A stretch of 64,000 nucleotides of DNA from Staphylococcus sp. IVB6240 (GTDB lineage Bacteria > Bacillota > Bacilli > Staphylococcales > Staphylococcaceae). A model generated the notes under the pieces. It saw only the letters and a program-made list of their open reading frames with translations, did not search any database and was not told the origin of the DNA. Made by a program: the position numbers and the translations under genes. The DNA is taken from positions 1,054,001-1,118,000 of the forward strand of contig NZ_CP094718.1 in assembly GCF_025558425.1 (NCBI RefSeq). The letters run 5' to 3'. Position 1 is the first letter of the stretch. Each line of letters begins with the position of its first letter. Below are positions 1 through 64,000 of this stretch, in pieces.

Positions 1-310
1 ATTAGGAGATATGTTAGAAGTGGGCTTAAAAGAAGTCTTCGCAAAACATAATGTACCATTGACAGTGAATCGTGCAGGTTCTATGATTGGTTTCTTTATT
101 AATGAGGGCCCTGTTACGAACTTTGAAGAGGCAAATCAATCTGACTTGAAGTTATTTGGTGAAATGTATCGTGAATTAACAGAACAAGGCATCTTTTTAC
201 CACCTTCTCAATTTGAAGGAATGTTCTTATCTATTTCACATACAAAAGAAGATATTGAAAAGACAATCGCAGCATTTGACGTTGCATTAAGTAAAGTTGT
301 GCCAAAATAA
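1..310 (+). CDS. hemL: Glutamate-1-semialdehyde 2,1-aminomutase, C-terminal part
   Basis: C-terminal ~102 codons of the PLP enzyme that converts glutamate-1-semialdehyde to 5-aminolevulinate in the C5 haem pathway. The frame is open to the left edge (first full codon at position 2), so the start and the PLP-binding lysine lie outside the window. Visible family blocks are [24 protein letters not shown] and [10 protein letters not shown] near the C-terminus. The gene ends in TAA and is followed by a strong terminator. A partial gene cut by the window, not a broken one. Confidence 0.93.
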
Positions 311-321
311 TTGAATATTAA

Positions 322-398
322 GTGCCATGTTAAAGCAAGTAGCATTTGAGATTTGATATCTAATTTCAAAAAGCTTTGTAAATGACATGGCATTTTTT
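322..398 (+). terminator. Rho-independent terminator after hemL
   Basis: GTGCCATGTTA pairs with TGACATGGCAT (one G-U and one mismatch tolerated), with an inner AAAGC/GCTTT pairing, and the 3' arm runs into TTTTTT. It closes the haem operon before the AbrB-family gene. Confidence 0.8.
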
Positions 399-475
399 AA
401 TGCGAATACATTATTTTTTTGAAGGTTTATTTTTGATAAGATGTAATTATACATAAAAGCGCTTGGGGGTGGCAC

Positions 476-1549
476 ATGATGCAAAAACAAATATTCATCA
501 ATAATGTGCTTGTGTTAATCGTATCAGTCATCTGTGGTTGGGTACTATGGCGTTGTCATATGATATTACCTTGGATGTTCGGACCGATTATCGGGAGCCT
601 CATTGTTGTGAAAGGTTTTAAGCGCGAGATTCACTGGCCACATTGGTTAAGCGAACTCGGCTTAATCATGTTAGGGGTACAAATCGGCAGTAGCTTTACG
701 CGACAAGTTATTTTAGACATTCAGAGCCATTGGTTATCTATTGTGATTGTAAATGTTTTGACGCTTGCATTGGCTATTATTGTGTCCTATGGTTTCCGTA
801 AAATTGCGTCAGTAAATGAAGAAACAGCAATACTCAGTGTTATACCAGGTGCATTAAGTCAAATGCTTGTTATGGCAGAAGAAAATAAACGTGCTGATAT
901 CTTAGTTGTCAGCCTAACACAAACGTCACGTATTATCTTTGTCGTGATTTTAGTGCCATTACTAACCGTCATGTTTAAAGAGGATCAACAAAAGGGGGTA
1001 CATATCAATGATACTCCGTTGTTAACTGATACATTGGGTATACAACATCTTGCCATATTAGCAGTTGCAATCACGCTTGTATATTTTTTAATGAAAAAGG
1101 TGAACTTCCCTACAAAAATGTTGCTCGCACCGATTGTGGTATTAATTATTTGGAATTTAACAACTGAAAAAGTTTTTACAATTGATACTCCGATTATTGC
1201 TGCAGCACAAGTGATTTATATGGTACGAGTAGGTGTACAGATTGCTGGATTAACCGATCAATTAAAAGGGCGAATTGCAATCGCGATCGCGTTTCAAAAT
1301 ATCTTACTGATTACCGGTACATTATTGATGGTATGGATATTACAACATGTTAATCAAATTCCGCTCAATACATTATTTCTAGGTGCAGCACCGGGTGGTA
1401 TGGCACAAATTGTGCTCGTTGCGTTGGATACGGGAGCAGACGTTGCAATCGTCTCTTCATTCCATATATTCCGTATCTTTTTTATATTGATGTTGATTGC
1501 ACCACTTATCGATATTTATTTAAAATATCGAGCTAAAAAGCCATCATAA
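476..1549 (+). CDS. AbrB-family membrane protein (duplicated AbrB domain)
   Basis: A 357-residue polytopic membrane protein of the AbrB/YbjN-duplication family (often annotated as putative ammonia monooxygenase or AbrB-like transporter, unrelated to the DNA-binding AbrB). Ten or so hydrophobic segments are visible. The two halves carry related blocks: PWMFGPIIGSL and EETAILSVIPGALSQMLVMAEE in the first, MVRVGVQIAGL and FLGAAPGGMAQIVLVALDTGAD in the second, consistent with an internal duplication. GGGGGTGG precedes ATG-ATG; the start could be either codon. The substrate is not established. It ends one base from the convergent tag gene. Confidence 0.82.
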   Translation: MMQKQIFINNVLVLIVSVICGWVLWRCHMILPWMFGPIIGSLIVVKGFKREIHWPHWLSELGLIMLGVQIGSSFTRQVILDIQSHWLSIVIVNVLTLALAIIVSYGFRKIASVNEETAILSVIPGALSQMLVMAEENKRADILVVSLTQTSRIIFVVILVPLLTVMFKEDQQKGVHINDTPLLTDTLGIQHLAILAVAITLVYFLMKKVNFPTKMLLAPIVVLIIWNLTTEKVFTIDTPIIAAAQVIYMVRVGVQIAGLTDQLKGRIAIAIAFQNILLITGTLLMVWILQHVNQIPLNTLFLGAAPGGMAQIVLVALDTGADVAIVSSFHIFRIFFILMLIAPLIDIYLKYRAKKPS

Positions 1550-1550
1550 T

Positions 1551-2105
1551 TTATGCATGTCGGTGGGGACAGCTTAGTAAATGAGCATTGTACATTCCAG
1601 CTGCCTCCAAAAATGAAAAGATCGTGACAGGTCCAATAAATTTAAAGCCATATTCTTTTAAAGTTTTAGAAAGTTCTTTTGCTGTGTCGTTAACTGTGAT
1701 ACGTTGATCCACTGATTCATAACGGAAATCAACGGGTGTATCGTCCACAAAAGACCATAAAAATTTTGAAAAGCTCTCATGCTCACGTTCTATCTCGATG
1801 TAGCCGCGTGCTTGAGCCACAATCGCTGCCAACTTTTGTCGATGGTGGATAATATTTGGAAAGTCCATTAACGCATCGATGTCATCGTCTGTCATTTGCG
1901 CGACTTTATACGGATCAAAATCATAAAAGGCATCGCGATATGCGTCTTTTTTCTTTAAGATAGTGAGCCAGGACAAACCGGCATGTTGAGATTCTAATGC
2001 GAGTAGTTCGAATAGTGCTTGCGAATCATAAAGGGGCTTTCCCCAAAATTCATCATGGTATTGAATATACAGTGGATCTGTCGTACCAAAGGCACATGGA
2101 TTCAT
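1551..2105 (-). CDS. tag: DNA-3-methyladenine glycosylase I
   Basis: Base-excision repair enzyme that removes 3-methyladenine from alkylated DNA. 184 residues, usual length. The zinc ligands of the family sit at their expected places: Cys4 and His17 (in CAFG and YHDEFWG) and His175 and Cys179 near the C-terminus (HLLSCPHRH). The block LFELLALESQHAGLSWLTILKK contains the catalytic Glu. It is read leftward, divergent from the valS leader, and meets the AbrB-family gene tail to tail with a single base between them and no terminator hairpin. Confidence 0.93.
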   Translation of the reverse strand: MNPCAFGTTDPLYIQYHDEFWGKPLYDSQALFELLALESQHAGLSWLTILKKKDAYRDAFYDFDPYKVAQMTDDDIDALMDFPNIIHHRQKLAAIVAQARGYIEIEREHESFSKFLWSFVDDTPVDFRYESVDQRITVNDTAKELSKTLKEYGFKFIGPVTIFSFLEAAGMYNAHLLSCPHRHA

Positions 2106-2121
2106 TTGATCAACTCCTATA

Positions 2122-2150
2122 TTGACTTCATAATGAATTCATTATACTAT
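2122..2150 (+). promoter_or_regulatory. SigA promoter of the valS leader
   Basis: TTGACT, 17-bp spacer, TACTAT. Located between the tag start and the valS T-box, about 35-40 bp upstream of the leader structure, so transcription would begin at the 5' side of the T-box. Confidence 0.65.
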
Positions 2151-2189
2151 ATTGGTAAATAGAATATGTCTATTTGGGAAGAGTATGTT

Positions 2190-2399
2190 GAAAATTCATT
2201 ATAGAGAGTGCATGGTTGGTGAGAATGCATATGAGTTTCATCAGAAGGTAGCCCACTTGTTCTTTAGCTGAGTTGAGTAGGCTAAAGCGTGTCATGAGCG
2301 TTAATCATATGAGTGCAATAGCTTAACTATTAAAGTAACTATTGAATATAGGTGGTACCACGGAACATCCGTCCTATTTTAGGACAGGTGTTCTTTTTA
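2190..2399 (+). promoter_or_regulatory. T-box riboswitch upstream of valS
   Basis: tRNA-sensing leader that lets transcription continue when uncharged tRNA-Val binds. Visible parts: Stem I with AGAGAGTG and GGTTGGTGAGAATG distal-loop sequence, the T-box GGTGGTACCACGG at 2351-2363, and a terminator (GAACATC-CGTCCT ... AGGACAGGTGTTC, then a T-run) at 2363-2397. A likely specifier is GTA (Val) at 2248-2250, in the 3' strand of Stem I (GAAG-GTA-GCCC). The T-box class is clear; the specifier assignment is inferred. Confidence 0.9.
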
Positions 2400-2420
2400 T
2401 TTTTATGGAGGGATTTAATA

Positions 2421-5051
2421 ATGGACATGCAAAAAAAATATAATCCGCAAGAAGTAGAAGCAGGCCGCTATCAAGAATGGCTTGATCATAACCGCTTTAA
2501 ACCAAGTGGTGATTTAGATAAACCAACATATACAATCGTTATTCCACCACCGAATGTAACAGGTAAGTTGCATTTAGGTCATGCATGGGATACAACATTA
2601 CAAGATATCTTAACAAGAATGAAACGTATGCAAGGTTACGATACATTATATTTACCAGGTATGGACCATGCTGGTATTGCGACACAAGCAAAAGTAGAAG
2701 CAAAAATGCGTGAAGAAGGTATTTCTCGTCATGATATCGGTCGTGAAAAATTCCTTGAAAAAGCATGGGAATGGAAAGAAGAATATGCTTCATTTATTCG
2801 TCAACAATGGGCGAAGTTAGGTTTAGGTTTAGATTATTCTCGTGAACGTTTCACATTAGATGATGGCTTAAGTAAAGCAGTACGTAAAGTCTTCGTTGAT
2901 ATGTACAACAAAGGGTTAATTTATCGTGGTGAACGTATCATTAACTGGGATCCGGAAGCACGTACAGCACTTTCTGATATCGAAGTCATTCATGAAGATG
3001 TTAACGGTAAGTTCTATCATTTTAAATATCCATATGCAGATGGTACTGGATATATTGAAATTGCGACTACACGTCCTGAGACAATGCTTGGTGATACTGC
3101 AATCGTCGTAAACCCAGATGATGAACGTTATCAAGATATTATCGGCAAAGAAGTCATTTTACCAATCGTTGGTCGTACGCTACCTGTATTGGCAGATGCT
3201 TATGTTGATAAAGAATTTGGTAGTGGTGCGATGAAAGTAACACCTGCTCACGACCCGAATGACTTTGAAATTGGTAACCGTCATGAATTAGAGCGAATCG
3301 TTGTCATGGATGAATCAGGTCGCATGAACGATAAAGCGGGTAAATATGAAGGCATGGACCGCTTCGAATGCCGTAAACAACTTGTAAAAGATTTAGAAGC
3401 AGAAGGTCTTGTGATTAAAATTGAGGATCACATGCACTCAGTTGGACATTCTGAACGTAGTGGCGCGGTTGTTGAGCCATATTTATCAACACAATGGTTT
3501 GTTAAGATGGCACCACTTGCACAACAAGCACTTGATAATCAAAAAACAGATGGTCGAATTGAATTCGTACCAGGTCGTTTTGAGAAAACATTCAATCGTT
3601 GGATGGAAGAAATTCGTGACTGGACAATTTCTCGTCAACTTTGGTGGGGACATCAAATTCCAGCATGGTATCACAATGAAACAGGTGAATTATATGTAGG
3701 TATGGAAGCACCTGAAGATAGTGAAAACTGGACACAAGATGAGGACGTACTTGATACATGGTTCTCAAGTGCATTATGGCCATTCTCAACATTAAATTGG
3801 CCAGATGAAGAAGCGGCAGATTATCAACGTTACTACCCTACAAATGTATTAGTAACAGGATACGACATTATCTTCTTCTGGGTAGCGCGTATGATTTTCC
3901 AAGGTTTAGAATTCACAGGTCAAAAACCATTTAATGACGTATTACTACACGGTCTTGTACGTGCAGAAGATGGTCGTAAAATGAGTAAATCACTCGGTAA
4001 TGGTGTCGATCCAATGGATGTTATCGACCAATATGGTGCAGACAGCTTACGTTACTTCTTAGCAACAGGTTCTTCACCAGGACATGACTTGAGATATTCA
4101 ACAGAAAAAGTTGAATCTGTTTGGAACTTTATCAATAAAATTTGGAATGCTGCTCGTTTTAGTTTAATGAACATCGGCGAGGACTTTAAGTATGAAGATA
4201 TTGATTTAACTCAAAATTTATCTGTGGCAGATCAATGGATTTTAACACGTCTGAATGAAACAATTGAAACAGTTACAGACTTAAGTGATAAATATGAATT
4301 CGGTGAAGTCGGCCGTGCATTGTATAACTTCATTTGGGATGAATTCTCTGACTGGTACATTGAGATGAGTAAAATTCCAATGAATGGCGATGATGAAGCA
4401 CAGAAAAATGTAACACGTTCAGTATTGAGTTACACATTAGATCGCATTATGCGTTTATTACATCCATTCATGCCATTCGTAACAGAACACATTTGGCAAA
4501 ACTTACCACATGAAGGTGAGTCTATCGTTACAAGCGCTTGGCCAACAGTGAATGATGAATTAATGTTCCCTGAAAGTAAAGATGTGATGGAACAGCTTGT
4601 AGAAATTATCAAATCAGTTCGTCAATCACGCTTAGAGGTGAATACACCATTATCAAAAGAAATTCCAATCATTATTCAAGCGAAAAACCCAACGATTCAA
4701 CAATTATTAATCGATAATAAAGATTACTTAGAACGTTTCTGTAATCCAAGTGAATTAACAATTGATACAGAAGTGACAATTCCTGAAAAAGCAATGACTT
4801 CAGTTGTTGCAGCAGGAGAAGTAATCTTACCATTAGAAGGTCTTATCGACATGGATAAAGAAATTGCACGTCTTGAAAAAGACTTAGAAAAATGGCAAAA
4901 AGAATTAGACCGCGTGAATAAAAAACTTGCTAATGAAAAATTCGTTCAAAAAGCACCTGAAAAAGTCATTCAAGAAGAACGTGACAAACAGGTCAAATAC
5001 CAAGAAAAATATGATGGTGTTAAAGCGCGAATTGAACAATTAAAAGCTTAG
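2421..5051 (+). CDS. valS: Valyl-tRNA synthetase
   Basis: Class I aminoacyl-tRNA synthetase charging tRNA-Val; 876 residues, the usual staphylococcal length. The HIGH motif appears as HLGH at residues 51-54 (within [16 protein letters not shown]) and the KMSKS loop at 520-524 ([11 protein letters not shown]). The central editing domain ([12 protein letters not shown]) and the C-terminal coiled-coil tRNA arm (rich in Glu/Lys, last ~60 residues) are present. The ATG at 2421 is chosen because GGAGGG lies just upstream; a longer in-frame reading would run back into the leader terminator. Under T-box control and followed 11 bases later by folC, probably cotranscribed. Confidence 0.97.
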
Positions 5052-5062
5052 GAGCATAAACT

Positions 5063-6328
5063 ATGAATTATCTTGATAGCTTATATTGGATTCATGAACG
5101 TACGAAATTTGGCATCAAACCAGGTGTTAAACGTATGGAGTGGATGCTACAACGCCTTGGCAATCCGGAACAAAATATCCAAGCGATTCACGTAGGTGGG
5201 ACGAATGGAAAAGGTTCTACAGTCGCCTATTTACGAGATGCTTTATTAAAAAATGACTATGAAGTGGGAACATTTACTTCTCCATATATTGAATCATTCA
5301 ATGAGCGCATTAGTTTAAATGGGACACCGATTACGAATGATGAGATTGTAGAACTGGTTAGTCGTGTGAAACCAGTAAGTGAAGCAATGGATGAAGAAAC
5401 TGAGCTTGGAGTCGCTACAGAGTTTGAAATTATTACAATGATGATGTATCTCTATTTTGGAGAGATACATCCCGTTGATTTTGTCATTGTTGAAGCGGGA
5501 CTCGGTGTCAAAAATGACTCAACGAATGTAATCAGTCCGATATTAAGCATTTTAACGAGTATTGGCCTAGATCACACAGATATACTGGGGAATACTTATT
5601 TAGAAATTGCACGAGATAAAAGTGCGATTATTAAAGAAGGGGTACCTGTGGTATATGCTGTTAAAAATGAAGACGCGCTTAAATTAGTCCGTGATACCGC
5701 TGAGAAAATGAATGCGAAAGCGTTAGAATTTGATCGAGATATTCTCATTGTTTCAGAAGATGATGAATTCACGTATCGATATAAAGACTATGAACTTGAA
5801 AATATCGCACTGAATATGTTGGGAGAGCACCAAAAAGAAAACGCAGCATTGGCAATTACTGCACTGATTGAATTAAACGAGCAAGGTCTTATCAACATTG
5901 ACTTTAATAAGATGATTGACGGTATTGAACTCGTGAAGTGGACAGGTCGTATTGAGCGTGTATCCACAGATCCGCTCATTATTTTAGACGGAGCACATAA
6001 TCAGGAGAGTGTGAATGCATTAGTTGATACGATAGAAAAATATTATCGTTTAGAAAAAGTCGATGTTCTATTTTCTGCGATCAATGGAAAACCAATTCAT
6101 CACATGTTGCAAGCTTTTGATGAAATCGCTCAACATATCTATGTGACGACATTTGATTTTCCAAAGGCGCTCCCAATGGAAAAGTTATATAACGAAATTG
6201 AGAGCGATAAAAAATCTATGGTGGACGACTATGTTTCTTTCATTCAAAACTATGAAGGTAATGCCTTGTTGATTACAGGCAGTTTATACTTTATTAGTGA
6301 AGTGAAAACGAAACTCGGCTATCATTAA
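5063..6328 (+). CDS. folC: Folylpolyglutamate synthase / dihydrofolate synthase
   Basis: Adds glutamate to folates (and probably to dihydropteroate) with ATP. 421 residues, Mur-ligase fold. The P-loop GTNGKGS is at residues 46-52, and the family blocks GTFTSPYIESFNERI, VEAGLGVKNDSTN and ILDGAHNQESV follow in order. An AGGAG in the valS stop region serves as ribosome binding site. It sits directly after valS, the same pairing seen in other Bacillales, and is closed by a strong terminator. Confidence 0.95.
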   Translation: MNYLDSLYWIHERTKFGIKPGVKRMEWMLQRLGNPEQNIQAIHVGGTNGKGSTVAYLRDALLKNDYEVGTFTSPYIESFNERISLNGTPITNDEIVELVSRVKPVSEAMDEETELGVATEFEIITMMMYLYFGEIHPVDFVIVEAGLGVKNDSTNVISPILSILTSIGLDHTDILGNTYLEIARDKSAIIKEGVPVVYAVKNEDALKLVRDTAEKMNAKALEFDRDILIVSEDDEFTYRYKDYELENIALNMLGEHQKENAALAITALIELNEQGLINIDFNKMIDGIELVKWTGRIERVSTDPLIILDGAHNQESVNALVDTIEKYYRLEKVDVLFSAINGKPIHHMLQAFDEIAQHIYVTTFDFPKALPMEKLYNEIESDKKSMVDDYVSFIQNYEGNALLITGSLYFISEVKTKLGYH

Positions 6329-6346
6329 TAGAATATGATAAAAAAT

Positions 6347-6398
6347 AAGCATTGTATATAACCTTAAAATTTTAAGGTTATATACGATGCTTTTTTTG
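6347..6398 (+). terminator. Terminator after folC
   Basis: Long near-perfect inverted repeat (AAGCATTGTATATAACCTTAAAA against its complement, one mismatch), followed by a run of seven Ts. Ends the valS-folC unit. Confidence 0.9.
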
Positions 6399-6472
6399 AT
6401 AAATGACGATTTGACGGCCGTTGGACATATCAATATAATAAAGAGAAATCAAAACTTCAAAGGGGGACAATA

Positions 6473-7192
6473 TTGATTGTAGTCCTACTTTTCTTCCTCG
6501 GCTGTAGCATTATGAGCTTTTTAATGCAATTTGCAGAAATCCAACCGCTTTCTCTCCAAAACTTATTGTTACGTTCGCGTTGTCGGGAATGCGAACATGT
6601 ACTCTCTTTCTTTGATCTTGTACCGGTCTTGAGTTATATCGTATTAAAAGGACAATGTCGTTATTGTCGGTCCATCATTCAGAAAGATTTATTCATCGCT
6701 GAATTACTGGGTGGTATGATCATCATGCTACCAATTATGAAGATGATATACATAAATACAACATTGTTTTATACGATTACTTTTATCTTATTAGTATTAT
6801 CATTACAGGATATACGGTACTTAATCGTTCCACATCGTTTTCTTTTCTTATTGACGATATGCCTTTTATGGTCATGTTGGCCACTTCATCCTACACAAAG
6901 TCAGTGCTATTTTATTTGTATACTGCTTATCTGTAGCTTTTGTTTTCATCAGTATATTGGAATGGGTGACTTTAAAATCATTTTGATTCTTTCATTCTTT
7001 TTACCACTGCCATTTATTTTAATCATGTTATGGATTACATTCCCGTGTGCCATGCTTTTATTACCTATATTCCATTGGTTACGGATATACACGCCACCAT
7101 ACTTTCCGCTTGTTCCAGCTTTCCATTTAAGTTTTCTGATAGTGTCTTTATTTTATCCAACTTTTCTAAATATGTTAGGAGGTCTTTTATGA
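6473..7192 (+). CDS. comC: Type IV prepilin-like leader peptidase ComC
   Basis: Membrane aspartyl protease that cleaves and methylates pseudopilin leaders of the competence (ComG) pseudopilus. 239 residues with several membrane helices. The N-terminal zinc-type region shows two CxxC pairs (CRECEHVLSFFDLVPVLSY ... CRYC). The two catalytic aspartates lie in LQDIRYLIVP and GMGDFK (GxGDxK motif). The start is TTG behind AAAGGGGGAC. The stop overlaps the radC ATG by four bases (ATGA), so the two are translationally coupled. Confidence 0.88.
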   Translation: MIVVLLFFLGCSIMSFLMQFAEIQPLSLQNLLLRSRCRECEHVLSFFDLVPVLSYIVLKGQCRYCRSIIQKDLFIAELLGGMIIMLPIMKMIYINTTLFYTITFILLVLSLQDIRYLIVPHRFLFLLTICLLWSCWPLHPTQSQCYFICILLICSFCFHQYIGMGDFKIILILSFFLPLPFILIMLWITFPCAMLLLPIFHWLRIYTPPYFPLVPAFHLSFLIVSLFYPTFLNMLGGLL

Positions 7193-7872
7193 GTCGAATT
7201 TACGAAATGTGTGTACAAGAAAAGCCAAAAGAACGTCTGATGACAAAAGGCGCTTCTGCACTTTCAAACACAGAATTAATTGCCATTTTATTTAACACAG
7301 GCCATCTAGGTTGTTCTAGTCTGCAATTAGCCTCAAACCTGCTTAGTCAATATCAAACATTAGAGCGGGTAAAAGCATTAACAATTGTTGAATTAACAGC
7401 AATTAAAGGAATAGGGATAAACAAAGCTTTGACGTTAATGGCGGCATTTGAATTAGGTGGACGTGTGCAACAAGAAAAACACTTAAATATGACAGACCCC
7501 ATTGAATCACCTGAACAAATTGCAGAGAAGATGTATCATTTAATGAGTGGTTATACACAAGAGCATTTTGTCGTGTTATTGCTGAATACAAAACTTCAAA
7601 TTATTCATCAAAAAACAGTGTTTATCGGGACATTGAATAGTGCCATTATTCATCCGAGAGAGGTTTTTAAAGAAGCGGTAAAATGGTCAGCGCATGCGAT
7701 GATTGTCGTACATAATCACCCATCCGGGGACCCAACGCCATCACAAGCAGATATTAAAACAACACAACGCTTAGTGGCGTGTGGGGAAGCAATGGGGATA
7801 GATGTATTAGATCATATTATTATTGGAGATCATAAATACACATCAATCATGAGTGATTATGAAGTGAGTTAA
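7189..7872 (+). CDS. radC: RadC/MPN-domain JAB protein
   Basis: 227-residue member of the RadC family. An N-terminal helix-hairpin-helix-like part (ALSNTELIAILFNTG, IKGIGINKA) is followed by a JAB1/MPN metalloprotease-like domain with the complete metal motif: His175-x-His177-x10-Asp188 in HNHPSGDPTPSQAD. The family's role in repair is doubtful; the biochemical activity remains unproven. The ATG at 7189 is preferred over in-frame upstream codons because TAGGAGG is correctly spaced and the ATGA overlap with comC is typical of coupling. Confidence 0.9.
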   Translation: MSRIYEMCVQEKPKERLMTKGASALSNTELIAILFNTGHLGCSSLQLASNLLSQYQTLERVKALTIVELTAIKGIGINKALTLMAAFELGGRVQQEKHLNMTDPIESPEQIAEKMYHLMSGYTQEHFVVLLLNTKLQIIHQKTVFIGTLNSAIIHPREVFKEAVKWSAHAMIVVHNHPSGDPTPSQADIKTTQRLVACGEAMGIDVLDHIIIGDHKYTSIMSDYEVS

Positions 7873-7942
7873 AGAAGTATATGTCATTGATTTTGTAATG
7901 ATAGCGATATTGAATGAATTAGGATTTATCATTTTGAACAGG

Positions 7943-8098
7943 TTATATGTATTGAATGAACCATAAAAATAATTGATAACCTAAATATATGACCAATAAA
8001 AACATTGCAAATTTAAATATCCATTTAAATAAAGTTAAGCTGAAACGTACAAGTAGTACAATTAATAATATTGTTAGAAAAATGGTTACCCAACTCAT
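7943..8098 (-). CDS. Small membrane protein (51 residues)
   Basis: A short leftward gene with a textbook ribosome binding site: AAAAGGAGG, seven bases, ATG. The product is 51 residues with two hydrophobic stretches (residues ~3-18, TIFLTILLIVLLV, and ~30-48, FAMFLLVIYLGYQLFLWF) separated by a short basic/aromatic linker (RFSLTLFKWIFK), so a small double-spanning membrane protein. It lies in an otherwise gene-free stretch convergent with radC. The function is unknown and I do not recognise a family. Candidate -10 TATAAT-like sequence lies just upstream of the Shine-Dalgarno, but no good -35 was found. Confidence 0.68.
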   Translation of the reverse strand: MSWVTIFLTILLIVLLVRFSLTLFKWIFKFAMFLLVIYLGYQLFLWFIQYI

Positions 8099-8272
8099 AA
8101 TATATGCCTCCTTTTATTATATTGTACAGGATATGACGTGAATATACATCATACTTGCGCTGTGTTTGAATTGGTACCTTAGTAGGATGCTTATACATAA
8201 AAGGTAAGCTATAATAGATGGTATGCATGGCGCTTTGTCATTGATACGTATGATTTGAGGGGAGGAAGTGTG

Positions 8273-8749
8273 TTGGTTAAAAATCTTATAAAAGTATCCG
8301 TGCTTTTATTACTACTCACCGCTTTAGGTGTTACAACTTTAAAATTTTTTCCAGGTGTGAAAGATCAACCATGGAATCCGTTTAATCAAATTGAAAGTGT
8401 TCGACCAGTCGATGAATCGGGATTTGCCGTTCCTGCACTTGGTGAGACATATGTTCTAGAGGAAAATGATTTATTTCGCAATGTTCCGAAAAGTCAAAGT
8501 CGCCATATATTTGACTGGATTGATAAGTATGAATTTATGCAGGTCAATGAATTGCAACGGATGGGATTTGATGATCAGTATCTTGTTGCTAAACAAAATA
8601 CACATTTTATCTTATATCGCTTTGGAGAAGATAAGATGCATGTTTATACAACAGAGCATGACTTGCAATATGATTTATATCAATTAGGGCATCAAATAGA
8701 TTTACTACCTGAGACGTCGTTTCAAACCGAAGATGATCTTGAAAAGTGA
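8273..8749 (+). CDS. Membrane-anchored extracytoplasmic protein, DUF4930-like
   Basis: 158 residues. One N-terminal membrane anchor or uncleaved signal (VSVLLLLLTALGVTTL), then a hydrophilic domain predicted to face outside. Start: TTG at 8273, seven bases after GGGGAGG; an in-frame GTG three bases earlier is possible. A gene of this type occupies the slot between radC and mreC in staphylococci; I believe it is the DUF4930 family, but that name is from memory and unchecked. No catalytic motif was seen. Followed by a terminator. Confidence 0.7.
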   Translation: MVKNLIKVSVLLLLLTALGVTTLKFFPGVKDQPWNPFNQIESVRPVDESGFAVPALGETYVLEENDLFRNVPKSQSRHIFDWIDKYEFMQVNELQRMGFDDQYLVAKQNTHFILYRFGEDKMHVYTTEHDLQYDLYQLGHQIDLLPETSFQTEDDLEK

Positions 8750-8812
8750 TGAGATATAACAAATACGATAAAAATTTTACAGCATTTACATTATTTAATA
8801 GATTTTTGAATC

Positions 8813-8867
8813 GGGAGTGCGATAGAACATGGTTTTGGTTAACATGTCTGTTGTACTCCTTTGTTAT
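8813..8867 (+). terminator. Terminator after the DUF4930-like gene
   Basis: GGGAGTGCGATAGAACATG folds back on CATGTCTGTTGTACTCC with a few mismatches, then TTTGTTATT. The rest of the ~400-base gap up to mreC shows no gene; a TATAAAAT about 45 bases before mreC could be a -10 element. Confidence 0.65.
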
Positions 8868-9152
8868 TAAGTAAATCAAGTGCAAGGAAGGCAAACTCGA
8901 TATACATATCTTATGTAATCAGTATGAAGTTCCAAAAACAATGCGATATAATGATTTAGGGTTTCTATCCCTGTCCTAGTTATATTGATAGGATAAAAAT
9001 AAAATGAATATTAATTTTTACTTCCAAAAAGTTTATACAGAAGAAATTCATTGTAATTATATGATAAAAGTACGTTTGCTACTTTATTTAACAAATGGAC
9101 TGATATAAAATAGATAGATACAAACAAATACATGTAACTTGAGGTGTTGAGG

Positions 9153-9989
9153 TTGTCCAATTTTTTTAGAAACAACAAACTAGTTGTGTTGTTTTGTGCA
9201 TTAATTTTATTTATCGGTTTGATTGGTTTATCCATTCGATCTAATGTTCAATCTGTTCCTGAACAGTATGTCAGTGATACAACTTCATTCGGACAGCGTG
9301 TGTTTTCTTATCCGATGCATTTAGTCACTGGATCCATTGCAAGTTTCATTTCTGACAAACAACCTGAAACGAATCAAACGAAACAACTAGAAGCTGATAA
9401 TCAACGGCTTCAATCAGAGAATAAAGCATTAAAAAAAGAACTCGACATGAAAGACATATCTAAGTATAAGCCTGTATCAGCTGCAGTCATCGCTCGTCAA
9501 CCTGATCAATGGATTAATTCTCTTATCATTGATAAAGGACAAAAGGATGGCATTCAGCCTAATATGGCAGTGATGACAACGGATGGCTTAGTCGGTCAAG
9601 TCACAAAAGTGAATCAATTTTCATCACAGGTGAACCTTGTTTCAACTAAGGGGCGTTTGAATCGACTATCTGTTAATGTTATGCACGATGATAATGAAGT
9701 ATTCGGATTGATTGATCATTTTGATGAAAAAAATAATCGTCTTATCATCAGTGATATTGATAATAAAGATAAGGTTGAAAAGGGCGATAAGGTCGTTACA
9801 AGTGGACTTGGTGATCAATTGCCAAAAGGTTTATATGTTGGTGAAGTAGAAAAAGTACAGAATGACCAATATGGCCTTTCAAAGCAAGTCTCAATCAAGA
9901 CAGGGGCAAATCTCAATCAAATCATGCACGTTTATGTTGCGAAGAGAGATCCCAAAACAATGACTGACGATGGGGGCGCTGAAGAGTGA
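9153..9989 (+). CDS. mreC: Rod shape-determining protein MreC
   Basis: Bitopic cell-elongation/wall-synthesis protein. 278 residues from the TTG at 9153 (MSNFFRNNKL), chosen because GAGGTG lies six bases upstream. Membrane helix at roughly residues 12-29, then a coiled coil (residues ~75-110, rich in Gln/Glu/Lys, e.g. QLEADNQRLQSENKALKKEL) and the beta-rich MreC core (IARQPDQWINSLIIDKG ... GDKVVTSGL). Its stop overlaps the mreD GTG (GTGA). Staphylococci keep mreCD without mreB, so the role is in wall or division complexes rather than rod shape. Confidence 0.93.
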   Translation: MSNFFRNNKLVVLFCALILFIGLIGLSIRSNVQSVPEQYVSDTTSFGQRVFSYPMHLVTGSIASFISDKQPETNQTKQLEADNQRLQSENKALKKELDMKDISKYKPVSAAVIARQPDQWINSLIIDKGQKDGIQPNMAVMTTDGLVGQVTKVNQFSSQVNLVSTKGRLNRLSVNVMHDDNEVFGLIDHFDEKNNRLIISDIDNKDKVEKGDKVVTSGLGDQLPKGLYVGEVEKVQNDQYGLSKQVSIKTGANLNQIMHVYVAKRDPKTMTDDGGAEE

Positions 9990-10504
9990 GGAAAGCTATT
10001 CTATATGTCGTAGGTGCATTGTTATGTTTCTACGTTGATACGTTGCTCACTTTTATATCACCAATACAAATAGGGCAATTGAAGTTTATTATTGTTCCAC
10101 ATGTCGTTTTCCTTTTCCTTATTTTATTAACAGTCTATCGAAATACGAGTACCGCACTAATTTTAGGTATTTTATTAGGGATTATGCAGGATGTTTATTT
10201 CGGGCAAATCTATGGCTTATATTTATTCGGCTATCTTATTTCAATTTTAATTGCTGATAAGTTTCTAAAACCATTTTATAGAGATCATGCAATGGTTTAT
10301 TGTATGATACTTTTAGGATTAGTCTTTTTAGAATTGTTTGTAGCTACTGTCTATAGCATCCTTGGATTTATCTCATTCCAACTTGTACAAGTTTTCTTAT
10401 TAAGATTACTGCCTACGATCTTTTTAAATGCGATATTACTGATTTTCATTTATTTCTTCTTAGATAGAAAAACAAAAGTGAATACAAGTATTGACATCAA
10501 ATAA
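9986..10504 (+). CDS. mreD: Rod shape-determining protein MreD
   Basis: 172-residue integral membrane partner of MreC with five to six hydrophobic helices (GALLCFYVDTLLTF, IIVPHVVFLFLILLTVY, ALILGILLGIMQDVYFGQ and further). The GTG start overlaps the mreC stop by four bases, so expression is coupled. The 3' end carries the promoter of the rplU operon. No terminator is visible between mreD and rplU. Confidence 0.9.
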   Translation: MRKAILYVVGALLCFYVDTLLTFISPIQIGQLKFIIVPHVVFLFLILLTVYRNTSTALILGILLGIMQDVYFGQIYGLYLFGYLISILIADKFLKPFYRDHAMVYCMILLGLVFLELFVATVYSILGFISFQLVQVFLLRLLPTIFLNAILLIFIYFFLDRKTKVNTSIDIK

Positions 10505-10519
10505 TCAGAGTGATATGAT
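10491..10519 (+). promoter_or_regulatory. SigA promoter of rplU-prp-rpmA
   Basis: TTGACA, 17-bp spacer, TATGAT, overlapping the end of mreD. This near-consensus pair places the start site at about 10526, exactly at the 5' edge of the structured L21 leader. Confidence 0.8.
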
Positions 10520-10525
10520 GCAATA

Positions 10526-10610
10526 GTTGAGTAGTTTATAGCTACATACAACCGCTCAAATATAGGTTTAAGAACGTAATGTCACCTATATATGGCGTGA
10601 CTTAAAATTA
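10526..10610 (+). promoter_or_regulatory. Structured ribosomal protein L21 leader
   Basis: Leader RNA before rplU, at the position of the known Bacillota L21 leader. Three pairings are visible: TTGAG (10527) with CTCAA, TATAGGT with ACCTATA (perfect 7 bp), and alternatively GTCA with TGAC around the last one. The GTCA/TGAC helix overlaps the ACCTATA arm, so the two could be mutually exclusive, as expected of autoregulation by L21. The family name is inferred from position and architecture. Confidence 0.65.
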
Positions 10611-10623
10611 GGAGGTGCAAAGT

Positions 10624-10932
10624 ATGTTTGCTATTATCGAAACAGGTGGAAAACAAATCAAAGTTGAAGAAGGCCAAGAGATTTACGTTGAGAAGTTAGA
10701 CGTAAACGAAGGTGACACTTTCACTTTTGACAAAGTTCTTTTTGTAGGTGGAGATGCTGTTAAAGTTGGCGCGCCAACAGTTGAAAGTGCGACAGTTACA
10801 GCGACAGTTAACAAACAAGGTCGCGGTAAAAAAATTACAGTATTCACATACCGTCGTCGTAAAGACTCTAAACGTAAAAAAGGTCATCGTCAACCTTACA
10901 CAAAACTTACAATCGAAAAAATTAACGCTTAA
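10624..10932 (+). CDS. rplU: 50S ribosomal protein L21
   Basis: 102 residues, usual length. Starts [18 protein letters not shown], the typical bL21 N-terminus, and ends with the conserved [20 protein letters not shown] region. The ATG at 10624 follows TAGGAGGTG. First gene of the rplU-prp-rpmA operon. Confidence 0.97.
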
Positions 10933-10935
10933 TAT

Positions 10936-11256
10936 ATGATTAATGTAGATATCACGTTAAACGATGCAGGTCAAATCACAGATTTAGTGATGGATGGTCA
11001 CGCTGACTTTGCAGAGCATGGACAAGATATTGTGTGTGCGGGTGCATCAGCTGTTGTCTTTGGTAGCGTTAATGCTATTATGGGCTTAACATCAGAAAGA
11101 CCTGATATTGATTATGCAGACGATGGTGGCTATTTTCATGTAAGAAGTGTTGATACAAGCAATGAACAAGCACAGCTTATTTTACAAGCGATGCTCGTAT
11201 CACTACAAACAATCGAAGACGAATATAGTGATTTTATTAAATTAAATCTAAAGTGA
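10936..11256 (+). CDS. prp: Ribosomal-processing cysteine protease Prp
   Basis: 106 residues. Prp removes the N-terminal extension of ribosomal protein L27, a step essential in staphylococci. The catalytic pair is in the family positions: His22 (DGHADF) and Cys34 (DIVCAGASAV). It lies three bases after rplU and has no recognisable Shine-Dalgarno of its own, so it is probably translated by coupling to rplU. Its substrate gene rpmA follows. Confidence 0.95.
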   Translation: MINVDITLNDAGQITDLVMDGHADFAEHGQDIVCAGASAVVFGSVNAIMGLTSERPDIDYADDGGYFHVRSVDTSNEQAQLILQAMLVSLQTIEDEYSDFIKLNLK

Positions 11257-11266
11257 GGTGTAACTC

Positions 11267-11551
11267 ATGCTTAAATTAAACTTACAATTTTTCGCATCTA
11301 AAAAAGGGGTAAGTTCTACAAAGAACGGACGTGACTCTGAATCAAAACGTCTTGGTGCTAAACGTGCTGACGGACAATTTGTTACAGGTGGTTCAATCTT
11401 ATTCCGCCAACGTGGAACAAAGATTTACCCAGGTGAAAACGTAGGTCGTGGTGGCGATGATACATTATTCGCTAAAATCGACGGCGTTGTTAAATTTGAA
11501 CGTAAAGGTCGCGACAAAAAACAAGTATCTGTATACGCAGTTGCTGAATAA
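11267..11551 (+). CDS. rpmA: 50S ribosomal protein L27 with cleavable N-terminus
   Basis: 94 residues. The N-terminus [14 protein letters not shown] is the Bacillota extension cut by Prp between Phe9 and Ala10, which exposes the tail that reaches the peptidyl-transferase centre. Core motifs [13 protein letters not shown] and [11 protein letters not shown] are present. Good GAGGTG ribosome binding site. Ends the operon before a terminator. Confidence 0.97.
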
Positions 11552-11564
11552 TCTGTCGACATTT

Positions 11565-11598
11565 AACACCAGAAGGTAACTTCTGGTGTTTATTTATT
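11565..11598 (+). terminator. Terminator after rpmA
   Basis: Perfect 11-bp stem AACACCAGAAG / CTTCTGGTGTT with GTAA loop, followed by TATTTATT. The ~265 bases from here to obg hold no gene that I can support. Confidence 0.88.
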
Positions 11599-11863
11599 AG
11601 GTCGAGTTTTAATAGATTTTGTTTTTATATCAAGACAATTTAGCATAAAATAGAAGAAAAGTGTGTCATGCTTAAATAGAGGTTTAAACACTATGTTAAA
11701 TGAGAACATGCATGAAAGAAATATCTTTTTGTATCTCGAATACTGATATTCAGTATCTCAATGTATAAAATGATGATGTCTCATCCTTAAAGTATAAAGT
11801 GTCTTACATATATATTTATCATGACACATCACTCATTAAATAAAAGTAAAAGAGGTGAATGTG

Positions 11864-13153
11864 ATGTTTGTCGATCAAGTCAAAATATTTTTAAAAGCTG
11901 GTGACGGGGGTAATGGTATTACCGCATATCGTCGTGAAAAGTATGTCCCATTCGGTGGGCCTGCTGGAGGAGATGGCGGTCGTGGTGCGTCCGTTGTATT
12001 TGAAGTAGATGAAGGCTTAAGAACGTTGATGGATTTTAGGTACCAACGTCAGTTCAAAGCAAAAAAAGGTGAAAATGGACAGAGTAGTAATATGCATGGT
12101 AAAAATGCTGAAGATCTGATCCTAAAAGTGCCACCAGGTACCATTGTAAAAGACGTTGAAACAGAACAAACGTTGGCTGACTTAGTGGAACATGGACAAC
12201 GCGCAGTGATTGCAAAAGGTGGACGCGGCGGACGTGGGAATTCACGTTTTGCGACACCGAAAAACCCTGCACCAGACTTTAGTGAAAATGGTGAACCAGG
12301 TGAAGAATTAGAAGTCGTTCTTGAATTGAAACTTCTTGCAGATGTTGGACTTGTTGGCTTCCCAAGTGTTGGTAAGTCGACACTGTTATCAATTGTTTCC
12401 AAAGCTAAGCCAAAAATTGGGGCATATCACTTTACGACGATTCAACCAAATCTCGGTGTCGTTGTTACGCCAGACCAACGTAGTTTTGTACTCGCTGACT
12501 TACCGGGATTGATTGAAGGTGCTTCAGAAGGTGTTGGATTAGGTCATCAGTTCTTACGTCACGTTGAACGTACAAAAGTTATTGTCCATGTCATTGATAT
12601 GAGTGGTATGGAAGGTAGAGATCCATTTGAAGATTATCAAACAATTAACCGTGAATTAAAGGCTTACAAGCAACGTTTAGAAGAACGCCCACAAATTATC
12701 GTTGCCAATAAGATGGATATACCAGAAGCAGCTGAACAATTGGAACTTTTTAAAGAACAGTTAGGTACAGATACACCAATTATTCCAATTTCTTCATATA
12801 CAAGAGAAAATATCGATCAGTTATTGTATACCATTGCAAATACTTTAGAAGAAGTAAAAGATATTGACTTTAATGAAGAAGAAACAGCTGATGAGACAAA
12901 TCGTGTGTTATATAAACATACGCCATCTCAAGATAAATTTGTGATTACACGTGATGATGACGGTGCATATGTTGTGAGCGGTAACGCAATTGAGCGTATG
13001 TTCAAGATGACAGACTTTAACAGTGATCCGGCTGTGCGTCGATTTGCGCGTCAAATGCGTTCTATGGGCATTGATGATGCATTGCGTGAACGCGGTGCAG
13101 AAAATGGAGATATTGTCCGTATTCTTGGCGGAGAATTTGAATTTATAGAATAA
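11864..13153 (+). CDS. obgE: GTPase Obg (ribosome assembly / stress)
   Basis: Essential GTPase binding the 50S subunit and ppGpp. 429 residues. Glycine-rich Obg fold first ([35 protein letters not shown]), then the G domain (G1 [10 protein letters not shown]3 [11 protein letters not shown]4 NKMD), then the C-terminal Obg domain with the staphylococcal end [15 protein letters not shown] ([10 protein letters not shown]). The ATG at 11864 is chosen for its spacing to AGAGGTG; an in-frame GTG just before is less likely. Confidence 0.97.
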
Positions 13154-13177
13154 CAATCGGATAAGGGGAACAGTCCA

Positions 13178-13621
13178 ATGAAATCTAAATTTTATTTAAT
13201 TCGAGAAGATGTATTACCATTAGTGGTTGAAAAAGTCTTGAAAGTAAAGGCATCTCTTAAGGAGAATCCTACGATGACAATACAAGAAGCTGTGGATCTT
13301 CATGATTGTTCACGTAGTGCTTTTTATAAATATAGAGATACGATTTTCCCTTTAGAAGATATGAAACAAGATTTAGAAGCATTTACGATTATCTTATTTG
13401 TGAATGATAAGGTAGGCATTTTAGCGAATGTATTGGAAAAATTATCCGCTTTACATTTATCTGTGCTCACGATTCATCAAAGTGTGCCGATTGATCATAA
13501 AGCATCGATTACTTTATCACTGAATGCAAGTAAGGCGACGTTAAATGCTTATGAAATCATCAATGAATTACGTCAAATGGACTATGTCTATAACGTAGAT
13601 ATTATTGGAATGAATGCGTAA
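13178..13621 (+). CDS. pheB: ACT-domain protein PheB (UPF0735)
   Basis: 147 residues. An N-terminal helical DNA-binding-like segment (TIQEAVDLHDCSRSAFYKYRDTIFP) precedes an ACT domain (AFTIILFVNDKVGILANVLEKL) of the kind that binds amino acids. PheB-type proteins are named after an old linkage to phenylalanine biosynthesis and act as putative regulators. It lies 24 bases after obg with an AAGGGG ribosome binding site, the usual Bacillus and staphylococcal arrangement. Confidence 0.88.
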   Translation: MKSKFYLIREDVLPLVVEKVLKVKASLKENPTMTIQEAVDLHDCSRSAFYKYRDTIFPLEDMKQDLEAFTIILFVNDKVGILANVLEKLSALHLSVLTIHQSVPIDHKASITLSLNASKATLNAYEIINELRQMDYVYNVDIIGMNA

Positions 13622-13634
13622 GGAGTAGAGTAAA

Positions 13635-14234
13635 ATGTATGCATATATTCGAGGAAAAGTGACTGAACTACAACCTTCACATATTATTGTAGAAACTTCA
13701 TCTGGTATTGGATATGAGATACTCACACCTAACTCTTATCGATTCCAAAGTCAATTACAGCAAGAAGCGATCGTCTATACTTCACTGATTGTGAGAGAAG
13801 ATGCCCAATTGTTATATGGCTTTAGCAATCAAGAAGAAAAGACGATGTTTTTAAGTTTAATTAAAGTGACAGGTATTGGTCCGAAATCAGCACTCGCGAT
13901 TTTAGCAGCCAGCTCACCAGCACAAGTGAAACGTGCGATTGAACAAGAGGATGATGCGTATTTAACGCAATTTCCTGGTATTGGTAAAAAGACAGCGCGT
14001 CAAATCATATTAGATCTTAAAGGCAAAGTTGCCATAGATACACCTGTTGACAGTGGTTTGTTTGCTGTCGAATCAAGCAACGATGAACACATTTACAAAG
14101 ATGCAATATTAGCATTAGATGCACTTGGCTATTCAAAACGTGAGCTACAAAAAGTAGAAAAGGCCATGCGCAAAGAAACATTTGAAACTGTTGATGAAGC
14201 TGTTAAGTTCGGATTAAAACAATTGATTGGTTAG
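13635..14234 (+). CDS. ruvA: Holliday junction helicase subunit RuvA
   Basis: 199-residue junction-binding subunit. N-terminal OB fold ([14 protein letters not shown]), tandem helix-hairpin-helix motifs ([16 protein letters not shown] and [22 protein letters not shown]) and a C-terminal domain that contacts RuvB ([16 protein letters not shown]). AAGGAG precedes the ATG. Ten bases separate it from ruvB. Confidence 0.96.
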
Positions 14235-14244
14235 GAGGGGTGTT

Positions 14245-15243
14245 ATGGAACAAGACCGTATGATGGATGGACATGAAAACACATTTGATGATGATATCGA
14301 ATTATCGCTACGACCTGAATATTTACGACAATATATTGGGCAATCAGCGATTAAATCGAACTTAGAGGTGTTTATTCAAGCAGCAAAGTTACGTGAAGAG
14401 CCATTGGATCATGTACTATTGTTTGGCCCTCCTGGACTTGGTAAAACCACACTCTCTCACATCATTGCAAATGAAATGGGTGTCAATATGCGCACTGTAT
14501 CCGGGCCGTCGATTGAACGACCAGGAGATTTGGCAGCAATACTAACGAACTTACAGCCAGGGGATGTGTTGTTTATTGATGAAATACATCGCTTGAGTAG
14601 TGTTGTAGAAGAAGTATTGTATCCAGCGATGGAAGACTTTTTCTTAGATATTGTTGTCGGTAAAGGTGAAGAGGCACGCAGTATCCGAATTGATCTGCCA
14701 CCATTTACACTAGTAGGTGCCACAACACGTGCTGGTAGTTTAACGGGGCCTTTACGCGATCGCTTTGGTGTCCATTTGCGCTTAGAATATTATAATGAAG
14801 TGGATCTTCAACATATTATTATGCGAACGGCAGACGTTTTAGGGACAGCGATTGATAAAGAAAGTGCACGTGAGATTGCAAAGCGTAGTCGAGGGACACC
14901 GAGAATTGCGAATCGTCTCTTGAAACGTATTCGAGATTTCCAACAAGTTAATGAAGACGATATGATTTATATTGAGACAACGAAACATGCACTACAGCTA
15001 CTGCAGGTGGACGATCAAGGTCTTGATTATATCGATCATAAAATGATGGCGTATATCATCGAGCAATACAATGGTGGCCCTGTTGGTTTAGATACGATCG
15101 CAGTTTCGATTGGCGAAGAACGTGTCACTATAGAGGATGTTTATGAGCCATTTCTGATTCAAAAAGGTTTTCTTGAGCGCACACCACGCGGACGAAAAGC
15201 GACACCATTTGCTTATGAACATTTCAATTATTCACAAAAGTAA
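14245..15243 (+). CDS. ruvB: Holliday junction branch-migration ATPase RuvB
   Basis: 332-residue AAA+ motor. Walker [10 protein letters not shown], Walker [10 protein letters not shown], sensor [18 protein letters not shown], and C-terminal winged helix ([20 protein letters not shown]) are all present. The ATG at 14245 follows TAGGAGGGG; in-frame upstream TTG would overlap ruvA and lacks a site. Coexpressed with ruvA and queA. Confidence 0.97.
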
Positions 15244-15255
15244 GGAGTTTGTACG

Positions 15256-17438
<2,183 letters not shown>

Positions 17439-17453
17439 ATAGGAGTTTGATTT

Positions 17454-17717
17454 ATGTCATCGATTATTAGTTTATTACCACTTATATTGCTGTTCGTTGT
17501 CATGTGGTTCTTCATGATTCGTCCTCAGCAAAAACGTGCAAAAGAGCATCGTGAAATGGTGGAACAATTACAATCAGGTCAACGCGTCACAACAATTGGC
17601 GGTATCAAAGGAACTGTACGTGCAGTAGATGAAACAACAGCTGTTATTACTGTAAATGGCAAAGGTACAGAACTTACTTTTGAAAAACAAGCGATTAAAC
17701 AAGTTGACCCATCATAA
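17454..17717 (+). CDS. yajC: Preprotein translocase accessory subunit YajC
   Basis: 87-residue single-pass membrane protein: a hydrophobic helix at residues ~5-22 (LLPLILLFVVMWFFMI) followed by RPQQKRAKEH, the family signature, then a small cytoplasmic domain. Associates with SecDF. TAGGAG ribosome binding site. secDF is the next gene but is separated by a terminator and its own leader. Confidence 0.94.
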   Translation: MSSIISLLPLILLFVVMWFFMIRPQQKRAKEHREMVEQLQSGQRVTTIGGIKGTVRAVDETTAVITVNGKGTELTFEKQAIKQVDPS

Positions 17718-17732
17718 AAAGTAGAATTAGAC

Positions 17733-17775
17733 ACAGCTGGGGCAATGTATTTTGCTCCAGCTTGTATCATTTTTA
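17733..17775 (+). terminator. Terminator after yajC
   Basis: AGCTGGGGCAA pairs with TTGCTCCAGCT (one G-U), followed by TTGTATCATTTTT. Ends the ruv-que-tgt-yajC unit. Confidence 0.78.
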
Positions 17776-17802
17776 ACACTATATAAGAAGTTTGATAAAA
17801 TT

Positions 17803-17831
17803 TTTACGAAATCGGCCTAATTTGATATGAT
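17803..17831 (+). promoter_or_regulatory. Candidate promoter of secDF
   Basis: TTTACG, 17-bp spacer, TATGAT. It would start RNA near 17838, just before a folded leader (17865-17962), and gives secDF its own transcript after the yajC terminator. Confidence 0.5.
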
Positions 17832-17864
17832 AGTAAAGATTGATAGTTAGACTTGATAAGAGAG

Positions 17865-17962
17865 TGGGATATTAACTTTTAGTCATCTGAAAATGATGCG
17901 CTTTTTGCTAAAAGGAAATTGATTATTGATTTTTTCATATATCAATAATGATGATGATCCCA
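17865..17962 (+). promoter_or_regulatory. Three-way-junction RNA leader before secDF
   Basis: Three nested pairings are visible: outer TGGGAT (17865) with ATCCCA (17957); hairpin CTTTTAG (17876) with CTAAAAG (17908); hairpin TTATTGAT (17923) with ATCAATAA (17941). Together they form a closed three-way junction inside the predicted secDF 5' leader, 60 bases before the start codon. It resembles neither a T-box nor an obvious known riboswitch. It could be a repeat remnant (see other GGGA-ended elements) or a regulatory leader. Confidence 0.5.
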
Positions 17963-18022
17963 AGATACTTAGAATATGACATAAAGTGTTAACTATGAAA
18001 CAAAATAAAAAGAGGTGTTTAT

Positions 18023-20302
18023 GTGAAGAAAGCAAGTAGGTTGGTTGCATTTTTTGCTGTAGTTGCATTGCTCTTTGGGTTAATGGCAACGACATACAAA
18101 AGTGTAATCAAAGACGTTAACCTGGGACTTGACCTACAAGGTGGTTTCGAGGTGCTTTATCAAGTTAACCCATTGCAAAAAGGGGATAAAATTGATAGTA
18201 CCGCTGTCGAATCGACTGCCAAGACATTGGAACGACGTGTCAATGTATTAGGTGTCTCAGAACCAAAAATTCAAGTGGAGGATAAAAACCGTATACGTGT
18301 CCAATTGGCCGGTGTTAAAGACCAATCACAAGCGCGTAAAATTTTATCTTCTCAGGCAAACTTAACCATTCGTGATGCAGACGATAAAGTCTTGTTAACA
18401 GGTAAAGACTTAGTACAAGGTTCTGCAAAACAAGAATTTAAACAAAACACGAATGCACCAGCTGTTACTTTTAAATTAAAAGACAGTAAAAAGTTTGCAC
18501 GTGTCACACAAGAAATCTCTGAAAAAGATGAGAATGTCATGGTCGTATGGCTAGACTTCCAAAAAGGAGATAGCTACCAAGACGAAAAAACAAAAGAGGA
18601 TCCTAAATACATCTCTGCAGCATCTGTAGAACAAGCGATTAACTCTGAAAGTGTTGAAATTTCAGGTGGTTTTGAAGGAGAAGATGGTATTGCTGAGGCA
18701 AAACAAATTGCTGACCTTCTAAACTCAGGGTCATTACCAGTTGACTTGAAAGAAATTTATTCAACATCTGTAGGGGCTCAATTTGGTCAAGATGCTTTAG
18801 ATAAAACGATCTTTGCCTCTGTATTAGGTATCGGCATTATCTTTGCCTTTATGTTATTGTTCTACCACATTCCGGGCGCGATCGCCGTAATTACATTAAC
18901 AACTTACATCTATTTAACAATGGTTGCCTTTAACTTTATCGGTGGTGTGCTGACATTACCTGGTTTAGCAGCCCTCGTATTAGGTGTTGGGATGGCCGTG
19001 GATGCGAACATCATTATGTATGAACGTATTAAGGATGAAATTCGTATTGGTCGTACCTTGAAACAAGCGTATAAACGTGCGAATAAAAGTTCATTTATTA
19101 CCATTTTGGATGCCAACTTAACAACCGTATTGGCAGCAACAGTTTTATTCTTCTTTGGTGAAAGTTCTGTAAAAGGATTCGCGACAATGTTATTATTAGC
19201 AATCCTAATGAGTTTCGTGACAGCCGTATTCTTAACACGACTATTATTATCGTTACTCGTACACTCAAACTACTTCAAGAAGAAAATGTGGTTATTTGGT
19301 GTTAAGAAGAAAGACATTCATGACATTAACGAAGGTTATGATGTACCAGATTTACACACACCTTATGACAAAATTGACTTTATGAAGTTAGCCAAACCTT
19401 TATTTGCATTCAGTGGTATCATCATTCTTGCAGGTATTATCATTATCTCAATATTTAAATTGAACTTGGGGATTGATTTTACATCAGGTACACGTGTAGA
19501 CTTCCAATCTGATCAAGCGTTGAAACAGACACAAATTGAGAAAAAAATGGAAGATATTGGTTTAAAACCGAACCAAATGTCAATTGGTGGTAATAAAGAT
19601 CAAAATGCCTCAATGCAATATAAACGTGATCTGACAAAAGAAGAAGTATTGAAGTTGAAAGACACGATTAGTGAATCATACAATGCGGATCCGTCGGTGA
19701 ACACGGTATCACCAACGATTGGACAAGAATTAGCGAAGAATGCAATGTTAGCTGTTCTTCTTGCATCAATCGGTATGATTATCTATATCACACTGCGTTT
19801 CGAATGGCGCATGGGTATTTCATCTATTATTTCGTTATTACATGATGCTTTTATGATTATCGCTGTATTTAGTTTATTACGCTTAGAGGTAGATATTACA
19901 TTTATTGCAGCGGTATTAACGATTATCGGTTACTCTATTAACGATACGATCGTTACGTTTGACCGTGTACGTGAGATGTTAGCAAATGTAAAAGTGATTA
20001 CGAAAGAAGAACAAATCGACTACATTGTGAATAGTTCTATCCGACAAACTTTAACGCGATCTATTAACACTGTATTAACAGTTGTCGTTGTTGTTGTGGC
20101 ACTATTAATCTTTGGTGCTTCAAGTATCTTTAACTTCTCGCTTGCATTATTAATCGGTTTAGTTTCTGGTGTGTATTCATCTATCTTTACAGCTGTTCCA
20201 CTTTGGGGCATTCTGAAGAAACGTGAATTACGCAAATCAGAGAATGATAAATTGGTTGTGTACAAACGTAAACGTACGAATGAAGAAAAGGTATTAGTTT
20301 AA
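18023..20302 (+). CDS. secDF: Protein translocase subunit SecDF (fused)
   Basis: 759-residue fusion of SecD and SecF, the usual form in staphylococci; uses the proton gradient to drive late steps of Sec export. Twelve membrane helices in two sets of six, each with an extracytoplasmic domain. SecD blocks: LGLDLQGGFEVLYQV, GLAALVLGVGMAVDANIIMYERIKDE; SecF blocks: LNLGIDFTSGTRVDF, TIIGYSINDTIVTFDRVRE. GTG start behind AAAGAGGTG. Confidence 0.97.
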   Translation: MKKASRLVAFFAVVALLFGLMATTYKSVIKDVNLGLDLQGGFEVLYQVNPLQKGDKIDSTAVESTAKTLERRVNVLGVSEPKIQVEDKNRIRVQLAGVKDQSQARKILSSQANLTIRDADDKVLLTGKDLVQGSAKQEFKQNTNAPAVTFKLKDSKKFARVTQEISEKDENVMVVWLDFQKGDSYQDEKTKEDPKYISAASVEQAINSESVEISGGFEGEDGIAEAKQIADLLNSGSLPVDLKEIYSTSVGAQFGQDALDKTIFASVLGIGIIFAFMLLFYHIPGAIAVITLTTYIYLTMVAFNFIGGVLTLPGLAALVLGVGMAVDANIIMYERIKDEIRIGRTLKQAYKRANKSSFITILDANLTTVLAATVLFFFGESSVKGFATMLLLAILMSFVTAVFLTRLLLSLLVHSNYFKKKMWLFGVKKKDIHDINEGYDVPDLHTPYDKIDFMKLAKPLFAFSGIIILAGIIIISIFKLNLGIDFTSGTRVDFQSDQALKQTQIEKKMEDIGLKPNQMSIGGNKDQNASMQYKRDLTKEEVLKLKDTISESYNADPSVNTVSPTIGQELAKNAMLAVLLASIGMIIYITLRFEWRMGISSIISLLHDAFMIIAVFSLLRLEVDITFIAAVLTIIGYSINDTIVTFDRVREMLANVKVITKEEQIDYIVNSSIRQTLTRSINTVLTVVVVVVALLIFGASSIFNFSLALLIGLVSGVYSSIFTAVPLWGILKKRELRKSENDKLVVYKRKRTNEEKVLV

Positions 20303-20413
20303 TCATCATATGAGACGTAGTATTGAATAAATGTCGAAATAAAAATTGAATAGTAGTATGTGATTGGAATAAAAATAATGATTTAATTTCTGTCACTGCT
20401 GTTCACATTATCG

Positions 20414-20467
20414 GGGTGGGACGACAAAGCTTATATAATAAATAGGCTTTCAGTCCCACTCTCTTTT
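20414..20467 (+). terminator. Terminator hairpin after secDF (GTGGGAC-type)
   Basis: GGGGTGGGAC ... AAGC pairs with GGCTT ... GTCCCACTC, then CTTTTTAT. It ends secDF transcription. Its GTGGGAC/GTCCCAC ends are shared by other intergenic hairpins in this window. Confidence 0.75.
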
Positions 20468-20519
20468 TATTTGTGCTATTTTCAGATATAATACGGTGTG
20501 TGAAAAGAGGTATGTAATC

Positions 20520-22805
20520 ATGATAAAATCGAAATTTCAATGGTGTCATAATGAACAACATCAAGAAATAGATCGGACATTGATTCAAAAATTTAATATC
20601 ACGCCTATCATGCAACAGATTCTAGAAGGAAAGGGTATCGTCACAGAATCAGAACTGGCGGCATTACTAGAAGACAAGATGGTGATTCACGATGCACTTC
20701 AACTGAGCGATATGCAACGTGCGGTTGATCGTATTCGTCAAGCAATCGCTAATGAAGAGGCGATACTTGTATATGGTGACTACGATGCAGATGGTGTGAC
20801 GTCCACGACGATTATGGTGGATACACTTCGTAAACTAGGTGCAATGGTTGGCTGGTACATTCCGAATCGCTTTACAGAAGGATATGGGCCGAGTGAAGCG
20901 GCCTTTCAAAATGCTGTAGATGAAGGTGTTTCTTTAATTATTACTGTTGACAATGGAATTCAAGGTCATCATGAAATTGAATTGGTACAACAACAAGGTG
21001 TGGATGTGATTGTGACAGATCACCATGAAATCGGACCAACCATGCCAAATGCATATGCGATTGTTCATCCTATGCACCCCGAGGCGGACTATCCTTGTTC
21101 CTACTTATGTGGTGCAGGTGTCGCGTTAAAGGTCGCATCAGCACTTCTCAGTGATACACTACCAGATGCTTATTGGGGACTTGCAGCTATTGGAACAGTG
21201 GCAGACCTAGTGTCACTTACTGATGAAAACAGAACGATTGTTAAAAAAGGATTAAAAGTATTAAATGAATCGACACCATCATCTATCAAGGCCTTATTAG
21301 AGCAGACTAAATATGATGACACGATTACAGAAGAAACGATTGGTTTTTTAATTGGACCACGATTAAATGCTGTAGGCCGATTGGATGATGCAAGTTTAGC
21401 AGCAGAATTATTAATGGCAGATGAATATGAGGAAGCATTATTTTTAGCGGAACAGGTGGAACACTTTAACCAAGAGCGTAAAGAAATTGTGAATACAATT
21501 GCAGAAGAAGCACTGCAAATGGCTGAATCCTATGTTAAGCGTGGTGATCGTTTCCTTGTCCTTGCACAATCAGGTTGGCATGAAGGGGTGCTCGGTATTG
21601 TTGCGTCACGTATTGTAGAAACGCATCACTTACCAACAATGGTACTCAATATTGATGAAGCACAAGGACACACAAAAGGTTCAGCCAGAAGTATTGAACA
21701 AGTGTCCATGTTTGATGCATTAAGCATGCAAGGTGAATATATTACCAAATTTGGTGGCCATCATATGGCTGCAGGTCTAACTATGCAAATCGAACATGTT
21801 GATACGTTGCGTGAAGCACTTGATCATTGGATGAAACAAAACTTTGAAGAAGGATCCTTACAACCGACGAAACAGGTCGATGCTGTATTAAAAATTGAAG
21901 ATGTGACTGTTGACAATATTCAAGCCATTCACCGTTTAAGGCCATTTGGTATGAGCTTCCAAAAACCAGTAGTACAATTATCAGGCCTGCAAATACAACA
22001 ACCTAAAGCGATAGGACAACAACAAAACCATCTAAAAGTCACGTTCAAAGACACAACGTTGCAGGCACTTTTTTGGAGTCATGGACAGCTTGCATCTGAA
22101 TTAATGGAAGGCCAATCGGTCGATATGATTGGTGAATTACAAATCAATGAGTGGAATGGCAATCGCTCTGCACAATTTATATTAGCGGATATAGGAAGTA
22201 ATGAACGTCAAATATTAGACTATCGGAGTAAAAATAAAAAGTTACCGGACTTTGACAATCAATCAGATGTTTGTCAGTTAATTCATCCAAATAGAGACAA
22301 AGAAACGGAACATCAATTTTATTATGGAGAAATCATTCCAGAACAATATGAGAAGTGTGTATTTAGAGATTTACCTTTAACGATGGAAGATATAGAAACA
22401 TCTGTAGAACAATTAAAGGTTTCTCAAATCTATCTCGTATTTGAACATGCGAAGTCAATCTATTTTGAAGGCATTCCTCAGTTATCAGTGTTCAAACAAT
22501 GTTATAAAGCCCTGTTGCAAAAAGGCCATATCAACCTTGCGAAAGATGGGATGGCATTGTGTCAGTTTTTAAACATTAAACCGGATATTTTAAAATTTAT
22601 CCTGAAAGTTTTTCTGGACTTAGGTCTCATTACACAAAAAGATGGTATAATTGAAGCTGTGCAACAAACAGATAAACGACCGATTGAATCAAGTCGTGTT
22701 TATCAAGCACGATTACAACGTTTAGAAGTTGAAAAACAATTATTATATGATGAATTTAGTGCGATTAAAACATGGATAGAAACAACACTGACACGCACGC
22801 ATTAG
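20520..22805 (+). CDS. recJ: Single-stranded-DNA-specific exonuclease RecJ
   Basis: 761-residue 5'-3' exonuclease of the DHH family, acting in recombination and repair. Metal motifs: [25 protein letters not shown], and the DHHA1 motif [12 protein letters not shown] fold and a Bacillota C-terminal extension follow. ATG at 20520 is chosen by spacing to AAAAGAGG. apt follows after 10 bases. Confidence 0.95.
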
Positions 22806-22815
22806 GAGGATATCG

Positions 22816-23334
22816 ATGGATTTAAAACAATACGTTTCTGAGGTACAAGATTGGCCTCAAAAAGGCGTGAGCTTTAAAGATATAACAACGATTATGGACA
22901 ATGGAGAAGCATACGGCTATGCAACAGATCAAATTGTGAAGTATGCAAAAGAAAAAAATGTAGATATCGTTGTAGGACCTGAAGCAAGAGGATTTATTAT
23001 CGGTTGCCCAGTTGCCTATGCAATGGGTATTGGATTTGCACCCGTTCGTAAAGAAGGAAAGTTACCTAGAGAAGTTATTCGATATGAATATGATTTAGAG
23101 TACGGTAGCAATGTTCTAACAATGCATGCAGATGCAATTAAACCTGGACAACGCGTTCTGATTACAGATGACTTATTAGCAACAGGTGGTACGATTGAAG
23201 CGGCGATTAACCTTGTTGAACAACAAGGTGGTATCGTAGCAGGTATCGCATTCATCATTGAACTTGCGTATTTAAACGGTATGGAAAAAATTAAAGGCTA
23301 CGACGTGATGAGCCTTATCTCATATGATGAATAG
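22816..23334 (+). CDS. apt: Adenine phosphoribosyltransferase
   Basis: Salvages adenine to AMP using PRPP. 172 residues, usual length. The PRPP-binding motif is [18 protein letters not shown]; the N-terminal block [10 protein letters not shown] and [12 protein letters not shown] are typical. TAGGAGG ribosome binding site. recJ-apt-rel is the standard order. Confidence 0.97.
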
Positions 23335-23341
23335 AAGAAAG

Positions 23342-23374
23342 ATGGAGCGGCTATAATGGCTGTTCCATTTTTTT
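23342..23374 (+). terminator. Terminator after apt
   Basis: ATGGAGCGGCT pairs with GGCTGTTCCAT (with G-U pairs), followed by seven Ts. The remaining ~260 bases up to rel hold no gene that I can support. Confidence 0.8.
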
Positions 23375-23637
23375 GGTTAAATTGAGAAAATAAAACGCAT
23401 TATCAGGCAAGCTTTATTAAAAATATAAGTACCCTATATTAATATTATGTTAACCTATAAAAGTTGTTTAAAATTGAAGTACCTTTTTTGTTTATCAAAT
23501 CAAAACAATAATATAGTGCAAACGTTATTAAGGATTGTGTCTGAAATCAATGATGAAAAAGATGCGTTAGATAGTTCAATTATTGGTGGCCTTGTAGTAT
23601 GATAGAATTAATATTTAATTTTGTTGGGGGTGTCCTT

Positions 23638-25827
23638 TTGAATAACGAATATCCATACAGTGCTGATGAAGTTCTTTATAAAGCAAAAACTTATTTAAGT
23701 GAAGAGCAATATGCATTTGTACTTAAGAGCTACCATTTAGCATATGAGGCACACGAGGGGCAATTCCGTAAAAATGGTTTGCCATATATTATGCATCCAA
23801 TTCAAGTAGCAGGTATCTTAACTGAGATGCGTCTCGATGGACCGACAATTGTGGCGGGTTTTCTACACGATGTCATTGAAGATACACCCTATACTTTTAA
23901 CGACGTTGCAGAGATGTTCAATGTTGAAATCGCGACAATTGTAGATGGTGTGACTAAGTTAAAAAAAGTAAAATATCGCTCAAAAGAAGAGCAACAAGCT
24001 GAAAATCATCGTAAACTATTTATTGCCATTGCAAAAGATGTGCGTGTCATATTAGTAAAACTTGCGGACAGACTACATAATATGCGTACTTTGCGTGCGA
24101 TGCCACGTGAAAAACAAATCCGTATTTCAAAAGAAACGCTTGAAATCTATGCACCACTCGCACATCGCTTAGGGATTAATACGATTAAGTGGGAACTTGA
24201 AGATATTGCATTGCGTTATATTGATAATGTTCAGTACTTTAGAATCGTTAACTTAATGAAGAAAAAACGTGGTGAACGTGAAGCATATATTGAAAATGCC
24301 ATTCATAACATTAGAAAAGAAATGGATATTATGAGCATTGATGGTGAAATCAACGGACGACCGAAACATATTTATAGTATCTACCGTAAAATGGTTAAGC
24401 AGAAAAAACAATTCGATCAAATTTTTGATTTATTAGCAGTCCGTGTAATTGTTCATTCTATTAAGGATTGTTATGCCGTTCTTGGACTTGTTCATACATT
24501 ATGGAAACCGATGCCAGGACGATTTAAAGATTATATTGCCATGCCGAAACAAAATATGTATCAATCACTGCATACTACTGTTGTAGGTCCAAATGGTGAT
24601 CCACTCGAAATTCAGATTCGTACATTTGAAATGCATGAAATTGCTGAACACGGTGTGGCAGCGCATTGGGCTTATAAAGAAGGTAAGCAAGTAACACAAG
24701 ACAGTGAGACTTATCAACAAAAACTCAACTGGCTCAAAGATATTGCTGAAACAGATCATACGTCTTCTGATGCTCAGGAGTTTATCGAATCAATGAAATT
24801 TGATCTTCAAAGTGATAAAGTTTATGCATTTACGCCAGCAAGTGATGTTATAGAATTACCTTATGGTGCAGTACCTATTGACTTTGCTTATGCGATTCAT
24901 AGTGAAGTTGGGAATAAAATGATTGGTGCAAAAGTAAATGGTAAAATAGTACCTATTGATTATGTACTTCAAACGGGTGATATTGTCGAAATTCGTACAA
25001 GTAAGCATTCCTATGGTCCGAGTCGTGATTGGTTGAAGATCGTACGTTCATCAAGTGCAAAAAGTAAAATTAAAAGTTTCTTTAAAAAGCAAGATCGTTC
25101 ATCGAATATTGAAAAAGGAAAATTCATGGTAGAAGCCGAATTGAAAGAACAAGGCTTTAAAGTTGAAGAAGTCCTGACAGATGCCAATATTAAAATAGTG
25201 AATGAGAAATATAACTTTGCGAATGAATCGGATTTATATGCTGCTGTAGGTTTTGGTGGCGTGACATCTCAACAAATCGTTAATAAGTTGACAGAACGTA
25301 TTCGTATTGAGAATAAGCAGCGTGCTTTAAACCAAGCACAAGAAGTCACGAAGTCAGTGCCAATTAAAGACCATATTACGACAGATTCTGGTGTCTATGT
25401 TGAAGGTTTGGATAACGTATTAATTAAACTTTCAAAATGTTGTAATCCAATTCCAGGAGATAAAATCCTTGGCTATATTACAAAAGGTCATGGTATTAAG
25501 GTGCATCGTACTGATTGTCCAAACATTCAAAATGAAGATGAGCGTCTCATTGATGTTGAATGGGTAAAATCAAAAAATGCAGCACAGAAATATCAAGTGG
25601 ATCTTGAAGTGACAGCATATGACCGCAACGGATTGCTTAATGAAGTGCTTCAAGCTGTAAATAGTACATCCAGTCATCTGACAAAAGTGTCTGGTAAATC
25701 CGATATAGATAAAAATGCCGTCATTAATTTAAGTATCATGGTTAAAAATGTTCATGAAGTTTATAAAGTTGCTGATAAAATTAAGCAACTTGGAGATATT
25801 TATACTGTGACTCGAGTTTGGAATTAG
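23638..25827 (+). CDS. rel: Bifunctional (p)ppGpp synthetase/hydrolase
   Basis: 729-residue long RSH protein of the stringent response. HD hydrolase domain ([21 protein letters not shown]), synthetase domain ([17 protein letters not shown]), TGS domain ([31 protein letters not shown]), a cysteine-containing linker ([12 protein letters not shown]) and C-terminal ACT domain. TTG at 23638 with GGGGGTG upstream is preferred; an earlier in-frame ATG would add 13 residues but lacks a ribosome binding site. Confidence 0.95.
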
Positions 25828-25839
25828 GAGTGTCTAAAT

Positions 25840-26292
25840 ATGAAAATTGTCGTTCAACGTGTAAAGTCTGCTGCAGTAACTAATGCCGCAATTCATCGCG
25901 AAATTTCAAAAGGTTTCTGTTTATTAGTAGGCGTAGGTAATGGAGATACAGAGGCAGATGTAGAAGTACTTGCTAAAAAAATCGCTAATTCAAGAATTTT
26001 TGAAGATGAAGCAGGAAAGTTAAACTTAAATATTCAACAAATTGAAGGGGAGATTCTATCTATTTCACAATTCACTTTATATGCTGATGTGAAAAAGGGG
26101 AATCGACCTGGATTTACAAATGCTATGGCACCAGATGAAGCCAATGCACTTTATGAAAAGTTTAATGATGCATTACGCAGTTATCACCTAAATGTAGAAA
26201 CAGGTGACTTCGGAACAGATATGTTAATAGATATCCAAAATGATGGACCTGTTACGATTATTTATGAAAGTGAAAATGGCAAGGTTCTATGA
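25840..26292 (+). CDS. dtd: D-aminoacyl-tRNA deacylase
   Basis: 150 residues; removes D-amino acids (and glycine from tRNA-Ala) from tRNAs. Active-site blocks [17 protein letters not shown] and the Gly-cis-Pro motif NDGPVT are present. TAGGAGTG ribosome binding site. Its stop overlaps the lytH ATG by four bases (ATGA). Confidence 0.95.
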
Positions 26293-27164
26293 GGAAACTG
26301 GATCAATGGCTGAGACAGAAACGTTTAAATCCTAAGCGTGTTTATCTTGCTGTCATCTCATTGTTATTCGTCATAATACTTGCTACTGCAATGACAATAA
26401 CGTCTAATAATCATGATGAGCAAGTACATCTTATTGAAGATGCAGAAGTACGCACAGGCCCAAATGCAGGATATCCTGTTATTTATGATGTTGAAGAGGG
26501 AGATAAGTTCAAGGTCATTTCACGGTCTGGCAAGTGGTTAGAAGTAACCTCTACAAAAAATCATCAAAAAGGTTGGATTGCCGGTTGGCATACGAATCTT
26601 GATATTAAAGAAGATGTCAATCCAGATTTAAAACCATTAAAAGGCAAAGTAATTGTCCTAGATCCAGGGCACGGTGGTAAAGATAATGGCGCATCAAGCA
26701 AAACGTCAAGTGTTACACACGAGAAAGAAATCACTTTAAAAACTGGTCTAGAATTGAAAAAAATGTTAGAAAAAGAAGGCGCACAGGTGATTATGACGCG
26801 TAAAGATGATACATATGTAAGCCTTGAAGATCGTAAAGCGAAGGGTGATGCATTTATTAGTATTCATAATGATGCACTTGCTTCTGAAAATGCTAATGGT
26901 GCTACAGTTTATTATTGTTATAAAAAGCAAGCGCCTTTAGCTAAAACATTAAATGCTAGTATCCAGAAAAAAGTATTATTATCTGATCGTGGTGCCAGAC
27001 AAGAGAACTATCAGGTATTACGACAAACGAAAAAACCAGCCGTATTATTGGAATTAGGTTATGTCAGCAATCCCACTGATGAAATACTAATGAATGATCA
27101 AAATCATCGCTATATTGTGGAGACAGCCATTGTAGATGGCTTGAAAAATTATTTCCTTTATTAA
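26289..27164 (+). CDS. lytH: Membrane-anchored N-acetylmuramoyl-L-alanine amidase LytH
   Basis: 291 residues. N-terminal membrane anchor ([20 protein letters not shown]), an SH3b domain (residues ~45-110, [23 protein letters not shown]), then an Amidase_3 domain. Zinc and catalytic residues are in [26 protein letters not shown] and [10 protein letters not shown]. In S. aureus LytH works with the polytopic protein ActH to trim uncrosslinked glycan and control wall growth; that partner is not in the window. Translationally coupled to dtd. Confidence 0.92.
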
Positions 27165-27239
27165 TAACTTGAAAATATGTCATAAACCAGTTATGATGGT
27201 ATACGAATTTTATAATAATCACCGTATGTATTCTTGATG

Positions 27240-27470
27240 GTGTATGAACAAATGTGGTGTAAACCAAAGAGAGTTTATCCTAGGCTGAAAGATAAACCAT
27301 TGACGCATGCTTTCCGAACACAAGAAGAGGTACTTTATGAGAATAAAGTCGTGTTGCACACGTTATCAGCTATAGAGTGGAGATGTGATGGAATATTCAC
27401 ATCTTAATTAGGGTGGCAACACGGCAAATGAACGTCCCTTATATGTGTGAGCATATAAGGGACGTTTTGT
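27240..27470 (+). promoter_or_regulatory. T-box riboswitch upstream of hisS-aspS
   Basis: T-box GGGTGGCAACACGG (27411-27424) followed by a terminator with a 14-bp stem (AACGTCCCTTATAT with its complement) and T-run, 27431-27472. Stem I shows AAAGAGAG and the distal stem GTTTATC/GATAAAC. The specifier region reads CATTGACGCATGC: GAC (Asp) at 27302-27304, flanked by CAT (His) at 27298 and 27306. Which triplet is read is not settled here. It controls both hisS and aspS. Confidence 0.88.
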
Positions 27471-27558
27471 ATTTTTATTAGCATGGAAAATTTACAAAGC
27501 AATAAACACATAATCGTTTTGTAGTAAAATCAGCAATAACGTAAGGAGATGTATATCA

Positions 27559-28827
27559 ATGATCAATATTCCTCGTGGTACACAGGATATTTTACCGGAA
27601 TCATCAGCAAAGTGGCGTTATATTGAATCAAAATTACATGACTTAATGTCTCGATACAATTATGAAGAAATTCGTACACCTATTTTTGAAAGCACAGAAC
27701 TTTTTGCGAGAGGTGTCGGCGACTCAACAGATGTCGTTCAAAAAGAAATGTACACATTCAAAGACAAAGGTGATCGTAGTTTAACACTGCGCCCTGAAGG
27801 TACAGCGGCTGTTGTACGTAGTTATATCGAAAATAAAATGCAAGGATTACCAAACCAACCAGTTAAACTTTACTATAATGGTCCAATGTTCCGTTATGAA
27901 CGTAAACAAAAAGGACGTTATCGTCAATTTAATCAATTTGGTGTAGAGGCGATTGGTGCTGAAGACCCAAGTATCGATGCAGAGGTACTTGCGTTAGTGA
28001 TGCACATTTACCAATCATTCGGTTTGAATAACTTGAAGTTAGTCATTAACAGTATTGGAGATGCAGAATCTCGTGTTGAATATCAACAAGCATTACGAGA
28101 TCATTTCAAGCCTGTTATTCATAATTACTGTGCAGATTGTCAAAAACGTATCGACACAAACCCAATGCGTATTTTGGACTGTAAAGTAGATAGAAATCAG
28201 CCAGAAATGAAAACAGCACCATCTATTACAGATTATTTAAATGACACATCTAAAACTTATTTTGAGTCAGTCAAAGCACATTTAGATCGACTCGGTATTC
28301 CATATGAAGTAGATCCAAACCTTGTTCGTGGTTTAGATTATTACACACATACAGCATTTGAATTAATGATGGACAGTGAAGATTACGATGGTGCCATTAC
28401 GACATTATGTGGCGGCGGTCGATATAATGGTTTATTAGAACTTTTAGATGGACCAAAACAAACAGGTATCGGATTTGCATTAAGTATCGAAAGACTATTA
28501 CTAGCACTTGAAGCAGAAGGTATTGAATTGCCAGTTGAAAATCACCTAGATTTATTTATTGCGACAATGGGTGAAGCTGCGGATGATTATGCTGTGAAAT
28601 TGTTAAATGATTTACGTCATGCAGGTGTTAAAGTAGATAAAGATTACTTGTCACGTAAATTAAAAGGGCAAATGAAACAAGCCGATCGTCTGCAAGCGAA
28701 ATACACGATTGTTATCGGTGATCAGGAATTAGAACAACAGCAAGTTGCTGTAAAAAATATGGAAACAGGTCAATCAGAGACGTTAAAATTTGAAGAAATT
28801 GCAAGTTATATTATTAAAGGAGCTTAA
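27559..28827 (+). CDS. hisS: Histidyl-tRNA synthetase
   Basis: Class II synthetase, 422 residues. Motif 1 (IRTPIFESTELFARGVG), motif 2 (LRPEGTAAVVRSYIE, MFRYERKQKGRYRQFNQFGVE), the histidine loops (LVRGLDYYTHTAFEL) and motif 3 (GIGFALSIERLLLAL) all appear. Anticodon-binding domain at the C-terminus. AAGGAGATG ribosome binding site. aspS follows after three bases. Confidence 0.97.
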   Translation: MINIPRGTQDILPESSAKWRYIESKLHDLMSRYNYEEIRTPIFESTELFARGVGDSTDVVQKEMYTFKDKGDRSLTLRPEGTAAVVRSYIENKMQGLPNQPVKLYYNGPMFRYERKQKGRYRQFNQFGVEAIGAEDPSIDAEVLALVMHIYQSFGLNNLKLVINSIGDAESRVEYQQALRDHFKPVIHNYCADCQKRIDTNPMRILDCKVDRNQPEMKTAPSITDYLNDTSKTYFESVKAHLDRLGIPYEVDPNLVRGLDYYTHTAFELMMDSEDYDGAITTLCGGGRYNGLLELLDGPKQTGIGFALSIERLLLALEAEGIELPVENHLDLFIATMGEAADDYAVKLLNDLRHAGVKVDKDYLSRKLKGQMKQADRLQAKYTIVIGDQELEQQQVAVKNMETGQSETLKFEEIASYIIKGA

Positions 28828-28830
28828 AAA

Positions 28831-30597
28831 ATGACACAAAGAACAACTTATTGTGGATTAGTTACAGAAGAATTATTAGGACAAGAAATTACATTAAAAG
28901 GATGGGTACACAATCGACGTGACCTTGGTGGATTAATTTTCGTTGACGTACGTGATAGAGAAGGTTATGTACAAGTTGTCTTTAACCCAGACTTTTCAGC
29001 AGAAGCACTTGAAGTAGCTGAACGCGTTCGTTCTGAATATGTGGTTGAAGTAACAGGAACAGTAACAAAACGTGATGAAGAAACGGTTAACCCTAAAATC
29101 AAAACAGGACAAGTAGAAGTCCAAGCGAAAACATTAAAAATCATCAATAAATCAGAAACACCACCATTCGCATTAAACGAAGAAAACTTAACAGTCGATG
29201 AAAATATCCGCTTAAAATATCGTTACTTAGACTTACGACGCGAAAAATTTGCTGAAACATTTAAAATGCGTCATCAAACAACACAAGCGATTCGTCGTTA
29301 TTTAGATCAAGCAGGTTTCTATGACATCGAAACACCTGTTTTAACAAAATCAACACCAGAAGGCGCACGTGACTACCTTGTACCTTCACGTGTACATGAT
29401 GGTGAATTCTATGCCTTACCACAATCACCACAATTATTTAAGCAATTATTAATGATCAGTGGTTTTGACAAATACTACCAAATCGCAAAATGTTTCCGTG
29501 ATGAAGACTTACGTGCAGACCGTCAACCTGAATTTACACAAGTCGACATCGAAATGAGTTTTGCCGAGCAAGAAGACGTGATGGCACTAGGTGAAGCCAT
29601 GCTTAAAGAAGTTGTTTCAGAAGTAAAAGGCATCACTTTAACAGAAGCATTCCCACGCATGACTTACGCTGAAGCAATGGAACGTTACGGTAGTGACAAG
29701 CCAGATACGCGTTTCGGTATGGAATTAATCGATGTATCTGAACTAGGTCATACGATGGACTTCAAAGTATTTAAAGGTGCTGTTGAAGGTGGCGGCCAAG
29801 TAAAAGCAATCGTTGTAGAAGATGGTGCAAAAGACTACACACGTAAAGACATCGATGGTTTAACAGAGTTCGTTAATATCTATGGTGCGAAAGGATTAGC
29901 ATGGGTTAAAGTTGTAGAAGAAGGCTTAAACGGTCCAATTGCTCGTTTCTTTGAAGAGGCACATGTGGCACAATTACAAGAATTAACAGGTGCTAAAGCA
30001 GGAGACCTTGTTTTATTCGTAGCAGATTCGAAAGATGTTGTCGCACAAAGTTTAGGTGCATTACGTGTGAAACTTGGTAAAGAACTTGGTTTAGTTGATC
30101 CAGAAGCAATGAACTTCTTATGGGTAACAGACTGGCCATTATTAGAATATGACGATGAAGCACATCGTTATGTAGCAGCACACCACCCATTCACATCACC
30201 AAAACCAGAAGATGTTGAGAAGTTAGAAACAGCACCTGAAACAGCGCAAGCACAAGCTTATGACATCGTTTTAAATGGTTATGAACTAGGTGGCGGATCA
30301 ATCCGTATTCATGACGGAGAATTACAAGAAAAAATGTTCAAGGCGCTTGGATTTACTGAAGAAGCAGCACAAGAACAATTTGGTTTCTTATTAGACGCCT
30401 TCAAATTTGGTGCACCGCCACATGGTGGTATCGCATTAGGTTTAGACCGTCTTGTGATGTTATTAGCAGGTAGAACAAACTTACGTGATACGATTGCATT
30501 CCCTAAAACAGCATCAGCAACAGACTTATTAACAGATGCACCAGGTACGGTTTCAGAGCGTCAATTAGACGAATTGTCATTACGTATTAAACATTAA
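28831..30597 (+). CDS. aspS: Aspartyl-tRNA synthetase
   Basis: 588-residue bacterial-type class II synthetase: N-terminal OB anticodon domain ([22 protein letters not shown]), catalytic core ([38 protein letters not shown]), GAD insertion, and motif 3 ([16 protein letters not shown]). The AGGAG site lies inside the hisS 3' end, so the genes are cotranscribed from the T-box leader. No strong terminator follows before the 6S RNA gene. Confidence 0.97.
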
Positions 30598-30642
30598 TTA
30601 TAGATTGATACACATCAATTTGAAGGACATGATTCAATTTAC

Positions 30643-30670
30643 TTGCTAAAAATGGATGATGTGTTAATAT
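30643..30670 (+). promoter_or_regulatory. Promoter of the 6S RNA gene
   Basis: TTGCTA, 16-bp spacer, TAATAT, giving a start at about 30677, which matches the 5' end expected of the RNA. Confidence 0.6.
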
Positions 30671-30676
30671 AAGTAT

Positions 30677-30911
30677 ATAAGATAGTCGTCTGGGATGTTC
30701 GTAAGTTCGCTTTTTATATTTTGACCTAACACTCTTTGATCAGGGAGTCTAATTGGTTTTCTTGCAGCGCATACGCCTCAATGGAGGACGTGCTAAACAA
30801 GAAACAGGACACCCACCTGTATATAGCAGGCCAAAATGATCAAGCACTCATAAACTACGGCATTCATGGATTCTATCGGTACGCAAGGCATTATGTCTTG
30901 CGTATTTTTTT
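30677..30911 (+). ncRNA. ssrS: 6S RNA
   Basis: About 235 bases between its own promoter and a perfect terminator (TACGCAAG / CTTGCGTA, then seven Ts, 30880-30911). The sequence has landmark segments of Bacillota 6S RNA: TTTTGACCTAACACT, GATCAGGGAGT and CTTGCAGCGCATACGCC, with strong internal pairing. The location directly after aspS and, on the backbone, before tcdA matches bsrA in Bacillus subtilis. 6S RNA binds RNA polymerase holoenzyme in stationary phase. The identification is by recalled sequence and synteny. Confidence 0.85.
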
Positions 30912-30951
30912 ATGGATTTTACTCATCAATTCCGGTAACAGGAGGGATAAC

Positions 30952-31335
30952 ATGACAAAAATTTGTAAAGACGGATTTACAGAATGTCCGTTAAATAAAC
31001 ATAGAGATATTTATAATATTACGTACACACAAAATATTTTATCTGGGCGTTACAAGAATATCATTGTCTGGATTCTTAAGGATGAAAATAAAAGATATAC
31101 GGATATAAAATCCTTTTTACATGGCATTTCACAAGGATCACTTACAAAACAATTAAGAGAATTAGAAGAAGATGGCATTATTCATCGTGAAGTTTTCCCA
31201 GAAGTTCCACCTAAAGTGGTGTATAGTCTGACTGAAAAAGGAAAAGCATTGACTAAAATTATTGAAATGATGGATCATTTTGGTCAAGCGTATGGAACAC
31301 CTTCAGAAGAAACCCAAGCAGCATTTGAACATTAA
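30952..31335 (+). CDS. HxlR-family winged-helix regulator
   Basis: 127 residues. Winged helix of the HxlR family: YTQNILSGRYKNIIVWIL, YTDIKSFLHGISQGSLTKQLRELEEDGIIHREV, PPKVVYSLTEKGKAL. Cysteines at 5 and 12 (ECPLNK) sit where redox-sensing HxlR proteins (HypR, YodB type) carry their sensor cysteine. ATG at 30952 follows CAGGAGGG; longer in-frame readings would extend into the 6S RNA gene and are rejected. Only 40 bases separate it from the 6S terminator. A probable operator lies just downstream, before the oxidoreductase gene it likely controls. Confidence 0.85.
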   Translation: MTKICKDGFTECPLNKHRDIYNITYTQNILSGRYKNIIVWILKDENKRYTDIKSFLHGISQGSLTKQLRELEEDGIIHREVFPEVPPKVVYSLTEKGKALTKIIEMMDHFGQAYGTPSEETQAAFEH

Positions 31336-31337
31336 AG

Positions 31338-31353
31338 GTACTAAAAATAGTAC
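31338..31353 (+). promoter_or_regulatory. Candidate HxlR operator
   Basis: Perfect inverted repeat GTACTA-AAAA-TAGTAC, three bases after the HxlR stop and ~80 bases before the oxidoreductase start; a second small palindrome CAAT-AAAA-ATTG follows. It resembles the TACTA-type sites bound by YodB/CatR-like HxlR regulators. Inference from position and symmetry. Confidence 0.5.
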
Positions 31354-31434
31354 TAAGACAATAAAAATTGCCTTATTTTAAAATATTACATCTTGATATA
31401 CTATGAGATTATATAAGTTTAAGGAGATGTTTTT

Positions 31435-32157
31435 ATGAAATTTGGTATTATTGGTGCCGGTCCGATAGGCGCTACATTGTCACATAAATTACACGATGCA
31501 GGACATGCAGTGAAAGTTGCAGATGTCCGTTCAACTGACTTTTTGAAAGATAAGGACATCAGTGGTCAAGCAGTACCAGTAGAGGAAGTTGTGAAAGATA
31601 TTGATGTATTAATTCTCTCTTTACCATTGTTCGTAATTGAAAATTTAAAACCAATTATCGATAAAGTAGAGAAACATGTCATTGTTGTAGACACATCAAA
31701 CTATTATCCATTCCGTGATCCGCAAGTGAAAGAAATTGAAGAGGGGATGCCTGAAAGTGTCTGGGTTTCTAAACAAATTGGTAGAGATGTCGTGAAAGCA
31801 TTTAACAATCAATTAGCATATACACTTGCAGAACGTGGTAAAGCTGAAAATGAGCCTGGTCGAATTGGAATGGCTGTATCTGGTAATGATGCGGAACAAA
31901 AAGCAACAGTGATGGGAATTATCAATGAAGTGGGCTTTGATCCGGTAGATAATGGTTCATTAGAAAATTCTTGGCGACATCACCCAGGAACACCTGCCTA
32001 TTGTACTGAACTAAGTGAAAATGACTTGAGAGATGCTTTAGAAAGAGCAGACAAAGAGGCAGCGCCAAAACAAAGAGATGAGGTAGGAAAGCATTTTAAA
32101 CCAGGTATGACACATGATGATGTTGTTCAATTAAACAGAAAATTATATAAAGCTTAG
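31435..32157 (+). CDS. F420-reductase-like NAD(P)-dependent oxidoreductase
   Basis: 240 residues. N-terminal Rossmann fold starts MKFGIIGAGPIGATLSHKL, the GxGxxG of the NADP/F420 oxidoreductase family, continuing with VDVLILSLPL-like and VIVVDTSNYYPFRD. Staphylococci do not make F420, so it presumably uses NADPH; the substrate is unknown. AAGGAG ribosome binding site. Paired with the HxlR gene, which suggests induction by electrophiles or disulfide stress (inference). Confidence 0.78.
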   Translation: MKFGIIGAGPIGATLSHKLHDAGHAVKVADVRSTDFLKDKDISGQAVPVEEVVKDIDVLILSLPLFVIENLKPIIDKVEKHVIVVDTSNYYPFRDPQVKEIEEGMPESVWVSKQIGRDVVKAFNNQLAYTLAERGKAENEPGRIGMAVSGNDAEQKATVMGIINEVGFDPVDNGSLENSWRHHPGTPAYCTELSENDLRDALERADKEAAPKQRDEVGKHFKPGMTHDDVVQLNRKLYKA

Positions 32158-32186
32158 CATTCAAAGAGGTTGTGAAAAAAGTGTTT

Positions 32187-32300
32187 GGGATTTTAGTAGA
32201 ACCGAACGATGCGCAAAATTGCTTTTCAAATTTTGCTGAAATCGTGGGAGTTCTGCTGAAAATCCTGCTTTTGGAACACCGTTAATCAAATTCCCAGCAT
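32187..32300 (+). repeat. Intergenic palindromic repeat (GGGA-ended, long hairpin)
   Basis: GGATTTTAGTAGAAC pairs with GTTCTGCTGAAAATCC (one bulge), enclosing ACGAT/ATCGT and CAAAATT/AAATTTTG hairpin parts, so 32187-32267 is one long stem; outer TGGGA at 32186 matches TTCCCA at 32291. The core CAAAATT-N7-AAATTTTG recurs at 48525-48547. It lies between two oxidoreductase genes and could act as a terminator, though no long T-run follows. Confidence 0.6.
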
Positions 32301-32412
32301 ATAAATTTATAATGTCTCACTTGTTTTTTATATAATTCAATTTTGAGCAAATCATATGAAATTCAATTCCGAATGTATTAGTATGGATTTATCATTAATT
32401 GGAGGGATTCAT

Positions 32413-33075
32413 ATGAGTAACGTATTTGTATTAGGCGCAAATGGTGGCGTTGGACGTTATTTAGTACAACAATTAAAAGCACAAAATATTGATTTTACAG
32501 CAGGTGTTCGAAAAGAAGAACAAAAAAAGGCACTTGAAGCAGAAGGGATTCAAGCAACATTGATTGATGTTGAGGCAGATAATGTTGAAACATTGGCATC
32601 AAAATTTGATGGCTATGATCAAGTGGTCTTCTCTGTAGTTTCAGGTGGACATACTGGCGCTGACAAAACAATTGCTGTTGATTTAGATGGTGCAGTGAAA
32701 GCAATTCATGCAAGTGAGGCAGCAAAAGTAGACTATTTCGTCATGGTATCTACTTGGGATTCACGCCGAGAAGCAATTGAAGAAGGTGGCAGCTTGCAAC
32801 CTTATGTAATTGCAAAACATTATGCTGATGATTATTTACGTCGTAGCGCATTAAAAGCAACAATTGTACACCCTGGTATTTTGGCGGATGACCCAGGAAC
32901 AGGTAAAATTGAAGTTGCATCACAATTTGAAAACCCTGATGATATTCATATTCCACGTGAAGATGTTGCAAGCGTACTTTATGAAGTGTTAACACAAAGT
33001 GACATTCAAGGAAAAGAATTCCAAATTATCGGTGGTAATCAAGATATTCACGAAGCGATTGCGACACATAAATAA
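32413..33075 (+). CDS. NAD(P)-binding oxidoreductase (NmrA/atypical SDR type)
   Basis: 220 residues. Rossmann motif near the start (VFVLGANGGVGRYLVQQL, GxxGxxG), NADP-contacting GVRKEEQ, and late blocks YVIAKHYADDYLRRSAL and IVHPGILADDPGTG typical of atypical short-chain reductases of the YhfK/NmrA-like group, where the YxxxK is read as YVIAK. ATG at 32413 has TTGGAGGG upstream. Substrate unknown. Own terminator, so a single-gene unit next to the redox cassette. Confidence 0.8.
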   Translation: MSNVFVLGANGGVGRYLVQQLKAQNIDFTAGVRKEEQKKALEAEGIQATLIDVEADNVETLASKFDGYDQVVFSVVSGGHTGADKTIAVDLDGAVKAIHASEAAKVDYFVMVSTWDSRREAIEEGGSLQPYVIAKHYADDYLRRSALKATIVHPGILADDPGTGKIEVASQFENPDDIHIPREDVASVLYEVLTQSDIQGKEFQIIGGNQDIHEAIATHK

Positions 33076-33088
33076 GAGAATTGCGTTT

Positions 33089-33126
33089 AAGCTAACAGGG
33101 GCAAATCATCCCGTGTTAGCTTTTAT
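33089..33126 (+). terminator. Terminator after the NmrA-like gene
   Basis: AAGCTAACAGGGG pairs with CCCGTGTTAGCTT (one mismatch), followed by TTTTATATTT. Confidence 0.8.
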
Positions 33127-33149
33127 ATTTAAGGGTTAAAACATTAGTA

Positions 33150-33202
33150 TTGACATTTGAAATATTTTAATTTAATATACTGATTGTACCGACTGGTAGG
33201 TA
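33150..33202 (+). promoter_or_regulatory. tetR promoter 1 with TetR operator 1
   Basis: TTGACA, 17-bp spacer, TAATAT (33150-33178), then the palindrome TACCGACTGGTAGGTA (33187-33202) over the expected start site. Binding there would block transcription. Confidence 0.75.
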
Positions 33203-33238
33203 TTTAGTTGAATATCATATTCATATAAGACTTTAATA

Positions 33239-33290
33239 TTGACTAATAAAAGTCTTTAAGTTAAAATCATTTTGTACCAACCGGTAGGTT
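33239..33290 (+). promoter_or_regulatory. tetR promoter 2 with TetR operator 2
   Basis: TTGACT, 17-bp spacer, TAAAAT (33239-33267), then TACCAACCGGTAGGTT (33275-33290). Same geometry as promoter 1: operator 7-9 bases after the -10. Confidence 0.72.
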
Positions 33291-33332
33291 TCGGAAAGTT
33301 ACATTATTTTGTTTTGAAGGAGGTTAAATGTA

Positions 33333-33905
33333 ATGTCGAAGAATCAAGAGATATTAACAGTGGCACGTAACGTCATTCATTCGAAAGGTTACAATGCTAC
33401 GTCTATTAGCGATATATTAAATGCCGCTGATATTGGAAAAGGTCAGTTCTACTATTACTTTTCTTCAAAGCGAGATATGGGATTAGCTGTCATCGATGAT
33501 ATTGTTGAAGAATGGACAGAACAACTTTTAAGAAATCGACTTCAAACAAGTGAAAATCCTAAAGAGAATTTAAATGCGATGTTGGATTGGTCATTAAAAT
33601 ACCATGAAGATATGGCGTCAAAAGCAGGATGTCCTGTGGGGAACTTAGCACTTGAAATGAGTGAACACGATGAAGTTTTTAGAGAAAAAATAGAAGCCTT
33701 CATTGATAAATGGATACAGTCCATTAAAGAAAACTTAGATGCTTTATCTGAGCAAGAACATATAAAAAGCTTTGATACTGAAAAACAAGCACAGTCTATT
33801 TTTTCAACAATTGAAGGTGCCATTATGTTGAAGAAAGTAAAACAAGATACACAATATTTGAAAAATGCTATTGATACAATTAAATGGCAATACCAATTAA
33901 CGTGA
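33333..33905 (+). CDS. TetR-family repressor of the thiol-redox cassette
   Basis: 190 residues. N-terminal TetR helix-turn-helix: ATSISDILNAADIGKGQFYYYFSSKRDMGLAVIDDI. The ligand domain is helical with one notable cysteine (KAGCPVGNLALEMSEHD), a block common in TetR proteins of the AcrR/YxaF-like group. ATG at 33333 follows AAGGAGG. Four near-identical palindromes in the cassette, two before this gene, suggest that it represses itself and the downstream genes. The inducer is unknown; quinones, other electrophiles or oxidants are plausible. Confidence 0.87.
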   Translation: MSKNQEILTVARNVIHSKGYNATSISDILNAADIGKGQFYYYFSSKRDMGLAVIDDIVEEWTEQLLRNRLQTSENPKENLNAMLDWSLKYHEDMASKAGCPVGNLALEMSEHDEVFREKIEAFIDKWIQSIKENLDALSEQEHIKSFDTEKQAQSIFSTIEGAIMLKKVKQDTQYLKNAIDTIKWQYQLT

Positions 33906-33937
33906 TGAGTATATCACGTAATTGTTTGCCTTAATTG

Positions 33938-33953
33938 TACCGACTGGTAGGTA
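33938..33953 (+). promoter_or_regulatory. TetR operator 3, before the thioredoxin-reductase-like gene
   Basis: TACCGACTGGTAGGTA, identical over 16 bases to operator 1, located 38 bases before the ATG of the reductase gene. Confidence 0.75.
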
Positions 33954-33961
33954 AAATCTAA

Positions 33962-34945
<984 letters not shown>

Positions 34946-34960
34946 AAAGTAAAATTAATA

Positions 34961-34985
34961 TATAATTTGTACCAACTGGTCAGTT
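34961..34985 (+). promoter_or_regulatory. -10 element and TetR operator 4, before the AhpD-like gene
   Basis: TATAAT (34961-34966) followed after three bases by TACCAACTGGTCAGTT (34970-34985), the most diverged of the four operators. The -35 is poor, so this may be an internal promoter. Confidence 0.62.
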
Positions 34986-35014
34986 TATAAATAAAAATTA
35001 AAGGAGTTTTGACA

Positions 35015-35674
35015 ATGTTACAAAATGATAGTTTATATAAGAGATCTGATTTTAGAAGATTAGCTGAGATGAGCAAACTTTCATCTGAATCATACAGAAA
35101 GTTTACAGAATTTGATAAACAGGCATTATCAGAAGGGAAACTCAGCGAAAAATTGAAGGAAGCGATTGCCGTTGCTGTGGCGCATACAACAGGTTGTCCA
35201 CACTGTATTGATCATCATGTCAAAGCGTTTAAAAAATTAGGTGGTACTAAAGAAGAAATGGCAGAGGTCATCATCGTAGCAACAGCATTAAAAGCAGGTT
35301 CAGCGATGGCACATAGTGTTAATGCGCTCAATGCATATGATGAAATAGAAGATGATGAACTGTATAGAGCATCATATTTCAATAGACTAAAAGAAATGGG
35401 TCAATTAGATGGTGAACGTTTTAATGCATTTGCGCAATTTGATCAACAAGCAATGAAAGCAGGATTATTTACTGCAAAAGAAAAAGAATTGATGGCAATT
35501 GCAGTCGCACATACAACAGGTTGTCCTTATTGCATTGATATTCATACAAAAGCAGCGAAAAAAGCACAAGCAACGAAAGAAGAAGTCGCTGAAGCAATCA
35601 TTGTTGCAACAGCATTAAAAGCAGGTTCAGCATTATCACATAGCGTCAATGCTTTAAATGCATATGATCACTAG
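35015..35674 (+). CDS. Tandem AhpD-like (carboxymuconolactone decarboxylase fold) protein
   Basis: 219 residues made of two repeats of an AhpD-like unit, 109 residues apart. Each has the redox motif: HTTGCPHCIDHH (Cys61, Cys64, His68) and HTTGCPYCIDIH (Cys170, Cys173, His177), and each ends in ATALKAGSA-x-x-HSVNALNAYD. In AhpD such CxxC/His sites pass electrons to peroxiredoxin; related proteins may be alkylhydroperoxidases. Here the electron donor may be the neighbouring thioredoxin system (inference). AAGGAG precedes the ATG. Confidence 0.85.
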   Translation: MLQNDSLYKRSDFRRLAEMSKLSSESYRKFTEFDKQALSEGKLSEKLKEAIAVAVAHTTGCPHCIDHHVKAFKKLGGTKEEMAEVIIVATALKAGSAMAHSVNALNAYDEIEDDELYRASYFNRLKEMGQLDGERFNAFAQFDQQAMKAGLFTAKEKELMAIAVAHTTGCPYCIDIHTKAAKKAQATKEEVAEAIIVATALKAGSALSHSVNALNAYDH

Positions 35675-35720
35675 TATAACAAAAGTAAAAATATGATATA
35701 TAACTAAAGGAGAGAGAATC

Positions 35721-36035
35721 ATGGCAACTGTAACAGTTACTGAAAAAACATTTAATAAAACAATTGAAAAAGGTGTCACACTTATCGATTTTTGGGCGAC
35801 ATGGTGCCCACCTTGTCAAATGCAATCACCTGTCTTAGAAGAATTGAGCAATGATTTAGAAGGTAAAGTAACAATTGGAAAAGTAGATGTTGATCAAGAA
35901 CAAAACTTAGCTGCTCAATATCAAATTCAAAGCATTCCGACATTGTTGATTTTTAAAGATGGTCAATTAGTACAAAGTTTAGTAGGATTTAATCCAAAAC
36001 CTAACCTAGAAAATGTGTTAGCGCAATATATGTAG
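35721..36035 (+). CDS. Thioredoxin with CPPC active site
   Basis: 104 residues, full thioredoxin fold. Active site FWATWCPPCQM (Cys29, Cys32) instead of the usual WCGPC; cis-proline Pro73 in SIPTLLIF. The second proline in the CxxC changes redox potential in studied thioredoxins, so this one may favour reduction of other partners than TrxA. Good AAGGAG site. Sits between the AhpD-like gene and the disrupted thioredoxin-like gene, likely in one transcript. Confidence 0.9.
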   Translation: MATVTVTEKTFNKTIEKGVTLIDFWATWCPPCQMQSPVLEELSNDLEGKVTIGKVDVDQEQNLAAQYQIQSIPTLLIFKDGQLVQSLVGFNPKPNLENVLAQYM

Positions 36036-36396
36036 TAAACTAAAAAGACTAAAAAGGAGTTGTAAACAATGGAAAAAGTGATCAATTACAATGATTTGAT
36101 GAATAAAATTGATAAAAAAGATAAACTATTATTATATGTTATGTCAGAAGGATGCAGCGTTTGTCATGCTGATTTTCCAAGAGTAGATGCATTGGCCAAA
36201 AAACATGAAATGGAAAGTGTACAAATCATGGTAAATGAAATTCCAGAAGCTGCTGGACAATTATCACTGTTTACAGCTCCTGTTCCTACGATTAGTCAAG
36301 CACTTTATTTAAGTGAGTGCTAAAAAAGGCATCACTAAATAAACCTATGTTAGTAAAAAATTTTTGGAATGTGTTATTATGATGGTAGATAGGTTA

Positions 36397-37605
36397 TCAG
36401 TGCGGTGACATTCGATAATCGTATTCTTTATTGTTAATAACTAAGTGATGAATAGTTTTTAACAGCTTGTTCACACAAGCAATAACTGCAGTCTTATGGC
36501 CTTTTCCATAAGGCTGTTCTTTTAATTTATAATAGTAATCAACAATGTGGTTGGCATATAGTCTTTGTACTTTCAACATGTTTTGTACAATGATGTAAAA
36601 TAATGACCTTGCACGTTTATTTCCTCGCTTATTTATTTTGTCTTTGTAATGTGTTTTTCCTGATTGATATCTTTTTATATCAATACCAATATAAGCATTC
36701 AGCTGTTTATGAGAAGTGAAAGCACGTATATCACCTAGTTCTCCAATTACCATAGCTGCAGTTAACTCTCCAATACCTGGAATAGATGTTAATATTTTAA
36801 ATTCATCAAGTGTTTGAGCTAAGTCAATAAGTTGAGTTTGAATGGCTAATTGTCTTTCCATTGAATTAAGTAAATCATCAATTGTGTAGATGAGTTTATC
36901 TACGAAGAATGAATCAGCGGGTACTGATGGATAACTTTCATTCGTATAAGAAACTAACTTCTCCACATATGAATTTACCTTTTTGTCTGACAATCGTTTA
37001 TTAGTACTATTAGCGATTAGCTCTTTCAATTTTGATACATTATTAACATCTACATAATCTGGATGTGGAAATAGCTTCGCAACTCTCAACGCGATTTTAG
37101 AGTATCTGTCTTTAAATAAAATTTGTAGTTCTGGAAAGGTCATATCTAATAACTGAATCAATGTACTTTTTAAGTATGTCATTTGATTAGAAAGTTCTTC
37201 ATAATATCTTGTCACTTCTCTTATTTTGATGTGAATATCTTTTATCATATTTTGAGATGGTTGCTTATTATAATGCTTCGCAAGATTTGCCAACTTATGA
37301 GCATCTGATTTATCTGTTTTCCATGTTCTAAGTGTATTTGTCATTAACTTAGACTCTAACGGATTCACTATACTGTAAGGGATGTAATTTTCATTACAGA
37401 ATCTTTCTAGCGGTTTGGAATATATACCTGTTGATTCAAGAAGGATATAAATCCCTGCATATTGTTTTACATAATTCAATAGATTTTCAAAGCCGCTTTT
37501 ATTATGAATTAATTCAAACTCGTCTATAAAAGTTTCGTTTGAATAATGTGCAATAAAGCTTTTCCCTTTCCCTACATCGATACCAAAATATTCGATATAA
37601 ATCAC
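36397..37605 (-). CDS. IS110-family transposase (DEDD recombinase)
   Basis: 402 residues. N-terminal RuvC-like DEDD domain: Asp10 (FGIDVGKGKS), Glu57 (LLESTGIYS), Asp98 and Asp101 (KTDKSDAHKLA). C-terminal Transposase_20 domain: LTSIPGIGELTAAMVIGELGDI and the serine motif YQSGKTHYKDKINKRGNKRAR. It appears intact. The start is uncertain: the GTG at the end given overlaps the last base of the TAGGAG site; ATT or ATC codons two to five codons in are better spaced and would imply a non-AUG start. Confidence 0.9.
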   Translation of the reverse strand: MIYIEYFGIDVGKGKSFIAHYSNETFIDEFELIHNKSGFENLLNYVKQYAGIYILLESTGIYSKPLERFCNENYIPYSIVNPLESKLMTNTLRTWKTDKSDAHKLANLAKHYNKQPSQNMIKDIHIKIREVTRYYEELSNQMTYLKSTLIQLLDMTFPELQILFKDRYSKIALRVAKLFPHPDYVDVNNVSKLKELIANSTNKRLSDKKVNSYVEKLVSYTNESYPSVPADSFFVDKLIYTIDDLLNSMERQLAIQTQLIDLAQTLDEFKILTSIPGIGELTAAMVIGELGDIRAFTSHKQLNAYIGIDIKRYQSGKTHYKDKINKRGNKRARSLFYIIVQNMLKVQRLYANHIVDYYYKLKEQPYGKGHKTAVIACVNKLLKTIHHLVINNKEYDYRMSPH

Positions 37606-37889
37606 TCCTATTCTTTTTATCTAAGAAGCTTTAACTTCACTGACCCTTATTTTTTTCACTTTCCCATACACGATCTCACTGGACCCAACATACTAAAATC
37701 GAATTAATAAGGAGAGTGAAGTTCTCCAGTTTTTTATACGGATTCGTTGACCCTCGGAGCTGTTCGGAGTACTTCTCTCTACTACTATTCCATAAACTCA
37801 AATAATGCGCTATTGGCAAATTTTAGTAAATAAAAAAGTAGTGAAGTTACCTACCGTCGTAGATTTCTTCACCACTAATCTTAGTATGT
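37606..37889 (-). ncRNA. Candidate IS110 bridge RNA in the left end
   Basis: Noncoding end upstream of the transposase. Read on the minus strand it contains, in order: GAATAGTA (37790-37783), identical to the target flank at 37903-37896; ACAGCTCC (37763-37756), complementary to the other flank (top strand of the element) at 36273-36280; a GGAGA/TCTCC hairpin (37727-37711); and TTAGTATGTT (37696-37687), complementary to the element's own terminus at 37881-37890. This matches left-target, right-target and right-donor guides of a bridge RNA. The RNA ends are not known and the left-donor guide was not found. Confidence 0.68.
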
Positions 37890-38081
37890 TTGTAATACTA
37901 TTCTACAAAAGCAAAGAAATGCATCGACAAGCAAGAATTATTAACTTTGAAGAGTTAGAACAACGCATCGTTGAACTAAAAGCTTTTGAAAATAATTCAT
38001 ATGAATCTGTCTTTTCATAAACCTAGTAAAATAAATAAATTCATGTATGTATCCAAAAATTGAAAAATAAAATATTTTGTA

Positions 38082-38116
38082 AGTGGACTGTATCATGATG
38101 CAGTCCATTTTTTAAT
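38082..38116 (+). terminator. Terminator of the redox cassette
   Basis: TGGACTGTATCATGATGCAGTCCA, a self-complementary 10-bp stem with one mismatch, followed by six Ts. It originally followed the thioredoxin-like gene. Apart from this and the oppA promoter, the ~325 bases before oppA hold nothing I can support. Confidence 0.85.
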
Positions 38117-38280
38117 TTTGTTTCAAATAAGTGGTGATATGAAAATTATTATCCATACAATAATATTACCTTTAATAAGTTAATATACGTGTTTTGCTAC
38201 AATTTATTTATATTCGATAATAAAGAAAATATCGGGTATTTATAATTTTTAAGGAGATTATTAAAATTTTAAATAATTTG

Positions 38281-38310
38281 TTGACAAAATTATCAGACTA
38301 ATACAATAAT
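38281..38310 (+). promoter_or_regulatory. Candidate promoter of the opp operon
   Basis: TTGACA at 38281 with TACAAT 15 bases downstream (or AATAAT at 18). The -35 is consensus; the -10 spacing is not ideal. It lies 40-65 bases before the oppA start. Confidence 0.5.
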
Positions 38311-38346
38311 TGTTATTAAATAGACACAAAATAAAGTGGGAATAAT

Positions 38347-40062
38347 ATGAATAAACGATGGCGTTCTATTTCTATATTGTTTATTTGTCTGGTTTTTGTT
38401 TTAGCAGCATGTGGTAAAGGGGATTCAAATTCGGGGAAAAACGAAAGTAAAACCGAAAAAAGTGATGCAAAAGGGGGCACACTTAATGTCGGAATTGCAG
38501 AACCACCTCAAGGGGACTTCCAAAGTATTTTTGCAGGCTCAACGGGTGACTCAGATGTTATTGCCTATTTCAACGATTCTTTAGTTGATTTTGATGACGA
38601 ATTAAATATCAAACCTAAAATTGTATCTTGGGAGCAAAAGAAGGATGACAAGCTTACATATACATTCAAGATGAAAAAGGGTATTAAATGGCATGATGGC
38701 AATCCTTTAACAATTAATGACTGGATCTTTACTTTAGAAACGCTAGCTGATCCTGACTATGATGGTCCACGCTATGACTACGTACAAGATGTTAAAGGTG
38801 CAGAGGCAAAGCATAAAGGTGAAGCGGATACAATTGAAGGTATCAAAAAAATTGATGACTACACAATGGAGTTAACATTCAAAGAAAATAAAGCAAATAA
38901 CTTATTAAAACTTTGGACAGGCGCTGTAATTAGTGAAAAGATCTTCAAAGATATTCCAGTAAAAGATATGGCAAAATCACCAGAAGTTCGTAAAAATCCA
39001 ATCGGTATTGGACCTTACAAAGTTAAAAATATTGTAGACGGTGAGTCAGTCACATTAGAAAAATTTAAAGATTATTGGCAAGGTGAACCGAAACTTGATA
39101 AAGTCAACCTTCGCGTAGTTGAACAAACATCTATGGCACAAGCATTAGAAAGTGGCGAAATTGATATGTCTAGTTTATCAGCACCAGTTGCAAAAGAGGT
39201 AAGTGATAATGGTGCAGAAAATATTTCATTATTAAAAGCACCATCTACGTCTTATGCAATTGTTGGTTTTGTAATGAATGACTATGATAAAAAGTCACAA
39301 ACAATTGGAAAAGAACGTCCTAAGTATCAAGATAAAAAATTACGACAAGCAATGGCACATGCCATCAACCGTAAAGAGTGGATTGACGCATTCTACTACG
39401 GTTACGGTAAACCATTAAGCGGCTTAATTCCATCAGCGCACTGGAGTGGTGCTGGCAAAGACGACGTACCAACTTATGAATATGATGTGAAAAAAGCGAA
39501 GAAATTATTAGATGAAGCGGGTTACAAAGATAAAGATGGCGACGGTTGGAGAGAAGATAAGGATGGTAAACCATTCGTAATCAACTTGAAACACTATGCT
39601 GGTTCTAACCCAACATTCGAACCACGTACATCAGCTCTTAAAGGCTATTGGGAAAAAATTGGTTTGAAAACAAAAACAGAAATGGTTGAATTCGGTAAGT
39701 TCGGTGAGGACTTAGAAAAAGCGGATAAAAGCATGGAAGTTTATGTAAGAACTTGGGTACAAGGTGCAGACCCGGATCCATCTGGTCTTTATAAATCAAC
39801 AGCTTTATGGAATGAATCACGTTACAACAATGAAAAAGCTGACAAATTGCTTGAAGATGCAGTTGACGGTGACGTTGTTGGTGAAGATAAAGACAAACGT
39901 AAAGAAAAATATTTAGAATGGCAAAAAATCATGGCAGAAGATGTACCTGTCATTCCGATTGTAGAACTTGAAGATGTAACAGCTGTAAGCAGTAAAGTTA
40001 AAAACTTTGAAGTATCTCTTAGTGGAACAAACCCAATTTATGAATGGACTGTTGAAGAATAA
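38347..40062 (+). CDS. oppA: Oligopeptide ABC transporter substrate-binding lipoprotein
   Basis: 571 residues. Lipoprotein signal peptide with lipobox LAAC and acylated Cys22, then a Ser/Lys/Glu-rich linker and a family-5 extracellular solute-binding domain (GIKWHDGNPLTINDWIFTLE, IGIGPYKV, DPDPSGLYKSTALWNESRYNNEKADKLL). Binds peptides (AppA/OppA group) or another family-5 ligand such as nickel chelates; the specificity cannot be read from sequence alone. Only a weak GTGGGA site precedes the ATG. First gene of A-D-F-B-C. Confidence 0.88.
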   Translation: MNKRWRSISILFICLVFVLAACGKGDSNSGKNESKTEKSDAKGGTLNVGIAEPPQGDFQSIFAGSTGDSDVIAYFNDSLVDFDDELNIKPKIVSWEQKKDDKLTYTFKMKKGIKWHDGNPLTINDWIFTLETLADPDYDGPRYDYVQDVKGAEAKHKGEADTIEGIKKIDDYTMELTFKENKANNLLKLWTGAVISEKIFKDIPVKDMAKSPEVRKNPIGIGPYKVKNIVDGESVTLEKFKDYWQGEPKLDKVNLRVVEQTSMAQALESGEIDMSSLSAPVAKEVSDNGAENISLLKAPSTSYAIVGFVMNDYDKKSQTIGKERPKYQDKKLRQAMAHAINRKEWIDAFYYGYGKPLSGLIPSAHWSGAGKDDVPTYEYDVKKAKKLLDEAGYKDKDGDGWREDKDGKPFVINLKHYAGSNPTFEPRTSALKGYWEKIGLKTKTEMVEFGKFGEDLEKADKSMEVYVRTWVQGADPDPSGLYKSTALWNESRYNNEKADKLLEDAVDGDVVGEDKDKRKEKYLEWQKIMAEDVPVIPIVELEDVTAVSSKVKNFEVSLSGTNPIYEWTVEE

Positions 40063-40160
40063 TGGCTTAGATGAAAGATGTTTAAAGGATTGGGCAATCG
40101 TACTGCTCAATCCTTTATTTTCGCTAACAACACAATAACAAGGGGATAGGGGGCACTTTT

Positions 40161-41174
40161 ATGAAAGATAAAGAACTTTTAAAAGTGAAAGACTTATGTG
40201 CAGGTTTTGAAATTAATGGTCAACGATATAATGCAATTTCAAATATTAACTTAACAATTAATAAGGGAGAGGTCATGGGAATTGTTGGTGAATCTGGGTC
40301 TGGGAAATCTGTACTCAGCATGTCAATTATGCATCTCTTACCAGATAAAATTGGTGAAATTCATAGTGGTGAAGTTCACTTTAAACAAAAACGTATCGAT
40401 CATCTCTCAATGAATGACTTCAACAAAATACGTGGGAATGAATTGGCAATGATCTTCCAAGAGCCAATGACGTCACTAAATCCAGTATTTACTATTGGAA
40501 ATCAAATGGTTGAAATGATGGTTAATCATATGGATATTAATAAAGCTCAAGCGAAAGAACGTGCAGTGACCTTATTGAAACAAGTAGGGATTCCACGTGC
40601 AGATGAAGTTGTTAATTCCTATCCACACCAATTGTCTGGTGGGATGCGTCAGCGTGTCATGATCGCAATGGCAATTTCTTGTTCACCAGAACTATTAATT
40701 GCAGATGAACCGACAACCGCATTGGACGTGACGGTTCAAGCACAAATTCTAGAGCTTTTAAAATTTATTCAATTAGAAAATGATATGGGGATTATCTTTA
40801 TCTCTCATGATCTCGGTGTGATTTCCGAAGTGTGTGATAATGTTGCTGTTATGTATGCTGGAGAGATTGTTGAACGTGCCAGTGTTGAAGATATATTTAA
40901 TGCGCCAAAACATCCATATACACAATTGTTAATTAAGGCGATCCCACGTTTAGATGTGAAACAAGATAAATTAGAAACAATTAAAGGGACGGTACCTGGG
41001 TTGGATGAAATGCCTGAGGTAGGATGTAAGTTTGCCAATCGCTGTCCTCATGCGATGCCAGTTTGTACACAACAAAATTTGAAAACGATTCATATTGATG
41101 ATTCTCATTACGTATCTTGTCATCTGTATGATGAAACTGTAATGGCAGAAGGGGGTCCAGCACATGTCGAATAA
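40161..41174 (+). CDS. oppD: Oligopeptide ABC transporter ATPase OppD
   Basis: 337-residue ABC ATPase. Walker A GESGSGKS, signature LSGGMRQR, Walker B LLIADEPTTALD, H-loop SHDLG, and the C-terminal Opp-type cysteine region (CKFANRCPHAMPVC) that may bind Fe-S. AGGGGGC precedes the ATG. Overlaps oppF by 11 bases. Confidence 0.93.
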   Translation: MKDKELLKVKDLCAGFEINGQRYNAISNINLTINKGEVMGIVGESGSGKSVLSMSIMHLLPDKIGEIHSGEVHFKQKRIDHLSMNDFNKIRGNELAMIFQEPMTSLNPVFTIGNQMVEMMVNHMDINKAQAKERAVTLLKQVGIPRADEVVNSYPHQLSGGMRQRVMIAMAISCSPELLIADEPTTALDVTVQAQILELLKFIQLENDMGIIFISHDLGVISEVCDNVAVMYAGEIVERASVEDIFNAPKHPYTQLLIKAIPRLDVKQDKLETIKGTVPGLDEMPEVGCKFANRCPHAMPVCTQQNLKTIHIDDSHYVSCHLYDETVMAEGGPAHVE

Positions 41175-42153
41175 ACCAGTCTTAGAAGTGAAAAACTTAA
41201 AGCAATACTACCCGATTAAAGGTGGGATCTTTAAACGTAAAGTTGGAGAAGTAAAAGCAGTAGATGGTATTTCTTTCACAGTTAAGGAAGGACAAACTGT
41301 CGGTCTAGTAGGTGAATCTGGATGTGGTAAATCATCTGCAGGACGTACAATTTTAAGATTACAAGATGTCACGTCGGGTGAAATTCATTTTTGTGATCAA
41401 GATATTACCCATTTAAAAGGGAAAGCTTTAAGAGAAGCACGTAAAGGGTTCCAAATGGTGTTCCAAGATCCATATGTATCGTTAAATCCAATGCAAATGG
41501 TTGGCGACATCGTTGGAGAACCAATTCGAAATTATTATAAAAAGTCTCAAAATGAAATTGAAGGCGAAGTAAAAGATTTATTAAGACGTGTCGGTTTAAA
41601 TGAACAATCTTACTATAAATATGCACATGAGTTCTCAGGTGGCCAACGTCAACGTGTCGGTATTGCAAGAGCACTTGCCTTAAAACCTAAACTAATTATT
41701 GCGGATGAACCAGTCAGTGCATTAGATGTTTCTGTACAGTCTCAAGTGTTGAATATTATGGATGAACTCCAGGAAGAATTTGGATTGAGCTATTTGTTCA
41801 TTGCACATGATTTAAGTGTTGTAAAACATGTGAGCGATTATATCTGTGTGATGTATTTAGGACATATTGTGGAACAAGGACCCGCAGAAGCGATTTATAA
41901 TCGGCCACAGCACCCTTATACGCAATCATTGATTTCTGCTATTCCAGAGATTCGACCTGGTGAAAAGAAAGAGCGTATCTTACTACAGGGGGACCTTCCT
42001 TCGCCAAGTGATCCGCCGAAAGGTTGCCCGTTCCATACGAGATGTCCGGTTGCTAAGGCTGAATGTAAGCTACAGAAACCAGATTATCGTCAAGTTGAAC
42101 CTGATCACTTTGCAGCATGTATCCTGTTAGAAGAAGAGGTGTTTCCAGAATGA
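41164..42153 (+). CDS. oppF: Oligopeptide ABC transporter ATPase OppF
   Basis: 329 residues. Walker A GESGCGKS, signature FSGGQRQR, Walker [13 protein letters not shown], and Opp-type C-terminus [14 protein letters not shown]. It starts with [16 protein letters not shown], typical of OppF/AppF. Its stop overlaps the oppB ATG (ATGA), so oppD-oppF-oppB are translationally coupled. Confidence 0.93.
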
Positions 42154-43112
42154 CAACATTAATTATTAGACGTTTTTTACTGATGATTCCATTATTGATC
42201 TGTATGTCCATTGTTATTTTCTTACTTGCAAAGCTTCAGCCAGGGGATGCTTTTACTGGACAAATGGACCCTTCTGTAGATGCAAGTTATTATGAAGAAC
42301 AACGCGAAAAGCTTGGATTAAATGATTCGATCCCTGAACAATATATGACATGGGGCAAAAATGTACTTCAGGGTGAATTAGGAGATTCGATTCGCTACAA
42401 ACGTCCTGTCATGGATCTTGTTAAAGAAAGAATGCCAAACACGATCTTATTAGGTGTGATTAGTTTGGTGATTACCTATCTCATTGCATTTCCACTGGGC
42501 ATTTTATCCGGACGGAAACCATATAGTCCGATAGATTATAGTATTCAATTTATCAATTATTTAATGTTAGCTATTCCATCGTTCGTAGCCGGTGTATTTG
42601 CGATCTATGTTTTCGCATTCCAATTAGGCTGGTTCCCATTCTCAGGATCTGTTGCGATTGGTGTAGAAAGTGGTTCAGTCGAATATTATATTAGTAAATT
42701 GTATCATTCCATTTTACCGGGTACGGTTCTCGGATTGTTATCAACGGCGAGTTATGTACAGTTTTTAAGAAATGATATTATTGAAAATTCACGAAAAGAT
42801 TATGTAAGAACAGCGCGTTCAAAAGGTTTATCGGAATCGACGATCTATAATAAACATATTTTACGAAATTCTATTATTCCGATTGTTACTTTCTTCGGTG
42901 CTGACGTGTTATCTGTATTTGGTGGTGCAGTTATCACAGAAACAATCTTCTCTTATCCTGGGATTGGTAAGTTACTGATCGATTCTATTAGTGGTAAAGA
43001 TTATCCATTGATGATGGCACTTCTCCTCTTTTTCTCATTTTTAGGTTTATTAGCAAATCTGATTTCGGATATCGCATACAGTATTGTGGATCCACGAATC
43101 AAGAGTAATTAG
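42150..43112 (+). CDS. oppB: Oligopeptide ABC transporter permease OppB
   Basis: 320-residue permease with six helices and the DppB-like N-terminal block (RRFLLMIPLLICMSIVIFLLAKLQPGD). The EAA loop is YVRTARSKGLSESTIYNKHILRN. ATG at 42150 has AAGAGGTG upstream; the longer in-frame reading overlapping oppF is rejected. Confidence 0.92.
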   Translation: MTTLIIRRFLLMIPLLICMSIVIFLLAKLQPGDAFTGQMDPSVDASYYEEQREKLGLNDSIPEQYMTWGKNVLQGELGDSIRYKRPVMDLVKERMPNTILLGVISLVITYLIAFPLGILSGRKPYSPIDYSIQFINYLMLAIPSFVAGVFAIYVFAFQLGWFPFSGSVAIGVESGSVEYYISKLYHSILPGTVLGLLSTASYVQFLRNDIIENSRKDYVRTARSKGLSESTIYNKHILRNSIIPIVTFFGADVLSVFGGAVITETIFSYPGIGKLLIDSISGKDYPLMMALLLFFSFLGLLANLISDIAYSIVDPRIKSN

Positions 43113-43123
43113 GAGGGGAAATT

Positions 43124-44017
43124 ATGTCAAAAGAAATTAAACAAAAGAATCGTTCGCCATTACAAATAGCACTTCAAAAATTTAAAAGAAATAAACCAGC
43201 AATGACAGCGAGTATCATCTTAGCTTTAATATTTCTCATTTCACTTTTGTCACCGTTTCTCGCACCGCATGATCCGAACCTACAAAATTTAGTATTAATT
43301 AAAGGTCAAATGTCATCCGAACATTGGCTGGGTACAGATTCAGGTGGACGTGATATATTTAGTCGTCTTCTATACTCTGGCCGTGTTTCACTCACATTTG
43401 GTTTAATTACGACTGTTGGACTAATGGTTATCGGAATCCTAATTGGTATGATTTCTGGATATTATGGTGGCTGGGTAGATACAGTGCTGATGCGTTTTAC
43501 AGAGTTTGTGATGCTGTTCCCATTTATTCCATTTGCGGTTGTATTGAATGCGACATTTAGTGGTAAAATCGAAAACCAATATGGATCAGCAATTGTTTTA
43601 GCCGCTGTACTTATCGCATTGTCCTGGGTTGGTGTTGCACGTATCGTCCGCGGTAAAGTCATGCAGGAAAAGGAAAATGAATACTTCCTTGCAGCTAAAT
43701 CAATCGGGACACCTGTTCATAAAATTTTATTCAAACACTTATTCCCAAATATTTTAAGTGTTGTCATTGTACAAGCAACATTAATTTTTGCGGTACAAAT
43801 TGTTGCAGAAGCGGGACTTAGTTTCTTAGGATTTGGTATTGATAAAACAGTTCCGACATGGGGGAATATGTTAAGTGATGCGCAAGAAGGAGATATTTTG
43901 CGTGGGAAACCATGGATTTGGATGCCACCAGCAATTGCCATTACTGTCACAATCCTATGTATCAACTTTATTGGTGAAGGCTTGAAAGATGCCTTGAATC
44001 CGAAGTCACGTCATTAA
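43124..44017 (+). CDS. oppC: Oligopeptide ABC transporter permease OppC
   Basis: 297 residues. N-terminal OppC segment (FKRNKPAMTASIILALIFLISLLSPFLAPHDP), the conserved HWLGTDSGGRDIFSRLLYSGRVSL, and the EAA loop YFLAAKSIGTPVHKILFKHLFPN. TAGGAGGGG ribosome binding site. Last gene of the operon. Confidence 0.93.
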   Translation: MSKEIKQKNRSPLQIALQKFKRNKPAMTASIILALIFLISLLSPFLAPHDPNLQNLVLIKGQMSSEHWLGTDSGGRDIFSRLLYSGRVSLTFGLITTVGLMVIGILIGMISGYYGGWVDTVLMRFTEFVMLFPFIPFAVVLNATFSGKIENQYGSAIVLAAVLIALSWVGVARIVRGKVMQEKENEYFLAAKSIGTPVHKILFKHLFPNILSVVIVQATLIFAVQIVAEAGLSFLGFGIDKTVPTWGNMLSDAQEGDILRGKPWIWMPPAIAITVTILCINFIGEGLKDALNPKSRH

Positions 44018-44044
44018 TCATATAGCATTTAAAATATATTATAG

Positions 44045-44082
44045 AGAAAGGGCTGAGCCATCGTGTTCGGCTCTTTTCTTTT
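44045..44082 (+). terminator. Terminator after oppC
   Basis: GAGCC ... GGCTC hairpin extended by AAAG/CTTT-type pairs, then TTTTCTTTT. Right boundary of the accessory segment. Confidence 0.72.
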
Positions 44083-44243
44083 GTGTGATGGGAATCCGTG
44101 TAATGTAAGTAGCTGTCTACAATGAAAAGATATTTTAAAAATTTTTCCTTACAATTCATCCTTGCTGTTTTTTATGTCTTGCATCAAGTTATAGGATGAT
44201 ACATACTATAGTTAACTATTTTTGGTTAAAGAGGGAGAAAATA

Positions 44244-45014
44244 ATGAAACACCAATTTTCAAGAAATGAACTTGCGATCGGTAAAGAAGGTCTTGATCGC
44301 CTTAAAAATACAACTGTAGCCGTCCTAGGTGTCGGTGGTGTTGGGACATTTGCGGCGGAAGCATTAGCCCGTACAAACATTGGACATATCATTTTGATTG
44401 ATAAAGATAATGTAGATATTACAAATGTTAACCGTCAACTGCATGCTTTGACTACAACAGTGGGGCAAAGTAAAGTAACGCTGATGGAAGAACGTATTAA
44501 ACTGATTAACCCAGATTGTAAAGTAACATCACTTCATATGTTCTATACAGAAGAAACATATGAACAACTGTTCAATGATTATGATATTGATTACGTTGTG
44601 GATGCAAGTGATACTATCATCTACAAGGTTCATTTAATGGAACAATGTTTGGACCGTGGTATTCAAATTATTTCAAGTATGGGTGCTGCTAATAAAACAG
44701 ATCCAACACGATTTGAAATTGCAGATATTTCAAAAACACATACGGATCCAATTGCCCGTATTATTCGTCAAAAACTAAAACAAAAGAAAATCTATCGTGG
44801 TATTCCTGTTGTATTTTCAGATGAAAGTCCAATTGTAATTCGTGAAGATGTGAAGGCAGTTGTAGGGGATGCACAAGGTAAAAACCGTAAAGCGCAAATG
44901 CCTCCAGCTTCTAATGCCTTCTGTCCAAGTACAGTAGGACTCATTATGGCAAGTTATGTATGTAATAAAATTGTAGAAGATATTCCAGTAACACGTATTA
45001 AAGATAAACAATAA
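44244..45014 (+). CDS. tcdA: tRNA threonylcarbamoyladenosine dehydratase
   Basis: 256-residue ThiF/E1-like enzyme that cyclises t6A37 to ct6A with ATP. Motifs: VLGVGGVGTFAAEALARTNIGHIILID (ATP fold), DVTNVNRQ-type (DITNVNRQLHAL), DYVVDASDT, and MPPASNAFCPSTVG. ATG at 44244 follows AGAGGGAG; upstream in-frame codons lack a site. In B. subtilis the homologue yrvM lies beside aspS and 6S RNA, which supports an insertion between them here. Confidence 0.93.
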   Translation: MKHQFSRNELAIGKEGLDRLKNTTVAVLGVGGVGTFAAEALARTNIGHIILIDKDNVDITNVNRQLHALTTTVGQSKVTLMEERIKLINPDCKVTSLHMFYTEETYEQLFNDYDIDYVVDASDTIIYKVHLMEQCLDRGIQIISSMGAANKTDPTRFEIADISKTHTDPIARIIRQKLKQKKIYRGIPVVFSDESPIVIREDVKAVVGDAQGKNRKAQMPPASNAFCPSTVGLIMASYVCNKIVEDIPVTRIKDKQ

Positions 45015-45016
45015 AG

Positions 45017-45050
45017 CAAAAACGCCTCACGAGTGGGGCGTTTTTCTTTT
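45017..45050. terminator. Bidirectional terminator between tcdA and rarA
   Basis: AAAAACGCCTC-ACGA-GTGGGGCGTTTTT: stem with A-run on one side and T-run on the other, serving the convergent tcdA (+) and rarA (-). Confidence 0.88.
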
Positions 45051-45059
45051 GACGTGATA

Positions 45060-46325
45060 TTATTTTTGTTGTTTTTTAATATTATCGTAAATTTGTTTCA
45101 TTTGTTGTTCGGTTTTTGAAGTTTCTTTCGGTTGATAGTATTGCTTGGTTTTAAGCTTTGATGGTAAATATTGTTGTGCCACAAATCCTGAATTATAACT
45201 ATGTGGGTATTTGTAGCCGATTGCACGACCGAGTTCTTTTGCACCACTATAATGACCATCTCGTAAATGGTCAGGAATCTGTCCAACATGTCCTCTGCGA
45301 ATGTCAGAAAGTGCGCTATCGATAGAAGTGATTGCTGAGTTTGATTTTGGTGACAGACAAAGTTCGATGACTGCTTGGCTGAGCGGAATACGCGCCTCAG
45401 GGAAACCTAGGCGCTCAGCAGCCTCAATGGCAGCAAGTGTGCGTTGGCCGGCACTCGGTGACGCAAGCCCAATATCTTCGTAACTAATCACTAATAGGCG
45501 ACGTGCAATTGTTGGCAGATCGCCAGCTTGGATCAGACGTGCAAGATAATGCAATGCCGCATCTACATCGCTGCCACGTATTGATTTTTGAAAAGCACTC
45601 ATCACATCATAATGCATATCGCCGTCTTTATCACTTAAAAATGCCCCACGTTGTAAACAATCTTCCGCATCTTTCAATGTAATATGTGCAGGTTTTGAAT
45701 TTGCGCTCAGTACGGCAAGTTCCAAAGCATTTAAAGCACTTCTAACATCACCTTGGCTTTGAGTTGCAAAATATTCAAATGCATCTTCATCTATGATTGG
45801 TTCATATGTTTTTAAACCACGTTCTTCATCATCCAAAGCACTTTGTAAAGCTTGTTTAATATCATCAGCTTCCAGAGGATACAGTTCAAAAATCTGGGCA
45901 CGTGATCGTATTGCTGGATTAATGGCATGATAAGGATTTGACGTTGTTGCACCGATCAATACAATCTTTCCATTCTCTAAGTGAGGGAGTAGAAAATCTT
46001 GTTTGGCTTTATCAAGTCGATGAATCTCATCAAGTAATAAGATAACTTGACCAGACATTTTTGCTTCTTCAACAATTAACTGCATATCTTTTTTTGTATT
46101 CGTAACAGCATTTAATTGTCGGAACTTAAAAGCAGTACTACCAGCAATTGCCTGTGCTATACTTGTTTTACCAATGCCTGGAGGACCGTAAAAAATCATG
46201 GACGATAAGCGTTGTGCTTGAACCATGCGTCTTATAATACCTGTTTCACCCACGAGATGTTGTTGGGCAATCACTTCATCAATATTTCGTGGTCGCATGC
46301 GGGATGCTAAAGGTTCAGTTGTCAT
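45060..46325 (-). CDS. rarA: Replication-associated recombination ATPase RarA (MgsA)
   Basis: 421-residue AAA+ clamp-loader-like ATPase acting at stalled forks. N-terminal MRPRNIDEVIAQQHLVGE, Walker A FYGPPGIGKTS, Walker B LLLDEIHRL, sensor IGATTSNPYHAIN, and the C-terminal MgsA domain (YKYPHSYNSGFVAQQYLP). AGGAGG precedes the ATG on the minus strand. Read against the neighbouring genes. Confidence 0.95.
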   Translation of the reverse strand: MTTEPLASRMRPRNIDEVIAQQHLVGETGIIRRMVQAQRLSSMIFYGPPGIGKTSIAQAIAGSTAFKFRQLNAVTNTKKDMQLIVEEAKMSGQVILLLDEIHRLDKAKQDFLLPHLENGKIVLIGATTSNPYHAINPAIRSRAQIFELYPLEADDIKQALQSALDDEERGLKTYEPIIDEDAFEYFATQSQGDVRSALNALELAVLSANSKPAHITLKDAEDCLQRGAFLSDKDGDMHYDVMSAFQKSIRGSDVDAALHYLARLIQAGDLPTIARRLLVISYEDIGLASPSAGQRTLAAIEAAERLGFPEARIPLSQAVIELCLSPKSNSAITSIDSALSDIRRGHVGQIPDHLRDGHYSGAKELGRAIGYKYPHSYNSGFVAQQYLPSKLKTKQYYQPKETSKTEQQMKQIYDNIKKQQK

Positions 46326-46492
46326 GAAAAGACCTCCTATGATTATGATTTGTATTGGGGACTTATGTATCGTAAATTTATGATGGCTCAGTAATCATAA
46401 AGAAATTGAAGTACGAAAATGTTTTATATGTAGTATAATAATATATAAAAGAAGTATATTGTCCCAATATGAAAGCTAATTCAGAGTGAAAG

Positions 46493-46521
46493 TTGTACTC
46501 AAATAACATTGGTATTATAAT
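46493..46521 (+). promoter_or_regulatory. SigA promoter of cymR
   Basis: TTGTAC, 17-bp spacer, TATAAT, about 50 bases upstream of the cymR ATG. Confidence 0.7.
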
Positions 46522-46575
46522 AATATAAATAGTGAAAAAATGTAAGCAAATAGGATGGATAGGTGAGATGATTCA

Positions 46576-46995
46576 ATGAAAATTTCGACTAAAGGTAGAT
46601 ATGGATTAACATTGATGATTGCTTTAGCGAAAAGAGAAGGCACAGGCTGTGTTTCGTTAAAGACAATCGCAGAAGAAAACGACCTCAGTGACTTATATCT
46701 TGAGCAACTTGTCGGCCCATTACGTAATGCAGGACTTATCAGAAGTGTACGTGGGGCAAAGGGTGGCTATGAATTAAACATGTCATCTGAAGAAATCACT
46801 GCTGGAGATATTATTCGATTACTTGAAGGACCACTTACAATTGTAGAACGTATTGAGTCTGAACCACCTGCCCAACAACAACTATGGTTGAGAATGCGTG
46901 ATGCTGTCAAGGATGTCCTAGACCAAACAACATTACATTCATTAGCATCGTATGAAGATGCAAAAGCCCTAGAAGGCTACATGTTCTATATTTAA
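46576..46995 (+). CDS. cymR: Cysteine metabolism repressor CymR (Rrf2 family)
   Basis: 139 residues. Rrf2 winged helix starting MKISTKGRYGLTLMIALAK; the single cysteine is Cys25, the residue oxidised in S. aureus CymR. RGAKGGYELN is the wing; there is no three-cysteine Fe-S cluster of the IscR type. CymR represses cysteine uptake and synthesis genes together with CysK. In the backbone order it lies upstream of iscS-mnmA; here a csbD-like gene and a leftward oxidoreductase intervene. Confidence 0.92.
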   Translation: MKISTKGRYGLTLMIALAKREGTGCVSLKTIAEENDLSDLYLEQLVGPLRNAGLIRSVRGAKGGYELNMSSEEITAGDIIRLLEGPLTIVERIESEPPAQQQLWLRMRDAVKDVLDQTTLHSLASYEDAKALEGYMFYI

Positions 46996-47027
46996 AAAAA
47001 GTATTTAAAAAAATAATGAGCTTTTAT

Positions 47028-47053
47028 GTTTATACATTTATTAAGATGGGTAT
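47028..47053 (+). promoter_or_regulatory. SigB promoter of the csbD-like gene
   Basis: GTTTAT, 14-bp spacer, GGGTAT, which is a close match to the staphylococcal SigB consensus (GTTTAA-N12-15-GGGTAT). It is 34 bases upstream of the gene start. Confidence 0.75.
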
Positions 47054-47086
47054 TATAAACATAAGCTATACGAGGAGGTAATCATT

Positions 47087-47278
47087 ATGACAAACGAAGA
47101 AAGCAAATTCGATCAATTAAAAGGTAACGTTAAAGAAACTGCAGGTAATGCAGTAGGCGATAAAGCGTTAGAAAACGAAGGCAAACAAGACAAAGCAGCT
47201 GGAAAAGTTAAAGAAGTTGTAGAAAATGTAAAAGACAAAGCGACTGACGCAATCGACAAATTAAAAGGTGACAAATAA
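47087..47278 (+). CDS. CsbD-family general stress protein
   Basis: 63 residues, all hydrophilic: [33 protein letters not shown] is the CsbD signature, with further Lys/Glu-rich helical residues. The family is induced by SigB stress and has unknown biochemical function. GAGGAGG ribosome binding site. A SigB-type promoter precedes and a strong terminator follows, so it is monocistronic. Confidence 0.92.
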
Positions 47279-47294
47279 TCATCTATTGATATGA

Positions 47295-47334
47295 ACAGTA
47301 GAGGCTAAGATAAAGTCTCTGCTGTTTTTTTTAT
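47295..47334 (+). terminator. Terminator after the csbD-like gene
   Basis: ACAGTAGAGGCT pairs with AGTCTCTGCTGT (with G-U), then eight Ts. Confidence 0.85.
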
Positions 47335-47381
47335 CATTTGTTGATATTTGAAAGTAAAAATTTACTCTAATATCTTATTAA

Positions 47382-47424
47382 AAGAGCATCTAAATGAATT
47401 TTTGGGATCATTTAGATGCTCTTT
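47382..47424 (-). terminator. Terminator of the LLM oxidoreductase gene
   Basis: AAAGAGCATCTAAATGA ... TCATTTAGATGCTCTTT, perfect 16-17 bp stem with a 9-base loop and A/T runs on both sides; can also work on the + strand. Confidence 0.85.
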
Positions 47425-47440
47425 ATCTGTTTAATTCATA

Positions 47441-48454
47441 TTATGCATTTTCTGCATTCAATTCATCAAGGACTTCTTTAAAGTATTGATATGATTGCAC
47501 TTGTTTTTCTTTATCATAAATGTAGCTAACACCCATGATTTCATCAATCTCACCATAATAATTAACAAAGTCTTTAATTTGTTGTTTGACTGCAGCTTTA
47601 TCACCGACTAATGATTGTTGAATACGCGCGTCCGACATGGCGATTTCTTGAGGTGACATGACATTGTTTAAATCTTTGACAGGTGGTTGTAATTTTTGCA
47701 TACGTCCTCTTGTAATACCTGTGAACATTTGGCTTAGTGTTGTTGCTAAATGTAAGGCTTCATCATGTGTATCTGCTAGGATCACATTTAATCCTACCAT
47801 GACATATGTTTCATCAAGATATTCAGATGGTTCGAATAACTCACGGTAGATTGCGATGGCTTCTTTCATTTGTTGTGGTGCAAAGTGACCGGCAAATACA
47901 TAAGGGAGTCCTTCACGTGCTGCGAGATGTGCTGAATCTGTTGAAGAACCTAAAACATAAACAGGGATTTCAGAACCTATTGCAGGAATAGCTTTCACAT
48001 ATCCTTGTTTTGTATCAGGCCCCATGTATTGAATCAGTTGTTTCACTTCTTCTGGGAATTGGAAAACACCGTCATGTTTATCACGACGTAATGCGCTGGC
48101 AGTCGACATATCTGTACCAGGTGCACGACCTAGTCCAATATCGATACGGTCACCGTAGATTTGGTGTAAAGTCCCAAATTGTTCAGCGACTACTAATGGG
48201 GCGTGGTTCGGCAACATGATACCGCCTGATCCAACACGTAAATGGTTTGTATTTGCCAGTGTATGTTGGATAAGAATCGCTGTGGCAGAACTTACAAGGT
48301 TTGGGGCGTTATGATGTTCTGCAATCCAATAGCGTTCATATGACATCTTTTCTAATGATTGCGCTAATTCAATCATTTCATCAATAGCTTCTCGCTCATT
48401 TGAACCTTCACGAATTGGAACAAGGTTCAGCGCGGAATAACGAATCTTTTTCAT
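47441..48454 (-). CDS. Luciferase-like (LLM class) flavin-dependent monooxygenase
   Basis: 337 residues. Bacterial-luciferase TIM-barrel family: YSALNLVPIREG, RYWIAEHHNAPNLVSSATAILIQHTLA, RVGSGGIMLPNHAPLVVAEQFGTLHQIYGDRIDIGLGRAPGTD. This arrangement is typical of the MsnO8/YhbW group, which uses FMNH2. Substrate unknown. ATG at 48454 is preferred, with AGGAGTG upstream on the minus strand; longer in-frame readings run into a repeat. Confidence 0.86.
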   Translation of the reverse strand: MKKIRYSALNLVPIREGSNEREAIDEMIELAQSLEKMSYERYWIAEHHNAPNLVSSATAILIQHTLANTNHLRVGSGGIMLPNHAPLVVAEQFGTLHQIYGDRIDIGLGRAPGTDMSTASALRRDKHDGVFQFPEEVKQLIQYMGPDTKQGYVKAIPAIGSEIPVYVLGSSTDSAHLAAREGLPYVFAGHFAPQQMKEAIAIYRELFEPSEYLDETYVMVGLNVILADTHDEALHLATTLSQMFTGITRGRMQKLQPPVKDLNNVMSPQEIAMSDARIQQSLVGDKAAVKQQIKDFVNYYGEIDEIMGVSYIYDKEKQVQSYQYFKEVLDELNAENA

Positions 48455-48479
48455 GGTGTATAACACTCCTATTCTACGG

Positions 48480-48631
48480 TTGGGACAAAAGTACTTAGAA
48501 TTTGAACAGAACCTCATCCGCAATCAAAATTAATTTTTCAAATTTTGTAGCGCTGCAAAAGTCTGTCGTAAAATCATATTATCGGAAGACCCTTTATCGG
48601 TGTTTCAATGTAATGATTCATTTTGTCCCAA
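48480..48631. repeat. Intergenic palindromic repeat between LLM gene and iscS
   Basis: Ends are an 11-bp perfect inverted repeat, TTGGGACAAAA (48480-48490) and TTTTGTCCCAA (48621-48631). Inside is CAAAATT-N9-AAATTTTG (48525-48547), the same core as in the repeat at 32187-32300. It occupies the upstream region of the leftward LLM gene. The remaining ~200 bases to iscS contain only its promoter. Confidence 0.65.
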
Positions 48632-48702
48632 TCACACATTTTCTGAAGTTAGTATAGCACCTGTAACGTGTCTTGACTTGAAAATTGCTTACGGCCGATT
48701 CA

Positions 48703-48731
48703 TTGCAGTTCAAACGCGTTCATCATACAAT
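48703..48731 (+). promoter_or_regulatory. SigA promoter of iscS-mnmA
   Basis: TTGCAG, 17-bp spacer, TACAAT, 100 bases before the iscS ATG. Confidence 0.6.
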
Positions 48732-48830
48732 AGATGTAATAGTTGAAAGCCAGTAGAAACAGACTACTAGCAAATTAAAAAAGGCAATGCTAAAATAGGA
48801 ACATTGATTATCAGAAAGGACTGTCGTTAA

Positions 48831-51088
<2,258 letters not shown>

Positions 51089-51103
51089 TTATGACAATGA
51101 TAA

Positions 51104-51164
51104 AATGGGAGTTTGCGATAAAATCTTTCGAAGGTAGGGATTTTAAAGCAGCTCCCTATTTTAG
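51104..51164 (+). terminator. Probable terminator after mnmA
   Basis: GGGAG (51107) pairs with CTCCC (51152), with inner GC and AATC/GATT pairings, then TATTTTAG. The T-run is weak, so readthrough into the TPR gene is likely. Confidence 0.5.
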
Positions 51165-51224
51165 TTGTGGTCGGTTTTGAGGTACAATGGTTGTTGAAAC
51201 AGAAAATGTAAAGGTGAAAATTAT

Positions 51225-51896
51225 ATGGAACAAGAACAAATACATAACTTGATTAAACAAGGACAATTTGAAAAAGCATTGCAAGCTTGCTTCGATAATA
51301 TTGAAGCGGCACCAGAAGAAATAGAGAACTATATTAACTCAGGTATTTTACTCGCTGAGGCAGGGGAAATTGAAAAATCTGAGCGTTTCTTTCAACATGC
51401 GATCACACTGCAGCCAGATAACGGTGTCGTTTACTATAACTTGGCCAATGTGTATTTTAATGAAGGGCGTTTTCAAGAAGCCATTAAGCTTTATCAAACG
51501 GCGATTAGTAAACAATTAGAAACGAAAGATGTTTACTTTATGCTAGGTATGTCATTCGTACAATTGGAAGCAAAAGACAAGGCACTACCATTTTTAATGC
51601 GTGCTTCTGAATTAGATACAGATTTCCAAGATATTGAAGCACAATTTCAATATGGACTTGTACTCTGTGAACTTGAAATGTTTGACCAAGCCATTCCGTT
51701 ATTACAACGCATTTTAGAGAAGGATTCAAAACATGCAGATGCACAGTACAATTTAACATTAGCGCAATATATGACAGATGAAGATATCGATGCAGCTATA
51801 AAAGGATTTGAACAGGCTATTGAGATGGATGACACACATATGTTAAGTCATCATGCGATTAAGACGTTTAAAATGATTCAAGAACAGGAGGGATAA
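51225..51896 (+). CDS. Tetratricopeptide repeat protein
   Basis: 223 residues of TPR-type helical repeats with ~34-residue spacing (AEAGEIEKSERFFQHAITLQPDNGVVYYNLANVYFNEGRFQEAIKLYQTAI and following units). No signal peptide, so cytosolic. Function unknown, presumably protein-protein contacts. In Bacillales the TPR gene always sits just before recD2. Stop is followed two bases later by the recD2 ATG, with AGGAGGG overlapping its end, so they are coexpressed. Confidence 0.88.
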   Translation: MEQEQIHNLIKQGQFEKALQACFDNIEAAPEEIENYINSGILLAEAGEIEKSERFFQHAITLQPDNGVVYYNLANVYFNEGRFQEAIKLYQTAISKQLETKDVYFMLGMSFVQLEAKDKALPFLMRASELDTDFQDIEAQFQYGLVLCELEMFDQAIPLLQRILEKDSKHADAQYNLTLAQYMTDEDIDAAIKGFEQAIEMDDTHMLSHHAIKTFKMIQEQEG

Positions 51897-51898
51897 CA

Positions 51899-54304
51899 AT
51901 GGAAAACCCAACGCTTTTAGATAGCACTTATGTAAAGGGTGAAGTGATACGTATTTTATTTCAAAATACTGATAACTACTACACGGTCTTAAAAGTGGAT
52001 GTTGCTGATACAAATGGCGACTTTGAAGATGAAGTGACGGTCGTTGGGTATTTTCCGGATATTGTGGAAGATGAAACGTATCTTTTCAAAGGTTACGTCG
52101 TTCAGCATGCACGTTACGGCCAACAACTGAAAGCAGAAACGTTTCAAAAAGAACTTCCTCAGACGAAAGATGCAATTATTGCCTATCTTTCTAGCTCACT
52201 GTTCAAAGGAATTGGTGTCAAAACAGCGGAGGCTATTGTAGAAACGCTTGGTGAAGATGCCATACATCAAATTTTGAATGATGAATCGTGTTTATCACGT
52301 GTTCCAAAACTATCGAAGGACAAGCAGGAACAAATTGCCCAACAAGTCTATCAAAATCAGGAAAGTGAACAAATTATGATTCGCTTAAATGAGCTTGGCT
52401 TTGGGTCAAAACTCGCAATGGATATTTATAAGTTTTATCAAGCAGATACATTGAAAGTACTGGATAATAATCCGTATCAATTGGTCTATGACATCAAAGG
52501 GGTTGGTTTCCAAAAAGCGGACCAATTAGCCCAACAATTAGGAATTCATCCTTTACATCAAGATCGTCTGCGCGCGGGCATTCTTTATGTTGTAGAAGAA
52601 ACATGTCTGAAAAATGGACATACGTATTTACCAACAGATGCATTGATTCATGCGGCAATTGAATTGTTATCTAAAAATCAGTCAGAAGTGATTGAAGAAG
52701 CCCCTATGCAAGAATGTATGACGCAATTAGTAGAAGAACAAAAACTGATTGCAGTAGATGAAGTCGTGGCAATACCAAGTCTTTATTATTCGGAACTAAA
52801 AAGCACACAAAATTTATTTAAAGTCGCAAATGATAAGAAATCACTTACGAAATTTGATTTGTCCGATATCCAACTCAATATAGGAGAAATTGAAGAAATG
52901 AATGAAGTGAGTTATGCCACATCGCAAAAAGAAGCGTTAGAATGTGCACTTCAAAACAAGGTTATGTTATTAACGGGTGGTCCTGGTACAGGAAAGACAA
53001 CGGTGATTAAAGGCATCGTTCAGTTATATGCGGAGATGCATGGATTGTCACTAGACTATGATGATTATGATGAAGGCGATGCATTTCCAGTAGTCCTTGC
53101 TGCACCTACGGGACGTGCTTCTAAACGACTTCATGAATCCACAGGTCTTGAAGCAATGACGATACATCGACTGATTGGCTGGAATCAAGAGACAAAACCA
53201 GATGACTTGTTGGAACATGAAATTGATGCACGCTTGATTATAATTGATGAGATGTCAATGGTAGATACATGGTTGTTCCATCAATTTATGAATGCCGTTC
53301 CTAAAGATGCCCAAGTTGTACTAGTGGGTGATGAAGACCAGTTACCATCAGTTGGACCTGGACAAGTGTTTAAAGATTTAATTGACGCAGATGTCTTACC
53401 GAGAATTAATTTGACTGAAGTGTATCGTCAACAAGATGGTTCTAGTATCATTGATTTGGCACATCGCATAAAGTTAGGAAAAGATGTTGATATTACCCAA
53501 CGCTATCATGACCGTTCATTTATCCCGTGTCAGACACATCAAATACCAGAAATCGTTGATAAAATTGTAACGAATGCGGTCGGCAAAGGTTATACAATGG
53601 CAGATATACAAGTGCTCGCACCGATGTATCGTGGTAGTGCTGGTATTCAAAAATTGAACCAGGTGCTGCAAAACATCTTAAATCCTAAAGAAGATGATGA
53701 TCATCGTGAAGTCGCTTTTGGAGACGTCTTATTCCGAACTGGAGATAAAGTCTTACAATTGGTTAACCGACCAGATGATAACGTGTTTAACGGAGATATC
53801 GGTGAAATCATTGGGATATTTTGGGCGAAAGAAAATGCATTGAATAAAGATGTGGTCATTGTAGATTATGAGGGCAATGAGATTACATATATGCGGTCTG
53901 ACCTTGTTGAGTTAACGCATGCTTACTGCACGTCTATTCATAAATCTCAAGGTTCAGAATTCCCAATAGTCATCATGCCAATTGTTAAACAATACTATCG
54001 CATGCTTCAAAAACCTATTTTATATACAGGATTAACACGTGCCAAACAATCACTTGTATTCTTAGGAGATGCAGAAGCGTTCAATATGGGACTTCAAACA
54101 CAAGGTCAAACACGATTGACACAGTTATATACGTTCTTAACAATGTATTTTAAAGGGGATTCAGAATCCGATGCAGATGGACAGGCTGACACTGAAGCAG
54201 CTACATTTGTACTCACTGAGTCTAATATGTATCAGGTAAATCCAATGATCAATATGGGAGAGACGACCCCGTATGACTTTTTGGAAATTGACAAAGGTTC
54301 ATAA
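51899..54304 (+). CDS. recD2: ATP-dependent DNA helicase RecD2
   Basis: 801-residue SF1B 5'-3' helicase not associated with RecBC. N-terminal OB/HhH region (LSSSLFKGIGVKTAEAIVETLGEDA, YDIKGVGFQKADQLAQQLG), Walker A LTGGPGTGKTTV, motif II IIIDEMSMVD, motif III LVGDEDQLPSVGPG, motif V/VI THAYCTSIHKSQGSEFP and LYTGLTRAKQ. Its 3' end carries the alaS leader promoter. Confidence 0.95.
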   Translation: MENPTLLDSTYVKGEVIRILFQNTDNYYTVLKVDVADTNGDFEDEVTVVGYFPDIVEDETYLFKGYVVQHARYGQQLKAETFQKELPQTKDAIIAYLSSSLFKGIGVKTAEAIVETLGEDAIHQILNDESCLSRVPKLSKDKQEQIAQQVYQNQESEQIMIRLNELGFGSKLAMDIYKFYQADTLKVLDNNPYQLVYDIKGVGFQKADQLAQQLGIHPLHQDRLRAGILYVVEETCLKNGHTYLPTDALIHAAIELLSKNQSEVIEEAPMQECMTQLVEEQKLIAVDEVVAIPSLYYSELKSTQNLFKVANDKKSLTKFDLSDIQLNIGEIEEMNEVSYATSQKEALECALQNKVMLLTGGPGTGKTTVIKGIVQLYAEMHGLSLDYDDYDEGDAFPVVLAAPTGRASKRLHESTGLEAMTIHRLIGWNQETKPDDLLEHEIDARLIIIDEMSMVDTWLFHQFMNAVPKDAQVVLVGDEDQLPSVGPGQVFKDLIDADVLPRINLTEVYRQQDGSSIIDLAHRIKLGKDVDITQRYHDRSFIPCQTHQIPEIVDKIVTNAVGKGYTMADIQVLAPMYRGSAGIQKLNQVLQNILNPKEDDDHREVAFGDVLFRTGDKVLQLVNRPDDNVFNGDIGEIIGIFWAKENALNKDVVIVDYEGNEITYMRSDLVELTHAYCTSIHKSQGSEFPIVIMPIVKQYYRMLQKPILYTGLTRAKQSLVFLGDAEAFNMGLQTQGQTRLTQLYTFLTMYFKGDSESDADGQADTEAATFVLTESNMYQVNPMINMGETTPYDFLEIDKGS

Positions 54305-54317
54305 CTTTTTATATAAT
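54288..54317 (+). promoter_or_regulatory. SigA promoter of the alaS leader
   Basis: TTGACA, 18-bp spacer, TATAAT, overlapping the last codons of recD2. It would start the T-box leader at about 54324. Confidence 0.75.
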
Positions 54318-54324
54318 CACTATT

Positions 54325-54521
54325 AAGTAAAGCGCATAGCCGAGTAGATGACAATGGAACTTCACAGAGACGTATCAGTGCTGAGAGATACGAGTTCCAC
54401 CATTGAACGCTACTATACGCATAGTTCAATAACAGATAATGAAGTGATAGTTGCTTGGCGACTATAACTAGGGTGGTACCGCGAGACATTCGTCCCTTTG
54501 ATGAGACGAGTGTCTTTTTTG
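54325..54521 (+). promoter_or_regulatory. T-box riboswitch upstream of alaS
   Basis: Stem I arms CAATGGAACTT / GAGTTCCACCATTG and distal GTATC/GATAC around AGTGCTGAGA. Specifier GCT (Ala) at 54409-54411 in the standard context GAAC-GCT-AC. T-box GGGTGGTACCGCG at 54471-54483, then terminator GACATTCGTCC ... GACGAGTGTC with T-run (54485-54521). The most canonical of the three T-boxes here. Confidence 0.95.
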
Positions 54522-54551
54522 TTTGATGAAAGAGAATAGGGAGTTGAAAGA

Positions 54552-57182
54552 ATGAAAAATTTAAAAGCTAGTGATATTCGACAAATGTACATTGATTTCT
54601 TCGTTGAGAAAGGCCATATGGTAGAACCATCAGCACCATTAGTACCTATCGATGATGATACGCTTTTATGGATTAACTCAGGTGTTGCAACATTAAAAAA
54701 ATATTTCGATGGTCGTGAAGTACCGAAGAAACCACGTATTGTAAATGCACAAAAATCTATTCGTACAAATGATATTGAAAACGTAGGATTTACAGCACGT
54801 CACCATACATTCTTTGAAATGCTAGGTAACTTCTCAATTGGTGATTACTTCAAAAAAGAAGCTGTCACATTTGCATGGGAGTTTTTAACAAGCGAGAAAT
54901 GGATGGCAATGGATCCAGATAAACTATACGTAACAATTCATCCGGAAGATACAGAAGCTTATGATTTATGGCATGATATGATCGGATTAACTGAAGACCG
55001 TATTATTCGTATTGAAGGAAACTTCTGGGATATCGGTGAAGGACCATCTGGCCCAAATACTGAGATTTTCTATGATCGTGGTGAAGAATACGGTAAAGAA
55101 GATCCAGCAGAAGAAATGTATCCTGGTGGCGAAAATGAACGTTACCTAGAAGTATGGAACTTAGTATTCAGTGAGTTCAACCACAACAAAGACCATAGTT
55201 ACACACCACTACCAAGTAAAAACATTGATACCGGCATGGGGCTTGAGCGTATGGCCTCAATTTCTCAAAATGTTCGTACTAACTATGAAACAGATTTATT
55301 TATGCCAATCATGCATGAAATTGAAAAAATTTCTGGCAAATCATACTTAGAAAATGCACAAGATGATGTGGCATTTAAAGTCATTGCAGACCATATTCGT
55401 ACGATTGCATTTGCGATTTCAGATGGTGCTTTACCAGCAAATGAAGGTCGTGGCTATGTATTACGTCGTTTATTACGTCGTGCGGTTCGTTTTAGCCAAA
55501 CATTGGATATCAATGAACCATTCATGTACCGTCTTGTAGAAATTGTTGCGGAAATCATGGAACCTTATTATCCAAATGTAAAAGAAAACCAAGATTTCAT
55601 TGCTCGAGTGATTAAGTCAGAAGAGGCACGCTTCCACGAAACACTTGAAGAAGGGCTTTCTATCTTGAACGGTTTAATTGCACAATCTAAAACGCAAGAC
55701 GGTGTCATTGCCGGTGAAGATGCATTCAAACTATATGATACGTATGGTTTCCCAATTGAATTAACACAAGAAATTGCAGAAAATGAAAACCTTAAAATTG
55801 ATATGGATGTCTTCGAAACACATATGGAAGCACAACGTAACCGCGCTCGTGAAGCCCGTCAAAATAATCAATCTATGCAAGTTCAAAGTGAAGTGCTTAA
55901 ACAAATCGATACAGCAAGCACTTTCGTAGGTTATGATCAATTCGAAACAAAAGCACACATGACAGATATTATTCTGGATGGTACACGCGCCACAAAAGCA
56001 GATGCTGATCAAACGGTTTACTTTATTTTAGATCAAACACCATTTTATGCTGTAAGTGGTGGGCAAGTGGCAGACAAAGGGATTGTCGCAACGGATGATT
56101 TTGAAATTGAAGTACGTGAAGTTATCAAAGCACCAAACGGTCAAAACTTACACACAGGTTATGTGAAGTTTGGTACTGTGACTGAAGGTGCTGAAGTCAC
56201 AGCAACAGTAGATAGCAAATCACGTAAAGCAATTATGAAAAACCATAGTGCCACTCACTTATTACATGCAGCTTTAAAAGAAGTATTAGGCAGCCATGTT
56301 AACCAAGCAGGTTCTTTAGTGGACAGTGAACGTTTACGCTTTGATTTTTCACATATTGCGGCAATGACTCAAGAAGAATTACAATTGGTTGAACAACGAG
56401 TTAATGAAGAAATTTGGAACAGTATCGATGTTACAATCAATGAAATGCCGATCGATGAAGCCAAAGCAAAAGGTGCAATGGCATTATTCGGTGAGAAATA
56501 CGGAGATGTTGTTCGCGTTGTTGATATGCAACCATTCTCAATCGAGTTATGTGGTGGTACACACGTTAAAAACACATCTGAAATTGGTCTATTCAAGATT
56601 ACAAGCGAATCAGGTACAGGTGCAGGGGTACGTCGTATTGAAGCGGTGACGGGTCAAGCAGCATTTATGTACTTAGAACGTTACTTAGAACGCTTTAATG
56701 CAATTAAAACGCAAGTAAAAGCAAAAGCAGACGACCAAGTCATTGAAAAAGTTGAAAACTTGCAAGTACAAGAAAAAACATTGCAACAAACGATTGAAGC
56801 GAAAAATAAAGAAATCAATGCATTGAAAATGGGCAATATCGAGGATAAAGTAACAAATATCAATGACTTACCGGTATTAATTACGGAAGTTGAAGTGGAT
56901 AATGCAAAAGCAATGCGTACAACAATGGATGACTTTAAATCTAAATTACAAGATACAATCATTGTTTTAGCAAGTGATGTGGGTGGTAAAGTATCACTTG
57001 TTGCGACAGTACCAAAACAATATGTTGATCGCATCAAAGCTGGAGACATTATTAAAGAGATGGCGCCAATCGTTGGCGGTAAAGGTGGTGGTCGTCCAGA
57101 CATGGCTCAAGGCGGCGGTACAGATCCTAGCCAGATAACAGCAGCATTACAATTTGTTGAAACTTACATTAAATCATTATAA
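54552..57182 (+). CDS. alaS: Alanyl-tRNA synthetase
   Basis: 876 residues. N-terminal catalytic domain begins [29 protein letters not shown]; class II motifs [18 protein letters not shown] and [19 protein letters not shown]. The editing domain has the zinc motif [11 protein letters not shown] ... CGGTHVKNT, followed by a coiled coil and C-Ala ([15 protein letters not shown]). GGGAGTTG ribosome binding site. Controlled by the T-box. Confidence 0.97.
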
Positions 57183-57247
57183 AAATAGATGTATTTCGTG
57201 TAGAATAGAGAGCGTAATCTATTTATGGTTTAAGGAGTGTTATGACA

Positions 57248-57523
57248 ATGGCAAATTTTGATAAAACAATGAAGTTTAACCACGATGAAATCCCTAAAGC
57301 AAATGTTGAAACAGTTCTTAATAATGTCTACAATACTTTGGAAGAGAGAGGCTACAATGCGGTGAATCAAATTGTAGGGTATCTTCTTTCAGGTGACCCA
57401 GCATACATTCCACGTCATAATGAAGCAAGAAACCAAATCCGACACATTGATCGTGATGATATTATGGAAGAACTTGTGTCATTTTATTTAAAACACAACC
57501 ACGATTCAGACCAAGATGCTTAA
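57248..57523 (+). CDS. ireB: IreB-family regulatory phosphoprotein (YrzL, UPF0297)
   Basis: 91 residues. [52 protein letters not shown] is the UPF0297/IreB signature. In Enterococcus IreB is the substrate of the Ser/Thr kinase IreK and affects cephalosporin resistance; the N-terminal threonine (Thr8, [10 protein letters not shown]) is the phosphorylation region. Start: AAGGAGTG favours the ATG at 57248; an in-frame ATG two codons earlier is possible. alaS-ireB-ruvX-yrzB is a fixed order. Confidence 0.93.
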
Positions 57524-57944
57524 ACATAAAATTATTGGTTTAGATGTAGGCAGTAAGACAGTGGGTGTTGCGATAAGCGACATGATGGGTTGGACAGCAC
57601 AAGGATTGGATACACTCCGTATCAACGAAGAACAAAATGAACTCGGATTAGATACCTTAATTGAGATCATTAATCGCGAGCGTGTAGGTACCGTCGTGAT
57701 CGGATTGCCGAAAAACATGAACAATTCAATAGGATTCCGTGGTGAGGCATCATTACATTATAAAGAAGCGTTGGCTGAGCGCATGCCAGAACTTGAGATT
57801 GTCATGTGGGACGAGCGCTTAAGTACTTCAGCAGCGGAACGTTCGCTGCTCGAAGCTGACGTTTCAAGAGCAAAACGTAAAAAAGTGATAGACAAAATGG
57901 CGGCAGTATTTATATTACAAGGCTATTTAGATTCACTAAACTAA
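57516..57944 (+). CDS. ruvX: Putative pre-16S rRNA nuclease / Holliday junction resolvase homologue YqgF
   Basis: 142 residues of RNase H-like fold: [17 protein letters not shown] (first catalytic Asp), [56 protein letters not shown]. Eight-base overlap with ireB. In E. coli the family processes the 16S rRNA 5' end. Confidence 0.93.
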
Positions 57945-57957
57945 GGAGAGATCGACG

Positions 57958-58278
57958 ATGACAAATGAAAACCATAAAATTAACGAATTAGAAATTAATA
58001 ACGATGAAGCTTTATTAACATTATATGATGAAGAAGGTAACGAAGTATTATACCGTAAAATGCTAGAATTCTATCATCCTGAATTTGATAAAGAATATGT
58101 CATTTTAGCAGAAGAAGGCGCACAAGCGGATGACGATGACTTAATCGAATTAGTCCCAATGATTAATGAACCAGATGAGTCTGGTGACGGTGGTCGTTTC
58201 GTAGCAATCGAAACAGAAGAAGAATGGGATATGATTGAAGAAGTTGTAAATACAAACTTCGACGAAACTGAAGAATAA
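57958..58278 (+). CDS. DUF1292 protein YrzB
   Basis: 106 residues, very acidic: [37 protein letters not shown] and [32 protein letters not shown] are the DUF1292 signature. Function unknown. AAGGAGAG ribosome binding site, last gene of the alaS-ireB-ruvX-yrzB group, with a terminator right after it. Confidence 0.9.
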
Positions 58279-58289
58279 AAAGTTTTCAT

Positions 58290-58325
58290 GAAGCTGATGT
58301 GGTATGTTGCGCATCAGCTTTTTTG
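58290..58325 (+). terminator. Terminator after yrzB
   Basis: Perfect stem AAGCTGATG / CATCAGCTT with a 12-base loop, then TTTTTTG. It lies 30 bases before the following gene's start, so that gene depends on readthrough or an unseen promoter. Confidence 0.85.
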
Positions 58326-58353
58326 TCGTTTTAAAAGGGGAGGTGTTTTGTTC

Positions 58354-60057
58354 ATGGAAAACTATTTGTATCACCACATAGATGAATTATCAGGGTTCAT
58401 TGAAAAGATGGATAACTTTCGAAATCTTTATATTGCTGACTTTAGTTTTGATAGAGTAGTACAAAAACTTCATATCACATTAACCAAAAAAGATAAACAT
58501 GATCGTTACAAAGTGCCTATTACTTTCGATATGCTATGTCAAGATGTGCGTCAGTTCCATATGGAGAATACAAAAGGGTTTAAAATAAATCCTATATTGG
58601 CGGTTAGGATAGATGGAGATTTTTTGTATTTTCAACTGCAACAAGGGTTCATATCTTTTCAGGCAAGTTCCTTTCATTTTAAAGTCCCAACAACAGACAA
58701 AATTTCAAATTTAAATATTGAATATGTCATACAAGAATTTAAAAACTTTCAAAATATGAACATAATGACCATTCGATTTGATCATGAATATGTCAATTAT
58801 AAAATTGGCTATGATTTACATTCCGATACACTCTATTGGGCAAGTTTATTATTCGATGGAAAGCGAATTAAATTTAAAACGGTAGAAGACTTATTTGAGG
58901 CAAAACTATATGAAGGACAATCTCTAAGAATGCGTTGGTCAGAAGTTAAAATAATAGATATATTGGAAATGTCGCTCCATGATTGGCTCAGCTTTGTCGA
59001 ACATTCTGTTACAACATATGTCAGTGTTGATCGTAATGAACAACTTTTTGTCAATGGCGTTAAGATAGATGGATATATTGACGAACAGAAAAAATGCTGT
59101 CACTGTTCCAAACATCTATGTTATTCGATTCCTTATGATACGTATTTCTGTCCTGATTGTAATCGCTGGGAAAAGGGGAATCAAATAAACTTTAGTTCAC
59201 TGTTATATTTCAACAATAGACCTTTGGAACCGGCACTTATGTGGAAACCACATAAATACATTCGCTTTTGTAAAGTACAATTTAATACGAATGGAAAGGT
59301 TTATACATACTATTGTCCTGATGACAGGATCATTGAAGGTGATTGGGTTCAGGTTCCTGTTAGCATACAAGGTGTTCAAAAAAATGCGCAAGTGGTTAAA
59401 GTTTTCCAACAAGCTGCCAATAGACCTCCTTACCCACTTTATAAAATAAGAAAAGTGATAGGTTTGTCTGACCCTGTTTGGCAACATGAACCCAAAACAC
59501 AACTCAAGTCTCCACCTATACAAACGTTTGAAATATGTCAGAAATCACTACGCCCTCATGATATTGTCTGTGACTTAACACAGAAAAAAGCATCAATTGT
59601 TGAGTGTAAAGTATGTGATGTCTTAAAAACACCAGTTGTTAATTTTTGGTTAGAATATAATGATCAACCAATCAAAATGACGATTAACACGATATATCCA
59701 CAGTACGATGACAAATATTTTGTAGAAGCTATATACAAAATAAAGCCGTATCAACTTAACAGCGAAAAGTTTAAATATTTGAAACTTCGGACAGATATAA
59801 ATTTAAAAACTGCAAGATGGATTGATGATCTCTGGGATGAACATCAAACGGGAAATCATTGGCAAGTAGACAAATATGACATTGGTATTGTTGCTCATCC
59901 GTTTGATCCTGATGAATTTGAGGTACATTCGACGAAAGTGGGCATTCCATATTACGTTGAATGGTTAGAAGAATATCAAGAATTATATGACTTTACCGTA
60001 GCATGGAAATATTTCGTATCTGATGATGACTTATCTCTTTGGTTTCAAGTGGGTTAA
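58354..60057 (+). CDS. Unrecognised 567-residue protein with a zinc ribbon
   Basis: I do not recognise this gene. From the ATG at 58354 (GGGGAGGTG upstream; TTG at 58348 possible) it encodes 567 residues without signal peptide or membrane helix. Residues 248-269 form a likely zinc ribbon: Cys248/249-x-Cys251 ... Cys266-Pro-Asp-Cys269, followed by NRWEKG. Residues ~315-336 (KVYTYYCPDDRIIEGDWVQVPV) look like a small beta-barrel segment of the sort seen in PriA-like and other Bacillota proteins. The rest is rich in aromatic and charged residues with repeated beta-like stretches; three more Cys occur around residues 395-430 (FEICQ, DIVCDL, VECKVCDVL). It is single-copy here, lies between yrzB and trmR, and has its own terminator region downstream. 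Nothing indicates pseudogenisation. Confidence 0.8.
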   Translation: MENYLYHHIDELSGFIEKMDNFRNLYIADFSFDRVVQKLHITLTKKDKHDRYKVPITFDMLCQDVRQFHMENTKGFKINPILAVRIDGDFLYFQLQQGFISFQASSFHFKVPTTDKISNLNIEYVIQEFKNFQNMNIMTIRFDHEYVNYKIGYDLHSDTLYWASLLFDGKRIKFKTVEDLFEAKLYEGQSLRMRWSEVKIIDILEMSLHDWLSFVEHSVTTYVSVDRNEQLFVNGVKIDGYIDEQKKCCHCSKHLCYSIPYDTYFCPDCNRWEKGNQINFSSLLYFNNRPLEPALMWKPHKYIRFCKVQFNTNGKVYTYYCPDDRIIEGDWVQVPVSIQGVQKNAQVVKVFQQAANRPPYPLYKIRKVIGLSDPVWQHEPKTQLKSPPIQTFEICQKSLRPHDIVCDLTQKKASIVECKVCDVLKTPVVNFWLEYNDQPIKMTINTIYPQYDDKYFVEAIYKIKPYQLNSEKFKYLKLRTDINLKTARWIDDLWDEHQTGNHWQVDKYDIGIVAHPFDPDEFEVHSTKVGIPYYVEWLEEYQELYDFTVAWKYFVSDDDLSLWFQVG

Positions 60058-60314
60058 TATTAAAAAATTTGTTGACCATCAAGAAATATTGCATGATTGT
60101 ATTGTTTTCAATGAGTTCCTCTTATTTTTCTGTTTTATTTGTGATAGAATAATATGAAGTTATTTGATAGTGATACCTGAAAAGCAAGTATCAATGTTTA
60201 AGAATCATACAAATACCATATAAAACTTTGCAAATTTAAATAGAGATTGGGTTTTGATTTATTTTTAGATAAACGACTAAAACTCTAAACTTACTTAAAT
60301 ATTGCAAACTTCAT

Positions 60315-60371
60315 GGGGTGGAATCCAAAAGTCTTTGCGAAGATTATTTTTGTTCCACTCCCAATTTTTTG
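60315..60371 (+). repeat. Palindromic hairpin before trmR (GGGTGGAA-type)
   Basis: GGGGTGGAA (60315-60323) pairs with TTCCACTCCC (60353-60362), inner TTTGCGAA turn, then AATTTTTT: terminator-like. It likely ends the unknown gene's transcript and resembles the other GGGA-ended hairpins. The 250 bases before it hold only a small TGATAC/GTATCA hairpin near 60166. Confidence 0.62.
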
Positions 60372-60409
60372 ATGATTTTTATGAAAGTTTAATTAAAGGA
60401 AGTCTTAAG

Positions 60410-61054
60410 ATGGAAAATTTAAATCAATCTTATTTTTTAGGATTGCAATCGTATGATAGTGATTTAGATCAATTACGTACTTTTGCAGAAACAAATAAAG
60501 TGCCTATTGTTGATCAACTCTCACTGGATTTAGTGAAACAAATTATACGCATACATCAACCGAAAGAAATTTTAGAACTTGGTACAGCGATTGGCTATAG
60601 TAGCATGCATTTTGCGTCTGTTTCACCGGATGTTCATGTGACAACCATCGAACGTAATGAAGAAATGATTGACTATGCAAAATCTCATTTTTTACAGTTT
60701 GGATATACAGAGCAAATTAGATTGATTGAGGAAGATGCGGCACAAGCATTTTCAATGGTAAATGACCGTACATATGATATGATTTTTATCGATGCAGCAA
60801 AAGCACAGTCTCAAAAGTTTTTTGAGCTATATAGTCCTCTACTAAAAGAGGGTGGTATCATTATTACAGATAATGTACTTTACCATGGTTTTGTCGCGAA
60901 TATTGATATTGTCCGTAGTCGCAATGTGAAACAAATGGTAAGGAAAGTGCAAAAATTTAATCAATGGCTAAGTGAACAATCTGATTTTAAAACAAATTTT
61001 ATAAATATGGATGATGGTTTAGCTATTTCAATAAAGGAGCGCAAAAATGACTGA
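60410..61054 (+). CDS. trmR: tRNA 5-hydroxyuridine methyltransferase (YrrM)
   Basis: 214-residue class I SAM methyltransferase of the catechol-O-methyltransferase-like family. SAM motif EILELGTAIGYSSMHFA, acidic Asp in MIFIDAAKAQSQKFFE, and ITDNVLYHG. In B. subtilis YrrM methylates ho5U34 to mo5U34 in several tRNAs. The ATG at 60410 (AAAGGAAG upstream) is chosen; longer in-frame readings run into the hairpin. Overlaps trhP1 by eight bases. Confidence 0.9.
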   Translation: MENLNQSYFLGLQSYDSDLDQLRTFAETNKVPIVDQLSLDLVKQIIRIHQPKEILELGTAIGYSSMHFASVSPDVHVTTIERNEEMIDYAKSHFLQFGYTEQIRLIEEDAAQAFSMVNDRTYDMIFIDAAKAQSQKFFELYSPLLKEGGIIITDNVLYHGFVANIDIVRSRNVKQMVRKVQKFNQWLSEQSDFKTNFINMDDGLAISIKERKND

Positions 61055-61976
61055 ATTATTAGTGACCCCAAAATCTCTCAGCCATATTGAAACTTTGATT
61101 GAAAAAGGTGCAGATGCCTTTGTAATCGGAGAAGAAAAATTCGGTTTACGTCTGGCTGGAGAATTTAATAGAGAACAAATGAAGCAAGCAGTTAATATCA
61201 TTCATGCAGCTGGTAAAAAAGCATATGCTGCTGTAAATGGTATTTTTCATAATTATCATATCCCTGCTGTGGAAGATTATATTAAGTTTTTACATGAAAT
61301 TCGTGTGGACCGTATTATTTTCGGTGACCCTGCAATTGTTATGATTGTAAAACAACAAGAAAACCCAATTCCACTTCATTGGAATGCTGAAACGCTTGTT
61401 ACTAACTATTTCCAATGTAACTATTGGGGGAAACGTGGTGCAAGTCGTGCAGTGTTAGCACGTGAATTGAGCTTGGACGAAATTTTAAATATTAAAGCAA
61501 ATGCTGATGTAGAAATTGAAGTTCAAGTACACGGTATGACTTGCATGTTCCAATCAAAACGTATGCTACTAGGGAACTACTATACTTTCCAAGAGCGTCA
61601 GATGAAAATTGAACGTGAAGATTTGGATGAAACAACACAATTACTTTTATATGATGAAGAACGTGACAATAAGTATCCTGTTTATGAAGATTACAATGGC
61701 ACACATATTATGTCTCCAAACGATATCTGCTTAATTGAAGAATTAGCACCATTGTTTGAAGCAGGTATTGATAGTTTAAAAATTGATGGATTATTACACA
61801 CGGAAGAATATATTAATACTGTGACAGAACAATATCGTGAAGCAATTGACCTATATGAAGAAGACCCTGAAACATATGAAGATGAGAAGTTTATGTTAGT
61901 GGATCCAATTGAAGCAATTCAACCTGAACACCGTCCATTTGACGAAGGATTCTACTATAAACAAACGGTATATTAA
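61047..61976 (+). CDS. trhP1: U32-family tRNA hydroxylation protein, first subunit (YrrN)
   Basis: 309 residues of the U32 'peptidase' family. LLVTPKSLSHIETLIEKGADAFVIGEEKFGLRLAGEF, AETLVTNYFQCNYW and VQVHGMTCMFQSKRMLLGNYY are typical of YrrN. It has fewer conserved cysteines than the next gene, as in the two-subunit pair YrrN/YrrO, which introduces ho5U34 from prephenate in B. subtilis. AAAGGAG overlaps the end of trmR. Confidence 0.9.
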   Translation: MTELLVTPKSLSHIETLIEKGADAFVIGEEKFGLRLAGEFNREQMKQAVNIIHAAGKKAYAAVNGIFHNYHIPAVEDYIKFLHEIRVDRIIFGDPAIVMIVKQQENPIPLHWNAETLVTNYFQCNYWGKRGASRAVLARELSLDEILNIKANADVEIEVQVHGMTCMFQSKRMLLGNYYTFQERQMKIEREDLDETTQLLLYDEERDNKYPVYEDYNGTHIMSPNDICLIEELAPLFEAGIDSLKIDGLLHTEEYINTVTEQYREAIDLYEEDPETYEDEKFMLVDPIEAIQPEHRPFDEGFYYKQTVY

Positions 61977-61994
61977 TGTAAGGAGAGAGTGCAT

Positions 61995-63260
61995 ATGACG
62001 GTATTAGAAGCAGTAAAATCAGATGCGAAACCAAAAATTAAAAAACCAGAATTGCTTGCACCCGCTGGAAACTTAGAGAAATTAAAAATTGCCATCCATT
62101 ATGGTGCAGATGCTGTATTTTTAGGTGGTCAAGAATATGGTTTGCGTTCAAATGCTGATAACTTCACAATTGAAGAAATTCGTGAAGGGGTAGAATTTGC
62201 AAATCGTTATGGTGCAAAAGTTTATATCACAACAAATATTATTGCTCATGATGAAAATATTGAAGGCCTTGATGAATACTTAATGCAGTTAGAAGGAACA
62301 GGTGCAACGGGTATTATCGTAGCAGACCCATTAATTATTGAAACATGTAAACGTGTGGCACCAAAACTTGAAATTCACTTATCAACACAACAGTCTTTAA
62401 GTAACTACAAAGCGGTTGAATATTGGAAAGAAGAAGGATTAGACCGTGTCGTACTTGCACGTGAAACAGGTGCAATGGAAATGAAAGAAATGAAAGACAA
62501 AGTCGATATCGAGATCGAAGCGTTTATTCATGGTGCAATGTGTATCGCATATTCAGGACGTTGTACATTAAGTAACCATATGACAGCGCGTGACTCTAAC
62601 CGTGGTGGTTGCTGTCAAAGTTGCCGTTGGGATTATGATCTTCTAACAGTTGATGAAGATGGAGAATTAGACGTTTATTACGAAGATGGTGAAGCAGTGC
62701 CATTCGCAATGAGCCCACGAGACTTAAAATTAATCGAATCTATTCCAAATATGATGGATTTAGGAATCGATTCTTTAAAAATTGAAGGTCGTATGAAGTC
62801 TATTCATTATATTGCTACAGTTGTATCAGTATATCGTAAAGTAATCGATGCTTATGCAGCAGATCCAGAAAACTTTAAAATTAAACCGGAATGGTTAATT
62901 GAACTTGATAAATGTGCAAACCGTGATACAGTACCTGCATTCTTTAAAGGAACACCTGGTTATGAGGAGCAAATGTTTGGTAATGAATCTTCTAAGAAAT
63001 CACCATATGACTTTATCGGACTTGTGTTAGCCTATGATGAGGAAACACAAATTGCAACGATTCAGCAACGTAACCATTTCAAACCAGGTCAAGAAGTTGA
63101 ATTCTTTGGACCTGAGATTGAAACGTTCACACAAGTAGTAGAAGCAATCTACGATGAAGAAGGTAATGAGCTTGATGCTGCGCGTCACCCATTACAAATC
63201 GTTCAAATTAAAGTTGATCGTCCAATCTATGTAAATAATATGATGAGAAAAGAGGTATAG
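61995..63260 (+). CDS. trhP2: U32-family tRNA hydroxylation protein, second subunit (YrrO)
   Basis: 421 residues. U32 signature [40 protein letters not shown] carries the cysteines expected to bind an Fe-S cluster. [27 protein letters not shown] is the N-terminal block. ATG at 61995 follows AAGGAGAG. With trmR and trhP1 it forms the operon for 5-(methoxy/hydroxy)uridine at wobble position 34. Confidence 0.93.
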
Positions 63261-63261
63261 C

Positions 63262-63891
63262 ATGATGGCGCCTACAACAATTATTGGTATAGCTGGTGGC
63301 TCAGGTTCCGGAAAAACTTCAGTCACTAATAAGATTATGAATAATTTAGAAGGCCATAGTGTGGCATTGATTGAGCAGGATTATTATTATAAAGATCAGT
63401 CTCATCTTACATTTGAGGAACGCCTTAAAACGAATTATGATCATCCATTTGCATTCGATAATGATTTATTAATTCAGAATTTAAGAGATTTATGTGCAGG
63501 TAATGAAGTTGAAGTGCCTACGTATGATTACACTAATCACACGAGAAGTGAGAAAACCATTGCATTTCAACCTAAAGATGTTATTATCGTAGAAGGTATA
63601 TTTGCGCTTGAAAACGAAGAACTCCGCAATCTGATGGATGTGAAGATTTATGTCGATACAGATGCTGACCTACGTATTTTAAGACGCTTATTACGAGATA
63701 CACGAGAGCGTGGTCGTACAATGGACTCAGTCATTGACCAGTATCTTAGCGTCGTTCGCCCAATGCATAATCAATTTATCGAGCCAACGAAGAAGTTTGC
63801 AGATATTATTATTCCAGAGGGTGGTAGTAATAAGGTAGCTATCGACATTATGACAACAAAGATTCAAGCACTCGTTCAGAAGAAAGATTAA
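63262..63891 (+). CDS. udk: Uridine kinase
   Basis: 209 residues, usual length. P-loop [22 protein letters not shown] substrate block, [19 protein letters not shown] and [13 protein letters not shown]. Two ATG codons in tandem; the second may be the real start. Phosphorylates uridine and cytidine in pyrimidine salvage. Ends 24 bases before greA. Confidence 0.96.
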
Positions 63892-63915
63892 TTCATTAAA
63901 AAGGAAGATGAACAT

Positions 63916-64000
63916 ATGGAAAACCAAAAACAATATCCAATGACACAAGAAGGTTTTGAAAAACTTGAGCAAGAATTAGAAGAGTTAAAAACCGTTAAAC
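63916..64000 (+). CDS. greA: Transcription elongation factor GreA, N-terminal part
   Basis: First 28 codons: [20 protein letters not shown] and on to EELKTVK, the start of the GreA coiled coil. AAGGAAG ribosome binding site. Cut by the right edge of the window. Confidence 0.93.

Follow-up and report, generated by a model that had tools for sequence, protein, structure and literature searches.

The window analysed here, a 64,000-nucleotide stretch of DNA from Staphylococcus sp. IVB6240, contains one complete IS110-type element of 1.6 kb with a predicted bridge RNA upstream of the transposase (Table 1). The 402-aa product matched two Pfam domains, DEDD_Tnp_IS110 (PF01548, E 3.1e-21) and Transposase_20 (PF02371, E 1.1e-22), which bears out the IS110 assignment of the original prediction, and the sequence strings quoted in that prediction were all recovered in place. 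By sequence, the recombinase is akin to the IS621 and ISCro4 recombinases, compared as chains of solved structures. The non-coding ends measure about 285 bases upstream and about 113 bases downstream of the gene. By reading, the element also contains GATTAGT/ACTAATC, a candidate for the subterminal inverted repeats of 7-17 bp typical of the IS1111 group; several relatives appear to lack it (judged by look). The window copy seems to have split a short gene (36069-36282 and 37892-38020, plus strand) beside a thioredoxin-like gene; the interrupted gene itself, by look, presumably encodes a thioredoxin-like protein, and the two open reading frames that hold its pieces had no Pfam match. Elsewhere in the window, all on the plus strand, Rfam matches were obtained for a T-box leader (2160-2379), an L21 leader (10540-10612) and 6S RNA (30684-30876).

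Table 1. Positions in the window of the element, its predicted RNA and guides, and the adjoining target halves
Feature	Position	Strand	Basis
Whole IS110-type element, core AA to core AA	36283..37891	-	ends common to 8 own-genome copies at different sites
Transposase/recombinase gene, 402 aa	36397..37605	-	domains and resemblance in sequence to structure chains of IS621 and ISCro4
Predicted bridge RNA, two-loop part	37635..37779	-	covariance model match, 140.2 bits, E 3.4e-29 (by construction, as this RNA, L001, is one of the 26 sequences behind the model)
5' stem-loop then six T, just inside left end	37825..37880	-	fold z-score -5.94, 0/200 shuffles as stable
Target-loop helix, 5' arm CTCC, pairing with GGAG at 37727-37724	37766..37769	-	helix 1, 4/4 pairs with two-sided changes
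Target-loop apical hairpin GGGT/ATCC	37740..37753	-	helix 2, 100% of cells paired
Target loop 5' side: putative right target guide GAACAGCTCCGA	37754..37765	-	flank comparison, window's clade and own copies
Target loop 3' side: putative left target guide slot GTATAAAAAAC	37729..37739	-	left-flank match significant in wider clade, not in staphylococcal copies
Right target GGAGCTGT, in flank	36273..36280	-	complement of ACAGCTCC
Left target GTATTAC beside core, in flank	37892..37898	-	5/7 identical to left guide slot; non-significant in staphylococcal subfamily
Donor loop 5' side: putative right donor guide TTAGTATGTT	37687..37696	-	antisense to 37881-37890; matching changes in relatives
Donor loop 3' side: putative left donor guide TATGGGAAA	37660..37668	-	sense to right end GTAGGAA, one mismatch
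TTGACT, candidate -35 box of junction promoter	36294..36299	-	right end; candidate read from the sequence
TAAGAT, candidate -10 box of junction promoter	37878..37883	-	left end; candidate read from the sequence

The genome carries eight full copies and one partial copy of the element, and a protein scan of its contigs returned three loci only. Compared with the window copy over 1,602 bases, three full copies were identical and four differed by one base. The sole difference among the eight in the stretch compared is position 37770, A or G in a 4:4 split; this variable base adjoins the target-loop helix. The eight copies have eight different left flanks, and the right flanks of two of them (L003 and L007) start alike. 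Because the eight copies are near-identical, we infer that this bridge-RNA insertion sequence of the IS110 family was recently active.

To characterise the RNA, we aligned 26 sequences from the clade that contains the window element (hereafter the window's clade). The alignment showed two stem-loops with large internal loops and an apical hairpin on each. Two-sided changes were present in 15 of the 26 pairs, compared with 8.2±1.3 after shuffling, and standard pairing was kept in 98.8% of cells, compared with 32-54% when the alignment was slid. The window RNA alone folded no more stably than its shuffles (z -0.61, 50/200 as stable), and the structural case therefore rests on covariation. The Rfam scan of the window gave no bridge RNA family at the gathering score. 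The covariance model built from the 26 sequences also found L306, L307, L256 and L272, which lie outside the training set, at E<=6.1e-8. The original prediction had located a bridge RNA upstream of the gene, within the non-coding end, and the conserved two-loop fold, into which 37635-37779 (minus strand) fits, upholds it; the RNA is predicted by sequence comparison.

We then compared the target guides with the flanks of the eight own-genome copies, which offer the same RNA segments at different sites. The original prediction had named ACAGCTCC as the right target guide and GAATAGTA as the left one. All eight sites carry a 6- to 8-of-8 complement of ACAGCTCC: the mean best identity to GGAGCTGT in the right flanks was 7.00/8 (range 6-8), against 4.29±0.27 in shuffled flanks (0/1000), and the match starts 1-2 bases past the core in every copy. 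GAATAGTA is likewise carried by all eight copies, and the full 8-base left-flank match occurs in the window copy alone. With all eight copies included, GAATAGTA scored 5.38 against the left flanks, compared with 4.68±0.25 for shuffled flanks (7/1000); without the window copy (n = 7) the score was 5.00 compared with 4.69±0.28, and 192/1000 shuffles were as high. At unrelated targets, then, the same segment keeps its match in the case of ACAGCTCC and loses it in the case of GAATAGTA, and we rejected GAATAGTA as the left guide, its match being a coincidence of the window's one site. It lies just upstream of the aligned RNA stretch. The roughly 8 unpaired bases that had been noted around the core arose because the left guide was wrongly assigned; what stands of that observation is a spacing of 1-2 bases that separates the right-guide match from the core. 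By reading, most staphylococcal right flanks begin short palindromes of the type NNNNCTGGGACAT.

The core of the window copy is AA (37891-37890 and 36284-36283), and the right-side core in the eight own copies is AA in six, AT in one and AC in one. A TT core, as originally proposed, is ruled out by these copies together with the uninterrupted sites of two relatives, which also give AA. In one of these, a second element of one staphylococcus (L213-L215; 5' side GAGCTTCGCGT, 3' side GTTAGGAAAC), the site reads CCCCTAGG-AA-CGCGAAGC; the two halves lie close together at 21 places in that genome, separated by AA in 14, AAA in six and AAGAA in one. The second relative belongs to another family, with the site CAAAG-AA-AAGCCTACG; eight uninterrupted places of that kind were found, and CCCGCAAAG was followed by AA at 8/8 of them. 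Insertion at a short AA core without target duplication was thus seen in two relatives, with the core register uncertain by one base in runs of A.

For a wider comparison, we searched the genus, the order and a sample of the class. DNA similarity to the element was found in 48/84 genus genomes (its own included) and the exact left-end pattern in 29/84; protein matches were found in 40/157 genomes of the order and, at E<=1e-30, in 49/398 genomes of the class sample. The genus set comprised 50 copies readable at both ends (51 were parsed, and L113 was dropped for a false right end), the wider-clade set 37 copies from other genera or a second family, and the sister clade 18 copies with the ends CGTATTATG (left) and TATTAGCTGG (right). 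Loci with a left end only were left out of the genus set, and copies with the same flanks were counted once. Also left out were L265, whose left end diverges early; L216, L217, L263, L272, L273, L277-L280, L296-L298 and L301 (cut contig, damaged RNA or no usable flank pair); and, from the sister group and others, L270, which was omitted from the list of strings, and L290 and L292-L295 (ends or loop ambiguous). For L283 and L299 the scoring covered just the left side, and the guide scores exclude L218-L221, L274, L275, L304, L305 and L308-L311. Small palindromes were seen at L106 and L111 (1501-1570 in each, 70 bases), L102 (1501-1544) and L131 (1481-1523; 43-44 bases in these two). They consist of the element's left end and an inverted copy of it (AAACATACTAAG...CTTAGTATGTTT), with no right end within reach, and look like tiny derived units.

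In a protein tree of 54 rows, the window's clade formed one side of a branch with support 100/100, comprising 24 rows labelled as reversed by their left end together with L306 and L307, which were unlabelled beforehand and also read as reversed. The 16-row core of the sister clade had support 99/96. L292 and L293, labelled canonical by their right end, fell outside both clades: L292 springs from the fork that also gives rise to the sister core and the window's clade, with no resolved order among the three, and L293 lies outside it (95/90). Given these placements of L292, L293 and the sister core, the canonical guide order is likely ancestral. IS4321, so named in a plasmid record and presumably an IS1111-type element, lies far from the window's clade.

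The covariance model of the window's clade was also run against the sister-clade loci. It matched 17/19 of them at E<=10 and 13/19 at E<=0.01; L276 and L293 had no match. Fifteen of the 17 matches span 128-149 bases, with L291 at 96 and L292 at 64. Among nine more distant elements a single one matched (E 0.11). In two of the sister-clade alignments, L300 and L286, both loops align with the loops of the model. Since the model matches the sister-clade RNAs and both loops line up, the loop sides of the two clades are most likely homologous.

To determine which loop side reads which half of the target, we scored the loop sides one by one against both flanks and on both strands, with shuffled flanks and guides swapped between families as controls. 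The scored copies were 87 of the window's clade (50 staphylococcal copies with 14 guide versions and 37 wider-clade copies with 14) and 18 of the sister clade (15 versions). Before scoring, loop boundaries and guide strings had been chosen by eye on the RNA layout, and the clades had been labelled according to the element ends. The results showed that the 5' guide was antisense to the right flank in the staphylococcal set (6.44 vs 3.78 shuffled, 0/200) and in the wider clade (6.50 vs 3.73, 0/200 shuffles), and that the 3' guide of the wider clade was sense to the left flank (5.20 vs 4.24, 0/200 shuffles). In the sister clade, the 5' guide was sense to the left flank (8.19 vs 3.93, 0/200 shuffles) and the 3' guide, in 16 copies, antisense to the right flank (6.03 vs 3.74, 0/200 shuffles). 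Guides swapped between families reached these signals in 0/200 swaps each, a control that works at the level of families that share ancestry, the copies themselves being related. Against the other flank or strand, the 5' guide stayed at chance level in each of the three sets. Two cells of the wider clade that were not predicted, 3' antisense to the left flank (5/200 shuffles, 34/200 swaps) and 3' sense to the right flank (55/200 shuffles, 1/200 swaps), did not hold in both controls. The staphylococcal 3' slot scored 4.51 against the left flank, compared with 4.49, and 79/200 shuffles and 61/200 swaps were as high.

Counted by version, the 5' side fitted the right flank better in 27/27 family-by-guide versions of the window's clade and the left flank better in all 13 of the 15 sister-clade versions that have both flanks. 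By reading, L260 and L306 have a target match on both sides. One genome outside the genus holds two guide versions in similar elements, with four and seven copies, and the flanks fit their own version (5/330 relabelings were as good, the true one included). By copy (n = 11), two scored equally with both guides and L203 scored better with the other guide. Compared with L205 and L206-L212, L203 combines the left end of one version with the guides of the other and is inserted at a site resembling that of L205; copies in this genome seem to exchange guide segments.

The donor loop was read in the same way. The original prediction had identified TTAGTATGTT as the right donor guide, and this was supported: of the five relatives whose terminus has changed, four show the matching change in the guide. 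The paired changes are ACATATT/AATATGT in L213, ACAGACT/AGTCTGT in L262, AACTTACT/AGTAAGTT in Leuconostoc and ACATTCT/AGAATGT in L. plantarum; in L260 the terminus changed and the guide had no matching change. The left donor guide is short. In its last three letters ahead of the core it agrees with the right end (AGG or AAG) at 15 of 16 listed loci; the window element departs from it at one of these three key letters (GGG in the guide for AGG). In the donor loop the left terminus is thus matched in antisense by the 5' side, and the right end in sense by the 3' side. Both loops therefore follow the order right, left, and by this comparison the donor loop is swapped too. The series left target, right target, left donor, right donor given by the original prediction is replaced by right target, left target, right donor, left donor. 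Taken together, the guide comparisons indicate that in the window's clade the 5' loop side very probably reads the right DNA and the 3' side the left, opposite to the sister clade, which amounts to a reversed bridge RNA.

One observation runs against this reversed order: the distance from the core to the right-guide match varies within one-guide families, where strictly core-anchored pairing would predict no variation. In G058, which has one guide, it was 0-3 bases, with a clear match in 4/5 copies. Outside the genus the distance varied in G151, G296, G286 and G372 and was constant in G022b and G204; the two multi-copy families of the sister clade have one distance each. The staphylococcal branch may tolerate slack in its site.

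Alternative explanations were weighed against the reversed order. Under the canonical IS621 order, GAATAGTA would be the left guide, ACAGCTCC the right guide and TTAGTATGTT the right donor guide, with the left donor guide unread. This order is the one published for IS621, and GAATAGTA is identical to the left flank of the window copy at 8/8 bases. It is highly improbable all the same: the seven other near-identical copies lack a match beyond chance, staphylococcal relatives keep ATAGT at the place of GAATAGTA though their targets differ, and the 5' loop side, a match to the left flank in the sister clade, is paired in the window's clade with the right one. A protein that recognises the edge of a repeat, with an RNA that resembles the repeat by descent and has no effect, would account for the finding that 4/8 full copies sit at the interspersed palindrome GGAGCTGGGACATAGTGCTCAGCTCC and its variants; the genome has ten places with the searched repeat core (<=1 mismatch), and four of these have a copy at the edge. 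The other four copies lie outside the repeat family yet still carry GAGCTGT, guides vary from family to family and match their own flanks more closely than swapped ones do (0/200), and the two guide versions within one genome go with different flanks (5/330 relabelings), all of which makes this explanation scarcely credible.

A different possibility is that targeting is one-sided, the right guide alone guiding while the 3' side is structural and the left half is set by the protein or by A/T content. The left slot at chance in the 50 staphylococcal copies would fit this, as would left flanks that are diverse and, by look, A/T-rich. We consider it unlikely for the clade as a whole, since in the 37 wider-clade copies the left slot scored above both shuffles and swaps (0/200 each), and its match at core distances 1-5 (0.92, 0.78, 0.62, 0.62 and 0.51) exceeded that of other families' guides (0.59, 0.40, 0.31, 0.27 and 0.36). 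Under the reversed order as well, the right guide does nearly all the measurable selecting in the staphylococcal copies, where the left half is simply A/T-rich; for that branch one-sided targeting may hold.

The reversed order can be placed in a tentative scheme of transposition. As in the published work on IS621 and ISEc21, a circle would join the right and left ends of the element; the joined ends would put TTGACT 17 bases before TAAGAT and could so create a promoter for both RNA and gene. A promoter scan of the linear element and its flanks gave no excess (9 vs 9.4±3.0). By analogy, the donor loop of the recombinase-RNA complex would pair with the joined ends, its 5' side with the left terminus and its 3' side with the right terminus, the target loop would pair with the site, and strands would be exchanged at the AA core. 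In both layouts the guides run inward to the core, which makes one layout the mirror image of the other as regards the element's ends. Both loops would be flipped at once if the internal cassette of RNA plus gene were inverted. When the end sequences of the two clades were compared, same-side comparison gave 6.13 and 5.06 of 11 and flipped comparison 5.82 and 5.66; the resemblance is similarly weak in both, and the ends therefore do not decide between inversion and guide exchange. We lean slightly towards a third layout, in which the RNA is upstream with the right guide first in both loops; homologous slots would have been re-assigned to the opposite half, most simply through one cassette inversion, and in staphylococci the left guide would then have become lax and targeting nearly one-sided, following the interspersed palindromes of the host.

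In two related clades with one RNA model and the same RNA-gene arrangement, the same loop side would thus read opposite DNA halves. Such a flip implies that the complex should be indifferent to which end bears which guide partner, as long as the guides read inward to the core. Bridge RNAs are under development as tools for programmable recombination. A guide reader built on the IS621 order would misassign the guides in this Bacilli clade, as happened in the original prediction.

In IS621, each loop uses its 5' side to pair with the left bottom strand and its 3' side to pair with the right top strand (PMC11208160, PMC11208158). The window element resembles it in the DEDD recombinase, an RNA from the upstream end, a target loop followed by a donor loop, each with a guide along either side, and a core dinucleotide common to both ends; its 5' stem-loop with six T lies in the same place as the 5' stem-loop of IS621. 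The sister clade has the order published for IS621, 5' left and 3' right. The window's clade differs in that, in both loops, the right top strand would be the partner of the 5' side and the left bottom strand that of the 3' side, and the core is AA in the window element as opposed to CT in IS621. The best plasmid hits were to ISSep2, an IS110-like element of Staphylococcus so named in plasmid annotations, and covered 62% of the element at about 67% identity; among the matches listed, the literature on ISSep2 and the literature joining bridge RNA, IS110 and Staphylococcus did not overlap. No upstream RNA with the top-strand complement first was described among the full-text literature matches listed, most subscription papers, preprints and supplements being beyond reach, and priority for the upstream-RNA, right-guide-first layout is uncertain.

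By the published rule, guide order goes with the group and with where the RNA lies, and is reversed between IS1111 and IS110. ISEc21, of the IS110 type, has its RNA upstream, and in that RNA the bottom-strand complement lies 5' of the top-strand one (PMC11187229); the window's clade shares the upstream RNA and the lack of a target duplication, whereas the order of the complements is reversed. IS1111 elements carry the top-strand complement first, and almost all have the longer non-coding region, the source of the RNA, downstream of the transposase, with few exceptions such as ISMtsp17 (PMC11187229). That downstream RNA region is absent from the window element, which, as in the IS110 group, has its predicted bridge RNA in the longer upstream end (37635-37779). 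The likeness to IS1111 seekRNA elements such as ISEc11 lies in the top-strand complement standing 5' of the bottom-strand complement; this arrangement was found in the window's clade, with only the top-strand guide above chance when the staphylococcal copies are taken alone. The difference is the place of the RNA, downstream of the transposase in IS1111 and upstream here. As far as sequence comparison goes, the window's clade joins the RNA position of IS110 to the guide order reported for IS1111.
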